From Alphaproteobacteria bacterium (lineage in GTDB: Bacteria; Pseudomonadota; Alphaproteobacteria; Reyranellales; Reyranellaceae): 64,000 nt of DNA. Positions within the stretch are counted from its first letter, which is position 1. Each line of letters begins with the position of its first letter. The notes beneath the pieces were generated by a model. That model was not told the DNA's origin. It searched no databases and saw only the letters and a program-made list of their open reading frames with translations. Of this stretch, positions 1 to 64,000 are shown in pieces. The stretch spans positions 1 to 64,000 of the forward strand of contig VGCZ01000012.1 of the NCBI GenBank assembly GCA_016869975.1, written 5' to 3'. Both the position numbers and the translations under genes were made by a program.

Positions 1-30
1 CGCCGGCTTGAGCGCAATCGCTTCACCCAT
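1..30 (-). CDS. 5' end of an unidentified gene (partial)
   Basis: Only the first ten codons are inside the window. They read MGEAIALKPA on the minus strand from an ATG at 28-30. A strong ribosome-binding site (AGGAGG in 33-42 on the minus strand) sits about eight bases upstream, which is why I call this a real start. The gene is divergent from the PaiB-like gene at 177. Ten residues are too few to name a family. Confidence 0.6.
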   Translation of the reverse strand, partial: MGEAIALKPA

Positions 31-176
31 GAAAATCCCTCCTCGTTCGTATGGCGAGCCGACAGTAGAGCGCCGCCGGGCCACGGCACAATTATCTTGT
101 CCCGCATGGCGGACCACCGCTTGCCGCCGCCGCCGGACGGCCCTAGAGAGCCGCCCGCCCCAAAGGAGGCCCGCGC

Positions 177-809
177 ATGTATGCCCCGCCGATGTTCGAC
201 CTGAGCGACGCCGCCGCGATTCGCGGCATCATCCGCGCGCATCCCTTTGCCACATTGGTCAGCACCGGCGACGCCGGCGTGCCCTTCGTGACGCACCTGC
301 CACTGATCCATATCGAGGACGACAGCGCCAACGGCCATCTGCTGGGCCATGTCGCGCGCGCCAATCCGCACTGGAAGCTGTTCGGCAAGGCGCCGACGGT
401 CGCGATCTTCGGCAGCGCCAACGCCTATATCTCGCCCAGCTGGTACACGTCGGCCGACATGGTGCCGACCTGGAACTATCAGGTGGTGCACGCGCACGGC
501 ACGCCGGCGATCGTCGCCGACGACAACGCCGCGCTCGATGTCGTGGTGAAGCTCTCGGCCTTCTTCGAGGCGCCGCTGCCCAAGCCCTGGACGATCGACA
601 AGATGACCCCCGGCAAGGCGCTGGGGATGATGAAGGGCATCGTCGCATTCACCATGCCGGTCGCGCGCTTCGCCACGAAGTCCAAGATCGGCCAGAACCG
701 CACCGTCGCCGATCAACGCGGCGCGGCCGAGGCGCTGCTGGCGCTGGGCGGCGCGGGCAACACGGCGATCGGCGCGCTGATGCGCAAGGCCGCCGACGCG
801 CGCGATTAG
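177..809 (+). CDS. PaiB-like FMN-binding protein
   Basis: A 210-residue protein of the PaiB family (PF04299), a split-barrel flavin-binding fold. Founding members were described as negative transcriptional regulators of degradative enzyme and sporulation genes; others are probably flavin-dependent oxidoreductases. Family hallmarks are the N-terminal MYAPPMF, the central LGHVARANPHW and the GSANAYISPSWY segment, and the length is normal. The start is supported by AAAGGAGG about seven bases upstream. The gene ends directly against the oxyR stop codon, tail to tail with no gap. The PaiB family assignment is firm, but the cellular role in this organism is not visible. Confidence 0.9.
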   Translation: MYAPPMFDLSDAAAIRGIIRAHPFATLVSTGDAGVPFVTHLPLIHIEDDSANGHLLGHVARANPHWKLFGKAPTVAIFGSANAYISPSWYTSADMVPTWNYQVVHAHGTPAIVADDNAALDVVVKLSAFFEAPLPKPWTIDKMTPGKALGMMKGIVAFTMPVARFATKSKIGQNRTVADQRGAAEALLALGGAGNTAIGALMRKAADARD

Positions 810-1712
810 CTACTTCGCCACCACGTCGCGGATCGCCTCGCCCAGCAGTCGGTAGTGTGCCGCGCGCGCTGAGCTCGGCCGCCACGCCAGGCCGACGCGG
901 CGCAGCGCGTCGCGATCGGCCACCGGCCGCGACTCGATGCGCGTGCCGCGCAGAGCACCGGCATCGACCGCCAGCCGCGGCAGCAAAGTCACGCCCAAGC
1001 CGGAATCGACCATCTGGATCAGCGTCGAGAGGCTGGTGGCCTCGACCGCCCGCGCCTGGTCCCGCGCGGCGAGTCGGCAGACCGACAGCGCGTGCTCGCG
1101 CAGGCAGTGGCCCTCGGCCAGCAGCAGCACCGTCTCGCCGGCAAGCGCGGCGAGGTCGACCGTCCGCGCCGCCAGCAGCTCGTGACCCTTCGGCGCCGCG
1201 AACAGAAAGCGGTCCTCAAAACAGTCGAAGGCGGCCAGCCGCGGCAGGTCGTAGGGAAAGGCGAGCAGCGCGACATCGATCGTGCCGCCCTCGACCTGCT
1301 CGGTCAGCGCCGCGGTGCGCTCCTCGACGAGAAACGGCCGCAATCGGGGAAACCGCCGCCGCAGGCGCGGCAGCAGCTTCGGCAGCAGATAGGGCGCCAC
1401 GGTCGGGATCACGCCGACGCGCAGCGGGCCGACCAGAGGTTCGCCGCTTCCCTTGGCCAGTTCGACGAGATCCTCGGCCTCGGCGAGCAGGCGTCGGGCG
1501 CGTTCGAGCACGACCTCGCCGATCGGCGTGAACGCCACGCCCTTGCGATCGCGCTCCATCAGCGCGGCGCCCAGCGTCGCCTCGAGTTCCTTGATGCCGG
1601 CGCTCAGCGTCGACTGGGTGACGTTGCAGCGGTGCGCCGCGCGGCTGAAGCCGCCGGTATCGGCGATGGCCACGAGGTAGCGAAGCTGGCGCGGGCTGGG
1701 CAGGTCGATCAT
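810..1712 (-). CDS. oxyR: LysR-type peroxide sensor OxyR
   Basis: A 300-residue LysR-family regulator with an N-terminal winged helix-turn-helix (about residues 1-60) and a C-terminal regulatory domain. Cys203 and Cys212 lie in the spacing and context (GHCLREHALSVC) of the two redox cysteines of OxyR, which form a disulfide when hydrogen peroxide rises. The gene is divergent from katG, the classic OxyR target, and the short shared gap holds a good operator. The ATG at 1712 is preferred: it gives the typical N-terminus starting just before the HTH, whereas the in-frame upstream start at 1746 would cross the operator. The known role is activating catalase and peroxide-defence genes. Confidence 0.95.
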   Translation of the reverse strand: MIDLPSPRQLRYLVAIADTGGFSRAAHRCNVTQSTLSAGIKELEATLGAALMERDRKGVAFTPIGEVVLERARRLLAEAEDLVELAKGSGEPLVGPLRVGVIPTVAPYLLPKLLPRLRRRFPRLRPFLVEERTAALTEQVEGGTIDVALLAFPYDLPRLAAFDCFEDRFLFAAPKGHELLAARTVDLAALAGETVLLLAEGHCLREHALSVCRLAARDQARAVEATSLSTLIQMVDSGLGVTLLPRLAVDAGALRGTRIESRPVADRDALRRVGLAWRPSSARAAHYRLLGEAIRDVVAK

Positions 1713-1727
1713 CGAAAAAATCGATAT

Positions 1728-1742
1728 TTAGAACGCTTCTAA
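1728..1742. promoter_or_regulatory. Putative OxyR operator between oxyR and katG
   Basis: A perfect inverted repeat, TTAGAA-CGC-TTCTAA, lies in an AT-rich patch of an otherwise GC-rich stretch, 16 bases from the oxyR start and about 80 from the katG start. LysR-type regulators bind interrupted palindromes in such divergent promoters, so OxyR is the obvious ligand. The repeat does not match the full E. coli four-part OxyR motif, so the assignment rests on position and symmetry. Confidence 0.6.
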
Positions 1743-4031
<2,289 letters not shown>

Positions 4032-4167
4032 TCCTGACCCGTCGCCGGCTTCTGGCGTCGGACGTATCTGACGCTCGACGCCGGCCCTCGAACCCGTCAC
4101 GCTGGAGTCATGACGGCGTGCGAGGACATAGCACCCGGCGAGACTCGGCGCGAGGGAGCGAGCCAGC

Positions 4168-6081
4168 ATGAGCGAACCAGACCGTTTCGACGCGTCGGAG
4201 AACGTCGGCGTCAACACCTCGGCCGAACCGTCGATCGGCGAACTGATCGGCCGGCGCCTGAGCCGGCGCGACGCCCTGCTCGGCCTCGCCGCCACTGGCG
4301 CCGCGACGGCGTTGAGCGGCGCGCCGGCGCGGGCGGCCGGCCCCTCGACGCTGACCTTCCGCGAACTGAAGCTGGGCATGGATGACACGCACCATGTGCC
4401 CGAGGGTTACGAAGCGCAGATCCTGATCCGCTGGGGCGATCCAGTCGTGCCGGGCGCGCCGCCGTTCGAGATAGACAAGCTGACGGGTGCCGCCCAGGAG
4501 AAGCAGTTCGGCTACAACTGCGACTTCATCGGCCTGCATCCGCTGCCGCGCGAGAGCAAGGCCGGCGATCGGTTCCTGATGGTCGTGCATCACGAATACA
4601 CCAACACCAACCTGATGTTTGCCGGCATCGGCGAGGGTCGCGCCTCGCGGCTGCGCTCGAACAAGGCGCAGTGCGAAGTCGAGATCGCCGCCCATGGCGG
4701 CTCGATCATCGAGATCGCGCGCGAAGGCGGCGCCTGGAAAGTGATCGAGAACAGCCGCTACGCACGGCGCATCACGGCGACGACGCCGATGCGGATTTCC
4801 GGACCGGCGGCCGGACACGACAAGCTCAAGACGTCGAGCGATCCGATCGGCGCCACGGTGCTGGGCATGCTCAACCAATGCGCCGGCGGCGAGACGCCGT
4901 GGGGTACGTGGCTGGCGACCGAGGAGAACTTCAACTTCTATTTCGGCAACGCCCGGGACTCGTCGCCCAACAAAGAGCTCAACCAGCGCTACGGTGTCCG
5001 CGCCGCGAGCGCCTACAACTGGATGACCTTCTTCGACCGCTTCGACGCATCGAAGGAGCCCAACGAGGCCAATCGCTTCGGCTGGATCGTCGAGATCGAC
5101 CCCTACGACCGCAACTCGATCCCGGTGAAGCGCACCTCGATGGGCCGCTTCAAGCACGAGGGCGCGACGCATGTCGTGGCCAAGGATGGCCGCGTCGTCT
5201 TCTACAGCGGCGACGACGAGCGCTTCGAGTACGTCTACAAGTTCGTCACGTCCAAGGCCTGGAACCCGCGGGACCGCGCCGCCAATCGCGACCTGCTCGA
5301 CGAGGGCTCGCTGTTCGTCGCGCGTTTCGACGACGACGGCAAGGTGGCCTGGCTGCCGCTAGTCCAGGGACAGGGCCCACTGACATCGGCCAACGGCTTC
5401 GACAGCCAAGCCGACGTCGTGATCAACGCGCGCAAAGCGGCCGACCTGATGAAGGCGACGCCGATGGATCGGCCGGAGGACATCGAGACCAACCCGGTCA
5501 ACGGCAAGGTCTATGTCATGCTGACCAACAACAGCCAGCGCCCGGCCAACCGCGTCGATCGCGCCAACCCTCGCGCCAACAACATCCACGGTCACATCGT
5601 CGAGATCACGCCAAAGGATGGCGACCACGCCTCGACCGACGGCACGTGGGGGATCTTCCTCGCCGCCGGCAAGCCGGGCATCGACAGCGGTACGCGCTAT
5701 CACCGCGCGATCTCGGAGAATGGCTGGCTGTCCTGCCCCGACAATTGCGCCTTCGACAGCAAGGGCCGGATCCTCATCTCCACCGACGGCGCGCCGACCG
5801 CCGCAGGCATCGCCGACGGTGTCTGGATCGCCGACACCGAAGGCTATGGCCGCGCCCTGACGCGGTTGTTCTATCAGGCGCCGACCGGCGCAGAGGTCTG
5901 TGGTCCGGTTCTGACCGCCGACGATCGCACGCTGTTTCTGGCCATCCAGCATCCCGGCGAGGATCCCGGCTCGGTGTTCGAGAAGCCTTCGACGCGCTGG
6001 CCCGACTTCAAGGATGGCATGCCGCCGCGCCCCTCGGTGATCGCGATCACCAAGAAGGACGGCGGGCCGATCGGCTCCTAG
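4168..6081 (+). CDS. PhoX-family secreted phosphatase
   Basis: A 637-residue protein of the PhoX family (DUF839, PF05787), calcium/iron-dependent alkaline phosphatases exported by the Tat system. The N-terminus carries a twin-arginine signal ([17 protein letters not shown], Arg33-Arg34) ending near an ARA motif around residue 55. Family-like blocks include [11 protein letters not shown], the [16 protein letters not shown] segment and [19 protein letters not shown]. Expected to release phosphate from organic phosphomonoesters in the periplasm. No Pho box is obvious upstream, so I cannot say it is phosphate-regulated. The stop codon overlaps the convergent ychF stop within CTAG. The family is secure; calling it the housekeeping PhoX is less so. 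Confidence 0.85.
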
Positions 6082-7175
6082 ACGTTGAAGCGGAAGTGGA
6101 AGATGTCGCCATCGACGACGACGTACTCCTTGCCTTCGAGGCGCATCTTGCCGGCGTCCTTGGCGCCCTGCTCGCCGCCCAAGGCGACGAAGTCGTCGTA
6201 GGAGATCGTCTCGGCGCGGATGAAGCCCTTCTCGAAATCGGTGTGGATCGCGCCCGCCGCCTGCGGCGCCTTGCTGCCACGCCGCACAGTCCAGGCATGC
6301 GCCTCTTTCGGCCCGACGGTGAAGAACGTCACCAGGTCGAGCAGGCTGTAACCGGCGGCGATCACGCGGTTCAGGCCGGTATCGTGCAGACCCAACGACT
6401 CCAGGAAGTCGCGCTGCTCCTCGGCCGGTAGCTGCGCCACCTCCGCCTCGATCGCCGCCGAGATGATCACGTAGGGTGAACCGACCGACTTCGCGTAGGC
6501 GATCGCCTTCTCGCTGTTGGCGTTGCCGCTCGCCGCCGAGCCTTCCTCGACGTTGAGCACGAACATCTGCGGCTTGGCGGTCAGGAGCTGCATGCGCTTG
6601 ACCACCGGCTGCTCCTCGTTGGAGAGCGGCACCGCGCGCGCCGGCTTGCCGTCGCGCAACGCGGCCACGATGCGCTCCATGATGGCCGCCTCGACACCGG
6701 CCTCCTTGTCGCCGCTCTTGGCCTTCTTCTGCAAATTGGGCAGGCGCTTCTCCAGGCTGTCGAGGTCAGCCAGCATCAGCTCGGTCTCGATGATCTCGGC
6801 GTCGCGCACCGGATCGACGCTGCCCGAGACATGCGTGACGTCGCCGTCCTCGAAGCAACGCAGCACCTGCGCGATGGCGTCGACCTCACGGATGTTGCCG
6901 AGGAACTGGTTGCCCAGGCCCTCGCCCTTGCTGGCGCCCTTCACCAGGCCGGCGATGTCGACGAACTCCAGCTGCGTCGGCACGATCTTGGCCGACTTGG
7001 CGATCCCTGCGAGCGTCTCCAGCCGGCCGTCGGGCACCGAGACGCGACCGATATTCGGCTCGATGGTGCAGAACGGATAGTTCGCGGCCTGCGCCGCCTG
7101 GGTCGCGGTCAGCGCATTGAACAGCGTCGACTTGCCGACATTGGGCAAGCCGACGATTCCACAGTTGAAACCCAT
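6078..7175 (-). CDS. ychF: YchF/OLA1-type P-loop ATPase
   Basis: A 365-residue Obg-related, ribosome-associated ATPase. The P-loop GLPNVGKST (residues 9-17) opens the protein; a TGS domain closes it (about residues 280-365, ending FHFRFNV). YchF proteins hydrolyse ATP rather than GTP and act in translation and oxidative-stress responses. Many proteobacteria have rplY-pth-ychF as one operon. Here the three share strand and order, but a gene on the opposite strand (7327-8049) separates pth from ychF. No clear Shine-Dalgarno precedes the ATG. Confidence 0.95.
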
Positions 7176-7326
7176 GGGTGAGGGAGATCCGGGTTGAAGT
7201 GAGGTGGCGCGACGTAGCCAATGCGCCGCCCCGGGTCAATCGCCACATTGCCGCCCAACGGCTCGGCGACGATCCCGCCCGTCGAGTTTCCTGGTTCCCG
7301 CTTCCCGTTTTCCTCCAGAGGTCGCG

Positions 7327-8049
7327 ATGATCCATCGCTTCGCGGCGCCGGCGTTGCTCGCCTGCGCGCTGATCGTCCCGGTATCCGACGCCGCGGCGCG
7401 CCGCGATGTCATGATCGAATACACCTGCCCGATCGACGGACAGGTCTTCAAGGCAATGACGCCAATCTCGGGTACGTCCTTTGGCACGCGCCTCGACGGC
7501 AGGCGCATCGGCCCGATCGCCGTGCCCTTCCCCTATCCAGTCTGCCCCGGCAACGGCTTCGTGCTGTATCGCGACTCGAAGACGCTCGACGCCGATTACA
7601 TCGCCAGAGCCAAGGCTCTGGTCGCGACCGAGGACTACCGTCGCGTCCGCGACGGGGATAACAGCCACTTCCTCGCCGCCTGGATCGCCGAGCGCATGGG
7701 CGGAGACCAATCGATCGTCGTCGGCTTGCTACGCCAGGCTGCCTGGGCCGCAGAAGGCAAAGGCGACAAACACACCGCCTATCTGCGCGCCGCCGCGGCG
7801 AAGTTGCGGGCATGGCAGGCCTCGCAGGCCGAGCGCAACGAGGCCTGGCTCCATCGCCAGATCGTGCTGGCCGAGCTGCTGCGCCAGGCCGGCGACTTCA
7901 ACGAGGCGCGCCGCGCGCTCGACGATACGCCGCGCGACGCGCTCGACGCCTACGTCGACAAGCACGCCGTCCTGAAAGAGATGGTCGCCGAGCTGCGCCG
8001 CCGCATCGACCGCGGCGAGACGATGCCGATTTCTCCGCCGCGATCCTGA
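7327..8049 (+). CDS. Exported protein of unknown function
   Basis: Not recognised. A 240-residue protein with a Sec-type signal peptide (about residues 1-24, cleavage near DAAA). The mature start has two Cys-Pro motifs (YTCPIDG with Cys34, PVCPGNG with Cys73) bracketing a segment rich in Gly and Pro. The rest is alpha-helical, Ala/Arg-rich and TPR-like in appearance (about residues 110-225). The cysteine pair could form a periplasmic disulfide or bind metal. I placed the start at 7327 rather than at earlier in-frame codons because the signal peptide begins there and AGAGG precedes it. The gene lies against the grain inside an otherwise rplY-pth-ychF arrangement and ends one base from the pth stop. 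Confidence 0.75.
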   Translation: MIHRFAAPALLACALIVPVSDAAARRDVMIEYTCPIDGQVFKAMTPISGTSFGTRLDGRRIGPIAVPFPYPVCPGNGFVLYRDSKTLDADYIARAKALVATEDYRRVRDGDNSHFLAAWIAERMGGDQSIVVGLLRQAAWAAEGKGDKHTAYLRAAAAKLRAWQASQAERNEAWLHRQIVLAELLRQAGDFNEARRALDDTPRDALDAYVDKHAVLKEMVAELRRRIDRGETMPISPPRS

Positions 8050-8050
8050 A

Positions 8051-8674
8051 CTAGAGCGACGGCGGCGCGTCATCCTTCGCCGGCTTGGCCGGCGGCGGGT
8101 TGATCAGGAAGGCCACGCGGCTCATGAACTTTTCGTCGTCGACCTTGGCGCCGCTTGCCAGCAGCGGCGCCTCGGTGGCGATGGCGTCGATGACCTTGGG
8201 CAGCCAGCTCTCGCGCTCGGCCTTGCTGAAGTCGCTCAGCACGTAGCCGTAGACGAGATCCTTGTGGCCGGGATGGCCGATGCCGATGCGCACCCGGCGG
8301 TAGTCCTTGCCGAAATGCTGGTCGAGGTCGCGGATGCCGTTGTGGCCGCCGGCGCCGCCGCCGGTCTTCACCCTCACCTTGCCCGGCAGCAGGTCGAGCT
8401 CGTCGTGGAAAACGACGACGTCGTTCAGCGCGATCTTGTGGTAGCGCGCCGCTTCGCCGACCGAGAGGCCGGAGTCGTTCATGTAGGTCATCGGCTTGAG
8501 CGCGAGCGCGCGTTCACCGCCGAGCGTTCCCTCGGCCACCTCGCCCTGAAAGCGCTTGCGCCAAGGGCCGAAGCCATGGCGGCGGACGAGCTCGTCCACC
8601 ACCATGAATCCGATGTTGTGGCGGTGACCCTGATATTTCGGTCCAGGGTTGCCGAGCCCGACCAGCAGCAGCAT
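8051..8674 (-). CDS. pth: Peptidyl-tRNA hydrolase
   Basis: A 207-residue peptidyl-tRNA hydrolase, which frees tRNA from peptidyl-tRNAs that drop off ribosomes. The opening [18 protein letters not shown] holds the conserved Asn9 and catalytic His19. [10 protein letters not shown] and [15 protein letters not shown] are the other family blocks, followed by [12 protein letters not shown]. The tail after about residue 185 is a Pro/Lys-rich extension typical of alphaproteobacteria. It lies 24 bases downstream of rplY on the same strand, so the two are almost certainly co-transcribed. Confidence 0.97.
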
Positions 8675-8698
8675 GACGGCCGCGGCGCGGCGGCCGCC

Positions 8699-9424
8699 TT
8701 ACTTCTTGGCGGCCGCGGGCGCGCCCTTGCCCGGCGTCGCCTTGGCGCCCGCCGCGGGAGCCGCGGTCGTCGCGGCGGCGCCAGCGGCAGCGGCACCGGC
8801 GGCTGGCGCGGCGGCCGTCGCGGTCGCGGCGGCGGCCGTCGGTTCGGCCTCGCGGCCCACCGTCGGCGGCGCGATCGAGGCGATCGTGGCGTCCTTCTCG
8901 CGGCTCAGCACGCGCACGCCGTCGGGTAGCTTCAGCGCGCTCAGGTGCACCGTGCCGCCGATCTCGAGGCCGGTGAGGTCGACCTCGAAGAACTGCGGGA
9001 TCTGGTCGGCGCGGGTGCGCACCGCGATCTCGTGCAGGATGATGTTGAGCACGCCGCCGCGCTTGATGCCGGGCGAGGCGCCTTCGTTCCTGAAGTGCAC
9101 CGGCACCTGCACGGTGATCACCGAGTTGACGCCGACGCGCAGGAAGTCGAAGTGGATCGGCCGGTCGGTCACCGGATCGAGCTGCACGTCGCGCGGCAGC
9201 ACGTCGTACTTGGTGCCGTCGACCTCGACCAGGATGCGGTGGTTGAAGAAGCCCTCGGCGTGCATGACACGCTCGAGCTGCTTGGGCTCCACCGAGATGG
9301 GCATAGGGGGTTGCTTGTCGCCGTAGATCACGGCCGGAATGAAACCCTCGCGACGCGAGGCCCGGGCGCCCCCCTTACCGGCCCGGTCCCGCTTCTTCGC
9401 GGGGATGGTCAGCATGTCGGACAT
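8699..9424 (-). CDS. rplY: 50S ribosomal protein L25, Ctc/TL5 form
   Basis: A 241-residue L25 of the long type: an N-terminal 5S-rRNA-binding domain (to about residue 95), a C-terminal TL5 beta domain (to about 190), then a tail almost purely Ala/Pro/Gly/Lys. The start is the ATG at 9424, opening MSDMLTIPAKKRDRAGKG, preceded by GGAG; an in-frame start 31 codons upstream gives a non-homologous leader. First gene of an rplY-pth unit. The low-complexity tail of about 45 residues is longer than in many homologues and probably disordered. Confidence 0.93.
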   Translation of the reverse strand: MSDMLTIPAKKRDRAGKGGARASRREGFIPAVIYGDKQPPMPISVEPKQLERVMHAEGFFNHRILVEVDGTKYDVLPRDVQLDPVTDRPIHFDFLRVGVNSVITVQVPVHFRNEGASPGIKRGGVLNIILHEIAVRTRADQIPQFFEVDLTGLEIGGTVHLSALKLPDGVRVLSREKDATIASIAPPTVGREAEPTAAAATATAAAPAAGAAAAGAAATTAAPAAGAKATPGKGAPAAAKK

Positions 9425-9612
9425 TGTCCGCGTTCTCCATCTGGGACTAAACCACCCACCGGGACTGCCCCGGCGGGCCTTTCGCGGACCGGCCTCCAGG
9501 GGTGCCGCGTCCGCCAAAAGGACGTGGCCGCCGGACGGGTGCCCGGCGGCGGTGCGTGCTTCAACACCATTGGCCGCGGCCAGTCAACGACAGTCGTCAA
9601 CGGCCGGTTTGG
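9425..9612. other. Divergent intergenic region rplY/rpmH
   Basis: About 190 bases between the rplY start and the rpmH promoter. It must hold the rplY promoter, but I cannot pick one with confidence. One GC-rich hairpin is visible (CCGCCGG at 9528-9534 pairing with CCGGCGG at 9543-9549). No DnaA boxes are seen, so this does not look like a replication origin despite the neighbouring rpmH. Confidence 0.5.
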
Positions 9613-9641
9613 TTGACTCAGGCCAAGCTTGCCCGTATAGC
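9613..9641 (+). promoter_or_regulatory. Sigma70-type promoter of rpmH-rnpA-yidD-yidC
   Basis: TTGACT at 9613-9618 and TATAGC at 9636-9641, separated by exactly 17 bases, make the best housekeeping promoter in the window. Transcription would start near 9648, leaving a leader of about 80 bases before the rpmH GTG. Confidence 0.75.
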
Positions 9642-9654
9642 CATCCGCCGTATG

Positions 9655-9692
9655 CGACCGCCCGCCTTGCAGCGCCGGCGGTCGTCGTTTTT
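9655..9692 (+). terminator. Attenuator-like hairpin in the rpmH leader
   Basis: CGACCGCC (9655-9662) pairs perfectly with GGCGGTCG (9677-9684), and a run of five T follows at 9688-9692. A second perfect hairpin, GCAACG with CGTTGC (9694-9710), lies immediately before the Shine-Dalgarno at 9713-9717. The first looks like an intrinsic terminator placed inside the leader; the second could control access to the ribosome-binding site. Function is inferred from structure only. Confidence 0.5.
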
Positions 9693-9726
9693 CGCAACGA
9701 AATCCGTTGCTTAGGGAGTCTTCACC

Positions 9727-9861
9727 GTGAAACGTACCTACCAGCCCAGCAAACTGGTGCGTAAGCGCCGTCACGGCTTCCGCAGCCGGATGGCGACGGT
9801 CGGCGGCCGCAAGGTGCTGTCCAACCGCCGGTCCAAGGGCCGCGCGCGTCTGTCGGCCTAG
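9727..9861 (+). CDS. rpmH: 50S ribosomal protein L34
   Basis: A 44-residue basic protein that reads as canonical L34: it opens [18 protein letters not shown], continues through RSRMAT and GGRKVL, and ends GRARLSA. It starts with GTG, and GGGAG lies ten bases upstream. It is the first gene of the conserved rpmH-rnpA-yidD-yidC operon and is preceded by a strong promoter and structured leader. Confidence 0.97.
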
Positions 9862-9900
9862 CCCGGCCGCGCCGCGAGCGATCCGCGTACCGGCCGCCCG

Positions 9901-10293
9901 ATGACGGCCGCTCCCACCCCCATCCCGGCCCTCACTCCGGGGCCCATCGCCCGCCTGCCAGCGCGGCGCGATTTTCTGCGCCTGCAGGCCAGTGGCCACA
10001 AGCAGGTCACGCCCGGCTTCATCCTGCAGGCGGCACGACTGCCCGAGGGGATCGCCGGCCAGCGTGCGCCCCGCGTCGGTTTCACCGCCAGCAAGAAGAT
10101 CGGCAACGCCGTGGCCCGCAACCGCGCTCGCCGCCGTTTGCGAGCGCTGGCGCGCGAGGTGCTAGCGCCGCTCGCCGCGCCGGGCTTCGACTTCGTGCTG
10201 ATCGGCCGCCAAGGCACGGTCGATCGCGACTACGCCGCCATGGCGCGTGATCTGAAGGGCGCGCTGCGCCGGCTGCGGGAGAAAGCCGCGTGA
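9901..10293 (+). CDS. rnpA: Ribonuclease P protein component
   Basis: A 130-residue RNase P protein subunit, which helps the M1 RNA cleave tRNA 5' leaders. The RNR signature, [14 protein letters not shown], is at about residues 67-80, and [11 protein letters not shown] precedes it. The N-terminal stretch of about 17 residues before [10 protein letters not shown] is Pro-rich and not conserved, so the true start could be later. The stop codon overlaps the GTG of yidD in GTGA, indicating translational coupling. Confidence 0.95.
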
Positions 10294-10571
10294 TCGGGCG
10301 CGCTGTCACCCTGCTGCTGATCGGCCTGGTGCGGCTGTATCAGGCCACCCTGGCCTACTTCTTCCGGGGCGCCTGCCGCTTCGAGCCAAGCTGCTCGCGC
10401 TATGCCGCCGAGGCGCTCGCTACGCACGGCGCGGCGCGCGGCGGCGTGCTGGCCCTGCGGCGGCTCTGCCGTTGCCATCCCTGGGGCGGCGCCGGATACG
10501 ACCCCGTGCCGGCGCCGCCCAAGCCGCTTGCTTCCAGCTTCCCGCGCACCCCTCGCGCGATCGATTTCTGA
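10290..10571 (+). CDS. yidD: Membrane protein insertion efficiency factor YidD
   Basis: A 93-residue YidD (DUF37) protein. The family core is LIRLYQ-like ([13 protein letters not shown]), then [15 protein letters not shown] with the conserved cysteines, and [15 protein letters not shown]. YidD assists YidC/Sec-dependent membrane protein insertion at the inner membrane. It starts with GTG, overlapping the rnpA stop by four bases, and ends ten bases before yidC. Confidence 0.95.
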
Positions 10572-10581
10572 CGGTCACCCA

Positions 10582-12405
10582 ATGGATCAAAAGAACCTCG
10601 TCGTCGCCATCGCCCTTTCCGTACTGATCATCCTGGGCTGGCAGTTCCTCATGACGCCCTCGCCCGAGGAGCAGCGCAAAGTCGCGGCGGAGAAGCAGCG
10701 CCAGCTCGACGAGCAGCGCAAGGCGCAGCCCGCACCGGGTTCGACGCCGCCGGTGGCGGGCACGACACCGCAGGCTCCCGGCGCGCCGGCGCCCGCGCCG
10801 ACGACGGCGCCGACCGGGTACCTCGATCGTCCGGCGGCGCTGGCGCGTTCGCCGCGCGTGACCTTCCGCACGCCCGAGCTCGATGGCTCGATCGCGCTCA
10901 AGGGCGGACGCGTCGACGACGTGCGGCTGGTGAAGCACCGCGTCAGCATCGACACCAAGAGCGGCATGGTGCCGGTGCTGTCACCCGAGGGCGCGGTCGA
11001 CGCCTACTACGCCGAGTTCGGCTGGGCGCTGAAGCCCGGCGGCACGTCGAAGGTGCCCGGGCCCGACACGCTGTGGACCGCCGATCGCGACAAGCTCGAG
11101 CCTGGCCAGGCGGTGACGCTCACCTGGGACAACGGCGCCGGCCTGATCTTCCGTCAGAAGATCGAGCTCGACCGGAACTTCATGTTCACGATCACCCAGT
11201 CGGTCGAGAACAAGAGCGGCGCCACCGTCGATCTCGCGCCCTACGGCCTGGTGACGCGCCATGGCGAGCCCAAAACCGAGGGCATCTACCTGCTGCACGA
11301 GGGCCCCTATGGCGTCTTCGACGGCAAACTCAAGGAGTTCGACTGGAGCGATTTCAAGGACGGCAAGAACCAGCAGAACCTGCCGACCACCGGCGGTTGG
11401 CTGGGCTTCACCGACAAATACTGGATGGCCGCGCTGATCCCCGATCAGAAGGACAAGGTCACGGGGCGCATCTTCAAGGTCAACGATCCGGTGCTGAAGC
11501 GCTACCAGGCGGATTTTACCGCGCCGCTGCTCACCATCGATCCCGGCCAGACTAGGGAAGCCACGGCGCGGCTCTTCGCCGGCGCCAAGATCGTGCACAC
11601 GATCAACGAGTACACCGAAAAGCTCGCCATCACGCGCTTCGACCTGTCGATCGACTGGGGCTGGTTCTGGTTCTTCACCAAGCCGCTGTTCTGGCTGCTC
11701 GACAAGCTCTTCGGCTTCATCGGCAATTTCGGCGTCGCCATCATGGTGCTGACGGTGATCGTGAAGCTGCTGTTCTTCCCGCTCGCCAACAAATCCTACG
11801 AGTCGATGACCAAGATGAAGAAGCTGCAGCCGGAGATGGAGAAGCTCCGGGCGCGCTTCGGCGAAGACAAGATGAAGATGAACCAGGAGCTGATGGCGCT
11901 CTACAAGCGGGAGAAGGTCAACCCCGCGGCGGGCTGCGTGCCGGTGCTGCTGCAGATTCCCGTGTTCTTCGCGCTCTACAAGGTGCTCTACACCACCATC
12001 GAGATGCGCCATCAGCCGTTCTTCGGCTGGGTCCAGGACCTCGCCGCGCCCGATCCGCTTACCCTGCTCAAGGGCTTCGGCCTGTTCAATTGGCAGGTGC
12101 CGGAGATCCTCAGCATCTTCGACATCGGCATCTGGCCGATCATCATGGGCATCACGATGTACGTGCAGCAGATGCTCAACCCGCAGCCGGCCGACCCGGT
12201 GCAGGCGCGCATCTTCCAGTTCCTGCCCATCATGTTCACCTTCATGCTGGCGCCCTTCGCCGCCGGCCTGGTGATCTACTGGGCGTGGAACAACCTGCTG
12301 TCGATGGCGCAGCAATACGTGATCATGCGCAAGCTGGGCGTGCCGATCACCTTCGGCGCCAAGATGCCGGCCCCGGCCAGCGGCAAGCCGCCCGACAAGC
12401 GATAG
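10582..12405 (+). CDS. yidC: Membrane protein insertase YidC
   Basis: A 607-residue Gram-negative YidC. An N-terminal membrane anchor (about residues 6-22) is followed by a Pro/Ala/Gln-rich linker (about 35-75). A large periplasmic beta domain comes next, and then the five-helix Oxa1-type insertase domain (from about residue 365). The insertase end carries MYVQQMLNPQPADPVQARIF. I chose ATG 10582 because it opens the anchor helix directly (MDQKNLVVAIALSVLIILGW); the upstream in-frame extension lies in yidD. It closes the rpmH operon. Confidence 0.97.
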   Translation: MDQKNLVVAIALSVLIILGWQFLMTPSPEEQRKVAAEKQRQLDEQRKAQPAPGSTPPVAGTTPQAPGAPAPAPTTAPTGYLDRPAALARSPRVTFRTPELDGSIALKGGRVDDVRLVKHRVSIDTKSGMVPVLSPEGAVDAYYAEFGWALKPGGTSKVPGPDTLWTADRDKLEPGQAVTLTWDNGAGLIFRQKIELDRNFMFTITQSVENKSGATVDLAPYGLVTRHGEPKTEGIYLLHEGPYGVFDGKLKEFDWSDFKDGKNQQNLPTTGGWLGFTDKYWMAALIPDQKDKVTGRIFKVNDPVLKRYQADFTAPLLTIDPGQTREATARLFAGAKIVHTINEYTEKLAITRFDLSIDWGWFWFFTKPLFWLLDKLFGFIGNFGVAIMVLTVIVKLLFFPLANKSYESMTKMKKLQPEMEKLRARFGEDKMKMNQELMALYKREKVNPAAGCVPVLLQIPVFFALYKVLYTTIEMRHQPFFGWVQDLAAPDPLTLLKGFGLFNWQVPEILSIFDIGIWPIIMGITMYVQQMLNPQPADPVQARIFQFLPIMFTFMLAPFAAGLVIYWAWNNLLSMAQQYVIMRKLGVPITFGAKMPAPASGKPPDKR

Positions 12406-12422
12406 AGCGGTCAGCCCGCGCC

Positions 12423-12446
12423 GCCGCCCGGATCGCATCGGGCGGC
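12423..12446 (+). terminator. GC-rich hairpin after yidC
   Basis: GCCGCCCG (12423-12430) pairs perfectly with CGGGCGGC (12439-12446) around an eight-base loop, 18 bases past the yidC stop. There is no T-run, so it may stabilise the 3' end or act with Rho rather than as a classic intrinsic terminator. Confidence 0.45.
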
Positions 12447-12469
12447 AGCTCAGGCCTGCTGGATTCTGT

Positions 12470-12490
12470 TGCGACTGATTATCATTTGCA
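12470..12490. promoter_or_regulatory. Fur box
   Basis: A 21-base near-palindrome with core TGATTATCA and outer arms TGC/GCA. On the minus strand it begins TGCAAATGATAATCA and differs from a perfect Fur 7-1-7 palindrome only near one end. It overlaps a possible -35 (TTGCGA, 12469-12474) of the gene starting at 12535. Fur bound here would block transcription when iron is plentiful. This is the only clear Fur-type site I see in the window. Confidence 0.75.
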
Positions 12491-12534
12491 TTAAGTGGAT
12501 GAGGTGCAATGGTGAACATCGAGAGGCTGTCGTC

Positions 12535-13032
12535 ATGCCCCATGAATGTCCGGTCGAGGCGCGGAGCCTGGAGAACCTGCGGTGCGCCGAGCGCTTCGTG
12601 GTCTGGGCGCTGCGCGAGTGGCGCCTGCGCTGGAGCGATGGCGAGGCCCGACCCGGGACGCTGCGATGTGGCTTCCATCACGCCAACTGCGGCGACGGGC
12701 TGACGCCCTTCTGCGACTTCATGGAGGCGCTGGTCGCCGGTACGCGCCGTCCGCTCGACGTGCGTTGCATGAACTGCCCGTACATCAGCCCGGATGAGGA
12801 TCGCGTGCTCGACGCCGCCGCGGCGGCGCAACGCGATCGTGACGAGATCACCTGTGCGCTGCTGATGGATGCGCTGCCACGCGCCGCGGCGCGAATCGCC
12901 GTCGGACCGCTGGCCGCCTTCGCGCACAAGATGGCAGAGGCCGGCCTCGTGTTGCCGCGCGGGCCCGCGCTGGCCGGCGACCGTATCTCGATCTGCCGCT
13001 CGACCAATCCGGGTATCGCGTTGATGCAGTAG
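12535..13032 (+). CDS. Cysteine-rich protein under a Fur box, function unknown
   Basis: Not recognised. 165 residues with nine cysteines at 5, 17, 45, 52, 60, 78, 81, 107 and 154. They include a CxxC (RCMNCP, 78-81), and His48-His49 lie nearby. The fold looks helical, with no signal peptide or membrane span. I chose the ATG at 12535 because GAGAGG sits about nine bases upstream; longer in-frame starts would run into the operator region. The Fur box 45 bases upstream suggests expression under iron limitation. A metal-binding, Fe-S or iron-sparing role is an inference from the cysteines and operator; no family match is claimed. Confidence 0.75.
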   Translation: MPHECPVEARSLENLRCAERFVVWALREWRLRWSDGEARPGTLRCGFHHANCGDGLTPFCDFMEALVAGTRRPLDVRCMNCPYISPDEDRVLDAAAAAQRDRDEITCALLMDALPRAAARIAVGPLAAFAHKMAEAGLVLPRGPALAGDRISICRSTNPGIALMQ

Positions 13033-13133
13033 CGATCGTCGCGCGGCGGCTTGAGAAAGCGGCGGACATCGCTTGATTTCGTCGTGGCATCCCTTACCTG
13101 AGGATGACGGAACGCGTTGCCTGCGAGAGATTC

Positions 13134-13922
13134 ATGATCGATGCGAAGCGGCTGATCGAGCAGCTACTCTCGGGAGCGCAGGGAGGCCAGTCCCAGCAAG
13201 GCGCTTCCGCTTCGCCTCGCGGGCACGCCGCGAACCAAGCGCATGGCGGGTTGGCCGAGCGCGTGACCGGCGCGCTGGGCTCGGTCGGCGACTATGCCAG
13301 GCGCAATCCGCTGCTCGCCGGCACGCTGGCGGGTGGCTTGGCATCCATCGTTCTCGGGTCGAAGTCAGGCCGGAAACTCGCCACGACCGCTCTCACCTAT
13401 GGCGGCCTCGCCGCCATTGGCGGGCTGGCCTACAAAGCCTACCAGGACTATCGGACCGCGCAGTCCAAGCCCGCCGACGCGGCTGCGCCGGCCGGGCAGG
13501 GTGGCGCCGTGCTGCTGCCGCCGCCCGCCGATTCTGCCTTCGCGATCGAGAACGCGCCGCAGGGCGAGCACGTGTTCGCGCTCGAGCTCGTCGTCGCCAT
13601 GATCAACGCCACCAAGGCCGATGGCCACATCGACGACGCGGAGCGCGCGAAGATCGAAGCGCGGCTCTCCGAAGGCGGCCTCGACGAGGAGGAACGGGCC
13701 TTTCTAGGCCGCGAACTCGCCGGGCCCTTGGACATCGAGCGTGTGGTCAAGGCGGCGAAGAACAAGGAAGCGGCGATCGAGCTGTATGCGGCCTCGTGCT
13801 TGGCCGTCACCGCCGATCACCCAGCAGAGCGGGCCTATCTCGCGATGCTGGCCGCACGTCTTGGTCTCGAGCCGGAGCTGGCGAAGTCGGTCGACCAGAC
13901 GGTCGCGAACGCGCGGGCATAG
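13134..13922 (+). CDS. DUF533 / TerB-like membrane-associated protein
   Basis: A 262-residue member of the DUF533 family (YebE-like). The opening MIDAKRLIEQLLSG is followed by a low-complexity linker. A Gly/Ala-rich hydrophobic segment (about residues 58-105) could insert in the membrane. The C-terminal acidic helical domain (about 145-262) resembles TerB of tellurite-resistance clusters (MINATKADGHIDDAERAKIE). YebE-type genes are often envelope-stress responsive, but no such site is seen here. I chose the start at 13134 over an ATG ten codons earlier because the family opens at MID and GAGAG precedes it. Confidence 0.8.
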   Translation: MIDAKRLIEQLLSGAQGGQSQQGASASPRGHAANQAHGGLAERVTGALGSVGDYARRNPLLAGTLAGGLASIVLGSKSGRKLATTALTYGGLAAIGGLAYKAYQDYRTAQSKPADAAAPAGQGGAVLLPPPADSAFAIENAPQGEHVFALELVVAMINATKADGHIDDAERAKIEARLSEGGLDEEERAFLGRELAGPLDIERVVKAAKNKEAAIELYAASCLAVTADHPAERAYLAMLAARLGLEPELAKSVDQTVANARA

Positions 13923-14065
13923 CGGGCCCGCGACCACGCATCCGAGAAGCGAACAGCCGACGAGAGGCGGTATCTCCGGCATAAGGTCGGCGTGTGCTAT
14001 CGCAGCGCCGCGCGGCGTGTCATATGGTGCGCGCTCATGCGCGTAACACTTCCTGTTCCACTGTC

Positions 14066-14647
14066 ATGCTGAGCCGCACGGAGATCGCCCACGGCGTATC
14101 GGGCGCCTGGCGCCTGATGTGGGGCGACGGCGGCGGCCTGTACATGCTGGACCGCACGCGCGAGGGCTTCTGGCGCTCGTTCCGCGTCATGCTGCTGGTG
14201 GCGCCGCTGCAGGTCCTCTGCCTGATGATCGTCTACGATCGCGTCCAGACGATCGCGGCCGACAGCACCATCGTGCTGATCGAGGCGCTGCGCTACCTCA
14301 TCGAGTGGACGGCCTTCCCGGTGATCCTGCTCGAAATCGCGCGTCTGGCCGGCTGGCGTGGCCGCTATATCGGCGCGGTCGTGGCGCTGAACTGGGCAAG
14401 CGTGCCGGTCATCATCTTCTCGACCCTGCGGCTGGCGATCGGCGAGGTCCTGCCCTCCGGGCTGGGCAGCGCGCTGGGCCTGATGTTGATGGGCCTGTTC
14501 ATCTACTGGCTGACGCGCATCCTGCGCGAGGCGTTGGCGCTGGGTTTCGGTCAGGCCTTCGCGCTGGCGCTGCTCAATCTGTGGATCAGCATCACGCTAG
14601 AAATCGTCGTCGACGGAATCGTCGGCCGGCTGCCCGGCGCCACCTGA
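14066..14647 (+). CDS. Integral membrane protein of unknown function
   Basis: A 193-residue protein with about five hydrophobic spans (roughly residues 38-60, 70-97, 104-128, 132-157 and 163-188), so an inner-membrane protein. It opens [25 protein letters not shown]; the first helix begins after a basic stretch. No catalytic motif is recognised; the layout slightly recalls Yip1-type domains, but I would not assign that. Its last 51 bases overlap the end of truA on the other strand. The start at 14066 avoids a 24-codon non-hydrophobic leader. Confidence 0.75.
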
Positions 14648-15391
14648 GGCGCCATCGTAGCGCACCTCGGCCAGGTACAGCCCGTCGGGCGGCGCGGTCG
14701 GGCCGCCTCTGGCGCGATCGCGCGCCGCCAGCGCCGCGGACACGTCGTCGGCGCTCCACTTGCCTTCGCCGACCAGCTTCAACGTGCCCGCCATGATGCG
14801 CACCTGGTTGTGCAGGAAGGAGCGCGCGGCGATCTCCATCCGGATCTCCTCGCCCGAGCGCGCGACGTCGAGCCGGTCGAGCGTCTTGAGTGGCGAGCGC
14901 GCCTGGCAGGCGGCGCTGCGGAAGCTGGTGAAATCGTGGTGCCCGAGCAGGCGCGCCGCGGCCTCCCGCATCGCCTCGGCATCGAGCGGCACGCCGACCT
15001 GCCAGGCGCGGCCGGCGTCGAGTGCCAGCGGCGCACGCCGGTTGACGATGCGATAGAGGTAGCGCCGGCCCGTCGCCGAGAAGCGCGCGTGGAAGGTGTC
15101 GTCGACGATCGCGGCGGCGAGCACCGCGACCGGCGCCGGCCGCAGATGGGCGTTGAGCGCGTCGCGCACGGTATCGGGCGTGGTCGACTTGGCAATATCG
15201 ACATGCGCCACCTGGCCCGTCGCGTGCACGCCGGCGTCGGTACGGCCCGCGCCATAGATTTGAGCGCGCTCGCCGCAGAAGCCGAACACCGCGTCCTCCA
15301 GCGCCCGCTGGACCGACAGGCCATTGTCCTGCCGCTGCCAGCCGACAAAGCCCGCGCCGTCGTACTCGATGGTCAGGCGATAGCGCGTCAT
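14597..15391 (-). CDS. truA: tRNA pseudouridine(38-40) synthase TruA
   Basis: A 264-residue TruA, which modifies uridines in the anticodon arm of tRNAs. The catalytic aspartate lies in [17 protein letters not shown]; the other family blocks are [13 protein letters not shown] at the start and [15 protein letters not shown] near the end. The last 15 or so residues (Asp-rich, ending SVDDDF) overlap the convergent membrane-protein gene. It is the last gene of a def-fmt-truA run but is separated from fmt by a large inverted repeat. Confidence 0.96.
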
Positions 15392-15415
15392 CGCGTAACG
15401 TTTGAGCGAGCGCTA

Positions 15416-15540
15416 CTCCCTCTCCTCGCAAGCGGGGAGAGGGTTGGGGTGAGGGGCTGCCGCGGGTGGCGTACCACGGTCGTGCGCAACCTGAAGCTCC
15501 CCCTCACCCCAACCCTCTCCCCGCTTGCGGGGAGAGGGAG
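15416..15540. repeat. Inverted pair of REP-like elements (family A)
   Basis: Two 41-base elements in opposite orientation, 15416-15456 and 15500-15540, match at 40 of 41 positions. Each is itself palindromic around CTCCCC..GGGGAG and ends in a TTGGGGTGAGGGG arm. The pair fills most of the gap between fmt and truA and would fold into one very long hairpin in RNA or single-stranded DNA. This is the layout of bacterial REP doublets (BIMEs). Related single copies lie at 18211, 33777 and 33895. Confidence 0.9.
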
Positions 15541-15557
15541 GAAGACATGGCCCGAAC

Positions 15558-16526
15558 TCATCGCGCAGGTGCCGCGAGCGGTGCGGTCGTCGCCGGCAAC
15601 ATCACGCCGTCAAGCGGAAAGCCGCGCGCGAAGGCGGCGCCGTCGATCGCCGATTTGCCCGGCCGTTGCAACGACGTCAGGCGCAGGCCGCCGACACCGC
15701 AGGCCACGACCGGCACGCCGTCGCGCGCGATGCTCACGCGGCCGGGCGGTCCGGCCGCCAGGGCCAAGGTCGCGCCGCGCAGCTTGATGCGCTCGGCGCC
15801 GCCGCCTGGCGCGGGCGCGTCGAAATAGGCCCCGGGCCATGGCTCGAAGGCGCGCACTTGGCGCTCCAGCTCGGCGGCCGACCGGCGCCAGTCGAGCGCG
15901 CCCTCCTCGCGGCCGAGCTTGTGGGCGTAGGTCACGCCCTCCGCCGGTTGCGCCACCGCCCGCAGGCTGCCACCGACCAGGCCGTCGAGCGCCGAGACGA
16001 TCAGGCGCGCGCCCAGCGCCGCCAACTCGTCATGCAGCGCGCTCGCCGTGGTGTCAGCGCGGATCGGCACGCTCTCGGCCAGCAGCATCGGGCCGGTATC
16101 GAGGCCTTCGTCCATGTGGATGATGGTGACGCCCGACTCCTCGTCGCCGGCCAGGATGGCGCGATGGATCGGCGCCGCGCCGCGCCAGCGCGGCAACAAC
16201 GAGCCGTGGATATTGAAACAACCCAACACCGGCGCCTCGAGAAACGCCTTGGGCAGGATGTGGCCGTAGGAAACGACCACACCGGCGTCGAGGTCGAGCG
16301 CGCGGAAGGCCGCAGCCTCCTCCTCGTTGCGCAGGGTGCGCGGCGTGCGCACGGCGATGCCGGCGCGGCTGGCGACCTCGTGCACCGGCGTGCGCTGCTC
16401 GCGCTGACCGCGGCCGGCCGGCTTGGGCGCGCGGGTGTAGACGGCGACGATGTCGTGGCCGGCGGCAATCAGCGCCTCGAGCGCCGGCACCGCGAAGGCC
16501 GATGAGCCGAGAAATCCAAGCTTCAT
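15558..16526 (-). CDS. fmt: Methionyl-tRNA formyltransferase
   Basis: A 322-residue Fmt, which formylates initiator Met-tRNA using 10-formyl-THF. The signature NIHGSLLPRWRGAAPI carries the catalytic Asn and His. KLGFLGSSAFAVPALEAL opens the Rossmann domain, and the C-terminal OB-like domain starts near residue 205. Paired with def, which later removes the formyl group, in the usual def-fmt order. Confidence 0.97.
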   Translation of the reverse strand: MKLGFLGSSAFAVPALEALIAAGHDIVAVYTRAPKPAGRGQREQRTPVHEVASRAGIAVRTPRTLRNEEEAAAFRALDLDAGVVVSYGHILPKAFLEAPVLGCFNIHGSLLPRWRGAAPIHRAILAGDEESGVTIIHMDEGLDTGPMLLAESVPIRADTTASALHDELAALGARLIVSALDGLVGGSLRAVAQPAEGVTYAHKLGREEGALDWRRSAAELERQVRAFEPWPGAYFDAPAPGGGAERIKLRGATLALAAGPPGRVSIARDGVPVVACGVGGLRLTSLQRPGKSAIDGAAFARGFPLDGVMLPATTAPLAAPAR

Positions 16527-16543
16527 GCGCTGGCTTATGCCTT

Positions 16544-16566
16544 ACCTTCCCCCGGCGGGGGAAGGT
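16544..16566. repeat. GC-rich palindrome, family B
   Basis: A perfect palindrome, ACCTTCCCCC-GGC-GGGGGAAGGT, just upstream of fmt. The same element recurs near 26971, 55922 and 60960, always between genes. Confidence 0.85.
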
Positions 16567-16592
16567 GTCCGCATGTCGCCCTGAGGAAGCTG

Positions 16593-16657
16593 GGGGCGCG
16601 CCACTCCAGTGGCGCGATTGACGATCGACGAGACGCGCCACTGGAGTGGCGCGCCCC
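16593..16657. repeat. Perfect 24-base inverted repeat made of nested palindromes (family E)
   Basis: Bases 16593-16616 and 16634-16657 are exact reverse complements, separated by 17 bases. Each arm is itself nearly palindromic (CGCGCCACT..AGTGGCGCG), so both local hairpins and one long hairpin are possible. It ends seven bases from the def stop, so it would lie at the 3' end of a def transcript. Confidence 0.9.
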
Positions 16658-16663
16658 GACCAT

Positions 16664-17185
16664 TCACAGCGCGTTCTCGCGCTCCTTACGCTCCTTGACC
16701 AGCTTGCGCAGGATCATGTTGCGCTTGAGCGCCGAGATCTTGTCGATGAACAGGATGCCGTCGAGATGGTCGATCTCGTGCTGCACGCAGGTCGCCAGCA
16801 GCCCCTCGCATTTCAGATCCTGCCGTTTGCCGTCGCGGTCGAGGTAGCGCACCGTCACCTCGGCCGGGCGGCTGACGTCGGCGTAATGCTCGGGCACCGA
16901 CAGGCAGCCCTCGTTGTAGATGGCGTCGTCGTCGGAGGCGTCGACGATCTCCGGGTTGGCCATGAACAGCGGACCGACCTTGGTCTCCTCGCGGTCGATC
17001 TCCAGCACGATCACGCGCTTGAGCACCCCGACCTGCGGCGCGGCCAGGCCGATGCCGGGCGCGGCATGCATGGTCTCCAGCATGTCGTCCATCAGCTGGC
17101 GGATCTCGGCGTCGACCTTGGCCACCGGCGCCGAGAGCTGCTTCAGCCTCGGGTCGGGTGCGGTGATGATATGCAGGATGGCCAT
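16664..17185 (-). CDS. def: Peptide deformylase
   Basis: A 173-residue type I deformylase, which removes formyl groups from nascent proteins. All three motifs are present: GIGLAAPQVG, EGCLSVPE with the metal-ligand cysteine, and QHEIDHLDG with the two histidines and the catalytic glutamate. The C-terminus is a Lys/Arg/Glu-rich helix. It lies upstream of fmt on the same strand, separated by two palindromic repeats. Confidence 0.97.
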   Translation of the reverse strand: MAILHIITAPDPRLKQLSAPVAKVDAEIRQLMDDMLETMHAAPGIGLAAPQVGVLKRVIVLEIDREETKVGPLFMANPEIVDASDDDAIYNEGCLSVPEHYADVSRPAEVTVRYLDRDGKRQDLKCEGLLATCVQHEIDHLDGILFIDKISALKRNMILRKLVKERKERENAL

Positions 17186-17268
17186 CGTCTCGGTGCGGGA
17201 ACAAAAGTGGTCTGAACGCCCTAGGTATGGTCGCGGACAAGGCCCGTCAAGGCGCCGCCCGGTCGTTC

Positions 17269-18189
17269 CTATTTGCGCTTCACCATGGTGCCGACGCCGA
17301 CCTCGGTGAAGACCTCCAGCAGCAGGGCGTGCGGCACGCGGCCGTCCATGATCACCGCCGCCTCGACGCCGGCGTTCACCGCGTCGATGCAGTTCTCGAC
17401 CTTGGGGATCATGCCACCGGAGATCGTGCCGTCGGCGATCAGGGCGCGCGCCTGCTCCACCGTCATGTCGGAGATCACGTTGCCGTTCTTGTCGAGCACA
17501 CCAGGCACGTCGGTCAGGAACAGCAGGCGCTTGGCCTTCATCGCGCCGGCGATCGCGCCGGCCGAGGTGTCGGCGTTGATGTTGTAGGTCAGCTCGTCGT
17601 CGACGCCGAAGCCGATCGGCGCCACCACGGGGATGACGTTGGCGCGCGCCAGCTGCTCCAGCACCATGACGTTGATCTTGGCCGGCTCGCCGACCTGCTG
17701 CAGGTCGACCTTCAGAAGCTCACCGGTCCTGGGATCGCGCATCTCCGTGACCTTGCGCGCCAGGATCAGATTGCCGTCCTTGCCGCAGATGCCGACGGCG
17801 GTGCCGCCGCACTCGTTGATGTCGGCGACAATCGCCTTGTTGATCGAGCCGGCCAGCACCATCTCGACGATCTCCATCGTCGCGGCGTCGGTGACGCGCA
17901 GCCCGTTGACGAACTCGCTCTTGATGCCGACGCGCTGGAGCATCTTGTTGATCTGTGGGCCGCCGCCATGGACGACGATCGGCTCCATGCCGACCTGCTT
18001 CATCAGCACGATGTCGCGGGCGAAGAGATCGCCCAGTTTCGGGTCGGTCATGGCGTGGCCGCCATACTTCACCACGAAGGTCGCGCCAGAGTGACGTCGC
18101 ATGTAGGGCAGCGCCTTGGAGATCGTCTCAGCCATGCGGATCAGACGTCTTTGTTCCCTGTTCTCCGCCTGCTGCCCCGTATCCGCCAT
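17269..18189 (-). CDS. argB: Acetylglutamate kinase
   Basis: A 306-residue N-acetyl-L-glutamate kinase, the second step of arginine synthesis. It has VVKYGGHAM, the VHGGGPQI glycine-rich loop and the [14 protein letters not shown] segment. I chose the ATG at 18189 ([13 protein letters not shown]); the in-frame extension above it reads through a palindromic repeat. A second possible start at MAETISKAL, 18 codons in, gives a still plausible protein. Other arg genes are not in the window. Confidence 0.96.
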
Positions 18190-18210
18190 CTCGTGATCCC
18201 TCGTTGCACA

Positions 18211-18239
18211 AAGCCCTCTCCCCGGCGGGGAGAGGGCTT
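18211..18239. repeat. Perfect palindrome upstream of argB (family A core)
   Basis: A 14-1-14 perfect palindrome with arms AAGCCCTCTCCCCG, 22 bases above the argB start. It shares the CCCTCTCCCCG core with the 15416 and 33777 elements but lacks their GGGGTGAG arm. It probably forms a hairpin in the argB leader. Confidence 0.85.
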
Positions 18240-18380
18240 GGTCGCTGCGTCGGAGGAAAGTACCGCAAACCGCCCCGCACCGCAAACGCCGGGCGAGCGG
18301 GCCGGGGTTGGCGATCGCGCGGCGAGTGCGGCGCCGGCGCGCGGATAGCGGCGCTCGGGGCGGTACCGTACCGTGGAGCC

Positions 18381-19103
18381 ATGCCTGACCGCGCGACACC
18401 CATCCGACACCGTATCCACTCCCTCTCCTGGGAGTCGCTGGGCCGCGATCTCGACGCGTTGGGTCACGCCGTCGTGCGCGACCTGCTGAGTCCGGCCGAG
18501 TGCGCCGGGCTCGTGGCGCTGTATGGCGAGGAGGCGCGCTTCCGCAGCCGCGTGACCATGGCGCGCCACGGCTTCGGCATGGGCGAGTACCAGTATTTCG
18601 CGCGCCCGCTGCCGCCGGTGATCGCTGCGCTGCGGGAAGCCGCCTATCCGCCGCTCGCCGTGATCGCCAATCGCTGGCGTCGCGCGCTGGGCGAGCCCGA
18701 GGACTTTCCCGACACGCTCGAAGCCTGGCTGAAGCGCTGTCATGAGGCCGGCCAGACGCGCCCCACGCCCTTGCTGCTGAAATACGGCACCGGCGACTGG
18801 AACGCGCTGCACCGCGACCTCTATGGCGACCTCGTCTTCCCGCTGCAGCTGACGGTGCTGCTCAGCAAGCCGGGCGCTGATTTCACCGGTGGTGAGTTCA
18901 TGCTGGTCGAGAACCGCCCGCGCCTGCAGTCGCGCGGCCATGTCGTGAGCCTGGGCCAGGGCGACGCGGTGATCTTCGCCGTCGACCAACGGCCGGTGAA
19001 GGGCACGCGCGGCTGGTACCGTACGGCCATGCGCCACGGCGTCAGCACGATCACCAGTGGCGAGCGCATGACCCTGGGCGTGATCTTCCACGACGCGGCG
19101 TGA
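18381..19103 (+). CDS. 2OG-Fe(II) oxygenase, DUF2086 family
   Basis: A 240-residue non-heme iron dioxygenase. The iron facial triad is His144 and Asp146 (LHRDLYGD) with distal His219, and Arg229 is placed to bind 2-oxoglutarate. The block [19 protein letters not shown] fits family DUF2086 (PF09859), annotated by sequence analysis as possible nucleic-acid demethylating oxygenases (AlkB-like chemistry); I know of no proof of substrate. It is convergent with the VOC gene (six-base gap) and close to soxR, so it may belong to a redox- or damage-response group. GGAG precedes the ATG closely. Confidence 0.85.
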
Positions 19104-19109
19104 GCCGTC

Positions 19110-19490
19110 TCAGGCGTAGCTCACCACCTCGTACTCGATGCCGTCGGGATCGAGGAAGTAGAAGCGCCGGCCGGGGTCGTAGGAATCGTGGCTGAAAGGC
19201 GTGAGCCCGGCCGCCACGACGCGCGCCTCGACGGCGTCGAGATCGTCGACCTCGACGCCGACATGGTTGAGCGGCCGGCCCTTGGCGAAATCATCGGCCG
19301 TGTAGCGCGCATCGCGGCCGGTGTAGAGCGCGAGATACTGCCCGTCGTCGCCGACATGGACGGTGCGGCCACCGTCGCGCGCCGGGCCGCGCCAGCGCAC
19401 ATGCCAGCCGAACAGGCTTTCCATCAGGCGCGCGGTGCGCTCGGGGTCGGTGACGGTGATGTTGACGTGTTCGATACGTGGACCGGGCAT
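19110..19490 (-). CDS. VOC-family (glyoxalase-like) protein under SoxR promoter
   Basis: A 126-residue vicinal-oxygen-chelate protein with two beta-alpha-beta-beta-beta modules. IEHVNITVTD (His8), LNHVGVEVDD (His76) and YFLDPDGIEYEVV (Glu119/Glu121) supply the usual metal ligands. Substrates in this superfamily range from methylglyoxal to antibiotics and dioxygenase substrates, so the reaction is open. I chose the ATG at 19490 because a perfect AGGAGG lies nine bases upstream; the codon at 19511 has no such support. A SoxR operator inside a 19-base-spaced promoter drives it, so it should respond to redox-active compounds. Confidence 0.85.
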   Translation of the reverse strand: MPGPRIEHVNITVTDPERTARLMESLFGWHVRWRGPARDGGRTVHVGDDGQYLALYTGRDARYTADDFAKGRPLNHVGVEVDDLDAVEARVVAAGLTPFSHDSYDPGRRFYFLDPDGIEYEVVSYA

Positions 19491-19533
19491 GACGCCAGCC
19501 TCCTTTGCCATTCGCAATCCACCCGCTTGCCCC

Positions 19534-19564
19534 ATCCTGCGACCTCAAGTTAACTTGAGGTCAA
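19534..19564 (-). promoter_or_regulatory. SoxR-type operator and 19-bp-spaced promoter
   Basis: CCTCAAGTTAACTTGAGG (19543-19560) is a perfect 18-base palindrome matching the E. coli SoxR operator. On the minus strand it lies between TTGACC (19559-19564) and CAGGAT (19534-19539) with a 19-base spacer, the overlong spacing that SoxR corrects when its Fe-S cluster is oxidised. The promoter points to the VOC gene. The plus strand has no comparable -35/-10 pair, so soxR may be only repressed or weakly expressed from this site. Confidence 0.9.
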
Positions 19565-19581
19565 GCTTCTTCAGAGGCCGC

Positions 19582-20079
19582 ATGGCGCCGCCCAATCTGC
19601 TCACCATCGGCCAGCTCGCCCAACGCACCGGGCTCAGCGTCTCGGCCATCCGCTTCTACGAGCAGCGCGGGCTGGTGCGCGCGGCGCGCAGCGCCGGCAA
19701 CCAGCGCCGCTTCGCCCGCGCCGACATCCGCCGCCTGTCCTTCGCCCTGATCGCCCAGCGCCTGGGCCTGACCCTGACCGAGGTCGAGCGCGCGCTTTCC
19801 ACCCTGCCCGAGGGCCGCGCGCCCACGCGCAAAGATTGGCAGGCCATGAGCCGGCGCATCCGCGAGACGCTGGAGGGCCGCATCCGCACCTTGGAGCGCA
19901 CCCGCGACCTGCTCGATGGCTGCATCGGCTGCGGCTGCCTGTCGCTGGGCTCCTGCGCGCTCTACAACCCCGGTGACCGCGCCGCTCGCGCCGGCGCCGG
20001 GCCGCGCTTCCTGCTCGGCGACCGGCCGGCCGACTTCGCCCCGCCTACTGCGCCGCCACGGCGGCGATTGCGGCCCTGA
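19582..20079 (+). CDS. soxR: Redox-sensitive MerR-family activator SoxR
   Basis: A 165-residue SoxR with an N-terminal winged helix (LTIGQLAQRTGLSVSAIRFY, residues 7-26), a dimerisation helix (about 85-112), and the [2Fe-2S] cysteines Cys114, Cys117, Cys119 and Cys125 in CIGCGCLSLGSC. The ATG at 19582 has AGAGG upstream. It is divergent from the VOC gene across the SoxR box. No soxS is seen: outside enteric bacteria SoxR usually controls small effector genes directly, often in response to redox-cycling drugs. Its end overlaps the engB end by 35 bases on the other strand. Confidence 0.95.
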   Translation: MAPPNLLTIGQLAQRTGLSVSAIRFYEQRGLVRAARSAGNQRRFARADIRRLSFALIAQRLGLTLTEVERALSTLPEGRAPTRKDWQAMSRRIRETLEGRIRTLERTRDLLDGCIGCGCLSLGSCALYNPGDRAARAGAGPRFLLGDRPADFAPPTAPPRRRLRP

Positions 20080-20674
20080 GCTCGGCGATGCCGTAGCCGG
20101 TCTCGCTGCTGGTCGCCATCGGCTCGGGATGGGCGCCGACATGCTTGGCCGCCACCTTCGCGGCGGCCTCGAGCGCCGCCGGAATCTTCGCCGCCGGGAT
20201 CTGGTCCACCTTGGTCAGCACCAACTGGTAGACGATCGCCGCCTTGTCGAAGTTGGTCATCGTCTCCTCGTCGGTCTTCTTCACACCGTGGCGCGAGTCG
20301 ATCAGCAGGCAGACGCGGCGCAGGGTCGGTCGCCCGCGCAGATAGGCGGTGGCGAGATCCTTCCAGGCGTCCTTCATCGACTTCGAGACCTGGGCGAAGC
20401 CGTAGCCCGGCAGATCGACCAGCCACAGCCTTCCGCCGAGGTCGAAGAAGTTGAGCTGGCGCGTATGGCCGGGCTTGGACGAGACGCGCGCCAAGGTCTT
20501 GCGGCCGGTCAGCGCGTTGACCAGGCTCGACTTGCCGACATTGGAACGGCCGGCGAAGGCGATCTCGGGCGCGCCGATGCCCGGCAGCGACTCGATCGAG
20601 GCGGCGCCGGCGATGAATTCGCAGGGCGCGGCGAAGAGCAGCCGGCCGGCCTCGATGGGATCCGCAGAGCTCAC
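20045..20674 (-). CDS. engB: Ribosome-biogenesis GTPase EngB/YsxC
   Basis: A 209-residue GTPase needed for 50S subunit assembly. G1 is GRSNVGKSSL, G3 DLPGYGFA and G4 TKVD. The GTG at 20674 overlaps the dapE stop in GTGA, and the protein then starts VSSADPIEAGRLLF, close to the family's usual beginning. It ends inside the 3' end of soxR on the opposite strand. In many alphaproteobacteria engB follows yidC; here about 8 kb of inserted or rearranged genes separates them. Confidence 0.95.
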   Translation of the reverse strand: MSSADPIEAGRLLFAAPCEFIAGAASIESLPGIGAPEIAFAGRSNVGKSSLVNALTGRKTLARVSSKPGHTRQLNFFDLGGRLWLVDLPGYGFAQVSKSMKDAWKDLATAYLRGRPTLRRVCLLIDSRHGVKKTDEETMTNFDKAAIVYQLVLTKVDQIPAAKIPAALEAAAKVAAKHVGAHPEPMATSSETGYGIAELRAAIAAVAAQ

Positions 20675-21894
20675 GCGAAGTAGCGATCGAGCATCAGGCG
20701 GTAGACCTTGGCCAGCGCCTGGAGGTCGGCCACGGTGCTGCGCTCGTCGACCTTGTGCAAGGTCTGGCCGACCAGACCGAACTCGACCACCGGGCAATAC
20801 GAGCGGATGAAGCGCGCGTCGGAGGTGCCGCCGGTGGTCGACAGCTCGGCCTCCAGCCCGGTGACCTCACGCACCGCATCGCCGATCAGGCTCGAGAGCT
20901 CGCCGGGCGCGGTGTAGAACGACTCGCCGGACACCCGCGCCTTCATCTCGTAGCCGCCATCGCCGCCGACCGCGGCGTTGGCCGCGTCGAGCCGGCGGCG
21001 GAACTCGGCGATGAGCTTGTCCGAGGTCCACAGATCATTGAAGCGGCTGTTGAAGCGCGCGCGCAAGGTGCCGGGCGCGATGTTGTCGGCGCTGTTGCCG
21101 ACGTCGACATTGGTCCACTGCAACGACGTCGACTGGAAATGCGTGCTGCCGGTGTCGATCGGCGTGGCGATCAAGGCCTCGATCAACTTCGACAGTCGGT
21201 GGATCGGATTGTCGATCAGGTGCGGATAGGCGACGTGACCCTGCGTGCCGCGCACGACGAGGTCGACATTGACGCTGCCGCGGCGGCCGATCTTCATCAT
21301 GTCGCCGAAGCGCTCGGCGCTTGTCGGCTCGCCGACGACGCAGGCGTCGATGGTCTCGCCGCGGGCGGCCAGCTTCTTCAGCATCTTCACCGTGCCGTTG
21401 ATCGCCGGGCCTTCCTCGTCGCCGGTGATCAAGAGGCTGATCGAGCCGCCGAAATCGCGGCCGCGCGCGGCGATGAACTCGCTGGCAGCGACGCAGAAGG
21501 CGGCGATGCCGCCCTTCATGTCGACGGCGCCCCGGCCGAACAACACGCCTTTGTCGAGCTCGGCGCCGAATGGCCCGACGGTCCAGGCCGACAGGTCACC
21601 CACTGGCACCACGTCGCTGTGGCCGGCGAAGCAGAAATGGCGGCCGCCTGTGCCGATCCGGGCATAGAGGTTGGCGACGTCGGGCGTGCCTTCCTGGGTG
21701 AAGTCCATGCGCTCGCAGGTGAAGCCGCGCGGCGCCAGCGTGCGCTCCAGCAGCTGCAACGCGCCGCCCTCGACCGGCGTCACGCTCTGGCAGCGGATCA
21801 GGTCGCGGGTCAGCTCGACGACGTCGAGAGCTTCGTTGGCCAGTGCGGGGGCCAGCGCAGAGGCCAGCGCGGCGCCGGGGGCGGTATCGGGCAT
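20671..21894 (-). CDS. dapE: Succinyl-diaminopimelate desuccinylase
   Basis: A 407-residue M20-family zinc hydrolase that releases L,L-diaminopimelate in lysine and cell-wall synthesis. FAGHSDVVPVGD, GRGAVDMKGGIAAF and ITGDEEGPAINGT carry the metal ligands and the catalytic Glu. The first 20 residues (Ala-rich) are an extension compared with most DapE, so translation could start at a later codon. It pairs functionally with dapD at 23248; the two are separated by a small membrane-protein gene and a hydrolase. Confidence 0.95.
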   Translation of the reverse strand: MPDTAPGAALASALAPALANEALDVVELTRDLIRCQSVTPVEGGALQLLERTLAPRGFTCERMDFTQEGTPDVANLYARIGTGGRHFCFAGHSDVVPVGDLSAWTVGPFGAELDKGVLFGRGAVDMKGGIAAFCVAASEFIAARGRDFGGSISLLITGDEEGPAINGTVKMLKKLAARGETIDACVVGEPTSAERFGDMMKIGRRGSVNVDLVVRGTQGHVAYPHLIDNPIHRLSKLIEALIATPIDTGSTHFQSTSLQWTNVDVGNSADNIAPGTLRARFNSRFNDLWTSDKLIAEFRRRLDAANAAVGGDGGYEMKARVSGESFYTAPGELSSLIGDAVREVTGLEAELSTTGGTSDARFIRSYCPVVEFGLVGQTLHKVDERSTVADLQALAKVYRLMLDRYFA

Positions 21895-21950
21895 GGGGTG
21901 TCCTTAGCCCCGGCCTCGCCGGGGGGCAACCCCGGCGCTATACTACGCTC

Positions 21951-22154
21951 GTGAACGATCGCAACCTCGAGGCGATCTTCATCGCCATCCTCTACCTCGG
22001 CACCTTCCTGGTGGTCGGGTACGCCGGTCGCTGGCTGATCGACCGCTGGATGCGCGCCAGGGGTGTGCACCTGACCGAGGTCCAGGACCAGATGGGCGAA
22101 AACCGGCGCAAGCAGACCGGCTTCCTCCTCGGCGTCTGGTACCGGCGCAATTGA
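21951..22154 (+). CDS. Small single-span membrane protein
   Basis: A 67-residue protein starting with GTG. One transmembrane helix (about residues 7-25, IFIAILYLGTFLVVGYAG) is followed by a basic cytosolic tail ending GVWYRRN. No known domain. It has no Shine-Dalgarno, but TATACT lies at 21939-21944, so the transcript may begin at or next to the GTG (a leaderless message). The short length makes it less certain than its neighbours, though its hydropathy pattern is convincing. Confidence 0.6.
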   Translation: MNDRNLEAIFIAILYLGTFLVVGYAGRWLIDRWMRARGVHLTEVQDQMGENRRKQTGFLLGVWYRRN

Positions 22155-22163
22155 TTGAGGCGC

Positions 22164-23159
22164 TTAGACGGGCACCAACCGGAAGCGCAGCGTATCCGGC
22201 AGGAAGACGCGGCCCGGGATGAGATGCGGCGCGATGTCGTCGATGACCGCGCGGACATCGGCGCGCACCCCGGGCGAACGCCAGTAATACTGATGGTTGG
22301 TCTTGTCCCGTCCATCGTCGACGATGCCGCTGACATCGACCACCGACACTTTGTCGGCGATCTGCGTGGTGTTTTCCGGCCCGTCGCTGCCTAGCCGGAC
22401 CGGCGTGCCCTTGGTGTTGACGCTGACGTCGAGGGCGGCGTCCCGGTTGGTGTGATAGAGGGTGATCCTGCGTCCTAGCCGGGGCAGGAACTTGTACTTC
22501 TCGGCGAACTCGAAGGCATCGGCGTCCTCGTCCGGCGCGAAGAGGAAGATCTTGTCGAACAGCCGCGGCAGCGCGTCGCCGTGCTCGGACCGCAGGCCCT
22601 GCACCGCGTGCCGCAGGGCGTAGGCGCCCATGCTGTGCGCAACGAGGTGAATGCTCTCACCGCACCGGTCTTGCTTTCGCAGCTTGGCGAGGAACTGGGT
22701 CGCGATCTCCAGCGCGCGGCCGGCGGCATGGCCGGACTTCTCGGCGTCGGCGCGATCGCTGTGGTAGCGGTCCATCTTCCCGTCCGACGGCCAGGTGAAG
22801 ACGAACCAGTTGCTGTCGATGCCATGAAAGGCCTGCGTCTGCGCGGTCCTGACCAGCGCCTCCTCGAACGTGTAGTTGAAGCCGTGGATCGACACAAAGG
22901 TCGGCCGGCTGTTCTTGCACATATCGGCATGCAACTGCTTCAGCGTCTCGCTGCTGCCGAAGAATGGAGGCTGCTTCTCGCTCTTCCAGAAAAGGCGCTC
23001 GTCCGCGACCTTCAGCGCCACGATCTTCTTCTTGTCGAGATCGATCTCCGCGTAACCATATCGCAGCGCCTTGCCGTCGAACGGCCCCAGCGCCTCGCCG
23101 AAGCCAGTAGGTGGATCATTGATGGGATTGCGGTTGGTAGCGAAATAGATGCGCGCCAT
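22164..23159 (-). CDS. DUF900 alpha/beta hydrolase
   Basis: A 331-residue protein of the DUF900 family (PF05990), alpha/beta-hydrolase fold. The nucleophile elbow is AHSMG; FVSIHGFNYTFEEALVRTAQ holds the oxyanion-side HG motif; MARIYFATNRNP is the typical opening. There is no signal peptide, so it is cytosolic. Substrate unknown; lipase or esterase activity is usual for the fold. AGGAGA lies just upstream of the ATG. It is richer in lysine than its neighbours and sits between dapE and dapD, consistent with insertion, though no mobile-element ends are seen. Confidence 0.85.
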   Translation of the reverse strand: MARIYFATNRNPINDPPTGFGEALGPFDGKALRYGYAEIDLDKKKIVALKVADERLFWKSEKQPPFFGSSETLKQLHADMCKNSRPTFVSIHGFNYTFEEALVRTAQTQAFHGIDSNWFVFTWPSDGKMDRYHSDRADAEKSGHAAGRALEIATQFLAKLRKQDRCGESIHLVAHSMGAYALRHAVQGLRSEHGDALPRLFDKIFLFAPDEDADAFEFAEKYKFLPRLGRRITLYHTNRDAALDVSVNTKGTPVRLGSDGPENTTQIADKVSVVDVSGIVDDGRDKTNHQYYWRSPGVRADVRAVIDDIAPHLIPGRVFLPDTLRFRLVPV

Positions 23160-23199
23160 TTGTCTCCTCCGCCGAAGTCACAACCGGCAGAGTAATCGA

Positions 23200-23232
23200 G
23201 CGCGCGCGCTGGCGAAGCGCCCGCGCGCGCGA
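23200..23232 (-). terminator. Strong GC hairpin after dapD
   Basis: An alternating GC tract (23200-23209) pairs with its complement at 23223-23231, with an inner GGCG/CGCC stem around AAG. The hairpin lies 16 bases beyond the dapD stop, in the gap before the DUF900 gene, and there is only a weak T-rich stretch after it. The alternating GC arms could also adopt Z-DNA. Confidence 0.5.
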
Positions 23233-23247
23233 AAGATGTGGACAGCT

Positions 23248-24090
<843 letters not shown>

Positions 24091-24112
24091 GGTGTTCCCC
24101 TTCGATCGTGGT

Positions 24113-25054
24113 TCAGGTGGCCGTGGCTTCGCGCTTCTGGCGCTGCTCGTAGGCCCGCATATGGACATAGGCTTGCCGCAGCACGGGCGTGGCGATGCCG
24201 GCGGCCCGCGCGCGGGCGATCATGTCGCCGATGACGTGCTCGGCCTCGATGCGCGCGCCGCTCTCGAGATCGCGCAGCATCGAGGCGGCGAACTTCGAGC
24301 CTCGCGTCGTCAGATAGACGCGGATGTTGTCCATCGCGCCGCCGCCCGGCTCGCGGCCGGCGGCACGCGCGACCTTGCGGCACTCCTCGATCGCCTCGAG
24401 CGTGAGGTCGGGGCCCTCGTCGGCTTCGAGGATGTCGCACACCGCCGCGCGCAGCGAGCCGGTCAACGCCGCCAGCGCGCAGAGCATCACCCACTTGTCC
24501 CACATGTCCTGGACGATGTCGGACTGGACACCGCCGTCGAAGCCCGACTTGCCGATCGCCGCGGCGAAATCCTGCAGCGCCGGGCGCGCCGCCTTGCCCT
24601 TCTCGCGCTCGCCGGTCAGCACGGCAGCCATCGGCATCATGTGCACGACGCTGCCATCCGGCGCCAGCGTCGAGCTGATGCGCGCCACGCCGCCCAGCAC
24701 TCGCTCGACGCCGAAGCGCGCGTCGAGCACGTCGAGGTGCTTCATGCCGTTGAGCAGCGGCACGATCGCCGTGTCGGGGCCGATGCCCGGCGCCAGGGTC
24801 TCGATCGCCGAGTCGAGGTCGTAGGCCTTGCACGAGAGCATCGCCAGGTCGTAGGGACCGCCCTGGGCCGCGTCGGTCACGACCTTAACCTGAAGGCTGG
24901 CGTCGCCCTTAGGGCTAGCGATCTTCAGCCCGGTCTTGCGCAACAACTCGGCGCGCGCCGGTCGAACGAGGAAGGTGACGTCGGCGCCGGCCTGCTGCAG
25001 ACGCCCGCCGAAATAGCCACCGACCGCGCCGGCGCCGAGAACCAGAAGCTTCAT
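24113..25054 (-). CDS. Ketopantoate reductase family protein (ApbA/PanE)
   Basis: A 313-residue NADPH-dependent reductase of the ApbA/PanE family. The Rossmann motif [13 protein letters not shown] is at the N-terminus, and the helical C-domain (from about residue 175) holds [17 protein letters not shown]. True PanE makes pantoate for coenzyme A, but the family has several paralogues per genome and the surrounding genes are not pantothenate genes, so I leave the symbol blank. Its ATG overlaps the preceding nucleotidase stop (TGATG), implying coupling. Confidence 0.85.
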
Positions 25055-25734
25055 CAGCTGCGCCCATTCAGGTAGTCGTGCAGCCAGTCGACCAAGTCTT
25101 CGGTCTGGTGATGGATCCAGTCGAGCGCCAGGCCTTGCGCGCGCTGGGTGCTCTCGGGCGTGCGGATCCACACCGTGCGCATGCCCAGCGCGTGCGCCGG
25201 CTTCAGGTTCACGGCGATGTCGTCGAGCATGATGGCGCGCGCCGGATCGACGCCGTACCGGCCGACGATGTCGCGATAGACCACCATCTCCGGCTTGGGC
25301 ACATAGTCGGCGGCGACAATGTCGTAGATGCCCTCGAAATGATGCGCCACGCCCAGCCGCTCCAGCACCCGCTCGGCATGGCGCACCGTGCCGTTGGTGA
25401 AGACGATCTTGCGGCCAGTGAGCTGCTTGAGCGCCTGATCGAGCCGCGGACTGGCGTCGACCGGCGCGTAGTCGATGTCGTGCACGTAGTCGAGATACGG
25501 CTCGGGGTCGACCTGGTGCAGGGTCATCAGCCCGCGCAGCGAGGTGCCGTGCGCCTTCCAGTAATCCTTCTGGATGCGCTTGGCCTCGTCGTAGTGCACG
25601 TCGAGCAGCCTGGAGATGAACTCCCCGATACGCCGGTCGGTCTGCGCGAAGAGATCGCAGCGCGCCGGGTACAGCGTGTTGTCGAGATCGAACAGCCAGG
25701 CGGCAGGCTGCTCGGCGGTGGTCGCGGTGGTCAT
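25054..25734 (-). CDS. HAD-family pyrimidine 5'-nucleotidase
   Basis: A 226-residue haloacid-dehalogenase hydrolase of the pyrimidine 5'-nucleotidase (SDT1-like) subfamily. All four HAD motifs are visible: DLDNTLYPA with the nucleophile Asp, FTNGT, KPEMVVY with its Lys, and MLDDIAVNL. In alphaproteobacteria this gene is commonly found beside dapD and argB, as here. It dephosphorylates UMP/CMP-like nucleotides in characterised relatives. I chose ATG 25734; the longer open frame upstream belongs to the opposite reading of the DUF4126 gene. Confidence 0.88.
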   Translation of the reverse strand: MTTATTAEQPAAWLFDLDNTLYPARCDLFAQTDRRIGEFISRLLDVHYDEAKRIQKDYWKAHGTSLRGLMTLHQVDPEPYLDYVHDIDYAPVDASPRLDQALKQLTGRKIVFTNGTVRHAERVLERLGVAHHFEGIYDIVAADYVPKPEMVVYRDIVGRYGVDPARAIMLDDIAVNLKPAHALGMRTVWIRTPESTQRAQGLALDWIHHQTEDLVDWLHDYLNGRS

Positions 25735-25745
25735 GGGCGCCCGCT

Positions 25746-26357
25746 CTAGCCGGTCGGGCCGCCGCTGTCGAGCCGTCGCCTGCCGGTGACGCGCCGCACC
25801 ACCGAGACGAACAGCCGGAAGATCTTGGGCAGGAGCCAGATCATCAGGCCGACGACGATGGTCAGCAGGATCAGGAAGACGACCGCGTTCGTGATCGCCA
25901 GCCAAAGACCGCCGACCACGGCGACGTCCTCGGCGATCGAGAGGCCTATGCCGCTGCCCGGAACCGTGCCGGTGGCGGCGACGCGCGTGCTGGTCTTGGT
26001 GGCGTGGCTGCCAAAGGCCAGCGTGCCGCCGACCAGCGCGGCGGCAGCGACAACCGTCGGATCGGCGTCGCCGACGGCGGCGCCGGCCATCACCGCGCCG
26101 GCGGGGATGCGCAGGAAGGTATGGATGAAGTCGTTGACGGTCTCGACCGCCGGAATCTTGTCGGCGAAGAAGTTGATGGCGTAGAGCACGCAGGCCAGCG
26201 CCAGGATCCACGGCGATTCCAGCGCCTGCAGGCCGTCGGGCAGGCGCACCGCGCCGACGCGGCCGGCGATGCCGATGGTCAGCGCCGCGAGATACATGTT
26301 GATGCCGCTGGCCCAGCTGCCGCCGAGCGCGAGTGCGAGAGTGGCGATCGTGTCCAT
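25746..26357 (-). CDS. DUF4126 integral membrane protein
   Basis: A 203-residue protein with about five membrane segments, ending with a long hydrophobic helix (ITNAVVFLILLTIVVGLMIWLL) and a basic tail. It fits the DUF4126 family by its SWASGINMYLAAL opening and the GSHATKTSTR loop. No function is known; the compact glycine-rich helices suggest a small channel or transporter, but this is only inference. It sits two bases after recR and 11 before the nucleotidase, so it is likely co-transcribed with both. Confidence 0.8.
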   Translation of the reverse strand: MDTIATLALALGGSWASGINMYLAALTIGIAGRVGAVRLPDGLQALESPWILALACVLYAINFFADKIPAVETVNDFIHTFLRIPAGAVMAGAAVGDADPTVVAAAALVGGTLAFGSHATKTSTRVAATGTVPGSGIGLSIAEDVAVVGGLWLAITNAVVFLILLTIVVGLMIWLLPKIFRLFVSVVRRVTGRRRLDSGGPTG

Positions 26358-26359
26358 GA

Positions 26360-26956
26360 TTACATCGCCCGCCGCGCCTTGAGCGCGGCCGCCAGCGTGC
26401 CCTCGTCGAGATAGTCGAGCTCACCGCCCACCGGTACGCCGTGCGCCAGCCGCGAGACTTTGATGCCCTCGATCTCGGCCAGCCGGTCGGCGAGGTAGTG
26501 CGCCGTAGTCTGGCCGTCGACCGTGGCGTTGGTGGCGAGGATCACCTCACGCACCACGCCGTTGCGCGCGCGGCGCATAAGGCCGGCGATGTTGAGGTCC
26601 TCGGGCCCGACGCCGTCGAGCGCCGAGAGCGTGCCGCCCAGCACATGATAGCCGCCGGCGAAGACGCGGCCGCGTTCCAGCGCCCATAGATCGGCGACGT
26701 CCTCGACGACGCAGATCAGCGCGGCGTCGCGGCGCGTGTCGGCGCACACGGCGCAGGGATCGGTGGTGTCGAGATTGCCGCAGACAGAGCAGGTGCGAAT
26801 CGCCTCGGCGGCGCGGCCGATCGCCTGCGCCAGCGGGGTCATCAGCGCCTCGCGCTTTTTCAGCAGATGCAACGCCGCACGTCTGGCCGAGCGCGGCCCC
26901 AGTCCGGGCAGCTTGGCCAGCAGCTGAATCAGCCGGTCGATCTCCGGGCCAGTCAT
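26360..26956 (-). CDS. recR: Recombination protein RecR
   Basis: A 198-residue RecR of the RecFOR gap-repair pathway. It has a helix-hairpin-helix ([17 protein letters not shown]), a C4 zinc finger ([16 protein letters not shown], about residues 56-71) and a Toprim domain ([15 protein letters not shown]). It lies in the conserved dnaX-ybaB-recR series, separated from ybaB by a short palindrome-containing gap. Confidence 0.97.
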
Positions 26957-26970
26957 GCGAGCAACATCTT

Positions 26971-26995
26971 TACCTTCCCTCGGAGGGGGAGGGTA
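26971..26995. repeat. Degenerate palindrome, family B
   Basis: TACCTTCCCTC pairs with most of GGGGGAGGGTA around GGA. This is an imperfect copy of the palindromes at 16544 and 60960, in the recR/ybaB gap. Confidence 0.7.
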
Positions 26996-27017
26996 GGATC
27001 TGGGTTACACACACGTG

Positions 27018-27350
27018 TCACCCCAGCTTGAATCCCGGCGGCAACGGCAGGCCGCCGGTGATCGACTGCATCTGCTGCTGCGCCTCGGCTTCGACCTTGC
27101 CGCGCGCGTCGTTGATGGCGGCGACCAGCAAATCCTCGAGCACGCCCTTCTCGGCCGGCACCAGCAGCGAACCGTCGATCTCGACGCGCCGCGTCTCGCC
27201 CTTGCCATCGACGGTGACCTTCACCAGGCCGCCGCCAGACCGGCCGGTGAGCTCCACGGCGGCGAGCCTGGCCTGCATCTCCGCCATCTTCTGCTGCATC
27301 TCCTGCGCCTGCTTCATCAGGGCGCCGAGATCCTTCAGTTGGCCGAACAT
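27018..27350 (-). CDS. ybaB: YbaB/EbfC nucleoid-associated protein
   Basis: A 110-residue YbaB/EbfC-family DNA-binding protein. The helical arm with Met/Gln repeats (MKQAQEMQQKMAEMQARLA, residues 12-30) is followed by GLVKVTVDGKG and EDLLVAAINDAR. Dimers bind DNA and shape the nucleoid. The gene sits ten bases after dnaX and upstream of recR, its conserved position in most bacteria. Confidence 0.95.
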   Translation of the reverse strand: MFGQLKDLGALMKQAQEMQQKMAEMQARLAAVELTGRSGGGLVKVTVDGKGETRRVEIDGSLLVPAEKGVLEDLLVAAINDARGKVEAEAQQQMQSITGGLPLPPGFKLG

Positions 27351-27359
27351 GGTGCGCCT

Positions 27360-29240
27360 CTACAGATCGCCTTCGGGAATGTCGAAGTCGTCATAGGACA
27401 GTTCGCCGGGCTCGAACAGCGGCGGCTCGGCGCCGTCCGCGCCCTCGACGTTCATCGGCCGTGGCATCGGCGCCGGCGCGGCGATGTCGTCATTAGGACC
27501 GCGCACATCCTGCAAGGTCGCGCCGGGGAACATCGCCATCGCCGCCTGGACCAGCGGATGCGCCAGCGCGCGCTGACGACGGGCGTCGCGGCTCGCTTCA
27601 CGGCGCGAGGCCAAGGTCGGCTCGCCCGCCTCGCTCGACACCGAGACCATCCAGCGCTGACCGGTCCAGCGCGCCAGCGCGTCGGCGACCTTGGGCGCGA
27701 GATCGACCGGGGCCCGGTCGGTCGGCCGGAACTCCAGACGGCCCGGCTCACAGCGCACCGGATGGACATCGGCGCTCAGCGCCAGTGCCAGCCGTGCCTC
27801 GCGCTTGCTCTCGAACAGCGCCACGACCTCGGCGAAGTCCTTCGGTTGCGGCTTGGGCCGGACGACCAGCGCCTCGGCCTCCGCGTCGACATCGACCTCG
27901 GCCCGCGCAACCACCGCGTTGCTCACCGCCAGGCGAGCGACCGGGCCGGCTGATGGCGCCCCCGATGGCGCGCCACGCGGTGGCGCGGCGCTCGCGCTCG
28001 TGCCGCCGCCATTGCCCGGCGACGGCGCCGATGGCCTGGGCGGCGGCGCGCCGCCACCATCCTGCAGCGCCTTCAAGGCATCGGCCGGCGTCGGCAGATC
28101 GGCGGCGTAGCACAGGCGGATCAGCGCCATCTCGGCGGCACGGATCGGCGAGTGGGCGTGCTGCGTCTCCTGCAGGCCCTTGAGCAGCATCTGCCAGGCG
28201 CGCGTCAAATGCGCCATGGCGAGCCGGCCGGCCATGTCGCGGCCGCGCGTGCGCTCGAGCTCGGGTGCGGCCTCGGCCGATTCGGGCACGACCTTCAGCC
28301 GCGTCAGCCAGTGCGCCAGCTCCAGCATGTCCTGCAGCACGACGACGGGATCGGCGCCCGAATCGTACATGCCGCCCAGCGTCTTGAGCGCATCAGGCGC
28401 GTCGCCGCGCATCACTTGGTCGAACAGCTCGAAGACGAGGCCGCGATCGGCCAGGCCCAGCATGTCGCGCACCTGCGCCGCGTCGACCACGCCGCCACCA
28501 TGGGCGATGGCCTGGTCGAGCAAGCTGAGCCCGTCGCGCACCGAGCCGTCGGCGGCGGTGGCGATCAGGCGCAGCGCCTCCGGCGCGATCTCGACCTTCT
28601 CGCTCTCGGCCACGCGCGTGAAGTGCGCGGTCAGCGCCTCGACCGGAACGCGACGCAGGTCGAAGCGCTGGCAGCGCGACAGCACCGTCACCGGCACCTT
28701 GCGGATTTCCGTGGTGGCGAAGACGAACTTCACGTGCGGCGGCGGTTCCTCCAAGGTCTTCAGCAGGCCGTTGAAGGCCGCCGTCGACAGCATGTGGACC
28801 TCGTCGATGATGTAGATCTTGTAGCGCGCAGAGACCGGGCGATAGCGCACGCCCTCGATCAGCTCGCGGATGTCGTTGATGCCGGTGCGACTGGCGGCGT
28901 CCATCTCGATGACGTCGACATGGCGATCCTCGGTGATCGCCACGCAGTTCGCGCAGACGCCGCAGGGATCCATGGTCGGGCCGCCCTTGCCGTCGGGCCC
29001 AATGCAGTTCAGCGCCTTGGCGATGATGCGGGCGGTGGTCGTCTTGCCCACGCCGCGCACACCGGTGAGCATGAAGGCGTGCGCCAGGCGACCGGCGTCG
29101 AGCGCGTTGCGCAACGTGCGCACCATCGCTTCCTGGCCGACCAGGGTGGAAAAATCGACGGGACGGTATTTGCGCGCCAACACCCGGTAGTGGGTGTCAT
29201 CGGGTCCGGGCGCTGGAGTGTCGAGCGGGGCGTCGGCCAT
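27360..29240 (-). CDS. dnaX: DNA polymerase III subunits gamma/tau
   Basis: A 626-residue clamp-loader subunit. The AAA+ domain has Walker A GVRGVGKTTTARIIAKALNC, a zinc module (CGVCANC) and DEVHML; a helical oligomerisation domain follows. A Pro/Ala-rich linker (about residues 405-440) precedes the tau-specific polymerase-binding region. No A-rich slippery run is visible, so a frameshift-made gamma form is not supported. It follows the SRP RNA gene by 47 bases. Confidence 0.96.
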   Translation of the reverse strand: MADAPLDTPAPGPDDTHYRVLARKYRPVDFSTLVGQEAMVRTLRNALDAGRLAHAFMLTGVRGVGKTTTARIIAKALNCIGPDGKGGPTMDPCGVCANCVAITEDRHVDVIEMDAASRTGINDIRELIEGVRYRPVSARYKIYIIDEVHMLSTAAFNGLLKTLEEPPPHVKFVFATTEIRKVPVTVLSRCQRFDLRRVPVEALTAHFTRVAESEKVEIAPEALRLIATAADGSVRDGLSLLDQAIAHGGGVVDAAQVRDMLGLADRGLVFELFDQVMRGDAPDALKTLGGMYDSGADPVVVLQDMLELAHWLTRLKVVPESAEAAPELERTRGRDMAGRLAMAHLTRAWQMLLKGLQETQHAHSPIRAAEMALIRLCYAADLPTPADALKALQDGGGAPPPRPSAPSPGNGGGTSASAAPPRGAPSGAPSAGPVARLAVSNAVVARAEVDVDAEAEALVVRPKPQPKDFAEVVALFESKREARLALALSADVHPVRCEPGRLEFRPTDRAPVDLAPKVADALARWTGQRWMVSVSSEAGEPTLASRREASRDARRQRALAHPLVQAAMAMFPGATLQDVRGPNDDIAAPAPMPRPMNVEGADGAEPPLFEPGELSYDDFDIPEGDL

Positions 29241-29287
29241 GATCAGGGGCGCCTCGCGGCGTGTGCCCTGCCTCGTCGGCGAGGGCG

Positions 29288-29384
29288 GGTGGGAGACCGG
29301 ACACGACCCGCAGCGAATTCGTTACGGCTGCTTCCTTCCGGACCTGACCGGGTTGGCGAAGACTGCGTCCACGCCGGCCTCCCG
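29288..29384 (-). ncRNA. ffs: Signal recognition particle RNA (4.5S type)
   Basis: The minus strand carries the nearly invariant 4.5S apical loop (GGTCAGGTCCGGAAGGAAGC), which binds Ffh. The flanks fold into one long rod: the 5' segment GGGAGGCCGGCGTGGACGCAG pairs with the 3' segment ending CGTGTCCGGTCTCCC. Length is about 97 bases; the 5' end is set by the promoter and the 3' end by pairing, both to within a few bases. A small hairpin (CCTCG/CGAGG, 29271-29284) follows. The position next to dnaX is common in alphaproteobacteria. Confidence 0.93.
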
Positions 29385-29389
29385 AGGCG

Positions 29390-29420
29390 GTTATATCAGG
29401 ACTCGGGCGCCTGATCGCAA
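29390..29420 (-). promoter_or_regulatory. Promoter of the SRP RNA gene
   Basis: On the minus strand, TTGCGA (29415-29420) and GATATA (29392-29397) are 17 bases apart; the overlapping TATAAC is an alternative -10. Initiation near 29384 matches the folded 5' end of the RNA. Confidence 0.6.
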
Positions 29421-29455
29421 GGGCCGAATCGGGCCGCTTTACCACAGGCTCCGAT

Positions 29456-31492
29456 CTAGTTCCGGGGCTGGTTCGGCTGGCTGGGCGTACTGCCCTCCTG
29501 TTTGCCGACAGCCGGCGCCGGCTCCGGCGGCTTACCCGGGCCGGGCGCGGCCTTTACCTCGGTGACCCGCCCGCCGATGTGCTTGGCCAGGAACGTCTCG
29601 ACCTTGGCGAAAAAGATCAGCCGGTTCTCCGATCGCCCGAGGCTGTGGCCCTCGTTCTCGAACAGGTGGAACTCGACCGGCTTGCCCAGCGCCCGCGCCG
29701 CGCCATAGAAGCGTTCGCTCTGGTCCTTGCGCACGCGCACGTCGTTGGCGCCGTGCGTGATCAGCATCGGCCGCTCGAGCTTGTCGACATGCGCCAGCGG
29801 CGAGCGCTGCCACATCGCGGCGCGGCCTTCGACGGTATTGGACGGGCCAAGATAACGGTGCCAGCGGCCGCGGTCCCAGTACACCGGCACGAGGTCGATG
29901 AAGGCCGGCAGGTCGCTGATGCCGACATTGGCGACGCCGGCGGCGAATTGCGTCGGCGTGCGCGTCATGCCGACGAAGGTGGCGTAGCCGCCGTAGGAGC
30001 TACCCATCAGCGCGATCTTCGCCGGATCGGCGATGCCCTGCGCGATCAGCCATTTCACGCCATCATCGACGTCGTCCTGCATCTTGCCGCCGAGCTCGCC
30101 GATGCCGCCGCGCAAATGGGCGCGACCGTAGCCGCTCGAACCACGGTAGTTCACCTGCAGCACGGCATAGCCGCGATTGGCGAGGAACTGCGCCGTGGTG
30201 CTGAGCGTCCCGTAATCGCGCAGCCACGGCCCGCCATGCACCAGAACCACCGACGGCAGGTTCTTGGCTGGGGCGCCGGCCGGCAATGTCAGATAGCCGC
30301 TGATCGTCAGGCCGTCGCGCGCCTTGTAGTCGACCGCGTTGATCGGCGACAGGGACTCGCGGTAGGCGTCCCACGCCCCGGCCGTGAGCAGGGTGCGTTC
30401 CTTGTTCTGCGTATCGTAGAGAATGATGCGCGTCGCGCTGCCCTTGCTCTGCATGCCCAGCACGAACCAGCGCATGGCGTTGTCGTGGCTCAGGATGCCC
30501 ACCACGTCGGCGCCGCCATCGTTGCCCATCGCCGCCAGATCGGGACCGATGCCCGAGCCGAAGGCATGCAGCCGCTGCCGGTCCGGCCACTGGATCGCCA
30601 GCACCGGCTCGCGCGTCTCGGTATTGAACCAGATGCTGTCCACGTCGACCTTGGGATCGACATGCCGGACCGTCTCGGCGCCGGTCCTGAGGTTCAGCCG
30701 CACCACCGCCACGCGATCGCGACCGCGGTTGGACAGCGCCCACACCTCCTCCTCGTCGGCGGCGATATCGACGATCGCGACCTGCTCGTCCCATTCCATG
30801 TCGAAGACGCGCGCGCAGGTCGCGACGACGCCGGGGCAGAACTCGAAGGCGCGCTTGCCGTCGGCGCCGGCGCGTAGACTGCGCGCCGCCACCCGCGCCT
30901 TGCGGTCGAAGTAGACGCGGTCGACGTTGCCGGGATTGCGCTCGTGTAGCACCGGCGTCAGATCGCCGCTCAGCGACAGCCGATAGGCGTCGAAGACACG
31001 TCGGTCGCGGCGGTTGCTGAAGAGCAGCACCTCGTCGCCATCGAGGCGCGTGGTCGAGACGGAGTTGGCGGTACCGGGCCAGGGCGTGACGTTCTTGGGT
31101 GGCGCGGTCGGACTCTGTGAATCGACGATCCAGATCTGGGTGTTCTCGTTGCCGCCATTATCGAGCCCGTAGCGCAGCCGACGGCTGTCGGGCAGCCAGC
31201 GGAAATTCGACGCGCCGGTGGGCGTGCGCACGATCACGGGGTCGCCGCCGGCGATCGGCCGCACGTGGATCTGCGGACGCCCGCCGCTGCGCTGCGACCA
31301 CGCCAGCCACTTGCCATCGGGCGAGACCTGGAAATTGGTGCGCGTGTCGGTGTCGTCGCCGGCGATCAGGGCGAGCGGCAGCAGCGGCGGCAGCTTCGCG
31401 TCCTTCAACGTCGGATGGGTCTGCGCAGCGGCCGCTCCGGCCAATGATAGCGACGCCAGAGCCAGCCATGCGATCGCACGGAACCTTACCAC
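29456..31492 (-). CDS. S9-family (prolyl oligopeptidase-type) peptidase
   Basis: A 678-residue exported serine peptidase. It has a signal peptide (about 1-23, ending AAAQ), an N-terminal beta-propeller (about 40-390) and a C-terminal alpha/beta-hydrolase domain. The nucleophile is the Ser of GSSYGGY, the Asp is in HGANDVRVR and the His in NEGHSLGR. LVHGGPWLRDYG is the oxyanion region. It cleaves peptides in the periplasm, probably as a dipeptidyl or oligopeptidase. The Pro/Gly-rich C-terminal 30 residues are an unconserved tail. Confidence 0.9.
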   Translation of the reverse strand: MVRFRAIAWLALASLSLAGAAAAQTHPTLKDAKLPPLLPLALIAGDDTDTRTNFQVSPDGKWLAWSQRSGGRPQIHVRPIAGGDPVIVRTPTGASNFRWLPDSRRLRYGLDNGGNENTQIWIVDSQSPTAPPKNVTPWPGTANSVSTTRLDGDEVLLFSNRRDRRVFDAYRLSLSGDLTPVLHERNPGNVDRVYFDRKARVAARSLRAGADGKRAFEFCPGVVATCARVFDMEWDEQVAIVDIAADEEEVWALSNRGRDRVAVVRLNLRTGAETVRHVDPKVDVDSIWFNTETREPVLAIQWPDRQRLHAFGSGIGPDLAAMGNDGGADVVGILSHDNAMRWFVLGMQSKGSATRIILYDTQNKERTLLTAGAWDAYRESLSPINAVDYKARDGLTISGYLTLPAGAPAKNLPSVVLVHGGPWLRDYGTLSTTAQFLANRGYAVLQVNYRGSSGYGRAHLRGGIGELGGKMQDDVDDGVKWLIAQGIADPAKIALMGSSYGGYATFVGMTRTPTQFAAGVANVGISDLPAFIDLVPVYWDRGRWHRYLGPSNTVEGRAAMWQRSPLAHVDKLERPMLITHGANDVRVRKDQSERFYGAARALGKPVEFHLFENEGHSLGRSENRLIFFAKVETFLAKHIGGRVTEVKAAPGPGKPPEPAPAVGKQEGSTPSQPNQPRN

Positions 31493-31609
31493 CTGGGCCT
31501 CTCCTGCATTGGGCGTCCGCTATCCTAGCATGGCGCCACCGGTTGAAGCGCGCCGTACGCGGTGCCATTGTCCGGCCCGAACCCGAAACCAAGACGCCGG
31601 AAACGCCCG

Positions 31610-32533
31610 ATGCGCCGCAATCCCTATTCGAGCGCCGAGATCGATCGCGCTTCGCACCGCCGCGAGGTCGACGACGATATCGAGGATCTGCTCGTCGCCT
31701 CCAAGACCCGGTTCGTGCCGGTCGACAGCGATCGCAACCTGATCGACAAGCGCGGCAAGCCGTCGGCCGTCTTCATCCAGGGCATGATGGCGCGCGCCAT
31801 CATTCGCGGCGGCTCGCACCCGATCTTCCTCGGCCTGGTCGAGGGCGAGGCGTATTTCGCGCTCGACGTCACCGGCTTCGACATGCCGATCGACGGGCTC
31901 GGCGAATTCATGGATCTGCGCCAGGTCGGCCCGCTGCTCTTCGCCCGCGAAGGCTCGTTGCTGGCGTATGCGCGGGGCATGACCTACTGGCACCGCCGGC
32001 ACAAATTCTGCGGCGTCTGCGGTTCGCCCACGCGGGTCGCCAAGGCCGGCCACGAGCGGGTGTGTACCAACGAGTCCTGCAAGGCGCAGCATTTCCCGCG
32101 CACCGACCCGGCGGTGATCATGCTGGTGCATCATGGCGATCACTGCATGCTGGGCCGCGGCAAGCATTTCCCGAAGGGCATGCATTCGACCCTGGCCGGC
32201 TTCGTCGAGCCGGGCGAGAGCTTCGAGGACGCGGTGGCGCGCGAGATCTACGAGGAGGTCAAGGTCAAGGTCAGCGCTGTGAGCTACCACTCCTCGCAGC
32301 CCTGGCCGTTCCCCGCCTCGGTCATGATCGGCTTCCACGCCGAGGCCACGAGCATGGATTTCGAGGTCAACAAGGAGGAGCTCGACACCGCGCGCTGGTT
32401 CCACCGCGACGAGCTGCGCGAGGAGAACCTGCCCAAGGACGGCTCCTTCTTCATGCCGCGCCGCGACTCCATCGCGCGCCGCCTGATCGAGAACTGGCTC
32501 GGCCACGAGGCCGGGCCTGGGCCGAACGGCTGA
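31610..32533 (+). CDS. nudC: NAD+/NADH pyrophosphatase (Nudix), NudC-type
   Basis: A 307-residue Nudix hydrolase. The zinc ribbon is CGVC followed by CTNESC. The Nudix box is GFVEPGESFEDAVAREIYEE, and SQPWPFP is the NADH-pyrophosphatase signature that follows it. NudC cleaves NAD(H) to NMN and AMP and removes NAD caps from RNA. I chose the ATG at 31610 (MRRNPYSSAEIDRAS), which matches the family start; a codon 16 residues earlier adds only a basic leader. Confidence 0.93.
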   Translation: MRRNPYSSAEIDRASHRREVDDDIEDLLVASKTRFVPVDSDRNLIDKRGKPSAVFIQGMMARAIIRGGSHPIFLGLVEGEAYFALDVTGFDMPIDGLGEFMDLRQVGPLLFAREGSLLAYARGMTYWHRRHKFCGVCGSPTRVAKAGHERVCTNESCKAQHFPRTDPAVIMLVHHGDHCMLGRGKHFPKGMHSTLAGFVEPGESFEDAVAREIYEEVKVKVSAVSYHSSQPWPFPASVMIGFHAEATSMDFEVNKEELDTARWFHRDELREENLPKDGSFFMPRRDSIARRLIENWLGHEAGPGPNG

Positions 32534-32537
32534 TAGC

Positions 32538-32565
32538 CCTTCTCCCCGCGCAGGCGGGAGGAAGG
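32538..32565. repeat. Degenerate hairpin between nudC and the OYE gene
   Basis: CCTTCTCCCCGC can pair imperfectly with GGCGGGAGGAAGG. It looks like a decayed copy of the family A/B palindromes. Confidence 0.5.
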
Positions 32566-32585
32566 AAAGAATCGGAGATCACGTG

Positions 32586-33767
32586 ATGGCCCAATTGTTC
32601 ACGCCCTTCCGCCTGGGCGGCGATGTCGAATTGCCCAACCGCATCGTCGTGTCGCCGATGTGCCAGTACTCCGCCGTCGAGGGCTCGGCGATCGACTGGC
32701 ATCTCGCCCATTACGGCGCGATGGCCGCCAGCGGCGCCGGCCTGATGTGTGTCGAGGCGACCCACGTCTCGGCGCAGGGCCGCATCACCCATGGCTGCCT
32801 CGGCCTGTACAGCGACGCCAACGAGGCCGCGCTCAAGCGTGTGGTTGATTGGTGCCGCGCCTGGATGCCAAGCACCAAGCTCGCCATCCAGATCGCCCAT
32901 GCCGGCCGCAAGGCTTCGGCGCAGCGGCCGTGGAAAGGCGGCGGCCCGCTGACCGGGGCCGACGCACCGGATACGCCATGGTCGACGATCTCCGCCTCGG
33001 CGATCCCCTTCGACGCGACCGGACCGGGCGTCGGCTTCCAGGGTGGCGTACCCGCGCAGCTGCCGGCGGCGAAATGGCATACGCCGGTGGCGCTCGACCG
33101 CGTCGGCATGGATCGCGTGAAGGCGGAGTTCGTCGCCGCCACCGAGCGCGCCGCACGCTTGGGCTTCGAGGTGCTCGAGCTGCACGGCGCGCACGGCTAT
33201 TTCCTGCACCAGTTCCTCTCGCCGCTCACCAACCATCGCGACGACGAGTACGGCGGCTCGATGGAGAAACGCCGGCGCTTTCCGCTCGAGGTCTTCGAGG
33301 CGGTACGCCGCGTCTGGCCGCGCGAACGCGCGCTGGGCGTGCGGCTTTCGGCGATCGACTGGGTCGAGGGCGGCCTGACCATCGAGGACTCGATCCAGAC
33401 CGCGCGCGAGTTGAAGGCGCTGGGCTGCGATTTCATCGACGTCAGCTCGGGCGGCACGATCCCCAACGCCAAGATCACGGTGACGCCGGGCTACCACGTG
33501 CCGTTCTCGGCGCGTATCCGCAAGGAAGCCGACATCGCCACCTGGGCGGTGGGTGTGATCACCGAGCCCGAGCAGGCCGAGCAGATCATCGCGTCGGGCG
33601 CGGCCGACTGCACCGCGCATGCCCGTTCATTCCTGGCCGACCCGCGCTGGGGCTGGAACGCGGCCAAGGCGCTGGGCGTCGAGCCGCCACCACTGCCCGT
33701 GCCCTATCACCGCGCCGCCAGCATCCTGCCGTTCAAGCCGCGGCCAGTGGCCAAGGCCGCGGAGTAG
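32586..33767 (+). CDS. Old Yellow Enzyme, YqjM-like NADH:flavin oxidoreductase
   Basis: A 393-residue FMN-dependent ene-reductase of the thermophilic-like class. LPNRIVVSPMCQYSAVEG carries the conserved Cys that tunes FMN in this class. WHLAHYG, HGAHGYFLHQFLSPLTNHR and YGGSMEKRRRFPLEV complete the signature. It reduces activated double bonds, with likely roles in electrophile detoxification. A GTG directly before the ATG is an alternative start. GGAG lies upstream. Confidence 0.93.
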   Translation: MAQLFTPFRLGGDVELPNRIVVSPMCQYSAVEGSAIDWHLAHYGAMAASGAGLMCVEATHVSAQGRITHGCLGLYSDANEAALKRVVDWCRAWMPSTKLAIQIAHAGRKASAQRPWKGGGPLTGADAPDTPWSTISASAIPFDATGPGVGFQGGVPAQLPAAKWHTPVALDRVGMDRVKAEFVAATERAARLGFEVLELHGAHGYFLHQFLSPLTNHRDDEYGGSMEKRRRFPLEVFEAVRRVWPRERALGVRLSAIDWVEGGLTIEDSIQTARELKALGCDFIDVSSGGTIPNAKITVTPGYHVPFSARIRKEADIATWAVGVITEPEQAEQIIASGAADCTAHARSFLADPRWGWNAAKALGVEPPPLPVPYHRAASILPFKPRPVAKAAE

Positions 33768-33776
33768 TTTTCGCAC

Positions 33777-33817
33777 CTCCCTCTCCCCGCTGGCGGGGAG
33801 AGGGTCGGGGTGAGAGG
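33777..33817. repeat. Family A REP-like element after the OYE gene
   Basis: A 41-base element with CCCTCTCCCCGC-TG-GCGGGGAGAGGG followed by a TCGGGGTGAGAGG arm, ten bases past the OYE stop. It is a close relative of the 15416 element in the same orientation. Confidence 0.85.
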
Positions 33818-33861
33818 CTGCTACTCGTCAGACCGCGGCCGCGGTTCGTTGCGCGAACCCC

Positions 33862-34587
33862 TCACCCTCCCATCGCGCTACCCGCGACGGGTCCCTCCCT
33901 CTCCCCGCCTGCGGCGAGAGGGTCACATGCGACAGACCCGCCCACCTGAGCGGAGGAGTGAGTCGCCAAGTGGTCGGACACCGCCTGCAAGCCCGAGAGC
34001 GGCTTGCCATCGGCGGAAGCGGCGCGCCAGACCGCCTCGATCGCCGGCAGGACGTCGCGCTGCAGGTCGTAGCCATCGACCAGCCAGCGCGCCATCCAGC
34101 GCTCGAGATCGGTCGGTGGCCCACCCGGCCAGAATCTGCCCAGATTGTGCCGAATCGCTTTACGCCAGCGCGACGACACCCGCACACCGTCGGCGGCGTC
34201 TCGCGCGGCGGGCTGGAACGGCGGCGGCGCTGTTGGCTCGACCGGCACCGGCTTGGCGGGATCGGCCGGGTAGCGATGCCGCGCCCGGCGGCCGACCCGC
34301 TGGACCTGCTCCCAGTGGATCACCGACAGATAGTCCTGTTCTTCGACCGTGAAGATGCGCACCAGCCCGCGCGCCACGAGTTCGTCGATCAGGGCGCGGA
34401 TCGTCTCTTCATCGATGGCGTCGCCAGGAAACACCTGCATGCGAATGGTGCGGGGACGCAACGGCTGCACGCCGTGATCGTCGGCGAAGTTCCACAGGCC
34501 GAGGAACAAGAGGCGGGCCGTCACCGAGCAGTCGATGACAGCCTCCCAGGTCCAGAAGTCGGTAGGCAGCGTGCGGTCGCGGGACAT
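33862..34587 (-). CDS. Lone phage-type replication-like / winged-helix protein
   Basis: A 241-residue protein of no firmly recognised family. The first 110 residues (RTLPTDFWTWEAVIDCSVTA, then LFLGLWNFADDHGVQP and EQDYLSVIHWEQVQRV) resemble the N-terminal winged-helix module seen in phage replication initiators and DnaD/DnaT-like proteins. The rest is basic and helical. GGAG precedes the ATG. No integrase, portal or other phage gene lies nearby, so this is an orphan. The last 25 or so codons run through a REP-like repeat, so the C-terminus (DPLAAGGEREGP) is encoded by repeat DNA. Confidence 0.7.
   Translation of the reverse strand: MSRDRTLPTDFWTWEAVIDCSVTARLLFLGLWNFADDHGVQPLRPRTIRMQVFPGDAIDEETIRALIDELVARGLVRIFTVEEQDYLSVIHWEQVQRVGRRARHRYPADPAKPVPVEPTAPPPFQPAARDAADGVRVSSRWRKAIRHNLGRFWPGGPPTDLERWMARWLVDGYDLQRDVLPAIEAVWRAASADGKPLSGLQAVSDHLATHSSAQVGGSVACDPLAAGGEREGPVAGSAMGG
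33895..33922. repeat. Family A element inside a coding end
   Basis: CTCCCTCTCCCCGC pairs imperfectly with GCGGCGAGAGGG. Unlike the other copies it lies within an open frame, at the 3' end of the gene at 33862-34587. A fragment resembling the CCCCTCACC arm lies just beyond it at 33858-33870. Confidence 0.75.
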
Positions 34588-34765
34588 GGCGGAGCTCCGA
34601 TCGAAAAAGATGGGAGCGGATGTACAGCCGACACCCCGCCACCTCCAATTTCCGCGGCTACGGTGGTCGAATCGAAGCATCCGATGCTTGTGGCACAGGG
34701 CTTTCTCTTGCCCCTACGATGGTCGTCCCCTCGCGCTGCGAATGGCCAGGCGGCACGCGCTTTCG
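34588..34765. other. Intergenic region before the lone winged-helix gene
   Basis: 178 bases between the pheA end and the 34587 start. It holds a small hairpin (AAGCATC/GATGCTT around 34676-34692) and nothing else I can name. It must contain the promoter of the minus-strand orphan gene. Confidence 0.4.
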
Positions 34766-35671
34766 TCACGTCCCCGTGCGCGTCGGAGCCTCCCAGCCCT
34801 TGCGGCGGAAGGGGTGCGCCGGAAACGTGCCGAGCAGCCGCAACTCGGAGAAAAACTCCAGCTCTTCAAGCGCCAGCCGCACGGCGGGATGGTCCTTGTG
34901 GCCCTCGATCTCGGCGTAGAACTGCGCCTGCTCGAAAGCCGCGCCGGAAAGATAGCTCTCCAGCTTGGTGATGTTCACTCCGTTGGTGGCGAAACCGCCC
35001 AGCGCCTTGTAGAGCGCCGCCGGCCGGCTCTTGACCTCGAAGACGAAGGCGGTGAGGTAAGGCCCGCCGACTCGCCAGTCGGTATCGTTGGCGTCGCGCG
35101 AGAAGATCAGCATGCGCGTCGTGTTGTGATCGGCGTCCTCGATGTTCCGCTTCAGCACCTGCAGTCCATAGATCTTTGCCGCAAGCGACGAGGCGATGGC
35201 GGCGACCTTCGGGTCGCCCAGCTTGGCGATGTCCTTGGCGGCGCCGGCGGTGTCGGCGTGCACCTCGGGTGCGATGCGTTGATTGCGCAGGAAGCCGCGG
35301 CATTGCGCCAAAGCCTGTACGTGGCTGCGCGCGACCTTCACCGTCTTCATCGAGGCGCCCTTGACCGCCACGAGGCAGTGCTCGACGCGCTGGAAATGCT
35401 CGCCGACGATCGACAGGCCGGCATTGGGCAGCAGGCTGTGCAGATCGGCGACGCGGCCGGCGATCGAGTTCTCGATCGGGATCATCGCCAGGTCGGCCTT
35501 GCGCGCGTGCACCGCCTGCACCGCGTCCTCGAAGGTGCGCGACGGCAAGGTGGTCATGTAGGGAAACGCCGCGCGGCAGGCCATGTCGGAATTGGCGCCG
35601 AACTCGCCCTGGAAGGCGATGACGTTGGTGGGAGCGTCGGAACGGGCGGCGGTCTTGCGGCGCGTGGCCAT
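34766..35671 (-). CDS. pheA: Prephenate dehydratase with ACT domain
   Basis: A 301-residue monofunctional prephenate dehydratase, converting prephenate to phenylpyruvate for phenylalanine. IPIENSIAGRVADLHSLL is the substrate site, and NTTRMLIFSRD is a close variant of the catalytic TRF motif. The ACT domain (about residues 205-285, TAFVFEVKSRPAALYKALGG, then LESYLSG) is the allosteric phenylalanine site. I chose ATG 35671; the upstream in-frame extension is unlike the family. It follows kdsB on the same strand after 82 bases. Confidence 0.94.
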   Translation of the reverse strand: MATRRKTAARSDAPTNVIAFQGEFGANSDMACRAAFPYMTTLPSRTFEDAVQAVHARKADLAMIPIENSIAGRVADLHSLLPNAGLSIVGEHFQRVEHCLVAVKGASMKTVKVARSHVQALAQCRGFLRNQRIAPEVHADTAGAAKDIAKLGDPKVAAIASSLAAKIYGLQVLKRNIEDADHNTTRMLIFSRDANDTDWRVGGPYLTAFVFEVKSRPAALYKALGGFATNGVNITKLESYLSGAAFEQAQFYAEIEGHKDHPAVRLALEELEFFSELRLLGTFPAHPFRRKGWEAPTRTGT

Positions 35672-35753
35672 GGTGGGATTCCAGTCGAGGCGGATGGGCG
35701 GCGCTGGATTAGCCGTAAAACCGCGCCAACGCCAGCCAGCGCGCTGGCTGGCC

Positions 35754-36473
35754 TCAAGGAACACGCCGGCTAAGCAGCGCGCGGCGGACGGCTTGCAGGC
35801 CGTCGGCCGTATCGACCGCAGGCGCCGTATCGCCCACGACGCGCACGGCGATGCGCATGCCGTGCTCCATCGCCCGTAGCTGCTCCAGGCTTTCGTCCCG
35901 CTCGCGCACGCCGCGCTGCAGGGTGGCGAAGCGTTCCAGCGCCATGCGCCGGAAAGCGTAGACGCCGATATGGCGCGACGCCGGCCCGACGGGTCGCCGC
36001 CGGTTGAAATCGAGCGCGAACCCGGCCTGGTCGATCGTCACCTTCACGACATGCCGGTCGTCGAACGCCTTGGCCGCGAGCGGACCGGCGACGGTCGCCA
36101 TGTCGACCGCCGGGTCGGCCAGGCCTTCGAGCGCGGTGGCGATGGTCGTGGGCGCAATCGTCGGCAGGTCGCCCTGGAGGTTGACGACCACGTCATGGCG
36201 CCGGCCGGGATCGATTACGGCGACGGCCGCGGCAACGCGGTCGGAGCCGGTGGGCAGGCCGGGATCGGTCGGCATCGCGCGCCCGCCCGCTTGCTCGATG
36301 ACAGCGATGATCTCCGCGTCGGCGGCGGCGACCACGACCGGGCCGATGCCGGCTTCAACGGCGCGGCGCCAGACATGAACGATCAGAGGCTCGCCGGCGA
36401 TATCGAGCAGCGGCTTGCCGGGCAGGCGGCCGGCGCCCAGCCGTGCCGGCACGACGACGATGGGGTTGGTCAT
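35754..36473 (-). CDS. kdsB: CMP-KDO synthetase
   Basis: A 239-residue 3-deoxy-manno-octulosonate cytidylyltransferase, which activates KDO for lipopolysaccharide inner core. [17 protein letters not shown] is the nucleotide loop; NLQGDLPTI and the RHIGVYAFRR block are family marks. PTGSDRVA replaces the more usual RTGSDR-type motif, still with the key Asp-Arg. Its presence shows a Gram-negative outer membrane. It lies upstream of pheA, an order common in alphaproteobacteria. Confidence 0.93.
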   Translation of the reverse strand: MTNPIVVVPARLGAGRLPGKPLLDIAGEPLIVHVWRRAVEAGIGPVVVAAADAEIIAVIEQAGGRAMPTDPGLPTGSDRVAAAVAVIDPGRRHDVVVNLQGDLPTIAPTTIATALEGLADPAVDMATVAGPLAAKAFDDRHVVKVTIDQAGFALDFNRRRPVGPASRHIGVYAFRRMALERFATLQRGVRERDESLEQLRAMEHGMRIAVRVVGDTAPAVDTADGLQAVRRALLSRRVP

Positions 36474-36620
36474 TTGCCGAGCGAAATGAGGGCGTTGCGA
36501 CCTTAGGCCGCGTCGGGCGTGGCGTCAGCGATTCGATACTACAGCCGTTCCCGGGGGTGTGGTAGATGCCCACTCGGGGGCAGGAATTGCCACTCGAAGA
36601 GCACGGATTGGGCACGCGCG

Positions 36621-37121
36621 ATGTCGCTTGAGTTCAACAAGATCGCCGGCGCGGTTCTCGCCGCCAGCCTGGGCGCCATGATCATCGGCAAGGTCGCCGG
36701 CGCGCTCGTGCACCCGAGTTTTCCCGACAAGCCGCATATCGCCGTCCAGGAAGCCGCGATCGAAACCAAGCCGGGCGCCGCGCCCGCCCTGGTGCCGGCG
36801 CTGCCGCCGGGCGGTGACGTCGCCGCCGGCAAGGTCGCCTTCGACAGGAAATGCCTGACCTGCCACACGCCGGACAAGGGTGGCGCCAACAAGGTCGGCC
36901 CGAACCTGTTCGCCATCCACGGCGCCAAGAAGGCTCATATCGCGGGTTTCGCCTATTCGACCAGCCTGCAGGGCAAGGGCGGCGAGTGGGACGACGCGAC
37001 GCTCAACGAGTTCCTGTGGAAGCCGGCGGCTTTCATCAAGCAGACCAAGATGGCCTTCGCCGGCCTGAGCAACGACAAGGAACGCGCCGACGTCATCGCG
37101 TATCTGAAGTCGCTGAAGTAG
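36621..37121 (+). CDS. Membrane-anchored class I cytochrome c, CycM-like
   Basis: A 166-residue protein with an uncleaved N-terminal membrane helix (about residues 7-30), a Pro/Ala linker and a class I cytochrome c domain. Heme attaches at Cys78 and Cys81 with His82 (CLTCH), and Met144 (TKMAF) is the likely second ligand. This layout is that of CycM, which passes electrons from the bc1 complex to aa3-type oxidase in rhizobia. Convergently placed kdsB/pheA and downstream hisN are the usual alphaproteobacterial neighbours. Confidence 0.9.
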   Translation: MSLEFNKIAGAVLAASLGAMIIGKVAGALVHPSFPDKPHIAVQEAAIETKPGAAPALVPALPPGGDVAAGKVAFDRKCLTCHTPDKGGANKVGPNLFAIHGAKKAHIAGFAYSTSLQGKGGEWDDATLNEFLWKPAAFIKQTKMAFAGLSNDKERADVIAYLKSLK

Positions 37122-37140
37122 GACCCACGCCTCCTACCCG

Positions 37141-37920
37141 ATGCCGGTTTCCGTTCCCGCTTCCTACGTCGCGCTCGCCGAGCGGCTGGCCGACGCGGCG
37201 GGGCCGGTGATCGCGCGCCATTTCCGCACCCGCGTCGAGATCGACGACAAGGACGACGCCTCGCCGGTGACCATCGCCGACCGCCAGGCCGAGGAGCGCA
37301 TGCGCGCCATCCTCGAGGCCGAGGTGCCCGACCACGGCATCCTGGGCGAGGAATACGGCACCGTGCGCGCCGACGCCGAGTGGGTCTGGGTGCTCGACCC
37401 GGTCGACGGCACGCGCGCCTTCATCACCGGCATGCCGATCTTCGGCACCTTGATCGGGCTGTGCCATCGCGGCCGGCCGGTGCTGGGCATCATCGACCAG
37501 CCGATCCTGCGCGAACGCTGGCTCGGCTACGCCGGCGCGCAAAGCACGCTCAACGGCCGGCCGATCGCCACCCGCGCCTGCACCAGCCTGGCGAACGCCT
37601 ATCTCTATTCGACCGCACCGGCGATGTTCACTGACTCGCTGGCGCCCCGGCACGAGAAGCTGGCGCGGGTGGTCAAGAACCTGCGCTGGGGTGGCGATTG
37701 CTACGCCTATGGCCTGTGCGCCCTGGGCCATGTCGATCTGGTCGTCGAGGCGTCGCTGAAGCAGTACGACTACGCTGCGCTGGGGCCGGTAATCGAGGGC
37801 GCCGGCGGCGTCTGCACCGACTGGGCCGGCAAACCGCTCGACCTCGACTCCGACGGCACCATCGTGGCCGCCGGCGACCGCCGGCTGCACGCGTTGGCTC
37901 TCGAGACGCTGGCCGGCTGA
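37141..37920 (+). CDS. hisN: Histidinol-phosphatase, inositol-monophosphatase type
   Basis: A 259-residue Mg-dependent phosphatase. The metal-site motifs are LGEEYG (about residue 70), DPVDGTRAFITG and, near the end, a WAGKPLDL segment with GGDCYAYGL before it. IMPase-fold HisN performs the phosphatase step of histidine synthesis in alphaproteobacteria and actinobacteria, and its place after a cycM-like gene is typical. Inositol monophosphatase or CysQ-like activity is the alternative. Confidence 0.88.
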   Translation: MPVSVPASYVALAERLADAAGPVIARHFRTRVEIDDKDDASPVTIADRQAEERMRAILEAEVPDHGILGEEYGTVRADAEWVWVLDPVDGTRAFITGMPIFGTLIGLCHRGRPVLGIIDQPILRERWLGYAGAQSTLNGRPIATRACTSLANAYLYSTAPAMFTDSLAPRHEKLARVVKNLRWGGDCYAYGLCALGHVDLVVEASLKQYDYAALGPVIEGAGGVCTDWAGKPLDLDSDGTIVAAGDRRLHALALETLAG

Positions 37921-38017
37921 CCGCGCCCACCATGACCCTTTCGTGAGCGCCGTGGCCCTTGGTTTGCCACGAAGGACGTCCTAGCTTCGCCATCGGGGTC
38001 AGACGGAGGCCAACGGC

Positions 38018-39892
38018 ATGATCAGGCGCGGCGTCGAGCGACGGTCGGTAGTGCTCGGACTGGCGACAGCGGCGGCTTGGCCGTCGATCGGCGCACCGTC
38101 GAGTTGGGCGCAGGGCGCGGGCAAGACCGTCATCTCCCACGGCATCGCCATCCACGGCACGCCCGAGACGCCGCCCGGCGCCAAGCACCTCGCCTACGTG
38201 AACCCCAACGCGCCCAAGGGCGGCACGATCAAGCTGGCCGGCCGCGGCACGTTCGACTCGCTGAATCCGTTCATCCTCAAGGGCACGCCGGCCGGCGCCG
38301 TCGGCCTGATCTACGAGACGTTGCTCGGCTCGAATGGCGACGAGGCGTCGACGGGCTATGGCCTGCTGGCCGAGACCATCGAGGTGCCGGCCGACCGCTC
38401 CTGGACGACCTTCAAGCTGCGCGCCGAGGCGCGCTGGCACGACGGCAAGCCGGTGACGCCCGACGACGTCGTCTTCTCCTTCAACATCCTCAAGGAGAAG
38501 GGCGCGCCGAGCTACGCCACGTACTGGCAGGACGTGAAGACGGCCGAGAAGCTCGACGACCGGCATGTCAAGTTCACCTTCGGCGGCGGCGACAACCACG
38601 AGCTGCCCAACATCATCGGCCAGCTGCCGGTGCTGCCCAAGCACTGGTGGGCGACGCGCGAGTTCGACAGGACCAGCCTGGAGATCCCGCTGGGCAGCGG
38701 TCCATACCGCGTCGATTCGCTGGAGGCCGGCCGCCACATCACCATGCGGCGCGTCGAGGATTACTGGGGCCGCGAGCTGTGGCTCAACAAGGGCCGGCAC
38801 AATTTCGACGTCGTGCGCTACGATTATTATCGCGACGAGCAGGTTTCGTTCGAGGCGTTCAAGGCCGGCCAGATCGACTATCGCGACGAGGCCACCGTGC
38901 GGCTGTGGGCGACGGCCTATGATTTCCCGGCGGTGAAGTCGGGCGCGGTGAAGATGGCGACGATGCCGCACGGCAATGTGCTGCCCATGCAGGGCATCGT
39001 CTTCAACCTGCGCAAGGAGCAGTTCCGCGACCGTCGTTTCCGCGAGGCCTTCATCCATCTGGTCGATTTCGAGTGGTTCAACAAGACGCTGACCCACGGG
39101 CTGCTGACCCGCGTCAACAGCTTCTTCTTCAACTCCGAGCTCGCCGCGACCGGGCTGCCGTCGAAGGAGGAGCTGGCGATCCTCGAGCCGCTGCGCGGCC
39201 AGATTCCGCCGGAGGTCTTCGACAAGGAATACAAGCTGCCGGTCACCGACGGATCGGGCAACAATCGGGAAGGAGCCCGTCGCGCCATCGGCCTTCTGAA
39301 GGAAGCCGGCTGGGAGATCCGCAACGGCAAGATGACCAATCTCAAGAGCGGCCAACCGCTGTCGTTCGAACTGCTGCTGGGCGAACCGCGCCTCGAGCAG
39401 TTCGGCCTGCCCTTCAAGCAGTGGTGCGATCGCGTCGGCGTCGAGGTCAGGCTGCGCACGGTCGATCCCGTGCAGTATCAGAAGCGCATGGACTCGTTCG
39501 ACTTCGAGGCCACGATCGATCTGTTTCCCCAGTCGCTGTCGCCGGGCAACGAGCAACGCGAATTCTGGGGATCGAAGGCGGCGCAGACCCAGGGCAGCCG
39601 TAACACGATCGGCATCCAGGATTCGGCCGTCGACAAGCTGATCGAGCTGGTGATCTCGGCGCCGGATCGACAGAGCCTGGTCACGCGCACCCGGGCGCTC
39701 GACCGCGTTCTGCTGTGGAACCAGTTCGTCGTGCCGCAATATCGCTCGACCGTGTTCTGGGTCGCGTACTGGGACAAGTTCGGCCGGCCAGAGAAGCTCG
39801 CGAAGTACAGTCCGCGCGGCTGGACCACGTGGTGGATCGACGCGGAGAAGGAACGCACGCTCTCGCAGCGCGCGCCCGAGCGCAAGACGTGA
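38018..39892 (+). CDS. yejA: Peptide ABC transporter substrate-binding protein, YejA-like
   Basis: A 624-residue family-5 extracellular solute-binding protein. It has a Tat-like signal peptide ([14 protein letters not shown], cleavage near residue 32) and the YejA-type opening [40 protein letters not shown] is typical of oligopeptide binding proteins. In E. coli, YejABEF imports peptide-like compounds including microcin C and antimicrobial peptides. A GGAGG-containing Shine-Dalgarno precedes the ATG, and permease genes follow after 13 bases. Confidence 0.9.
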
Positions 39893-39905
39893 CGCCGCCA
39901 CGCCC

Positions 39906-41003
39906 GTGACCGCCTATATCCTGCGCCGCCTGCTGCTCATGATCCCGACCCTGCTCGGGATCATGACCATCAACTTCTTCATCATCCAGGCGGCGCCGGG
40001 CGGTCCCGTCGACCAGGTCATCGCCAAGATCCAGGGCCGCGACGTCGACGCCACGACGCGCTTCAGCGGCGGCGGCGGCGTGGAGGTACGGGACACGCCG
40101 CAGTCCAGCACCGATCCCGGCGGCTCGCGCGGCGCGCGCGGCATCCCGCCCGAGCTGCTGGAGCGCATCAAGAAGCAGTACGGCTTCGACAAGCCGATCC
40201 ACGAGCGCTTCTTCCTGATGCTGCGCGACTACGTCGTCTTCGACCTCGGCGAGAGCTTCCAGAGCAACACCAAGGTCGTCGATCTGGTGATCTCCAAGAT
40301 GCCCGTGTCGATCACGCTCGGGCTATGGACGACGCTGCTGATCTACCTGATCTCGATCCCGCTGGGCATCGCCAAGGCGGTGCGCGACGGCTCGCGCTTC
40401 GATGTCATGAGCTCGGCCGTGGTCGTCGTCGGCAACGCGGTGCCCAGCTTCCTGTTCGCGCTGCTGCTGGTCGTGCTCTTCGCCGGCGGCAGCTTCTGGC
40501 AGATCTTCCCGCTGCGCGGCCTGACCTCGGACAACTGGGCCGAGCTGTCCCTGGTCGGCAAGGCCGTCGACTATCTCTGGCACATCGCCCTGCCGGTGCT
40601 GGCCATGGTGATCGGTGGCTTCGCAACGCTTGCCATGCTGACCAAGAACTCCTTCATCGAGGAGATCGGCAAGCAGTACGTGCAGACTGCGCGCGCCAAG
40701 GGGCTGTCGGACCGGCGCGTGCTCTATGGCCACGTCTTCCGCAACGCCATGCTGATCGTCGTCGCCGGCTTCCCCTCGGCCTTCCTGTCGGTGCTGTTCA
40801 CCGGCTCGCTGCTGATCGAGGTGATCTTTTCGCTCGACGGCCTGGGCTATCTCGGCTTCAACGCCGCGCTCAATCGCGACTATCCCGTGATGTTCGGCAC
40901 GCTCTGGGTATTCGGCCTGCTCGGCCTGCTGATGGGCCTGCTCGGCGACCTGATGTACGTCGTGGTCGACCCGCGTATCGACTTCGAAGCCCGCGGGGCC
41001 TGA
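39906..41003 (+). CDS. yejB: Peptide ABC transporter permease YejB
   Basis: A 365-residue DppB-type permease with a GTG start. The first helix ([21 protein letters not shown]) is followed by a periplasmic insert with a glycine-rich stretch (about residues 55-80), as in YejB. The inner-membrane permease core has five further helices and the EAA-type loop near [20 protein letters not shown]. Encoded between yejA and yejE, forming the importer channel. Confidence 0.93.
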
Positions 41004-41007
41004 GACG

Positions 41008-42032
41008 ATGCGGCTGACGCCTCTGATGCGCCGGCGGCTGGCGAACTTCCGCGCCAACAAGCGTGGCTACTGGTCGCTGCTGATCTTCGGCGTCGCCTTC
41101 TTCGTCAGCCTGTTCGCCGAGTTCATCGCCAACGACCGCCCGATCCTCGTGCGCTACGACGGCGCCTTCTTCATGCCGATCTTCCAGAACTATCCCGAGG
41201 CGACGTTCGGCGGCGACCTGCCGGTCGACGCCAAGTACGACGACAACGGCGTCGGCCCGCTGATCCGGGAGAAGGGCTGGATGCTGTGGCCGCCGGTGCG
41301 GTTCAGCTACGCCACGCTGGTGACCAACCTCGGCCGGCCGGCGCCCTCGCCGCCTACTTGGCAGAACCCGCTGGGTACCGACGACCAGGCGCGTGACGTG
41401 CTGGCGCGCTTGCTCTACGGCTTTCGCATCTCGGTGCTGTTCGGCTTCCTGCTGACCATCCTCGGTTCGGCCATCGGCATCGCCGCCGGGGCGGTCCAGG
41501 GCTATTTCGGCGGGCTCACCGATCTGCTCTTCCAGCGTTTCCTCGAGATCTGGTCGAGCATGCCCATCCTCTTCCTGCTGATCATCCTCGCCAGCTTCAT
41601 CCAGCCCGGGTTCTGGAACCTGCTGGGCATCATGCTGCTGTTCGGCTGGATGGGGCTGGTCGGGCTGGTGCGCGCCGAGTTCCTGCGCGGCCGCAACTTC
41701 GACTATGTGCGCGCCGCCCGGGCGCTGGGCGTCTCCAACGTCCGGATGATGTTCCGCCACATGCTGCCCAACGCCATGGTCTCCTCGCTGACATTCCTGC
41801 CGTTCATCCTGGCGGGCTCGGTGACGTTGCTGACCGCGCTGGACTTCCTGGGCTTCGGCCTGCCACCGGGATCGGCCTCGCTGGGCGAGCTGCTGCTGCA
41901 GGGCAAGAACAACCTGACCACGCCCCGCCTGGCCTTCATCGGCTTCATGGTGATCGCCGTCGCGCTCAGCCTGCTGGTGTTCATCGGTGAGGCGGTGCGC
42001 GACGCCTTCGATCCGCGTAAGCTGCCCTCCTG

Positions 42033-42033
<1 letters not shown>
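41008..42033 (+). CDS. yejE: Peptide ABC transporter permease YejE
   Basis: A 341-residue DppC-type permease. It opens with a basic stretch and a helix (KRGYWSLLIFGVAFFVSLFA); the long periplasmic loop with NDRPILVRYDGAFF is typical of YejE. The permease core includes LGTDDQARDVLARLLYG and the EAA-type loop YVRAARALGVSNVRMMFRHM. It starts four bases after yejB, and its stop overlaps the yejF start in TGATG. Confidence 0.93.
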
Positions 42034-43690
<1,657 letters not shown>

Positions 43691-43694
<4 letters not shown>

Positions 43695-44638
43695 GCCAGG
43701 CGTTCTGCTACGTCGTTGCCGCGCAGGGCGGCGGCGACTGGAAGGGTTGGCGCGAGCGGCTCGGCCAGGCGCTCGGCGAGAGCATCGACATGCGCGCCTG
43801 GGGCCAGCATGGCGACGTCAACGATATCGGCATCGCGCTGGCCTGGAAGCCGCCGCCGGGCGCGCTAGCACGCCTGCCCAACCTCAAGCTGATCGTCTCG
43901 CTCGGCATGGGCGTCGATCACCTGCTGATCGATCCCGACCTGCCCAGGAACGTGCCGATCGTGCGCATCATCGATCCCGGCCTGGTCGGGCAGATGAGCG
44001 AATACGCGATCTACTGGGCGCTGCGCCACCACCGCGACATCGACGCCTATATGGAGCTGCAACGCCGCAAGGTCTGGGAGGAGATCCCCTATACCGACAC
44101 AGTGCTGCGCCGCGTCGGCATCCTGGGCCTGGGCGAGATCGGCGCCGACACGGCGCGCAAATTCGCCATGCTGGGCTTTCCGACCGCCGGCTGGAGCCGC
44201 ACGCCACGCAAGATCGACGGCGTCGAATGCTTCCATGGACCGGAGGGGCTGTCGGCGCTGCTGGCGCGCAGCGACATCCTGATCGACGTGCTGCCGATGA
44301 CGCCGCAGACCGCCAACATGCTCGACGCGCGCGCCTTCGCGCGTCTGCCCAAGGGCGCCTATTTCATCAACATGGCGCGCGGCGGCCACGTCGTGGACGC
44401 CGATCTGCTGGCGGCGCTCGACAGCGGTCGCCTCGCTGGCGCGACGCTCGACGTCTTCCATGTCGAGCCGCTGCCGTCGGACCATCCCTACTGGACGCAT
44501 CCCAAGGTGCGCGTCACGCCGCATATCGCCGGGCCGACCAACCCGCGCACCGCCGCCGCCAGCGTCGCCGACAATGTGCGCCGCCTGCGCGCCGGCCAGC
44601 CGCTCGTGAACCTCATCGACCGGGCCGCCGGCTATTGA
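43691..44638 (+). CDS. ghrA: Glyoxylate/hydroxypyruvate reductase A-type dehydrogenase
   Basis: A 315-residue D-2-hydroxyacid dehydrogenase of the GhrA subfamily. The NAD(P) loop is GILGLGEIGADTA, substrate-binding Arg lies in FINMARGGHVVDADLL, and the catalytic Glu/His regions are LDVFHVEPLPSDHPYW and TPHIAGPTNPRT. It reduces glyoxylate and hydroxypyruvate. The four-base overlap with yejF indicates co-expression, with no obvious metabolic link. Confidence 0.9.
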
Positions 44639-44639
44639 G

Positions 44640-45623
44640 ATGGACGCCACAGTCATCGTGCCGACCTACAAGCGGCCGGACGACTTGCGCCGCTGCCTCG
44701 ACGCCCTGAAGCGACAGACCAAACCGGCGGCCCGCGTCGTGGTCATCCGGCGCGACATCGACACGGCGACCGAGGCGATGCTGGCCGCCTACGACCCCGC
44801 GCCGCTGGCGTTGGTCGTTCGCGTGGTGAGCGTCCCGGGCGTCGTGGCCGCGCTGAACGAGGGCCTCGACGCCGCGACCGGCGACATCGTGGCGATGACC
44901 GACGACGACGCCACGCCGCATCCCGACTGGCTCGAACGCATATCCGGCCATTTCCTCGCCAACGCACGCGCCGGCGGTGTCGGCGGCCGCGACCACATCT
45001 TCATGGGCGAGCGGCGCGACGACTGGCCGCCCGAGGCGCGGGTCGGCGTCAGCACGTGGTACGGCCGCGTCTACGGCAACCACAACGCCGGCTTCGGCCC
45101 GGCGCGCGCGGTCGAGTCGCTCAAGGGCGTGTGCATGGCTTTCCGCCGCGCCGCCATCGGCACGCTGCGCTTCGACCGCCGCCTGCGCGGACAAGGCGCG
45201 CAGGTCGCCAACGAGTATCTGTTCGGCGGCGCCATCCGCCGCGCCGGCTGGATCCTGATCTACGACCCCGCCATCGGCGTCGACCACTTCCCGGCGACGC
45301 GCCACGATTCCGACGACCGCGGCCAGATCGACCGGCTGGCGCTGCGCGACATGATGCACAACGCCACGCTGGGCTATCTCGAATACCTGCCGCCGCCGCG
45401 CGCCTTCGCCATCGTGCTCAACCACACCCTCAAAGGCTCGCGCACCCAACCCGGCCTGCTCGCCGCGATCGCCCATTCATTGCTCGGCCGAAAGCAGATG
45501 TGGCTGGGGTTCCGTGAAGTCGTCGCCGGCGAACTCGCGGCGATCGGCACATGGTGGCGCACGCGAAGGACCGACGTGAGCGAGCGGCGTGCCGTGCCGT
45601 GGCAACCTTCCCCGTCGTCCTGA
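44640..45623 (+). CDS. Family 2 glycosyltransferase
   Basis: A 327-residue GT-A fold transferase. TVIVPTYKRPDDLRRCLDAL opens the domain, and VAMTDDDATPHPDW carries the acidic nucleotide-sugar/metal motif. YLFGGAIRRAGWILIYDP and DHFP follow. It has no membrane helix. Acceptor and sugar are unknown; lipid- or surface-polysaccharide synthesis is likely. It starts one base after ghrA. The last codons and the stop (CCG TCG TCC TGA) are inside a dispersed repeat, so the C-terminal end may be recent. Confidence 0.85.
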   Translation: MDATVIVPTYKRPDDLRRCLDALKRQTKPAARVVVIRRDIDTATEAMLAAYDPAPLALVVRVVSVPGVVAALNEGLDAATGDIVAMTDDDATPHPDWLERISGHFLANARAGGVGGRDHIFMGERRDDWPPEARVGVSTWYGRVYGNHNAGFGPARAVESLKGVCMAFRRAAIGTLRFDRRLRGQGAQVANEYLFGGAIRRAGWILIYDPAIGVDHFPATRHDSDDRGQIDRLALRDMMHNATLGYLEYLPPPRAFAIVLNHTLKGSRTQPGLLAAIAHSLLGRKQMWLGFREVVAGELAAIGTWWRTRRTDVSERRAVPWQPSPSS

Positions 45624-45714
45624 GCGCAGCGAAGGATCTCGCGGTATCGTGGTCGTCCGTGAACGTAGCGCGCGCAGGCACCACCATAAGGTCCTTCGCT
45701 GCGCTCAGGACGAC
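45614..45714. repeat. Inverted pair of a GTCCTGAGCGCAGCGAAGGA-type repeat (family C)
   Basis: Bases 45614-45637 and 45691-45714 are reverse complements at 23 of 24 positions with a 53-base spacer. The core is CTGAGCGCAGCGAAGGA, a repeat type widespread between genes of alphaproteobacteria. The pair lies between two convergent genes and supplies the stop codon of the glycosyltransferase. Confidence 0.9.
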
Positions 45715-45723
45715 AGCGGTACT

Positions 45724-47100
45724 TCACCGCCTCGGGTAACGCTCCTTGAGCATCGCGAACAGCGCGCGGGCGCCCATCGCTTCGCCGCCTTCGGGACGGC
45801 CGGGTTGGCCCTGGTTCCAGGCCATGGTGTCGATGTGCATCCAGGGCACCGAGTCCGGCACGAATTCCTGCAGGAACAGCGCCGCGGTGATGGCGCCGCC
45901 GAACGGCGTCTGGCCGGCGTTGTTGATGTCGGCGATCTTGCTGTCGAGAAATCGGCGATAGCCGCGCCACAGAGGCATGCGCCACAGCTGGTCCTCGCGC
46001 TCGCGCCCGCTCTTGAGCAGCGCCTCGGCGCTGGCGTCGTCGTTGCAGAACAGCGCCGGCACGTCGGGGCCCAGCGCCACGCGCGCGGCGCCGGTGAGCG
46101 TGGCGACGTCGACCACCAGCGCCGGCTCCTCGCGCACCGCCTCGGCGAGCGCGTCGCACATGATCAGGCGGCCTTCGGCGTCGGTGTTGCCGATCTCCAC
46201 CGTGACGCCCTTGCGCGAGGTGATGATGTCCATCGGCCGAAAGGCGCTGCCCGAGACGCTGTTCTCGACCGCCGGGATCAGCACGCGTAGCCGCACGTTG
46301 AGCCTGGCCGCCATCACCATCGAGGCCACGGCCAGCACGGTGGCCGCGCCGCCCATGTCCTTCTTCATGTTCAGCATGCCCGCGGCGGGCTTGAGGTCGA
46401 GGCCGCCGGAATCGAAGCACACGCCCTTGCCGATCAGGGTCACCTTGGGCGCGCTCGGCCGGCCCCAGACGATGTCGATCAGGCGCGGCGCGCGGGTCGA
46501 GGCGCGGCCAACGGCGTGGATCACCGGGTAGTTGCGCCGCAGCAGCTCGTTGCCGACGATCACGGCGAAGCGCGCGCGATGCTTGCGCGCCAGGGCGCGG
46601 GCGGCCAACGCCAGTTCCGCCGGACCCATGTCGTTGGCCGGCGTGGTGATCAGGTCGCGCGCCATGAACATCGATTGGGCGACGCGCTCGACCTCGGCGC
46701 GATCGCATTTCGACGGCCACACCAGGCGCGGTACGGGCTTCGTCGACTTGCGGTAGCGCGAAAAGCGCCACGAGCCCAGCGCGAAGGCGATCGCCGCCTC
46801 GGTGATCGGGATCGGTGAACTGTCGCCGACCAGCGCGTAGTCGCCGGGCGGCAGACGCGTGGCCAGCGCACCGTAGTCCCACATCGTCGGCTTCGCCGAA
46901 CGCACGACGACGGCCATCGCCGGCTTGCCGTCGCCGTCGGGCACCAGGGCGAAGTCGCCCGACTTGCCGGTGATCGAGGCGGCCTGCAGCCAGGTGCGCG
47001 CCTTGGCCGGCTGACGCTTGAACCAAGCCGCCCATTCGGACGGTGCGACGACGGCCACCGGAACCGCCGCCGGTGCGCGATCGATGAACGGAAGCGTCAC
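45724..47100 (-). CDS. M17 leucyl aminopeptidase family protein
   Basis: A 458-residue di-zinc aminopeptidase. The M17 signature NTDAEGRL is present, with metal ligands in LIGKGVCFDSGGLDLKP and the MKKDMGGAATVLA lysine. The N-terminal domain (to about 150) is divergent. It cleaves N-terminal residues from peptides in the cytosol and may use peptides brought in by the Yej importer, though that is inference from proximity. It could be PepA- or PepB-like, so no symbol is given. Confidence 0.9.
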   Translation of the reverse strand: MTLPFIDRAPAAVPVAVVAPSEWAAWFKRQPAKARTWLQAASITGKSGDFALVPDGDGKPAMAVVVRSAKPTMWDYGALATRLPPGDYALVGDSSPIPITEAAIAFALGSWRFSRYRKSTKPVPRLVWPSKCDRAEVERVAQSMFMARDLITTPANDMGPAELALAARALARKHRARFAVIVGNELLRRNYPVIHAVGRASTRAPRLIDIVWGRPSAPKVTLIGKGVCFDSGGLDLKPAAGMLNMKKDMGGAATVLAVASMVMAARLNVRLRVLIPAVENSVSGSAFRPMDIITSRKGVTVEIGNTDAEGRLIMCDALAEAVREEPALVVDVATLTGAARVALGPDVPALFCNDDASAEALLKSGREREDQLWRMPLWRGYRRFLDSKIADINNAGQTPFGGAITAALFLQEFVPDSVPWMHIDTMAWNQGQPGRPEGGEAMGARALFAMLKERYPRR

Positions 47101-47215
47101 AGTCCGATCCCCCGGCTTCTGCTATAGTCTCGACGCGAAGCACGCAGCATGGTCGTGAATCGGTGTGGCTTGCAACGCCGATGTGTGAGTACCGCGGCGA
47201 TGAGGTGAGGACAAC

Positions 47216-47884
47216 ATGGCCGAGTTCAATCTGGTTTTCGGCAACAGAAATTACTCATCGTGGTCGCTGCGCGGCTGGCTGATGTGCAAAATCGCCGGTA
47301 TCGAATTCGACGAGACGCTCATTCGCCTGTACGCGCCGGAGACCAAGGCCGAGATCGCGCGCTATTCGACATCGGGATTGCTGCCGGCGCTGATCCACAA
47401 GGGGCTGACGATCTGGGATTCGCTGGCGATCGCGGAGTACCTGCACGAGCTCTATCCCGCCGCCGGCTTGTGGCCCGAGGCGCAAGCGGCGCGAGCGGTT
47501 GCTCGCTCAGTATCGGCTGAGATGCACTCCGGCTTCCCCGACCTGCGTCGTGAGATGCCGATGAACATCCGCGGCTCGTTCCCGGGCCACGGCCGCACGC
47601 CAGAAGTGATGACCCAGGTGCAGCGCATCGTCGCGATCTGGCTCGACTGCCGCAAGCGCTTCGCCGGCTCGGCGGCGCGCGACGACGGCTTCCTCTTCGG
47701 CCCCTTCACCGCGGCCGACGCGATATTCGCCCCCGTCGTGACGCGCTTTCGCACCTACGCCGTGTCGCTCGACGAGGAGGCGAAGACCTATTGCGACAAC
47801 GTGATGAGATACCCGGCGATGGCCGAATGGGTCGACGCCGCCAAGCACGAGCCGTGGCTGGTCGAACAGTACGAATTCCGCTGA
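47216..47884 (+). CDS. Glutathione S-transferase family protein
   Basis: A 222-residue cytosolic GST. The N-terminal thioredoxin-like domain begins FNLVFGNRNYSSWSLRGWL, with Ser/Tyr candidates for glutathione activation, and TSGLLPALIHKGLTIWDSLAI is the cis-Pro and glutathione-binding region. The all-helical C-domain starts near residue 90. GAGGTGAGGA precedes the ATG. A TATAGT at about 47122-47127 may be the -10 element. Substrate not predictable. Confidence 0.9.
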   Translation: MAEFNLVFGNRNYSSWSLRGWLMCKIAGIEFDETLIRLYAPETKAEIARYSTSGLLPALIHKGLTIWDSLAIAEYLHELYPAAGLWPEAQAARAVARSVSAEMHSGFPDLRREMPMNIRGSFPGHGRTPEVMTQVQRIVAIWLDCRKRFAGSAARDDGFLFGPFTAADAIFAPVVTRFRTYAVSLDEEAKTYCDNVMRYPAMAEWVDAAKHEPWLVEQYEFR

Positions 47885-47900
47885 TCGACCCGGTCCCAAC

Positions 47901-47970
47901 CCTGTCATTCCGAGCGAAGCGAGGAACCTACAAGGCCTCGCTGGATCCCCCGCTCCGCTTGGAATGACGG
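47901..47970. repeat. Imperfect palindrome with TGTCATTCC/GGAATGAC ends (family D)
   Basis: The ends TGTCATTCCGAGCG and CGCTTGGAATGACGG pair around a central GAGGAACCT..GGATCC region. It fills the gap between GST and the TAXI gene, which are convergent. The type is common between proteobacterial genes and is distinct from families A and B. Confidence 0.75.
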
Positions 47971-47984
47971 TTGAACCCCATCCG

Positions 47985-48995
47985 TCAATCCCTCAGCAGC
48001 CCGCGCTCCTTGTAGAAGCGCGACGCGCCGGGATGCAGTGGCACGGCCAGCCCGTCGAGCGCCGTCTCCAAGGTGATCAGCGCGGCCGCGGGATGGCCGC
48101 GATCCAGCTTGGCGCGCACCGAGGGATGGAACAGCGCGCGCAGGCTGCCATACACGACATCCTCGTCGACGCTGCTGGAGACGATCAGCTGCGAGCCCAC
48201 GGCGATCGAATCGCAGGCCTCGACGCCCTGGTACATGTTGCCCGGGACCGTCAGCGTCACCAGGCCAGGCCGTTCGCGCCGCAGCCGCTCGGCGACACCC
48301 GACGTGACCGGCAGCAGTTCGATCTCGAGCTGCCGGGCGAGGCCGACGAGCAGCGGCGCAGGCTGGCCCGCGACCATGATGAAGGCGTCGAGCGTGCCTT
48401 CGCGCAGCTTGTGGCTCGCGGCCTGCGGCGAGACGTACTCGGCGACGATGTCTCGCCGGCCCAGCCCGTAGGCGTTCAGCAGCGCGCGCGCCAGCGGCAG
48501 GGTGCCGGATCCCGCCTCGCCCAGCGACACGGTGCGACCGCGCAGGTCGGCGATGCTGTCGAGGCCGCGGTCGCGGCGGGCGACGATGTGGACGGTCTCG
48601 GGGAACAGGTTGGCGGCGGCCCGCAGGCCGGTGACCGGCCTGCCGGCGAATATCTCGTCGCCGGCCAGCGCCGCCGCCGCGATGTCGGCTTGGGCCAGGG
48701 CGGCGTCGAGCGTGCCCTCCGCCATGCGCTTGATGTTCTCGACCGATCCCTGCGTGGCGATCGCCTCGGCGATCAGGCCGGGCACGCCACAACTGCCGCC
48801 GGCGTCGCAGGGTCGCCCGCCCGGCGGATTGCTGATGGCGGTGGCGATCAGGCTGGCGACGGGGAAGTAGGTTCCACCGATCGGGCCGGCGCCGACCATC
48901 AAGTTGCGCGTCGCCGGGCCTTGCGCCGACGCACCTCTCGCCGCAGCCAGAAGGCTGGCACCAGCAGCGAGGATGAACGGACGACGCCGCAACAC
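47985..48995 (-). CDS. TAXI-family TRAP solute-binding protein
   Basis: A 336-residue periplasmic binding protein of the TAXI group, which normally feeds fused TRAP-T permeases. An N-terminal signal (RRRPFILAAGASLLAA, ending SAQ) is followed by GAGPIGGTYFPVASLIATAI, the TAXI hallmark, and a CDAGGSCGVPGLI loop with two cysteines. No TRAP permease is in the window, so it is an orphan here; it may serve one encoded elsewhere or act as a sensor. Ligands in this family are often glutamate or C4-dicarboxylates. Confidence 0.88.
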   Translation of the reverse strand: MLRRRPFILAAGASLLAAARGASAQGPATRNLMVGAGPIGGTYFPVASLIATAISNPPGGRPCDAGGSCGVPGLIAEAIATQGSVENIKRMAEGTLDAALAQADIAAAALAGDEIFAGRPVTGLRAAANLFPETVHIVARRDRGLDSIADLRGRTVSLGEAGSGTLPLARALLNAYGLGRRDIVAEYVSPQAASHKLREGTLDAFIMVAGQPAPLLVGLARQLEIELLPVTSGVAERLRRERPGLVTLTVPGNMYQGVEACDSIAVGSQLIVSSSVDEDVVYGSLRALFHPSVRAKLDRGHPAAALITLETALDGLAVPLHPGASRFYKERGLLRD

Positions 48996-49082
48996 GCGAC
49001 TCTCGGGCAGGCGACAGGGGTTGATTGGCTGACCTTACTCTGACCGCATCACCCTTACCAACGAATCACGACCAAAGTTGGA

Positions 49083-50693
49083 TCACCACACGCCGAAAAA
49101 GATTCCGTGTGCCTTATGTGCCGCAGTCCGCGCCTCGACGAAGTCGTCGGCGACCGTGATCCGGCTCTTGCGTGCCCGCATCCAGTCGAAAAGCCTGACC
49201 CGCATCTCGTCGCGCACCGAGGCATGGCCGGGGTCGCGGCCGAGATCGACCAGCTCGCGCGGGTCGTTCTCAAGATCGAAGAGCTGCGGCGGGAAATCGA
49301 GCCACCACACGTACTTCCAGCGGTCCGTTCGCACCATGAAGGCACGGCAATCGCGTACGTGGCGGCCCAGCGTTCGGCGCGCCTCGCGGAAGGAATAGTC
49401 GAGCTCCGAGAACACCGCGTCGCGCCAGCCGGTGCGGTCGTCGCGCGACTGCGCCTTGCTGGAGGCCCGGTCGTCGGGGACGGCCGCGCCCCGCGTCAGG
49501 GGCAGTAACGAACGGCCCTCGATCAGGTGGCGCCGGGGCGGCAGGCCGAGCGCGTCGAGGCAGGTCGGCACCACGTCGACCCCCTCGACGAAGCGCTGGT
49601 CGACCGTGCCGCGCGTGGCGTCGGCCGCGGCGTCGGGGTCGACGACGATGAACGGCACGCGGACCGCCTCCTCGTAGAAGATCTCCTTCTCGCCCAGCCA
49701 GTGATCGCCCAGGAAATCGCCGTGGTCGGCGGTGAAGACGATCAGCGTGTCCTCGAGCCGGCCGGCTTTCGCCATCACGGCGAACAGGCGGCCCAGGTGG
49801 TCGTCGATCTGCTTGATCAGGCCCATATAGGCCGGCCGCACGGTCGCGGCGGCGTCCGGCCGCTGGAACGAGACCGACTCCTCGTGCCGGCGATAGGCCG
49901 CGAGCACGGGGTGCTGGTCGACCAGCTCCGACTCGGCGCGATTGAGCGGCTGGCAATGCTGCGGGCCGTACAGGGCGTGGTAGGGCGCCGGCGCCATGTA
50001 GGGCCAGTGCGGCTTGACGTAGCTGAGATGGAGGAACCAGGGCGCCTTGCCCTGGCGTTCGACGAAACGGATCGCCTGGTCGGTCATATAGGCGGTCTCG
50101 GAGTGTTCCTCCTTCACGCGCGCCGGCAGCCGCACGTTGCGCATGTTCCAGCCCGAGAGCTTCTCGCCATCGGGACCGTCGGCGGCGATGACGAACTCGT
50201 TCCAGGGGTCGTCGGCGACATAGCCATGGGCGCGCAGGAAGGCCGGGTAGCCACTCTCGACGCCGGGCGGCGAATGGCCGTCGTAGCGGTCGAGCTCCTC
50301 GAACCCGCCGGTGCGCATCAGGGCGGCCAGCGCCGAGCCACCCTCGATGCCATAGCGCTCCAGCCCCTCGGTGTCGGGCAGCACATGGGTCTTGCCGGCC
50401 AGCGCCACACGCAGGCCGGCCGGCCGCAGATAGTCGCCGATGGTGTGTTCGCGGATCGACAGCGGGACCCGGTTCCAGGTCGCGCCGTGGCTCTGTACGT
50501 AGCGGCCGGTATAGAACGACATGCGCGAGGGGCCGCAGACGGCGGATTGCACATAGGCGCGCGGAAACAGCACGCCGCGCTTGGCCAGGGAGTCGATGTG
50601 CGGCGTCGACAGGTGGGGGTGACCGGCGCACGACAGATGATCGGCTCGCAACTGATCGCACATGATAAACAGGACGTTCCTGACCTTGCCCAT
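49083..50693 (-). CDS. Sulfatase-family hydrolase, phosphonate monoester hydrolase-like
   Basis: A 536-residue alkaline-phosphatase-fold enzyme. The CxPSR motif at Cys53 (VCGPSRMSFYTGR) is converted to formylglycine in active enzymes. FIMCDQLRADHLSCAGHPHL and TADHGDFLGDHW carry metal ligands. The surrounding pattern (YVQSAVCGPSR, YVQSHGATWNR, VFSELDYSF) is most like phosphonate monoester hydrolases/phosphodiesterases of rhizobia rather than arylsulfatases. No signal peptide, so probably cytosolic. No sulfatase-maturing enzyme is in the window. Confidence 0.87.
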   Translation of the reverse strand: MGKVRNVLFIMCDQLRADHLSCAGHPHLSTPHIDSLAKRGVLFPRAYVQSAVCGPSRMSFYTGRYVQSHGATWNRVPLSIREHTIGDYLRPAGLRVALAGKTHVLPDTEGLERYGIEGGSALAALMRTGGFEELDRYDGHSPPGVESGYPAFLRAHGYVADDPWNEFVIAADGPDGEKLSGWNMRNVRLPARVKEEHSETAYMTDQAIRFVERQGKAPWFLHLSYVKPHWPYMAPAPYHALYGPQHCQPLNRAESELVDQHPVLAAYRRHEESVSFQRPDAAATVRPAYMGLIKQIDDHLGRLFAVMAKAGRLEDTLIVFTADHGDFLGDHWLGEKEIFYEEAVRVPFIVVDPDAAADATRGTVDQRFVEGVDVVPTCLDALGLPPRRHLIEGRSLLPLTRGAAVPDDRASSKAQSRDDRTGWRDAVFSELDYSFREARRTLGRHVRDCRAFMVRTDRWKYVWWLDFPPQLFDLENDPRELVDLGRDPGHASVRDEMRVRLFDWMRARKSRITVADDFVEARTAAHKAHGIFFGVW

Positions 50694-50732
50694 CGGTCCT
50701 CCCCACGCTGCTCGCCTTCATCCTAAGCCAAC

Positions 50733-51308
50733 ATGCTCGACCCGCGTATCACCGCTATCCTCGATTTCTGGTGCCTGCCCAAGAGCCATGCCCGCTACGG
50801 CGAAGCCCGCGCCATCTGGTTCGCCGGCGGGCCCGATTTCGACGCCGAGATCGCTCGCCGCTTCGGCCGGGACATCGAGCGCGCCAAGGCGCGGCGCCAC
50901 GACCATTGGATCGACACGCCCGATGGCGCGCTGGCGCTGGTGCTGCTGCTCGACCAGTTCACCCGCAACACCGGACGGGGCACATCCGCCGCCTTCGCCG
51001 GCGACCGCCACGCGCGGCACGTCGCCCATATGGCGCTGGCCCGCGGCTACGACCGGCGCTTTCCCTGCCAGATCGCCAAGTTCTTCTACCTGCCCTTCGA
51101 GCACAGCGAGTCGCTGGGCGATCAGCACCGCTCGATCGGCCTGTTCGCGCGCCACAGCCCGGTGGTCGTTCTGACTTGGGCCGTGGCGCACCGGGACATC
51201 GTCGCCCGGTTCGGCCGGTTCCCCCATCGCAACGCCGCCCTCGGGCGGGCCGACACGCCGGCCGAAACGGCCTATCTCGCGGGCGACCACCACCGCTTCG
51301 GCCAGTGA
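50733..51308 (+). CDS. DUF924 family protein
   Basis: A 191-residue helical protein of the DUF924 family (PF06041), which has a TPR-like fold and no assigned function. ILDFWCLPKSHARYG, LVLLLDQFTRN and KFFYLPFEHSESLGDQ are family blocks. It is divergent from the sulfatase-family gene (39-base gap) and ends directly against the macro-domain gene stop. Confidence 0.87.
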   Translation: MLDPRITAILDFWCLPKSHARYGEARAIWFAGGPDFDAEIARRFGRDIERAKARRHDHWIDTPDGALALVLLLDQFTRNTGRGTSAAFAGDRHARHVAHMALARGYDRRFPCQIAKFFYLPFEHSESLGDQHRSIGLFARHSPVVVLTWAVAHRDIVARFGRFPHRNAALGRADTPAETAYLAGDHHRFGQ

Positions 51309-51821
51309 TCAGTCGATCCCGGCCAGGATGCGGAGATAGAGGTCGTACATCGGCTGCCCGAAGCAACAGAAGGTGACGCGCTCGATCGCCGGTCCGTCGC
51401 GCACGGCTTCGATGGCGATGCGTGTGGCCTCCTCGGCGGGGTAGCGATAGACGCCCGTGCTGATCGCCGGGAAGGCGATCGATCGCAGGCTATGCTTCTC
51501 GGCCAGCGCCAGCGCGTTGCGGTAGCACGACGCCAGCAGCCCGGCCTCGCCGCGCTCGCCGCCGTTCCAGACCGGCCCGACCGTGTGGATCACGTGCCGG
51601 GCCTTCAGCCGATAGCCCTTGGTGATCTTGGCCTCGCCGGTGCGGCAGCCATTGAGCATCCGGCACTCGGCGACCAGCTCCGGCCCGGCGGCCCGATGGA
51701 TGGCGCCGTCGACGCCGCCGCCGCCCAACAGCGATGAATTGGCGGCATTGACGATGGCATCGACATCGAGCGCGACGATGTTGGCCTCGAGAACCGAAAC
51801 CCGGCCTTTCCACTGCGGCAT
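51309..51821 (-). CDS. Macro-domain protein (ADP-ribose hydrolase type)
   Basis: A 170-residue macro domain of the MacroD/YmdB type. [19 protein letters not shown] is the ADP-ribose-binding loop with catalytic residues, and [12 protein letters not shown] closes the pocket. Such proteins remove acetyl from O-acetyl-ADP-ribose or ADP-ribose from proteins and nucleic acids. I chose ATG 51821 because AAGGAGG lies upstream; a start 12 codons earlier lacks that. Divergent from dps. Confidence 0.92.
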
Positions 51822-51856
51822 GGGTGCCTCCTTGACGGTGATCCGACCCGGCGCCA

Positions 51857-51870
51857 AGTACTGAAATACT
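51857..51870. promoter_or_regulatory. Inverted repeat between macro-domain gene and dps
   Basis: AGTA-CTGAAA-TACT, 20 bases from the dps ATG, in a short divergent region. TTGACG at 51832-51837 may be a -35 for dps, but no good -10 sits at 17 bases. Could be an operator; the regulator is unknown. Confidence 0.3.
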
Positions 51871-51889
51871 CACACGCGGGAGTTCGGAA

Positions 51890-52363
51890 ATGGCGGAGAA
51901 AGTCGATCTCGGTCTGGGCGCCAATGTACGCAAGAAGGTCGCCGACGGCTTGGCCGAGGTGCTGGCGGATCATTACCTGATGGCGCTCAAGACCCAGAAC
52001 TTCCACTGGAACGTCACCGGCCCGAACTTCCAGGGCCTGCACACCTTGTTCGGCACCCAGTACGCGGCGCTACATCTGGCGATCGACGAGCTCGCCGAGC
52101 GCATCCGTACCCTGGGCTTCCCGGCGCCCGGCGGCTTCGCGGTCTACGGCAAGCTGGCCTCGCTTAAAGAGGCCAAGGGCGGCGAGAGCTGGCAGGAGAT
52201 GTGCGCGCAGCTGGCGTCCGACAACGACGCGCTGGTGAAGGCCTGTCGCAAGCTCGGCGACATGGCCGACGAGGCGGGCGACACCGAGACCGGCGACCTG
52301 ATGAACGGCCGCAAGGAAGAGATGGCCAAGGCGGCGTGGATGCTGCGCTCGCACGTCGGCTGA
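51890..52363 (+). CDS. dps: Dps-family DNA-protecting ferritin
   Basis: A 157-residue mini-ferritin that forms 12-mers, oxidises iron with hydrogen peroxide and shields DNA. Ferroxidase-site residues lie in KTQNFHWNVTGPNFQGLH and LHLAIDELAERI at the subunit interface. The basic N-terminus is short. GGGAG precedes the ATG. A strong terminator follows. Dps genes are often OxyR- or Fur-controlled; no clear box is visible here. Confidence 0.95.
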   Translation: MAEKVDLGLGANVRKKVADGLAEVLADHYLMALKTQNFHWNVTGPNFQGLHTLFGTQYAALHLAIDELAERIRTLGFPAPGGFAVYGKLASLKEAKGGESWQEMCAQLASDNDALVKACRKLGDMADEAGDTETGDLMNGRKEEMAKAAWMLRSHVG

Positions 52364-52387
52364 GCAGGGCGCGTCGAACCCAAATGC

Positions 52388-52413
52388 AAACGGGCCGCTG
52401 ACGCGGCCCGTTT
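52388..52413. terminator. Bidirectional intrinsic terminator between dps and DUF882 gene
   Basis: An 11-base perfect stem, AAACGGGCCGC and GCGGCCCGTTT, closed by TGAC. The A/T ends give a T-run in both directions, fitting the convergent genes on each side. It is the clearest terminator in the window. Confidence 0.9.
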
Positions 52414-52433
52414 CGATTCGGCGCCGACGCGAT

Positions 52434-53270
52434 CTACCAGTAGCGCACCGGGCCGGTGTCGACGTGCACGAAGCCGGTGCGCGGATAATAGCCGACGCCG
52501 CCCAGGCCCAGCTCGCGCGCCACCTCGCGCACCTGATAGGGCGAGAAGCCGGGCACCCTGATATCGATCGCCTGGCCCTGGGTGTGCAGGCTGTTGCGCG
52601 CCACGCCGCGGCTCATGCTCGCCAGCACGGCGTTGGTCTGCGGCGAGCGATAGGCCGACAGCACCTCGAAGCTCGAACTACCGAGACGGCGCTGCACGTG
52701 CCAGAGAATGTCGAACAGCTCGGGATCCATCGCGATCATTTCGCCGCTCTTGTGGTCGAGCAGAAAGGCGCTGAGCTTCTGTAGCTCGGCCGGGACGTAC
52801 TGACCGCCGCGACGATAGGTCGAGGTGATCGTCTGCTGGGTGTTCATGTTGAAGAAGGTCAGCGTGCGCGGGCTGCCGTCGTCCGTCGGCGGCGCCAGCT
52901 TCTCCGTCGGGGGCGCGTACGGCGACATGGCGGCGGCGGTCGGAACGGCCGCGCCGTAACGGCCGGCGCGCTGGGTGTAGGCCGGGGTCGCCGTCTGCCG
53001 GCCAGTGGCCGCCCGAACCGTTGTCGGCGCCTTGGCCGCCAGCGCCTGTTGCGGCCCGCGCATGACCGTCACCTTGGCGGTCTGCGCCGCGGGCTTCACG
53101 GCGGGCTTGGTCACGGTCACCGGCGGCTTCGCGGCCGCCGCTTTGCCCGGTGGGTTGGCCGCAGGCTTGGTTGTCGTCGCGGAGGGCGGATTGGCAGTCT
53201 GGGCCTGGAGGCTCGCCGGCGCGGTAAGCGCCATGAAAGCCACGAGTAAGCCCAATCGCGCCGTTCGCAT
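52434..53270 (-). CDS. DUF882 (YcbK/M15-like) exported protein
   Basis: A 278-residue protein with a signal peptide (MRTARLGLLVAFMALTAPAS, cleavage near QAQ). A long Pro/Ala/Thr/Lys-rich disordered region (about 25-125) leads to a C-terminal DUF882 domain related to M15 peptidases. SLHTQGQAIDIRV and GFVHVDTGPVRYW give the zinc-type His and Asp ligands. It probably works on peptidoglycan in the periplasm. The start at 53270 gives a clean signal peptide, though no Shine-Dalgarno is seen; longer in-frame starts run into the AT-rich promoter region. Confidence 0.88.
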   Translation of the reverse strand: MRTARLGLLVAFMALTAPASLQAQTANPPSATTTKPAANPPGKAAAAKPPVTVTKPAVKPAAQTAKVTVMRGPQQALAAKAPTTVRAATGRQTATPAYTQRAGRYGAAVPTAAAMSPYAPPTEKLAPPTDDGSPRTLTFFNMNTQQTITSTYRRGGQYVPAELQKLSAFLLDHKSGEMIAMDPELFDILWHVQRRLGSSSFEVLSAYRSPQTNAVLASMSRGVARNSLHTQGQAIDIRVPGFSPYQVREVARELGLGGVGYYPRTGFVHVDTGPVRYW

Positions 53271-53300
53271 GAGGGGAGTCCGCCGGTCGTGGAAGGTGCT

Positions 53301-53316
53301 GTTGCATGAATGCAAC
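53301..53316. promoter_or_regulatory. Perfect palindrome upstream of the DUF882 gene
   Basis: GTTGCAT-GA-ATGCAAC, 31 bases above the start, lies in the most AT-rich stretch of the window (53320-53413). A tandem GAAACAATC direct repeat occurs just beyond (about 53335-53353). The symmetry suggests a dimeric regulator, but I cannot name it. Confidence 0.45.
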
Positions 53317-53419
53317 AGCATCCAAATTACCATCCGAAACAATCGGAAACAATCCTTGAGAACGACTATCGACAAATTTCACATATAAGATACGTTTTTA
53401 TATCGATATCGCCGTGGGC

Positions 53420-55891
53420 TCACGACTGTGCCGCGTTCGACGTGCGGCGGCGCGCAGCGACGCCCTCGATTGCGCGCCTGAGGTCGGGGTCGGCGGCGAC
53501 CAGCCGGCGGAAATCAGCGGCCGAGAGCTCCATCAGATGGCAGGAGCCGTCGGCCACGACGTCAGCGTTGCGCGGCAGGCCCTCAAGGAGCGCCATTTCG
53601 CCGAAGAAGTCGCCCTCGCGCAGCACCACGTCGCCGACCGCCAGCTTCACCACCGCTTGTCCGGCAGTGATGAAGTACATGGCATCGCCCTCCTGGCCCT
53701 TCTCGACCACCTTCTCGCCGGGCAGCGCGACGCGCGGGCGAAGCCGGCTGCCAACCTCCCGCACGGCGGCGTCATTGAGGCCGGCGAAGAGCGGCACGCG
53801 CGAGATCATCTGCGCCAATTCCCGGCTGATTCGCAGCGGCGTGCGCCGCATGGCGCCGGCGCGGCGTTCCTCGAGCTCGCGCCGCAGATCGTCGTAGACC
53901 TCACGGCCGATGGTCATGTTGGCCCAATGCCGCTCGTACTCCAGCCCTTCGAGGCGGATGGCGATGCGTTCGATGTGCTGGGCGCGCACCGCCTCGGCGT
54001 AGCCGCCGTATTGCAGCGACAGCGCGCGCAGCGCCCGCTCGACCGCCTGGACGCGCCGCTCGATGCGGGCGATCAGGGTCGCGGCGACGTCCTCGCCCAG
54101 AAGGGCGGCGATGTCGCCGCGATCGTCCTCGCACATCTCGTCGAGTACGACACGCATCGCCATCAGGGTCTCGAAGCGATCGGCCAGCTGCTCGGCGAAG
54201 GGCCGCTCCCAACCGACGCGCTGGTAGACCCACAGCGCCGCGCGAAAGCGCCAGCCGACCGTATTGAGCTGGCGCATGGCGAGGTCGTAGCCGGCGCCAC
54301 CTTCGGCGCGCACGCGGTCGATCAGGCGGTCGACACCGGTGATCAGCCGCGTCGCGATGGTGCGCGAGATCGTGCGATGCTCGAAATGCGCCAGGTAATG
54401 CTCACGTTCGCGCGCGCACAGCACGCGCAGGCCATAGGCCTCGCGCACGTCGGCGGGCATCGAGGGTCCGTGGCTGGCGGCCGGGACCTCGGCTGGCGGC
54501 CCGCCCGGTGTGGCCGGCGCGGCGCCATAGGCCTCGGCGATCACGCCCACCTCGCGGTCGACCTTCTCGCGCGACACCTTCAGTACGCGATCGCGCAGCG
54601 CCTTGTCGGTTTCGTCCAGCTCGTTGAGCCGGAAGTAGCGCATCATCGGCCGCAAGCTGGGCGCGTTGAGGAACAGCGTCAGCAGCACGAAAAGCGTGGC
54701 GACGATGGCGACGAACTCGCGCACCTCCGCCGGCAGGCGGCCGTTGCCGTAGGCCACAAGCGCCAGCGCCAGGGTGACCGCGCCGCGCAGCCCGCCCCAG
54801 AACAGGATGGTGCGATAGCCGCGGTTCACCGGCTGGGAGCGGCCGGTCGCCTCCAGCATCGGCAGCAGGCCGAACAAGGTGAAGGCGCGCGCGCCGAAGG
54901 CCGCGACATAGACCACCGCCACTGCCAGCACGTGACGCCATTGCAGGTCGTCGAGCACCTGCGCCGCGACTGTCGCTGCCAGCAGGAAGATCAGCGAGTT
55001 GGCCCAGAACTCGAGCTGGTGCCAGGTCTCGCGCAACGCCTCCCAGGTGCGCGGCTGCAGTCGCGTCGGGCCCAGCGCCGCCATGGTCAGCGCCGCGGCG
55101 ACGACGGCGACGACGCCGGAGACATGGATATAGCGGTCGCCCAGGACGTACGCGAGGTAGGCCAGGCCGACGGTGATCGAGGTCACGCCGAGACTGGAAT
55201 GGCCCAGGCGCATCAGCAGCAGGATCGCCGCGCGCGCCAGCGCATAGCCCAGGGCGATGCCGCCCAGGAACTCGCGCAGGAAGCCGAGGCCGGGGGCGGC
55301 CGCGTCGGGGAGCGCGCGGCTGATCAGGACGGCGATCAGGATGCCGAAGACGGTAATCGCGGCGGCGTCGTTGAACAGGGCTTCGCCCTCGGCGAGGATC
55401 GACAGCCGCTTGGGCGCGCCGACGTCGCGCAGCACGCCGATCACGGCGGCCGGGTCGGTGGTCGAGACCACCGCGCCCAGCAGGAGGCAGAGGAAGATGT
55501 CGAGCCCGGTGACCAGGTGCAGCAGCCCGCCGACGGCGCCGATGCACAGGAACACCGCGACGATCGCCAGAAGCATCACCGCCCAGATGTCATCGAGCAG
55601 GCGGCGCACATCGATGGTCAGGCCAGCGGTGAACAGCAGCGGCGGCAGGAAGATGTAGAGGAAGGCCTCGGCCTTGCCGGTGACGCTGCTCAGCCCGTTG
55701 ACCAGCTCGCCGACGATGCCGTAGCCCCGCGCCTCGCCGCCGAAACGATCGACCAGGACGCCCAGCAGGATCCCCAGCACGGCGAGCAGCACCGTGTGCG
55801 GCACGCGAAAGCGCTCGGCGACCGGCAGCAGCAGGCTGGCCAGCGCCAGCGCCGCCGCGATGGCCAGGATCGCACCGATCAGTTCCGCCAT
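53420..55891 (-). CDS. CPA1 Na+/H+ antiporter with C-terminal cyclic-nucleotide-binding domain
   Basis: An 823-residue protein. The membrane part (residues 1-430) has about 12 helices and CPA1 marks: STTDPAAVIG (143-152), EGEALFNDAAAI with Asn174-Asp175, and FWGGLRGAVTLALAL. A long helical cytosolic region (about 440-690) follows. A cNMP-binding domain (about 702-805) has a phosphate cassette, FFGEMALLEGLPRNADV, that keeps the key Glu765 and Arg774. Cyclic AMP or GMP may therefore gate sodium or potassium/proton exchange, like sperm NHE. The ATG at 55891 opens the first helix. It lies 68 bases downstream of the kinase gene. Confidence 0.88.
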   Translation of the reverse strand: MAELIGAILAIAAALALASLLLPVAERFRVPHTVLLAVLGILLGVLVDRFGGEARGYGIVGELVNGLSSVTGKAEAFLYIFLPPLLFTAGLTIDVRRLLDDIWAVMLLAIVAVFLCIGAVGGLLHLVTGLDIFLCLLLGAVVSTTDPAAVIGVLRDVGAPKRLSILAEGEALFNDAAAITVFGILIAVLISRALPDAAAPGLGFLREFLGGIALGYALARAAILLLMRLGHSSLGVTSITVGLAYLAYVLGDRYIHVSGVVAVVAAALTMAALGPTRLQPRTWEALRETWHQLEFWANSLIFLLAATVAAQVLDDLQWRHVLAVAVVYVAAFGARAFTLFGLLPMLEATGRSQPVNRGYRTILFWGGLRGAVTLALALVAYGNGRLPAEVREFVAIVATLFVLLTLFLNAPSLRPMMRYFRLNELDETDKALRDRVLKVSREKVDREVGVIAEAYGAAPATPGGPPAEVPAASHGPSMPADVREAYGLRVLCAREREHYLAHFEHRTISRTIATRLITGVDRLIDRVRAEGGAGYDLAMRQLNTVGWRFRAALWVYQRVGWERPFAEQLADRFETLMAMRVVLDEMCEDDRGDIAALLGEDVAATLIARIERRVQAVERALRALSLQYGGYAEAVRAQHIERIAIRLEGLEYERHWANMTIGREVYDDLRRELEERRAGAMRRTPLRISRELAQMISRVPLFAGLNDAAVREVGSRLRPRVALPGEKVVEKGQEGDAMYFITAGQAVVKLAVGDVVLREGDFFGEMALLEGLPRNADVVADGSCHLMELSAADFRRLVAADPDLRRAIEGVAARRRTSNAAQS

Positions 55892-55921
55892 ACGCTCCGC
55901 GCGACCTTGGGCGGTTTCTTG

Positions 55922-55944
55922 CCTTCCCCCGCTAGCGGGGAAGG
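55922..55944. repeat. Family B palindrome between antiporter and kinase genes
   Basis: CCTTCCCC and GGGGAAGG arms flank CGCTAGCG, near-perfect. It sits in the 68-base gap between two co-directional genes, where it could cut transcription or stabilise message ends. Confidence 0.8.
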
Positions 55945-55959
55945 TGACTCGACACCGCC

Positions 55960-58077
55960 CTAGTCTTCCTTCCGTTCCAGCACACCCTTGCGCCACTGGC
56001 CCGCGGTCACGGTGCCATCGGGCGCGACCTCGACACCGTAGCCGTCGCGCTCGCCCTCGACAAACCGGCCGTGAAAGCGCGTACCGTTAGGCAGGTGGAG
56101 CACGCCCGTACCATGGCGTCGGCCGGCGGCGAACTCGCCCTCGTAGCGCTCGCCCGATGCCAGCGTCTCGACCCCGACGCCGACCAGCGTGCCGTCGCGC
56201 CACTCGCCGGACTGGGTCACCACCACGCCGTCGCGGTTGAAGCCGCGCACGCCGAAGCCCTCCGCCTTGCCGCCGACAACATCGCCGGCATGACGCTCGC
56301 CCGGCCTGGGGATGAAGACGCCGAAGCCCGCCGGGACGCCAGCCGACCACTCCCCCTCGTAGCCCCGACCGTCGGTGGTGCGCACCGTACCCAGGCCGTC
56401 GAGGCGGTCAGCCTTCCATTCACCCGCCTGGCGCTCACCATCGGCCAGCTCGACGACGCCCAGCCCCTCGCGGCGATTGTCGCGCACCGTGCCGACGTAC
56501 TTCGAGCCATCAGGGAAATCGACGCGCTCGGCACCGGGCAGGTTCGCCTTGCCGGCCTCGGCGGCGCGGATGCGCGCCTCGCCGGCCCGTTCGCGCGCGC
56601 GCTGCGCGGCGATGGACGCCCGCTCGGCCGTCGCGTTGGCGCGCACCGCCGTGGCGCTGGAACTCTCGACCATGCCCTGGCGCGTCGCGCCCCGGGATGC
56701 GCCCGGCGCGGGACCCGACGGCGCCTGCGTGACCGGCGGCAACACTTTGTCGATCGCGTCACGCGCCGGCGCCGGCTTCGGCTCGGCCTGTGGCGGCGGT
56801 GCGGGTTTTGGCGCGGGGGCGGCTGGCGGCGCCAGTCGCGGCGTGGGTGGTGGCGCGGGGCTCGCCGCGGGCGGCTGAGGCATTGGCGCCGTCGTGGGTG
56901 GCGCCGCCGCGGCGGGCGGCTCCGCAGGAGCGGGCGCCGTGGCGACCTGAGTCGGGTGCTGATCGCGCAAGGCGGGCCAGACAAAGACGCCGCCGATCGC
57001 GACAACGGCGACCAATCCCATCGCACCGGTCAGACCGCGCCAGGAGAAGACCTGCCGTCGGGTAACAGCCGACCCCGGGTGCTGGATGCGGTCCTCGGCT
57101 TGCGCCGTCGGCGCCCGAAGCTGAACGGGCCGGGAGGACGGCTCCAATACGCGCGTGGGCGCGGCTTCGGGATCGTCGAACGACGCCTTAGGGGCGGCAC
57201 CCACCGCCTCCTCGAGCTTCAGCGCCTCGCGCCATGCCGCGATCGTCCGCGGGCGACTCTCGGGGAACACGGACAGAGCGGCATTGATGGCGGCGATGAA
57301 GCGCGGCGTGTAACGGCCATCGGGTACCAGCGGCTTGTAGGGGTCGTCGCGCACGCGCGCCGTGGCTTCCGGCGGCGCCGCGCCCGAGATCGCCTGATGC
57401 ATGACGGCGGCCAGAGCGTAGATGTCGGTGGCCGGGCTCTGCTTGCCGTCGCTGGCGTATTGCTCGATGGGCGCGTAGCGCGGCGTGACGATGCTGGTCA
57501 GCGTACGGTCGCCGCCGCGCATCGCCTGGCGCGCGGCGCCGAAATCGATCAGGACGGGCGAGCCGTCGGTGCGCACGATGATGTTGGCCGGCTTGATGTC
57601 GCGGTGCAGGAAGCCGGCGGCGTGCACCAGCTCCAGCCCGTCCAGCACGCCCGCCAGCACCGCGACGACCCGCGCCGGATCGAGACGGCCCGGCCCGGCG
57701 ATCAGCTCGGCGAAGGGCCGGCCGGCCTCGTGCTCCATCACCATGTAGCCGGTGCCGTTGGCCTCGAAGAAGCGCAGCACGGGCACGATGCCGCGGTGCC
57801 GGAAGCGCGCCAAGGTGCGCGCCTCGTCGATGAAGCGGTCCAGCCCCCAGCGATAGGACTCGGCTTGACTACGCGAGCGCGGCGAGACGGTGGCGCCCTG
57901 GACGCGCACCGCGAATTCGCTGGGCAGGTACTCCTTCAGCGCCACCACGCGCCGCAGGACGGTATCGGTCGCAAGGTAGGTGATGCCGAAGCCGCCCTGC
58001 CCCAGCACGCGGTCGATCCGGTACTCGTTGAGGCGGTAGCCGGCGCGCAGCGCGGAGGGAAAATCGGCGTCAGTCAT
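55960..58077 (-). CDS. Transmembrane Ser/Thr kinase with MORN repeats
   Basis: A 705-residue protein. The Hanks-type kinase domain (about 18-285) is complete: GQGGFG loop (26-31), Lys48 in VALKEY, HRDIKPAN (158-165) and DFG (178-180). One membrane helix (about 349-368) leads to a Pro/Ala-rich linker (380-460), an Ala/Arg helix (about 478-512) and seven or eight MORN repeats (520-700, e.g. YEGEWSAG, YEGEFAAGRRHGTG). With the kinase inside, the MORN part should face the periplasm. MORN repeats often touch lipids or scaffolds. ATG 58077 gives the normal kinase start. Confidence 0.88.
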   Translation of the reverse strand: MTDADFPSALRAGYRLNEYRIDRVLGQGGFGITYLATDTVLRRVVALKEYLPSEFAVRVQGATVSPRSRSQAESYRWGLDRFIDEARTLARFRHRGIVPVLRFFEANGTGYMVMEHEAGRPFAELIAGPGRLDPARVVAVLAGVLDGLELVHAAGFLHRDIKPANIIVRTDGSPVLIDFGAARQAMRGGDRTLTSIVTPRYAPIEQYASDGKQSPATDIYALAAVMHQAISGAAPPEATARVRDDPYKPLVPDGRYTPRFIAAINAALSVFPESRPRTIAAWREALKLEEAVGAAPKASFDDPEAAPTRVLEPSSRPVQLRAPTAQAEDRIQHPGSAVTRRQVFSWRGLTGAMGLVAVVAIGGVFVWPALRDQHPTQVATAPAPAEPPAAAAPPTTAPMPQPPAASPAPPPTPRLAPPAAPAPKPAPPPQAEPKPAPARDAIDKVLPPVTQAPSGPAPGASRGATRQGMVESSSATAVRANATAERASIAAQRARERAGEARIRAAEAGKANLPGAERVDFPDGSKYVGTVRDNRREGLGVVELADGERQAGEWKADRLDGLGTVRTTDGRGYEGEWSAGVPAGFGVFIPRPGERHAGDVVGGKAEGFGVRGFNRDGVVVTQSGEWRDGTLVGVGVETLASGERYEGEFAAGRRHGTGVLHLPNGTRFHGRFVEGERDGYGVEVAPDGTVTAGQWRKGVLERKED

Positions 58078-58178
58078 CGAAAGCCTGGGCGGCCGGGACC
58101 GGCCGCCGCGCGGAGATGGGAGGGTTTTGACCGACGATTCGGGCGGGATTGCGGGCAAAGCATCGCGAAAACTGTAAA

Positions 58179-59219
58179 TCAGGCTGGCAGCAGCGCGCCG
58201 CCCCCGGGCCGCACGGAAAGCGCGACACGATCACCCTCGCCGTAGACCGGCTCGCCGGCGCGATAGGGGCACTCCGCGACCAGCCTCGCGCCGCCGGCGT
58301 CGATGGCGTAGCGCAGCACCGCCCCCAGGTGCTCGCGATGGCGTATGACGCCCATCCCCGACGGCGCGGGCGCGAGTACCAGGTTCTGCGGTCGTACCAT
58401 CAGGATCGGCCGCGCCTGCGCCGACCCCTCTGCCAGATCGAACGTCAGGCCGCTCGAGTGGCGGAAGGTCGAGCCGGCGAGCTCGCCCTCCAGCAGATTG
58501 GCGGCGCCGAGGAAGCCGGCGACGAAGCGATTGGCCGGCCGGTCGTAGAGCTCCAGCGGCGCGCCGACCTGCTGGATGCGCCCGCCATCGAGCACCGCCA
58601 TGCGATGCGCGGTGGCGTTGGCCTCCTCCTGGTCGTGGGTGACGTAGATCGTGGTCAGGCCGGTCTTGCGCTGCAGCGATACCAGCTCGGCGCGCATCTC
58701 CACGCGCAGCTTGGCGTCCAGGTTGCTGAGCGGCTCGTCGAGCAGCAGCACCTCGGGCTGGATCACCAGGGTGCGCGCCAGCGCCACGCGCTGCTGCTGG
58801 CCGCCGGAAAGCTGCGCCGGGCGGCGCGCGGCGAGCGCGTCGAGCCCGACCATCGCCAGCGCCTCGGCGACGCGCTTGTCGCGCTCGGCGCGGCCAACCT
58901 TGCGCATCTCCAGGCCGAAGGCGACGTTCTCGGCCACCGTCATGTGCGGCCACAACGCGTAGTTCTGGAACACCATGCCGACATTGCGCGACCACGGCGG
59001 CAGGTCGGTGATGTCGCGCGCGCCGACGCGGATGCGTCCGGTGGTCGGCGTGCCGAAGCCGGCGATCAGGCGCAGGAGCGTGGTCTTGCCGGAGCCCGAG
59101 GGCCCCAGGAAGGCGAAGAACTCGCCGGCGGCGATCTCCAGCGACACGTCGTCGAGCACCGGCGTGGCGCCATAGCCAAAGGTGACGCGCTCGACATCGA
59201 CGCCCGACGTGCCGCTCAT
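58179..59219 (-). CDS. ABC transporter ATPase, Fe3+/phosphonate type
   Basis: A 346-residue ABC ATPase of the FbpC/PotA group. Walker A GPSGSGKTT, signature LSGGQQQR and LLLDEPLSNLD are intact, and a TOBE-type domain (about 280-346) follows. It starts by overlapping the permease stop in ATGA. It forms an importer with the next two genes. FbpC-type ATPases serve iron(III), thiamine, polyamine or 2-aminoethylphosphonate uptake; sequence alone does not choose. Confidence 0.9.
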   Translation of the reverse strand: MSGTSGVDVERVTFGYGATPVLDDVSLEIAAGEFFAFLGPSGSGKTTLLRLIAGFGTPTTGRIRVGARDITDLPPWSRNVGMVFQNYALWPHMTVAENVAFGLEMRKVGRAERDKRVAEALAMVGLDALAARRPAQLSGGQQQRVALARTLVIQPEVLLLDEPLSNLDAKLRVEMRAELVSLQRKTGLTTIYVTHDQEEANATAHRMAVLDGGRIQQVGAPLELYDRPANRFVAGFLGAANLLEGELAGSTFRHSSGLTFDLAEGSAQARPILMVRPQNLVLAPAPSGMGVIRHREHLGAVLRYAIDAGGARLVAECPYRAGEPVYGEGDRVALSVRPGGGALLPA

Positions 59220-60946
59220 GCCGTGCCTCCCCGGCCGCGCCTGAGGCGCTCGCGCTCTGCGATTCGATGCGAGAACCAGGCGCCGAGCGCCACGACGATC
59301 ACGGCGATCACGCCCAAAGCCGCGCCGGGCCCGCGACCCGCCGGCGACTGCATGTAGACATAGATGCCGTAGGAGATCGGCGCGTCGACATCGCGGGTCA
59401 CCAGCAGCAGCGTCTCGCTGAGCTCGACCGCCGCTGTGGCGAAGCTGGTGACGAAGCCCGCCAGCATGCCGCCGGTGATCAGGGGCACGACGATGCGACG
59501 CAACGCCGTGAGCTTGCCGGCGCCGAGATTCTCGGCCGCCTCCTCCAGCGATTCATGCACCTGCTTGAGCGCCGCGTCGCAAGCGCGCAGCGCGTACGGC
59601 AGCCGGCGAATCGCGTAGCCGATCACCAGCATGCCCCAGAAGGTCGCCAGCGGTACGCCGCCCGGCAGCTCGACGCCGTAGTACGTGCGCAGGATGCCGA
59701 TGCCGAGCACGAGGCCCGGTACCGCCAGCGAAGCCATGACCAAGCCGTCAAGCAGGCGGCGGCCCGGCAGCCTGGTGCGCGCCACGAGATAGGCGATCGA
59801 GACGCCCAGCACGACGTCGATGGTCGCGGCGAGGCCGCAGTAGAGCAGCGTATTGCCCATCATGTGCGCGGAGTCGGCGAACACGGTGGCGTAGTGCTTG
59901 ATGGTGAAGGCGTCGGGCAGCGGGCTGAACGACCATACCGTGGCGAAGGACAGCAGCAGGATGCCGACATGCGGCGATAGCGACAGCACGACGACCAGGA
60001 TGATGAAGCTCCACGCCACCGTCTTGCGCCAGCCCACGAGCGGCCGGCGCGCCAGCCCGCCACCGCCGCGCTGCTGCGTGGCGTAGTCGCGGCCGCGCGT
60101 GATGAGCCCCGACGCGGCCATCGCCATCAGCGAGAAGGCGACGAGGATCGCCGAGATCACATAGCCCATCGGATCGTTGAGGCCGACCGAGGTGATGCGC
60201 AGATAGGCCTGCGGCGCCAGCAGGTTGGTCTGGCTCAAGAGCAGCGGCGTGCCGAGATCGTCGAACACCTTGACGAACACCAGCGCGGCGCCGGCGACGT
60301 AGCCCGGCATGGCGAGCGGGAAAACGATGCGCCGGAACAACGTCCAGCCGCGCGCGCCGAGGTTCTGCGCCGATTCCTCCATCGAGGAATCGATGTTGGC
60401 CAGCGAGGCCGAGAGGTTGAGCAGGATGAACGGGAAGTAGTGCAGCGCCTCGACGAAGATGACGCCGTTCAGCCCTTCCATGAACGGGATGCGAAAGCCG
60501 AACCAGTCGTTGAGCAGCAGGTTCACCGTGCCGTTGCGGCCGAAGATCAGCTGCATCGCCACCGCGCCGACGAAGGGCGGCATGACCAGCGGCACCACGC
60601 CCAGCGCCTGGATCAGGCCGGCGCCCTTGAAGTCGAAGCGCGCCAGGAAATAGGCGCAGGGCACCGCCAGCAGCGAGGCGAGGACGACGGCGCCAACGGC
60701 GACGTAAAGCGAGTTGAAGAACGATTCGAGGAACAGGCTGGTGCGAAAGAAGTCGCCGAAATGCACCAGCGTGAAGCCGGTCGGCCCCTCGAACGCGGCG
60801 ACCATCACGCGCGACACGGGCACGATCAGGAACGCGGTGAGGAAGGCCACGATCAGCACCGCCAACGCGAGCTGCGCCGGCGACACGCCCCAGCGCCGCA
60901 ACAACCCCACACGCCGCGCCGCCAGCGGCGCCTCGAGGGCTACCAT
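59216..60946 (-). CDS. ABC transporter permease with duplicated domains (FbpB type)
   Basis: A 576-residue inner-membrane permease made of two fused halves, about 12 helices. Each half has an EAA-type loop: EESAQNLGARGWTLFRRIVFPL in the first and EEAAENLGAGKLTALRRIVVPL (abridged pattern) in the second. This layout is that of FbpB and of 2-aminoethylphosphonate permeases. It overlaps the ATPase by four bases and is 62 bases downstream of the binding-protein gene, with a palindrome between. Confidence 0.9.
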   Translation of the reverse strand: MVALEAPLAARRVGLLRRWGVSPAQLALAVLIVAFLTAFLIVPVSRVMVAAFEGPTGFTLVHFGDFFRTSLFLESFFNSLYVAVGAVVLASLLAVPCAYFLARFDFKGAGLIQALGVVPLVMPPFVGAVAMQLIFGRNGTVNLLLNDWFGFRIPFMEGLNGVIFVEALHYFPFILLNLSASLANIDSSMEESAQNLGARGWTLFRRIVFPLAMPGYVAGAALVFVKVFDDLGTPLLLSQTNLLAPQAYLRITSVGLNDPMGYVISAILVAFSLMAMAASGLITRGRDYATQQRGGGGLARRPLVGWRKTVAWSFIILVVVLSLSPHVGILLLSFATVWSFSPLPDAFTIKHYATVFADSAHMMGNTLLYCGLAATIDVVLGVSIAYLVARTRLPGRRLLDGLVMASLAVPGLVLGIGILRTYYGVELPGGVPLATFWGMLVIGYAIRRLPYALRACDAALKQVHESLEEAAENLGAGKLTALRRIVVPLITGGMLAGFVTSFATAAVELSETLLLVTRDVDAPISYGIYVYMQSPAGRGPGAALGVIAVIVVALGAWFSHRIAERERLRRGRGGTA

Positions 60947-60959
60947 GCGGGGCCTCCCC

Positions 60960-60987
60960 TACCTTCCCCCGCTGGCGGGGGAAGGTA
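60960..60987. repeat. Family B palindrome in the ABC operon
   Basis: A perfect palindrome with arms TACCTTCCCCC and GGGGGAAGGTA around GCTGGC, between the binding-protein and permease genes. In ABC operons such hairpins often protect the upstream message, giving more binding protein than permease. Confidence 0.85.
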
Positions 60988-61008
60988 TTGCCGCAGCCAT
61001 GCCGTGGC

Positions 61009-62364
61009 CTACTTCGCCATCGCCGCGGCCTTGTCGGCGAGCGCCTTGGCCTCGGCGTAGTTCTTCTTGGCGTGGGCGTCCCACCTCTCCTCGAACTCCG
61101 CCTGACGCTGGCCAGGCTTCTTGTCCTTCGACACCGGCTGGAAGGCGCCGGCGATGTCCTTGTTGTTGGCGTCGGCCTCGTTGATCGGCACGGTCGAGGC
61201 GAGCCTGCGCGCCTCGACGACCAGCTTGGCGCCTTCGGCGTTGGCCTTCTTGGCCAGCGCCGCCTCGGCGGTGTGGATCGCCTTCCACGCCGCGTTCAGC
61301 TCCTTCAGGCGGAAGGTCACGAGCCGATCGTAGAGCGAGTTCACCAGCTCATAGCGGCCCTCCGACAGCAGCGAGTCGAAGCTGACCCTGGAACCCAGCG
61401 CGGTGTCCTTGAACGGATTGGGATAGCCCGCCGGCGCGTTGGCGTACATCGCGGGCTTCACCGGCAGGCGGCTGATCTTGGGATCGAGCAGGATCTTCTG
61501 GCCGGCGTCCGACAGCAGGAACTCGATGAAGGCACGCGCCGCCTTGGGGTTCTTGGCGCCGGCGATGATCCCGACATTGGCCGGCACGATCGCGGTCTCG
61601 CCGGGATAGACGAACTCCACCGGGAAGCCGCTGGCCTTGGCCGACAGGCCGAAGAAGTCGATGACGATGCCCAGGCCGTACTGGCCGGAGTTCACCGCGT
61701 CGGGCACACCAAAGCTGCGGTCGGAGACCTGCACGAGATTGCCGCCGATCTCCAGCAGGGTCGCCCAGCCCTTCTCCCAGCCCTGCGCCTGCAGGATGTT
61801 CTCGACGGTCAGGTGCGTCGTGCCGGAGCGCGACGGCGCGGAGATGCCGATATGGCCGAAATAGACCGGCTTCTTGAGGTCGGCCCACTCCTTGGGCGTC
61901 GGCAGCTCGTTCGCCTTCACATAGCGCGTGTTGTACATGATGCCGTAGCCCGAAGCCGCGAAACCGAAGAAGAAGCCCTCGGGGTCGTTGATCGGGAAGG
62001 TGCCGACCTTCTCGGCGATGCCCGGCGCCGCGGGCTTGTAGGCCTCCAGCAGCTTACCCTTCTTCAGCACCTCGAAGGCGTCCGGCGCCGAGGCCCAGAA
62101 CACGTCGGGCGGGTTCGACCGCGTCTCGCGCACATAGGCGACGCCGGCCGTGGTGTTGCGGTTGAGGATCTCGACCTTGACCCCGGGATGGGCGGCCATG
62201 AACGCCTTGGCGTAGGGCTCGGTGACGTCCTTGGAGAAGGACGTGATGATCACCAGCCTCTCCTCGAGCTGCGCCCTGGCCGGCGCGGCGAGTCCCAAGC
62301 CCGCCGCGACCGCCAATCCCAGCGCCGCGCGCCGGCGCCATTTCGGTGTTCCGCGATCCGTCAT
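61009..62364 (-). CDS. ABC transporter substrate-binding protein, FbpA/AepA-like
   Basis: A 451-residue periplasmic binding protein. The basic signal (KWRRRAALGLAVAAGLGL, ending ARAQ) is followed by a family-1/6 type fold: VIITSFSKDVTEPYAKAF, WASAPDAFEVLKKGKLL and YPGETAIVPANVGIIAGAKN. The C-terminal 100 residues are Ala/Lys-rich and helical, longer than in FbpA. GGAGG precedes the ATG. Ligand unclear: iron(III), phosphonate or phosphoglycerate are all plausible. Confidence 0.87.
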   Translation of the reverse strand: MTDRGTPKWRRRAALGLAVAAGLGLAAPARAQLEERLVIITSFSKDVTEPYAKAFMAAHPGVKVEILNRNTTAGVAYVRETRSNPPDVFWASAPDAFEVLKKGKLLEAYKPAAPGIAEKVGTFPINDPEGFFFGFAASGYGIMYNTRYVKANELPTPKEWADLKKPVYFGHIGISAPSRSGTTHLTVENILQAQGWEKGWATLLEIGGNLVQVSDRSFGVPDAVNSGQYGLGIVIDFFGLSAKASGFPVEFVYPGETAIVPANVGIIAGAKNPKAARAFIEFLLSDAGQKILLDPKISRLPVKPAMYANAPAGYPNPFKDTALGSRVSFDSLLSEGRYELVNSLYDRLVTFRLKELNAAWKAIHTAEAALAKKANAEGAKLVVEARRLASTVPINEADANNKDIAGAFQPVSKDKKPGQRQAEFEERWDAHAKKNYAEAKALADKAAAMAK

Positions 62365-62441
62365 CGCAAAGCCTCCGGTCTGTTCGGCGCTTGGTAGCGC
62401 GCCGGCGGGACGGGGGCAAACGATGAACGAGAGCGTTTTCC

Positions 62442-62807
62442 TCAGCCGCGCGATAGCGTCGCCCACGCCGCCACGGCGAGCGGCGGGATCGCCACCAGAT
62501 CGGCCAGCGCGATCGTCCGCAGCGGGCCCGACGGCGCGCCGTAGAGCGCGTAGAACGCCAGAAAGCCGGCGATGTTGAGTCCCGCCGCGACCAGCGCCGC
62601 CGGCCGGATGGCCGGCGCCCAGACCGCCCAGACGCACAGCGCGCCGACCAGCGCCAGCAGGAGCGCGCGATGGCGCAGCAGCAGGAGCTGCGTGGCGTCG
62701 TCGGGCGCGACGCCGTAGAGCCGCGTCAGCGTGTCGGGCGCGAAGACCGGCGCGATCGGCAGAAGATGGATGACGCCGACGACGGCGAAGCACAGGGCGG
62801 TCCACAT
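62442..62807 (-). CDS. Small four-helix membrane protein of unknown function
   Basis: A 121-residue protein with four hydrophobic segments (about 1-20, 44-62, 67-88 and 96-118). No family recognised. I chose ATG 62807, which opens the first helix; a TTG 12 codons earlier has a Shine-Dalgarno-like GAGGT but spaced too closely. It lies between the ABC operon and the hupE/ureJ-like gene on the same strand. Confidence 0.6.
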   Translation of the reverse strand: MWTALCFAVVGVIHLLPIAPVFAPDTLTRLYGVAPDDATQLLLLRHRALLLALVGALCVWAVWAPAIRPAALVAAGLNIAGFLAFYALYGAPSGPLRTIALADLVAIPPLAVAAWATLSRG

Positions 62808-62868
62808 GCCGCGCAGCCTGCGGCCGGCGCGGCTGGCGCTCAATTACCTCGCGGGTCGTAGGCGCGCA

Positions 62869-63441
62869 TCAGGTCGCGGCCAGCGCGATCCCGGCCAGCG
62901 CCATGGCGCTACCGACAACGCGCGCACCGAGCGGGCCGCAGAGGCGGCGCGCCAGGATGCCGGCGACGTGCAGCGCAATGGTCGTGGCGACGAAGCCCGC
63001 CCCATAGGCAAGCGCCGAGGATGAAGGCGGCATCTCCTGGCCGTGCGCAAAGCCGTGGCAGACGGCGAACACGGCCACGACGGCCATCGGCGCCCACACC
63101 GGCAACCGGGGTGTCGCGGCGATCAGCAGGCCGATCAGCACCACCGAGCCGGTGATGCCGGCCTCGGCCAGCGGCAGCGTCGCACCCGACAGGCCGACGA
63201 CCGCGCCCAGCGCCATCACCACGACGAAGGACGCGGGCACCAGCCAGATCGCGCGGCGATCGCCGGTCGCGCCGACATGCGCCGCCCAGATGCCGACGCC
63301 GAGCATGGCCAGCAGGTGATCGAGACCGGTCAGCGGGTGCAGCGCGCCTGATCCGGCGCTATCGATGGGATGGCCGGTGTGGGCCTGCGCAGCCGATGCG
63401 CCGAGCGCGAGCAGGGTGGCGGCGAAAGTGATGAAACGCAT
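62869..63441 (-). CDS. HupE/UreJ-family metal transporter
   Basis: A 190-residue membrane protein. It has a signal-like first helix ending AQAHTGH, then HPLTGLDHLLAMLGVGIWAA, the metal-binding signature, five further helices, and CHGFAHGQEMP. HupE/UreJ proteins bring nickel into the cell or sense it for hydrogenase or urease. Being nine bases downstream of ureG, it is best read as UreJ of a urease operon. Confidence 0.88.
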   Translation of the reverse strand: MRFITFAATLLALGASAAQAHTGHPIDSAGSGALHPLTGLDHLLAMLGVGIWAAHVGATGDRRAIWLVPASFVVVMALGAVVGLSGATLPLAEAGITGSVVLIGLLIAATPRLPVWAPMAVVAVFAVCHGFAHGQEMPPSSSALAYGAGFVATTIALHVAGILARRLCGPLGARVVGSAMALAGIALAAT

Positions 63442-63450
63442 GGCGTGACC

Positions 63451-64000
<550 letters not shown>

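Follow-up and report, generated by a model that had tools for sequence, protein, structure and literature searches.

An unnamed family of small alphaproteobacterial proteins, most of them encoded behind a Fur-type box

The gene and its Fur-type box

A gene for a 165-residue protein lies on the forward strand at positions 12535–13032 (ATG at 12535, stop codon TAG at 13032) of the window, the 64,000-nucleotide stretch of DNA that was analysed here. That this open reading frame is a true gene follows from its homologues, which are found both in the same genus (82–83% identity) and in other genera (about 30–43%). A longer, TTG-started frame beginning at 12469 was rejected, since it would read through the regulatory box described below and alignment of the homologues favours the ATG at 12535. 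As an earlier, sequence-only reading of this DNA had described, the protein has nine cysteines (residues 5, 17, 45, 52, 60, 78, 81, 107 and 154), one CxxC motif (C78-M-N-C81) and one His pair (H48-H49). Its composition (GRAVY −0.07, pI 6.4), with no strongly hydrophobic stretch (Kyte-Doolittle values over 19 residues are not above 1.32), suggests a soluble protein. AlphaFold, run on a two-sequence input, gave a pLDDT of 38 and no usable structure, so no argument is drawn from the fold, and the six helices predicted in that run are no more than a hint. The product of 12535–13032 (+) can be described as a probably soluble, predicted all-helical member of an unnamed alphaproteobacterial family that is remotely related to DUF6628 (PF20333).

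Upstream of this gene, yidC has its stop at 12405, and the 165-residue gene starts 130 bp later; downstream, a DUF533 gene is found at 13104 on the same strand. The position next to yidC had been pointed out before and is real, and we consider it incidental, because the locus varies by genus while the box accompanies the gene. With other neighbours in its place outside the genus, yidC was rejected as a functional partner, as was the DUF533 gene, which was not seen to recur beside the relatives. Elsewhere, the window holds an ordinary bacterial small SRP RNA (29287–29384, reverse strand).

The box itself, TTGCGACTGATTATCATTTGCAT, is a 23-bp palindrome at 12469–12491 (no strand assigned; a core at 12470–12490 had been noted previously). 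It stands 66 bp 5′ of the ATG and contains an inner palindrome, TGAT-T-ATCA. Its earlier description as a near-perfect Fur operator holds for the alphaproteobacterial form, with agreement at 18 of the 20 specified positions of the consensus TTGCRAATGA-N3-TCATTYGCAA, but fails against the 19-mer consensus of E. coli Fur, which has no match in the window at up to three mismatches; the alphaproteobacterial form is the right yardstick for this box. Across the whole 4.84-Mb genome, the pattern TGCNANTNANNNTNANTNGCA has a single exact match, at 12469–12491, and its reversed control has none. At two mismatches, 22 sites were found in the genome versus 11 in the control. Being only twice the control, these weak sites count for little, and the decisive evidence for the box comes from comparison of sequences, in its conservation before homologues. 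One of the 22 sites, similar to the box but weaker, precedes an exbB gene in the same genome.

Three Fur-family genes (PF01475) are present in the window's genome and were assigned to subfamilies by sequence features and neighbours: one Fur (C5:93675; 127.7 bits to PF01475), one Irr-like gene, which adjoins a rubrerythrin, and one Zur-like gene. Fur represses its target genes with iron and permits their expression under starvation, and iron repression of the 165-residue gene is predicted from this established biology; we infer that Fur binds at the box and that expression is iron-repressed. Binding of Fur to alphaproteobacterial-type boxes has been seen by gel shift in Sphingobium SYK-6 (PMC7376174), and Fur-repressed genes of Caulobacter include unnamed hypothetical proteins and Bfd (PMC3751524).

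The family, its conserved residues and its cysteines

A protein search of 61 nearby genomes detected relatives in 35, and a 9-row profile picked them up in 92 of 385 genomes drawn evenly from the class, spread over 67 of 277 genera. The class was identified as Alphaproteobacteria from named records, and in a phylum-wide sample 45 of the 47 positive genomes belonged to it. Several genomes carry two to four family copies. Duplicated members at L104:8066–9286, L111:7999–9100 and L049:7958–9111 comprise a divergent pair with one common box and tandem pairs, and genome G184 has four copies. No relatives were found in viral contigs. Plasmid searches found them only in Azospirillum and Pseudoroseomonas, where the copies are annotated as ‘hypothetical proteins’ and carry a Fur-type box.

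The window protein has no match in Pfam, NCBIfam or the PDB sequences, known siderophore, heme and ferric-uptake proteins included. The earlier impression of a protein with no recognised family and no likeness to such proteins was therefore correct. Neither Pfam nor NCBIfam has a model of its own for the family, and searches of these databases and of the PDB sequences, in which the protein itself and alignments of 9 and 62 rows served as queries, gave nothing convincing except DUF6628 for one relative. For the window protein this relation is remote: the PF20333 model has no match to it, staying below the Pfam gathering cut-off, and matches 1 of 62 relatives, weakly (E 2e-4). Aligned as profiles with hhalign, the family and DUF6628 agree over 127 columns with a probability of 97.5 and an E of 6e-12, and some genes are matched by both models. 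The profile-profile match and the double-matched genes together lead us to regard the two as one superfamily. The family is a large, unnamed, Alphaproteobacteria-centred group of small bacterial proteins.

R27 and E88 are invariant in the 92 aligned sequences, and six further residues are strongly kept: D87 (in 87 sequences), Q99 (86), L15 (85), W29 (83), R72 (77) and W24 (74). The most conserved motif is D87-E88 (87/92 and 92/92), with its codons at 12793–12798 on the forward strand. In most members the last residue is His, Asn or Gln and the one before it is hydrophobic.

The sequence-only reading had seen in this protein a cysteine-rich, metal-ligand-rich product, and had itself staked that view on conservation of the cysteines among homologues. 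Family-wide conservation of any degree is confined to the C78-M-N-C81 motif (codons at 12766–12777, forward strand), with C81 kept in 70 of 92 members and C78 partly, in 34 of 92. Both same-genus homologues lack C17, C45 and C52, and one of them also lacks C107; C5, C60 and C154 are nearly absent in the other members, and the His pair does not occur outside the genus. The number of cysteines in the family ranges from 1 to 10. A conserved cysteine cluster, by which a Cys-ligated metal or Fe-S protein would be recognized, is absent, C81 alone being widely kept. Since the cysteines are not conserved, a Cys-rich metal protein is not a property of the family, and the proposal built on it, of an Fe-S trafficking or metallophore-related factor, is consequently unsupported. 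The best explanation is that the 165-residue protein does not act through its cysteines.

Box conservation and gene neighbours

The same palindrome is present upstream of the relatives. When the search region was placed relative to the conserved core, a box agreeing at 15 or more of the 20 positions was found before 50 of 66 class-wide members versus 10 of 739 flanking genes of the same loci, and one agreeing at 14 or more before 58 of 66 versus 24 of 739. The question raised at the outset, whether homologues have a common upstream Fur box, is thereby answered in the affirmative. Measured against shuffles, 73 of 95 members carry the consensus at p ≤ 0.01. Most of the box-less members are explained by a wrongly called start, which leaves the box inside the N-terminus, or by second place in an operon that has the box before its first gene. 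Several of the boxed flanking genes themselves look by eye like iron genes (a bacterioferritin, a PiuC-type dioxygenase and an imelysin-like protein). A clear exception is the genus f172/g270, in which four species have a different common upstream element with TCTAGAA and no Fur box (element loci L118, L203, L204, L205 and L207); a different iron regulator, for instance Irr, may recognise this element.

At L105:6703–8534 (genome G412), a DUF2325 gene with a Fur-type box near its start overlaps the following family member by a few bases, a possible two-gene Fur operon joining two unknown families. At L097 (genome G159), a family member sits in an apparent iron island, several neighbours having Fur-type boxes of their own; by eye, the neighbours there are an ABC exporter, a PiuC-like dioxygenase, an imelysin-like lipoprotein and a small monooxygenase-like protein.

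Most family loci are orphans. At over 85% of the sampled loci neither bfd nor bfr is adjacent, and a Pfam tally of 105 adjacent genes gave no dominant partner, with Ferritin in three. Within the class sample, 8 genomes from 7 GTDB families have Bfd no more than 0.8 kb from the family gene, where random placement would give about 0.05. Co-occurrence of the family with Bfd stands at 66/92 versus 66/293 (odds ratio 8.7, uncorrected for phylogeny and genome size). The arrangements vary: five species of one genus have a family-bfd-bfr operon, the order bfd-bfr-family occurs in two families, bfd follows a tandem pair of family genes in another lineage, and in yet another the family gene is convergent with bfd/bfr. 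At three more loci the family gene and bfd are arranged head-to-head and Fur-type boxes lie between them; one further locus stands close behind a 20/20 box. A search for Bfd in the window's own genome gave no match, and Bfd is therefore not an obligatory partner there. Heme uptake recurs as well. In genus g3 the box separates the family gene from divergently oriented hemP, TonB-receptor and hmuS/T/U genes, and at L108 it stands beside a TonB receptor and a heme operon. Bfd is only one among several recurrent neighbours.

DUF6628 is concentrated in GTDB family f14, which looks like Sphingomonadaceae and in which 31 of 120 genomes match. A Fur-type box precedes 20 of 30 DUF6628 genes at p ≤ 0.01 when the automatic start is used, and several others when an alternative start is taken (DUF6628 genes at loci L172–L200). 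This pattern predicts that the DUF6628 Pfam family belongs to the iron regulon. We found no paper on DUF6628, which, like the present family, has no assigned function; its relation to this family would be a first functional lead.

Proposed role and comparison with known systems

Conservation of the box in the family, together with the bfd, bfr, hemP and heme-uptake neighbours found elsewhere, gives strong support to Fur control, on a far wider scale than the window alone could reveal, and supports a role in iron starvation, as had been supposed from the window. The family is very probably a missing part of the alphaproteobacterial iron-starvation response. Linkage to bfd and bfr makes the Bfr/Bfd iron-release module its leading candidate partner. 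We tentatively favour, as a reading that falls somewhat short of probable, a Fur-repressed cytosolic accessory in freeing or re-allocating intracellular iron that would work with the Bfr/Bfd module or its replacement. With iron plentiful, Fur would keep the family gene silent; with iron scarce, the protein would be made and, small, cytosolic and probably all-helical, would help to free or re-allocate intracellular iron. It would act through contact with proteins of the bacterioferritin/Bfd module, or with those that stand in for Bfd in lineages that lack it, and this contact would be made via conserved polar residues and the C-terminus, not via cysteines. We regard as rather doubtful a broader proposal, which makes the superfamily that unites this family with DUF6628 a core third component, under Fur control, in the release of iron from bacterioferritin or in an iron-sparing response at the protein level; its role would then have been overlooked for want of a domain model.

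The ranking that we infer puts a Bfr/Bfd helper first, an iron-sparing adaptor as its main rival and an iron or heme carrier third. The adaptor or regulator would be independent of bacterioferritin, a Fur-induced helical protein that binds a regulator, a protease or an iron-rich enzyme and so cuts iron use, perhaps comparable to FbpA-C or RyhB elsewhere. Conserved polar residues (R27, R72, D87, E88, Q99) and a conserved extreme C-terminus with no metal-site pattern are consistent with such a protein, as are the orphan genes with their own Fur box at most loci and the absence of detectable Bfd from the window's genome. It would nonetheless leave unexplained why linkage to bfd/bfr recurs in at least seven families, and on balance we think it somewhat unlikely. 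Unlikely with fewer reservations is a carrier that binds iron or heme via C81 together with its C-terminal His or acidic residues close by, and that passes on what it has bound, for example, from heme uptake or Bfr. The presence of C81 in 70 of 92 members, of a terminal His, Asn or Gln in most, and of links to hemP/hmu and bfr would suit this role, but about a quarter of the members lack C81, and the chain ends with Asn in most of family f1 and with Gln in the window protein, both poor metal ligands.

If the regulator at the box were a Fur paralogue of the Mur or Irr type, the gene would answer to manganese or heme status and not to iron via Fur. Rhizobial Fur orthologues are established to act as Mur, and the genome has three Fur-family genes. 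However, the same box type stands before bfd, TonB-receptor/hemP and exbB, here and in relatives, which argues for an iron regulon and makes this reading improbable. Least credible of all is a Cys-based metal or Fe-S protein, with metal bound by the nine cysteines and the His pair. The CxxC of the window protein has some counterpart in 37 of 92 relatives, yet most of the cysteines are lost within or outside the genus, the His pair goes no further than the genus, and a family whose cysteine count varies so widely argues strongly against it.

About a quarter of the sampled alphaproteobacterial genomes carry a family gene, almost invariably preceded by a Fur-type box, yet no database name for it was found. 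The box and the links to bfd/bfr and heme uptake make the family more interesting than the cysteine content that was first noticed. If the protein does work with Bfd and bacterioferritin, the bacterial draw-down of stored iron would gain a component; as an iron-sparing adaptor, it would give the Alphaproteobacteria a factor of that kind.

Of the systems with which the family can be compared, DUF6628 has the same Fur-type box upstream. It differs in carrying APCC-C..RMT where the family has RC..C..S.DE, in a shorter C-terminus that, unlike that of the family, has no conserved terminal His/Asn, and in its loci, where no bfd or bfr was seen within about 1.5 kb, in contrast to some family loci. 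Bfd (Fer2_BFD, PF04324) and bacterioferritin (PF00210) are likewise under Fur-box control and have operons or promoters in common with the family in several families, but they have no sequence relation to it. Bfd is a [2Fe-2S] protein of 65–75 residues with four conserved cysteines, whereas the window protein has 165 residues, at most one widely conserved cysteine and no match to PF04324, the CxC...CxxC [2Fe-2S] domain. HemP/HmuP is small and cytosolic, and a Fur-controlled divergent promoter can be common to HemP and the family; HemP has about 60 residues and belongs to a different sequence family from the window protein. FbpA, FbpB and FbpC of Bacillus and RyhB constitute an iron-sparing response. 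They have no sequence relation to the family, for which there is no evidence of an RNA partner, but they provide an analogy in being small, Fur-repressed and made under iron starvation, as is proposed here for the family.
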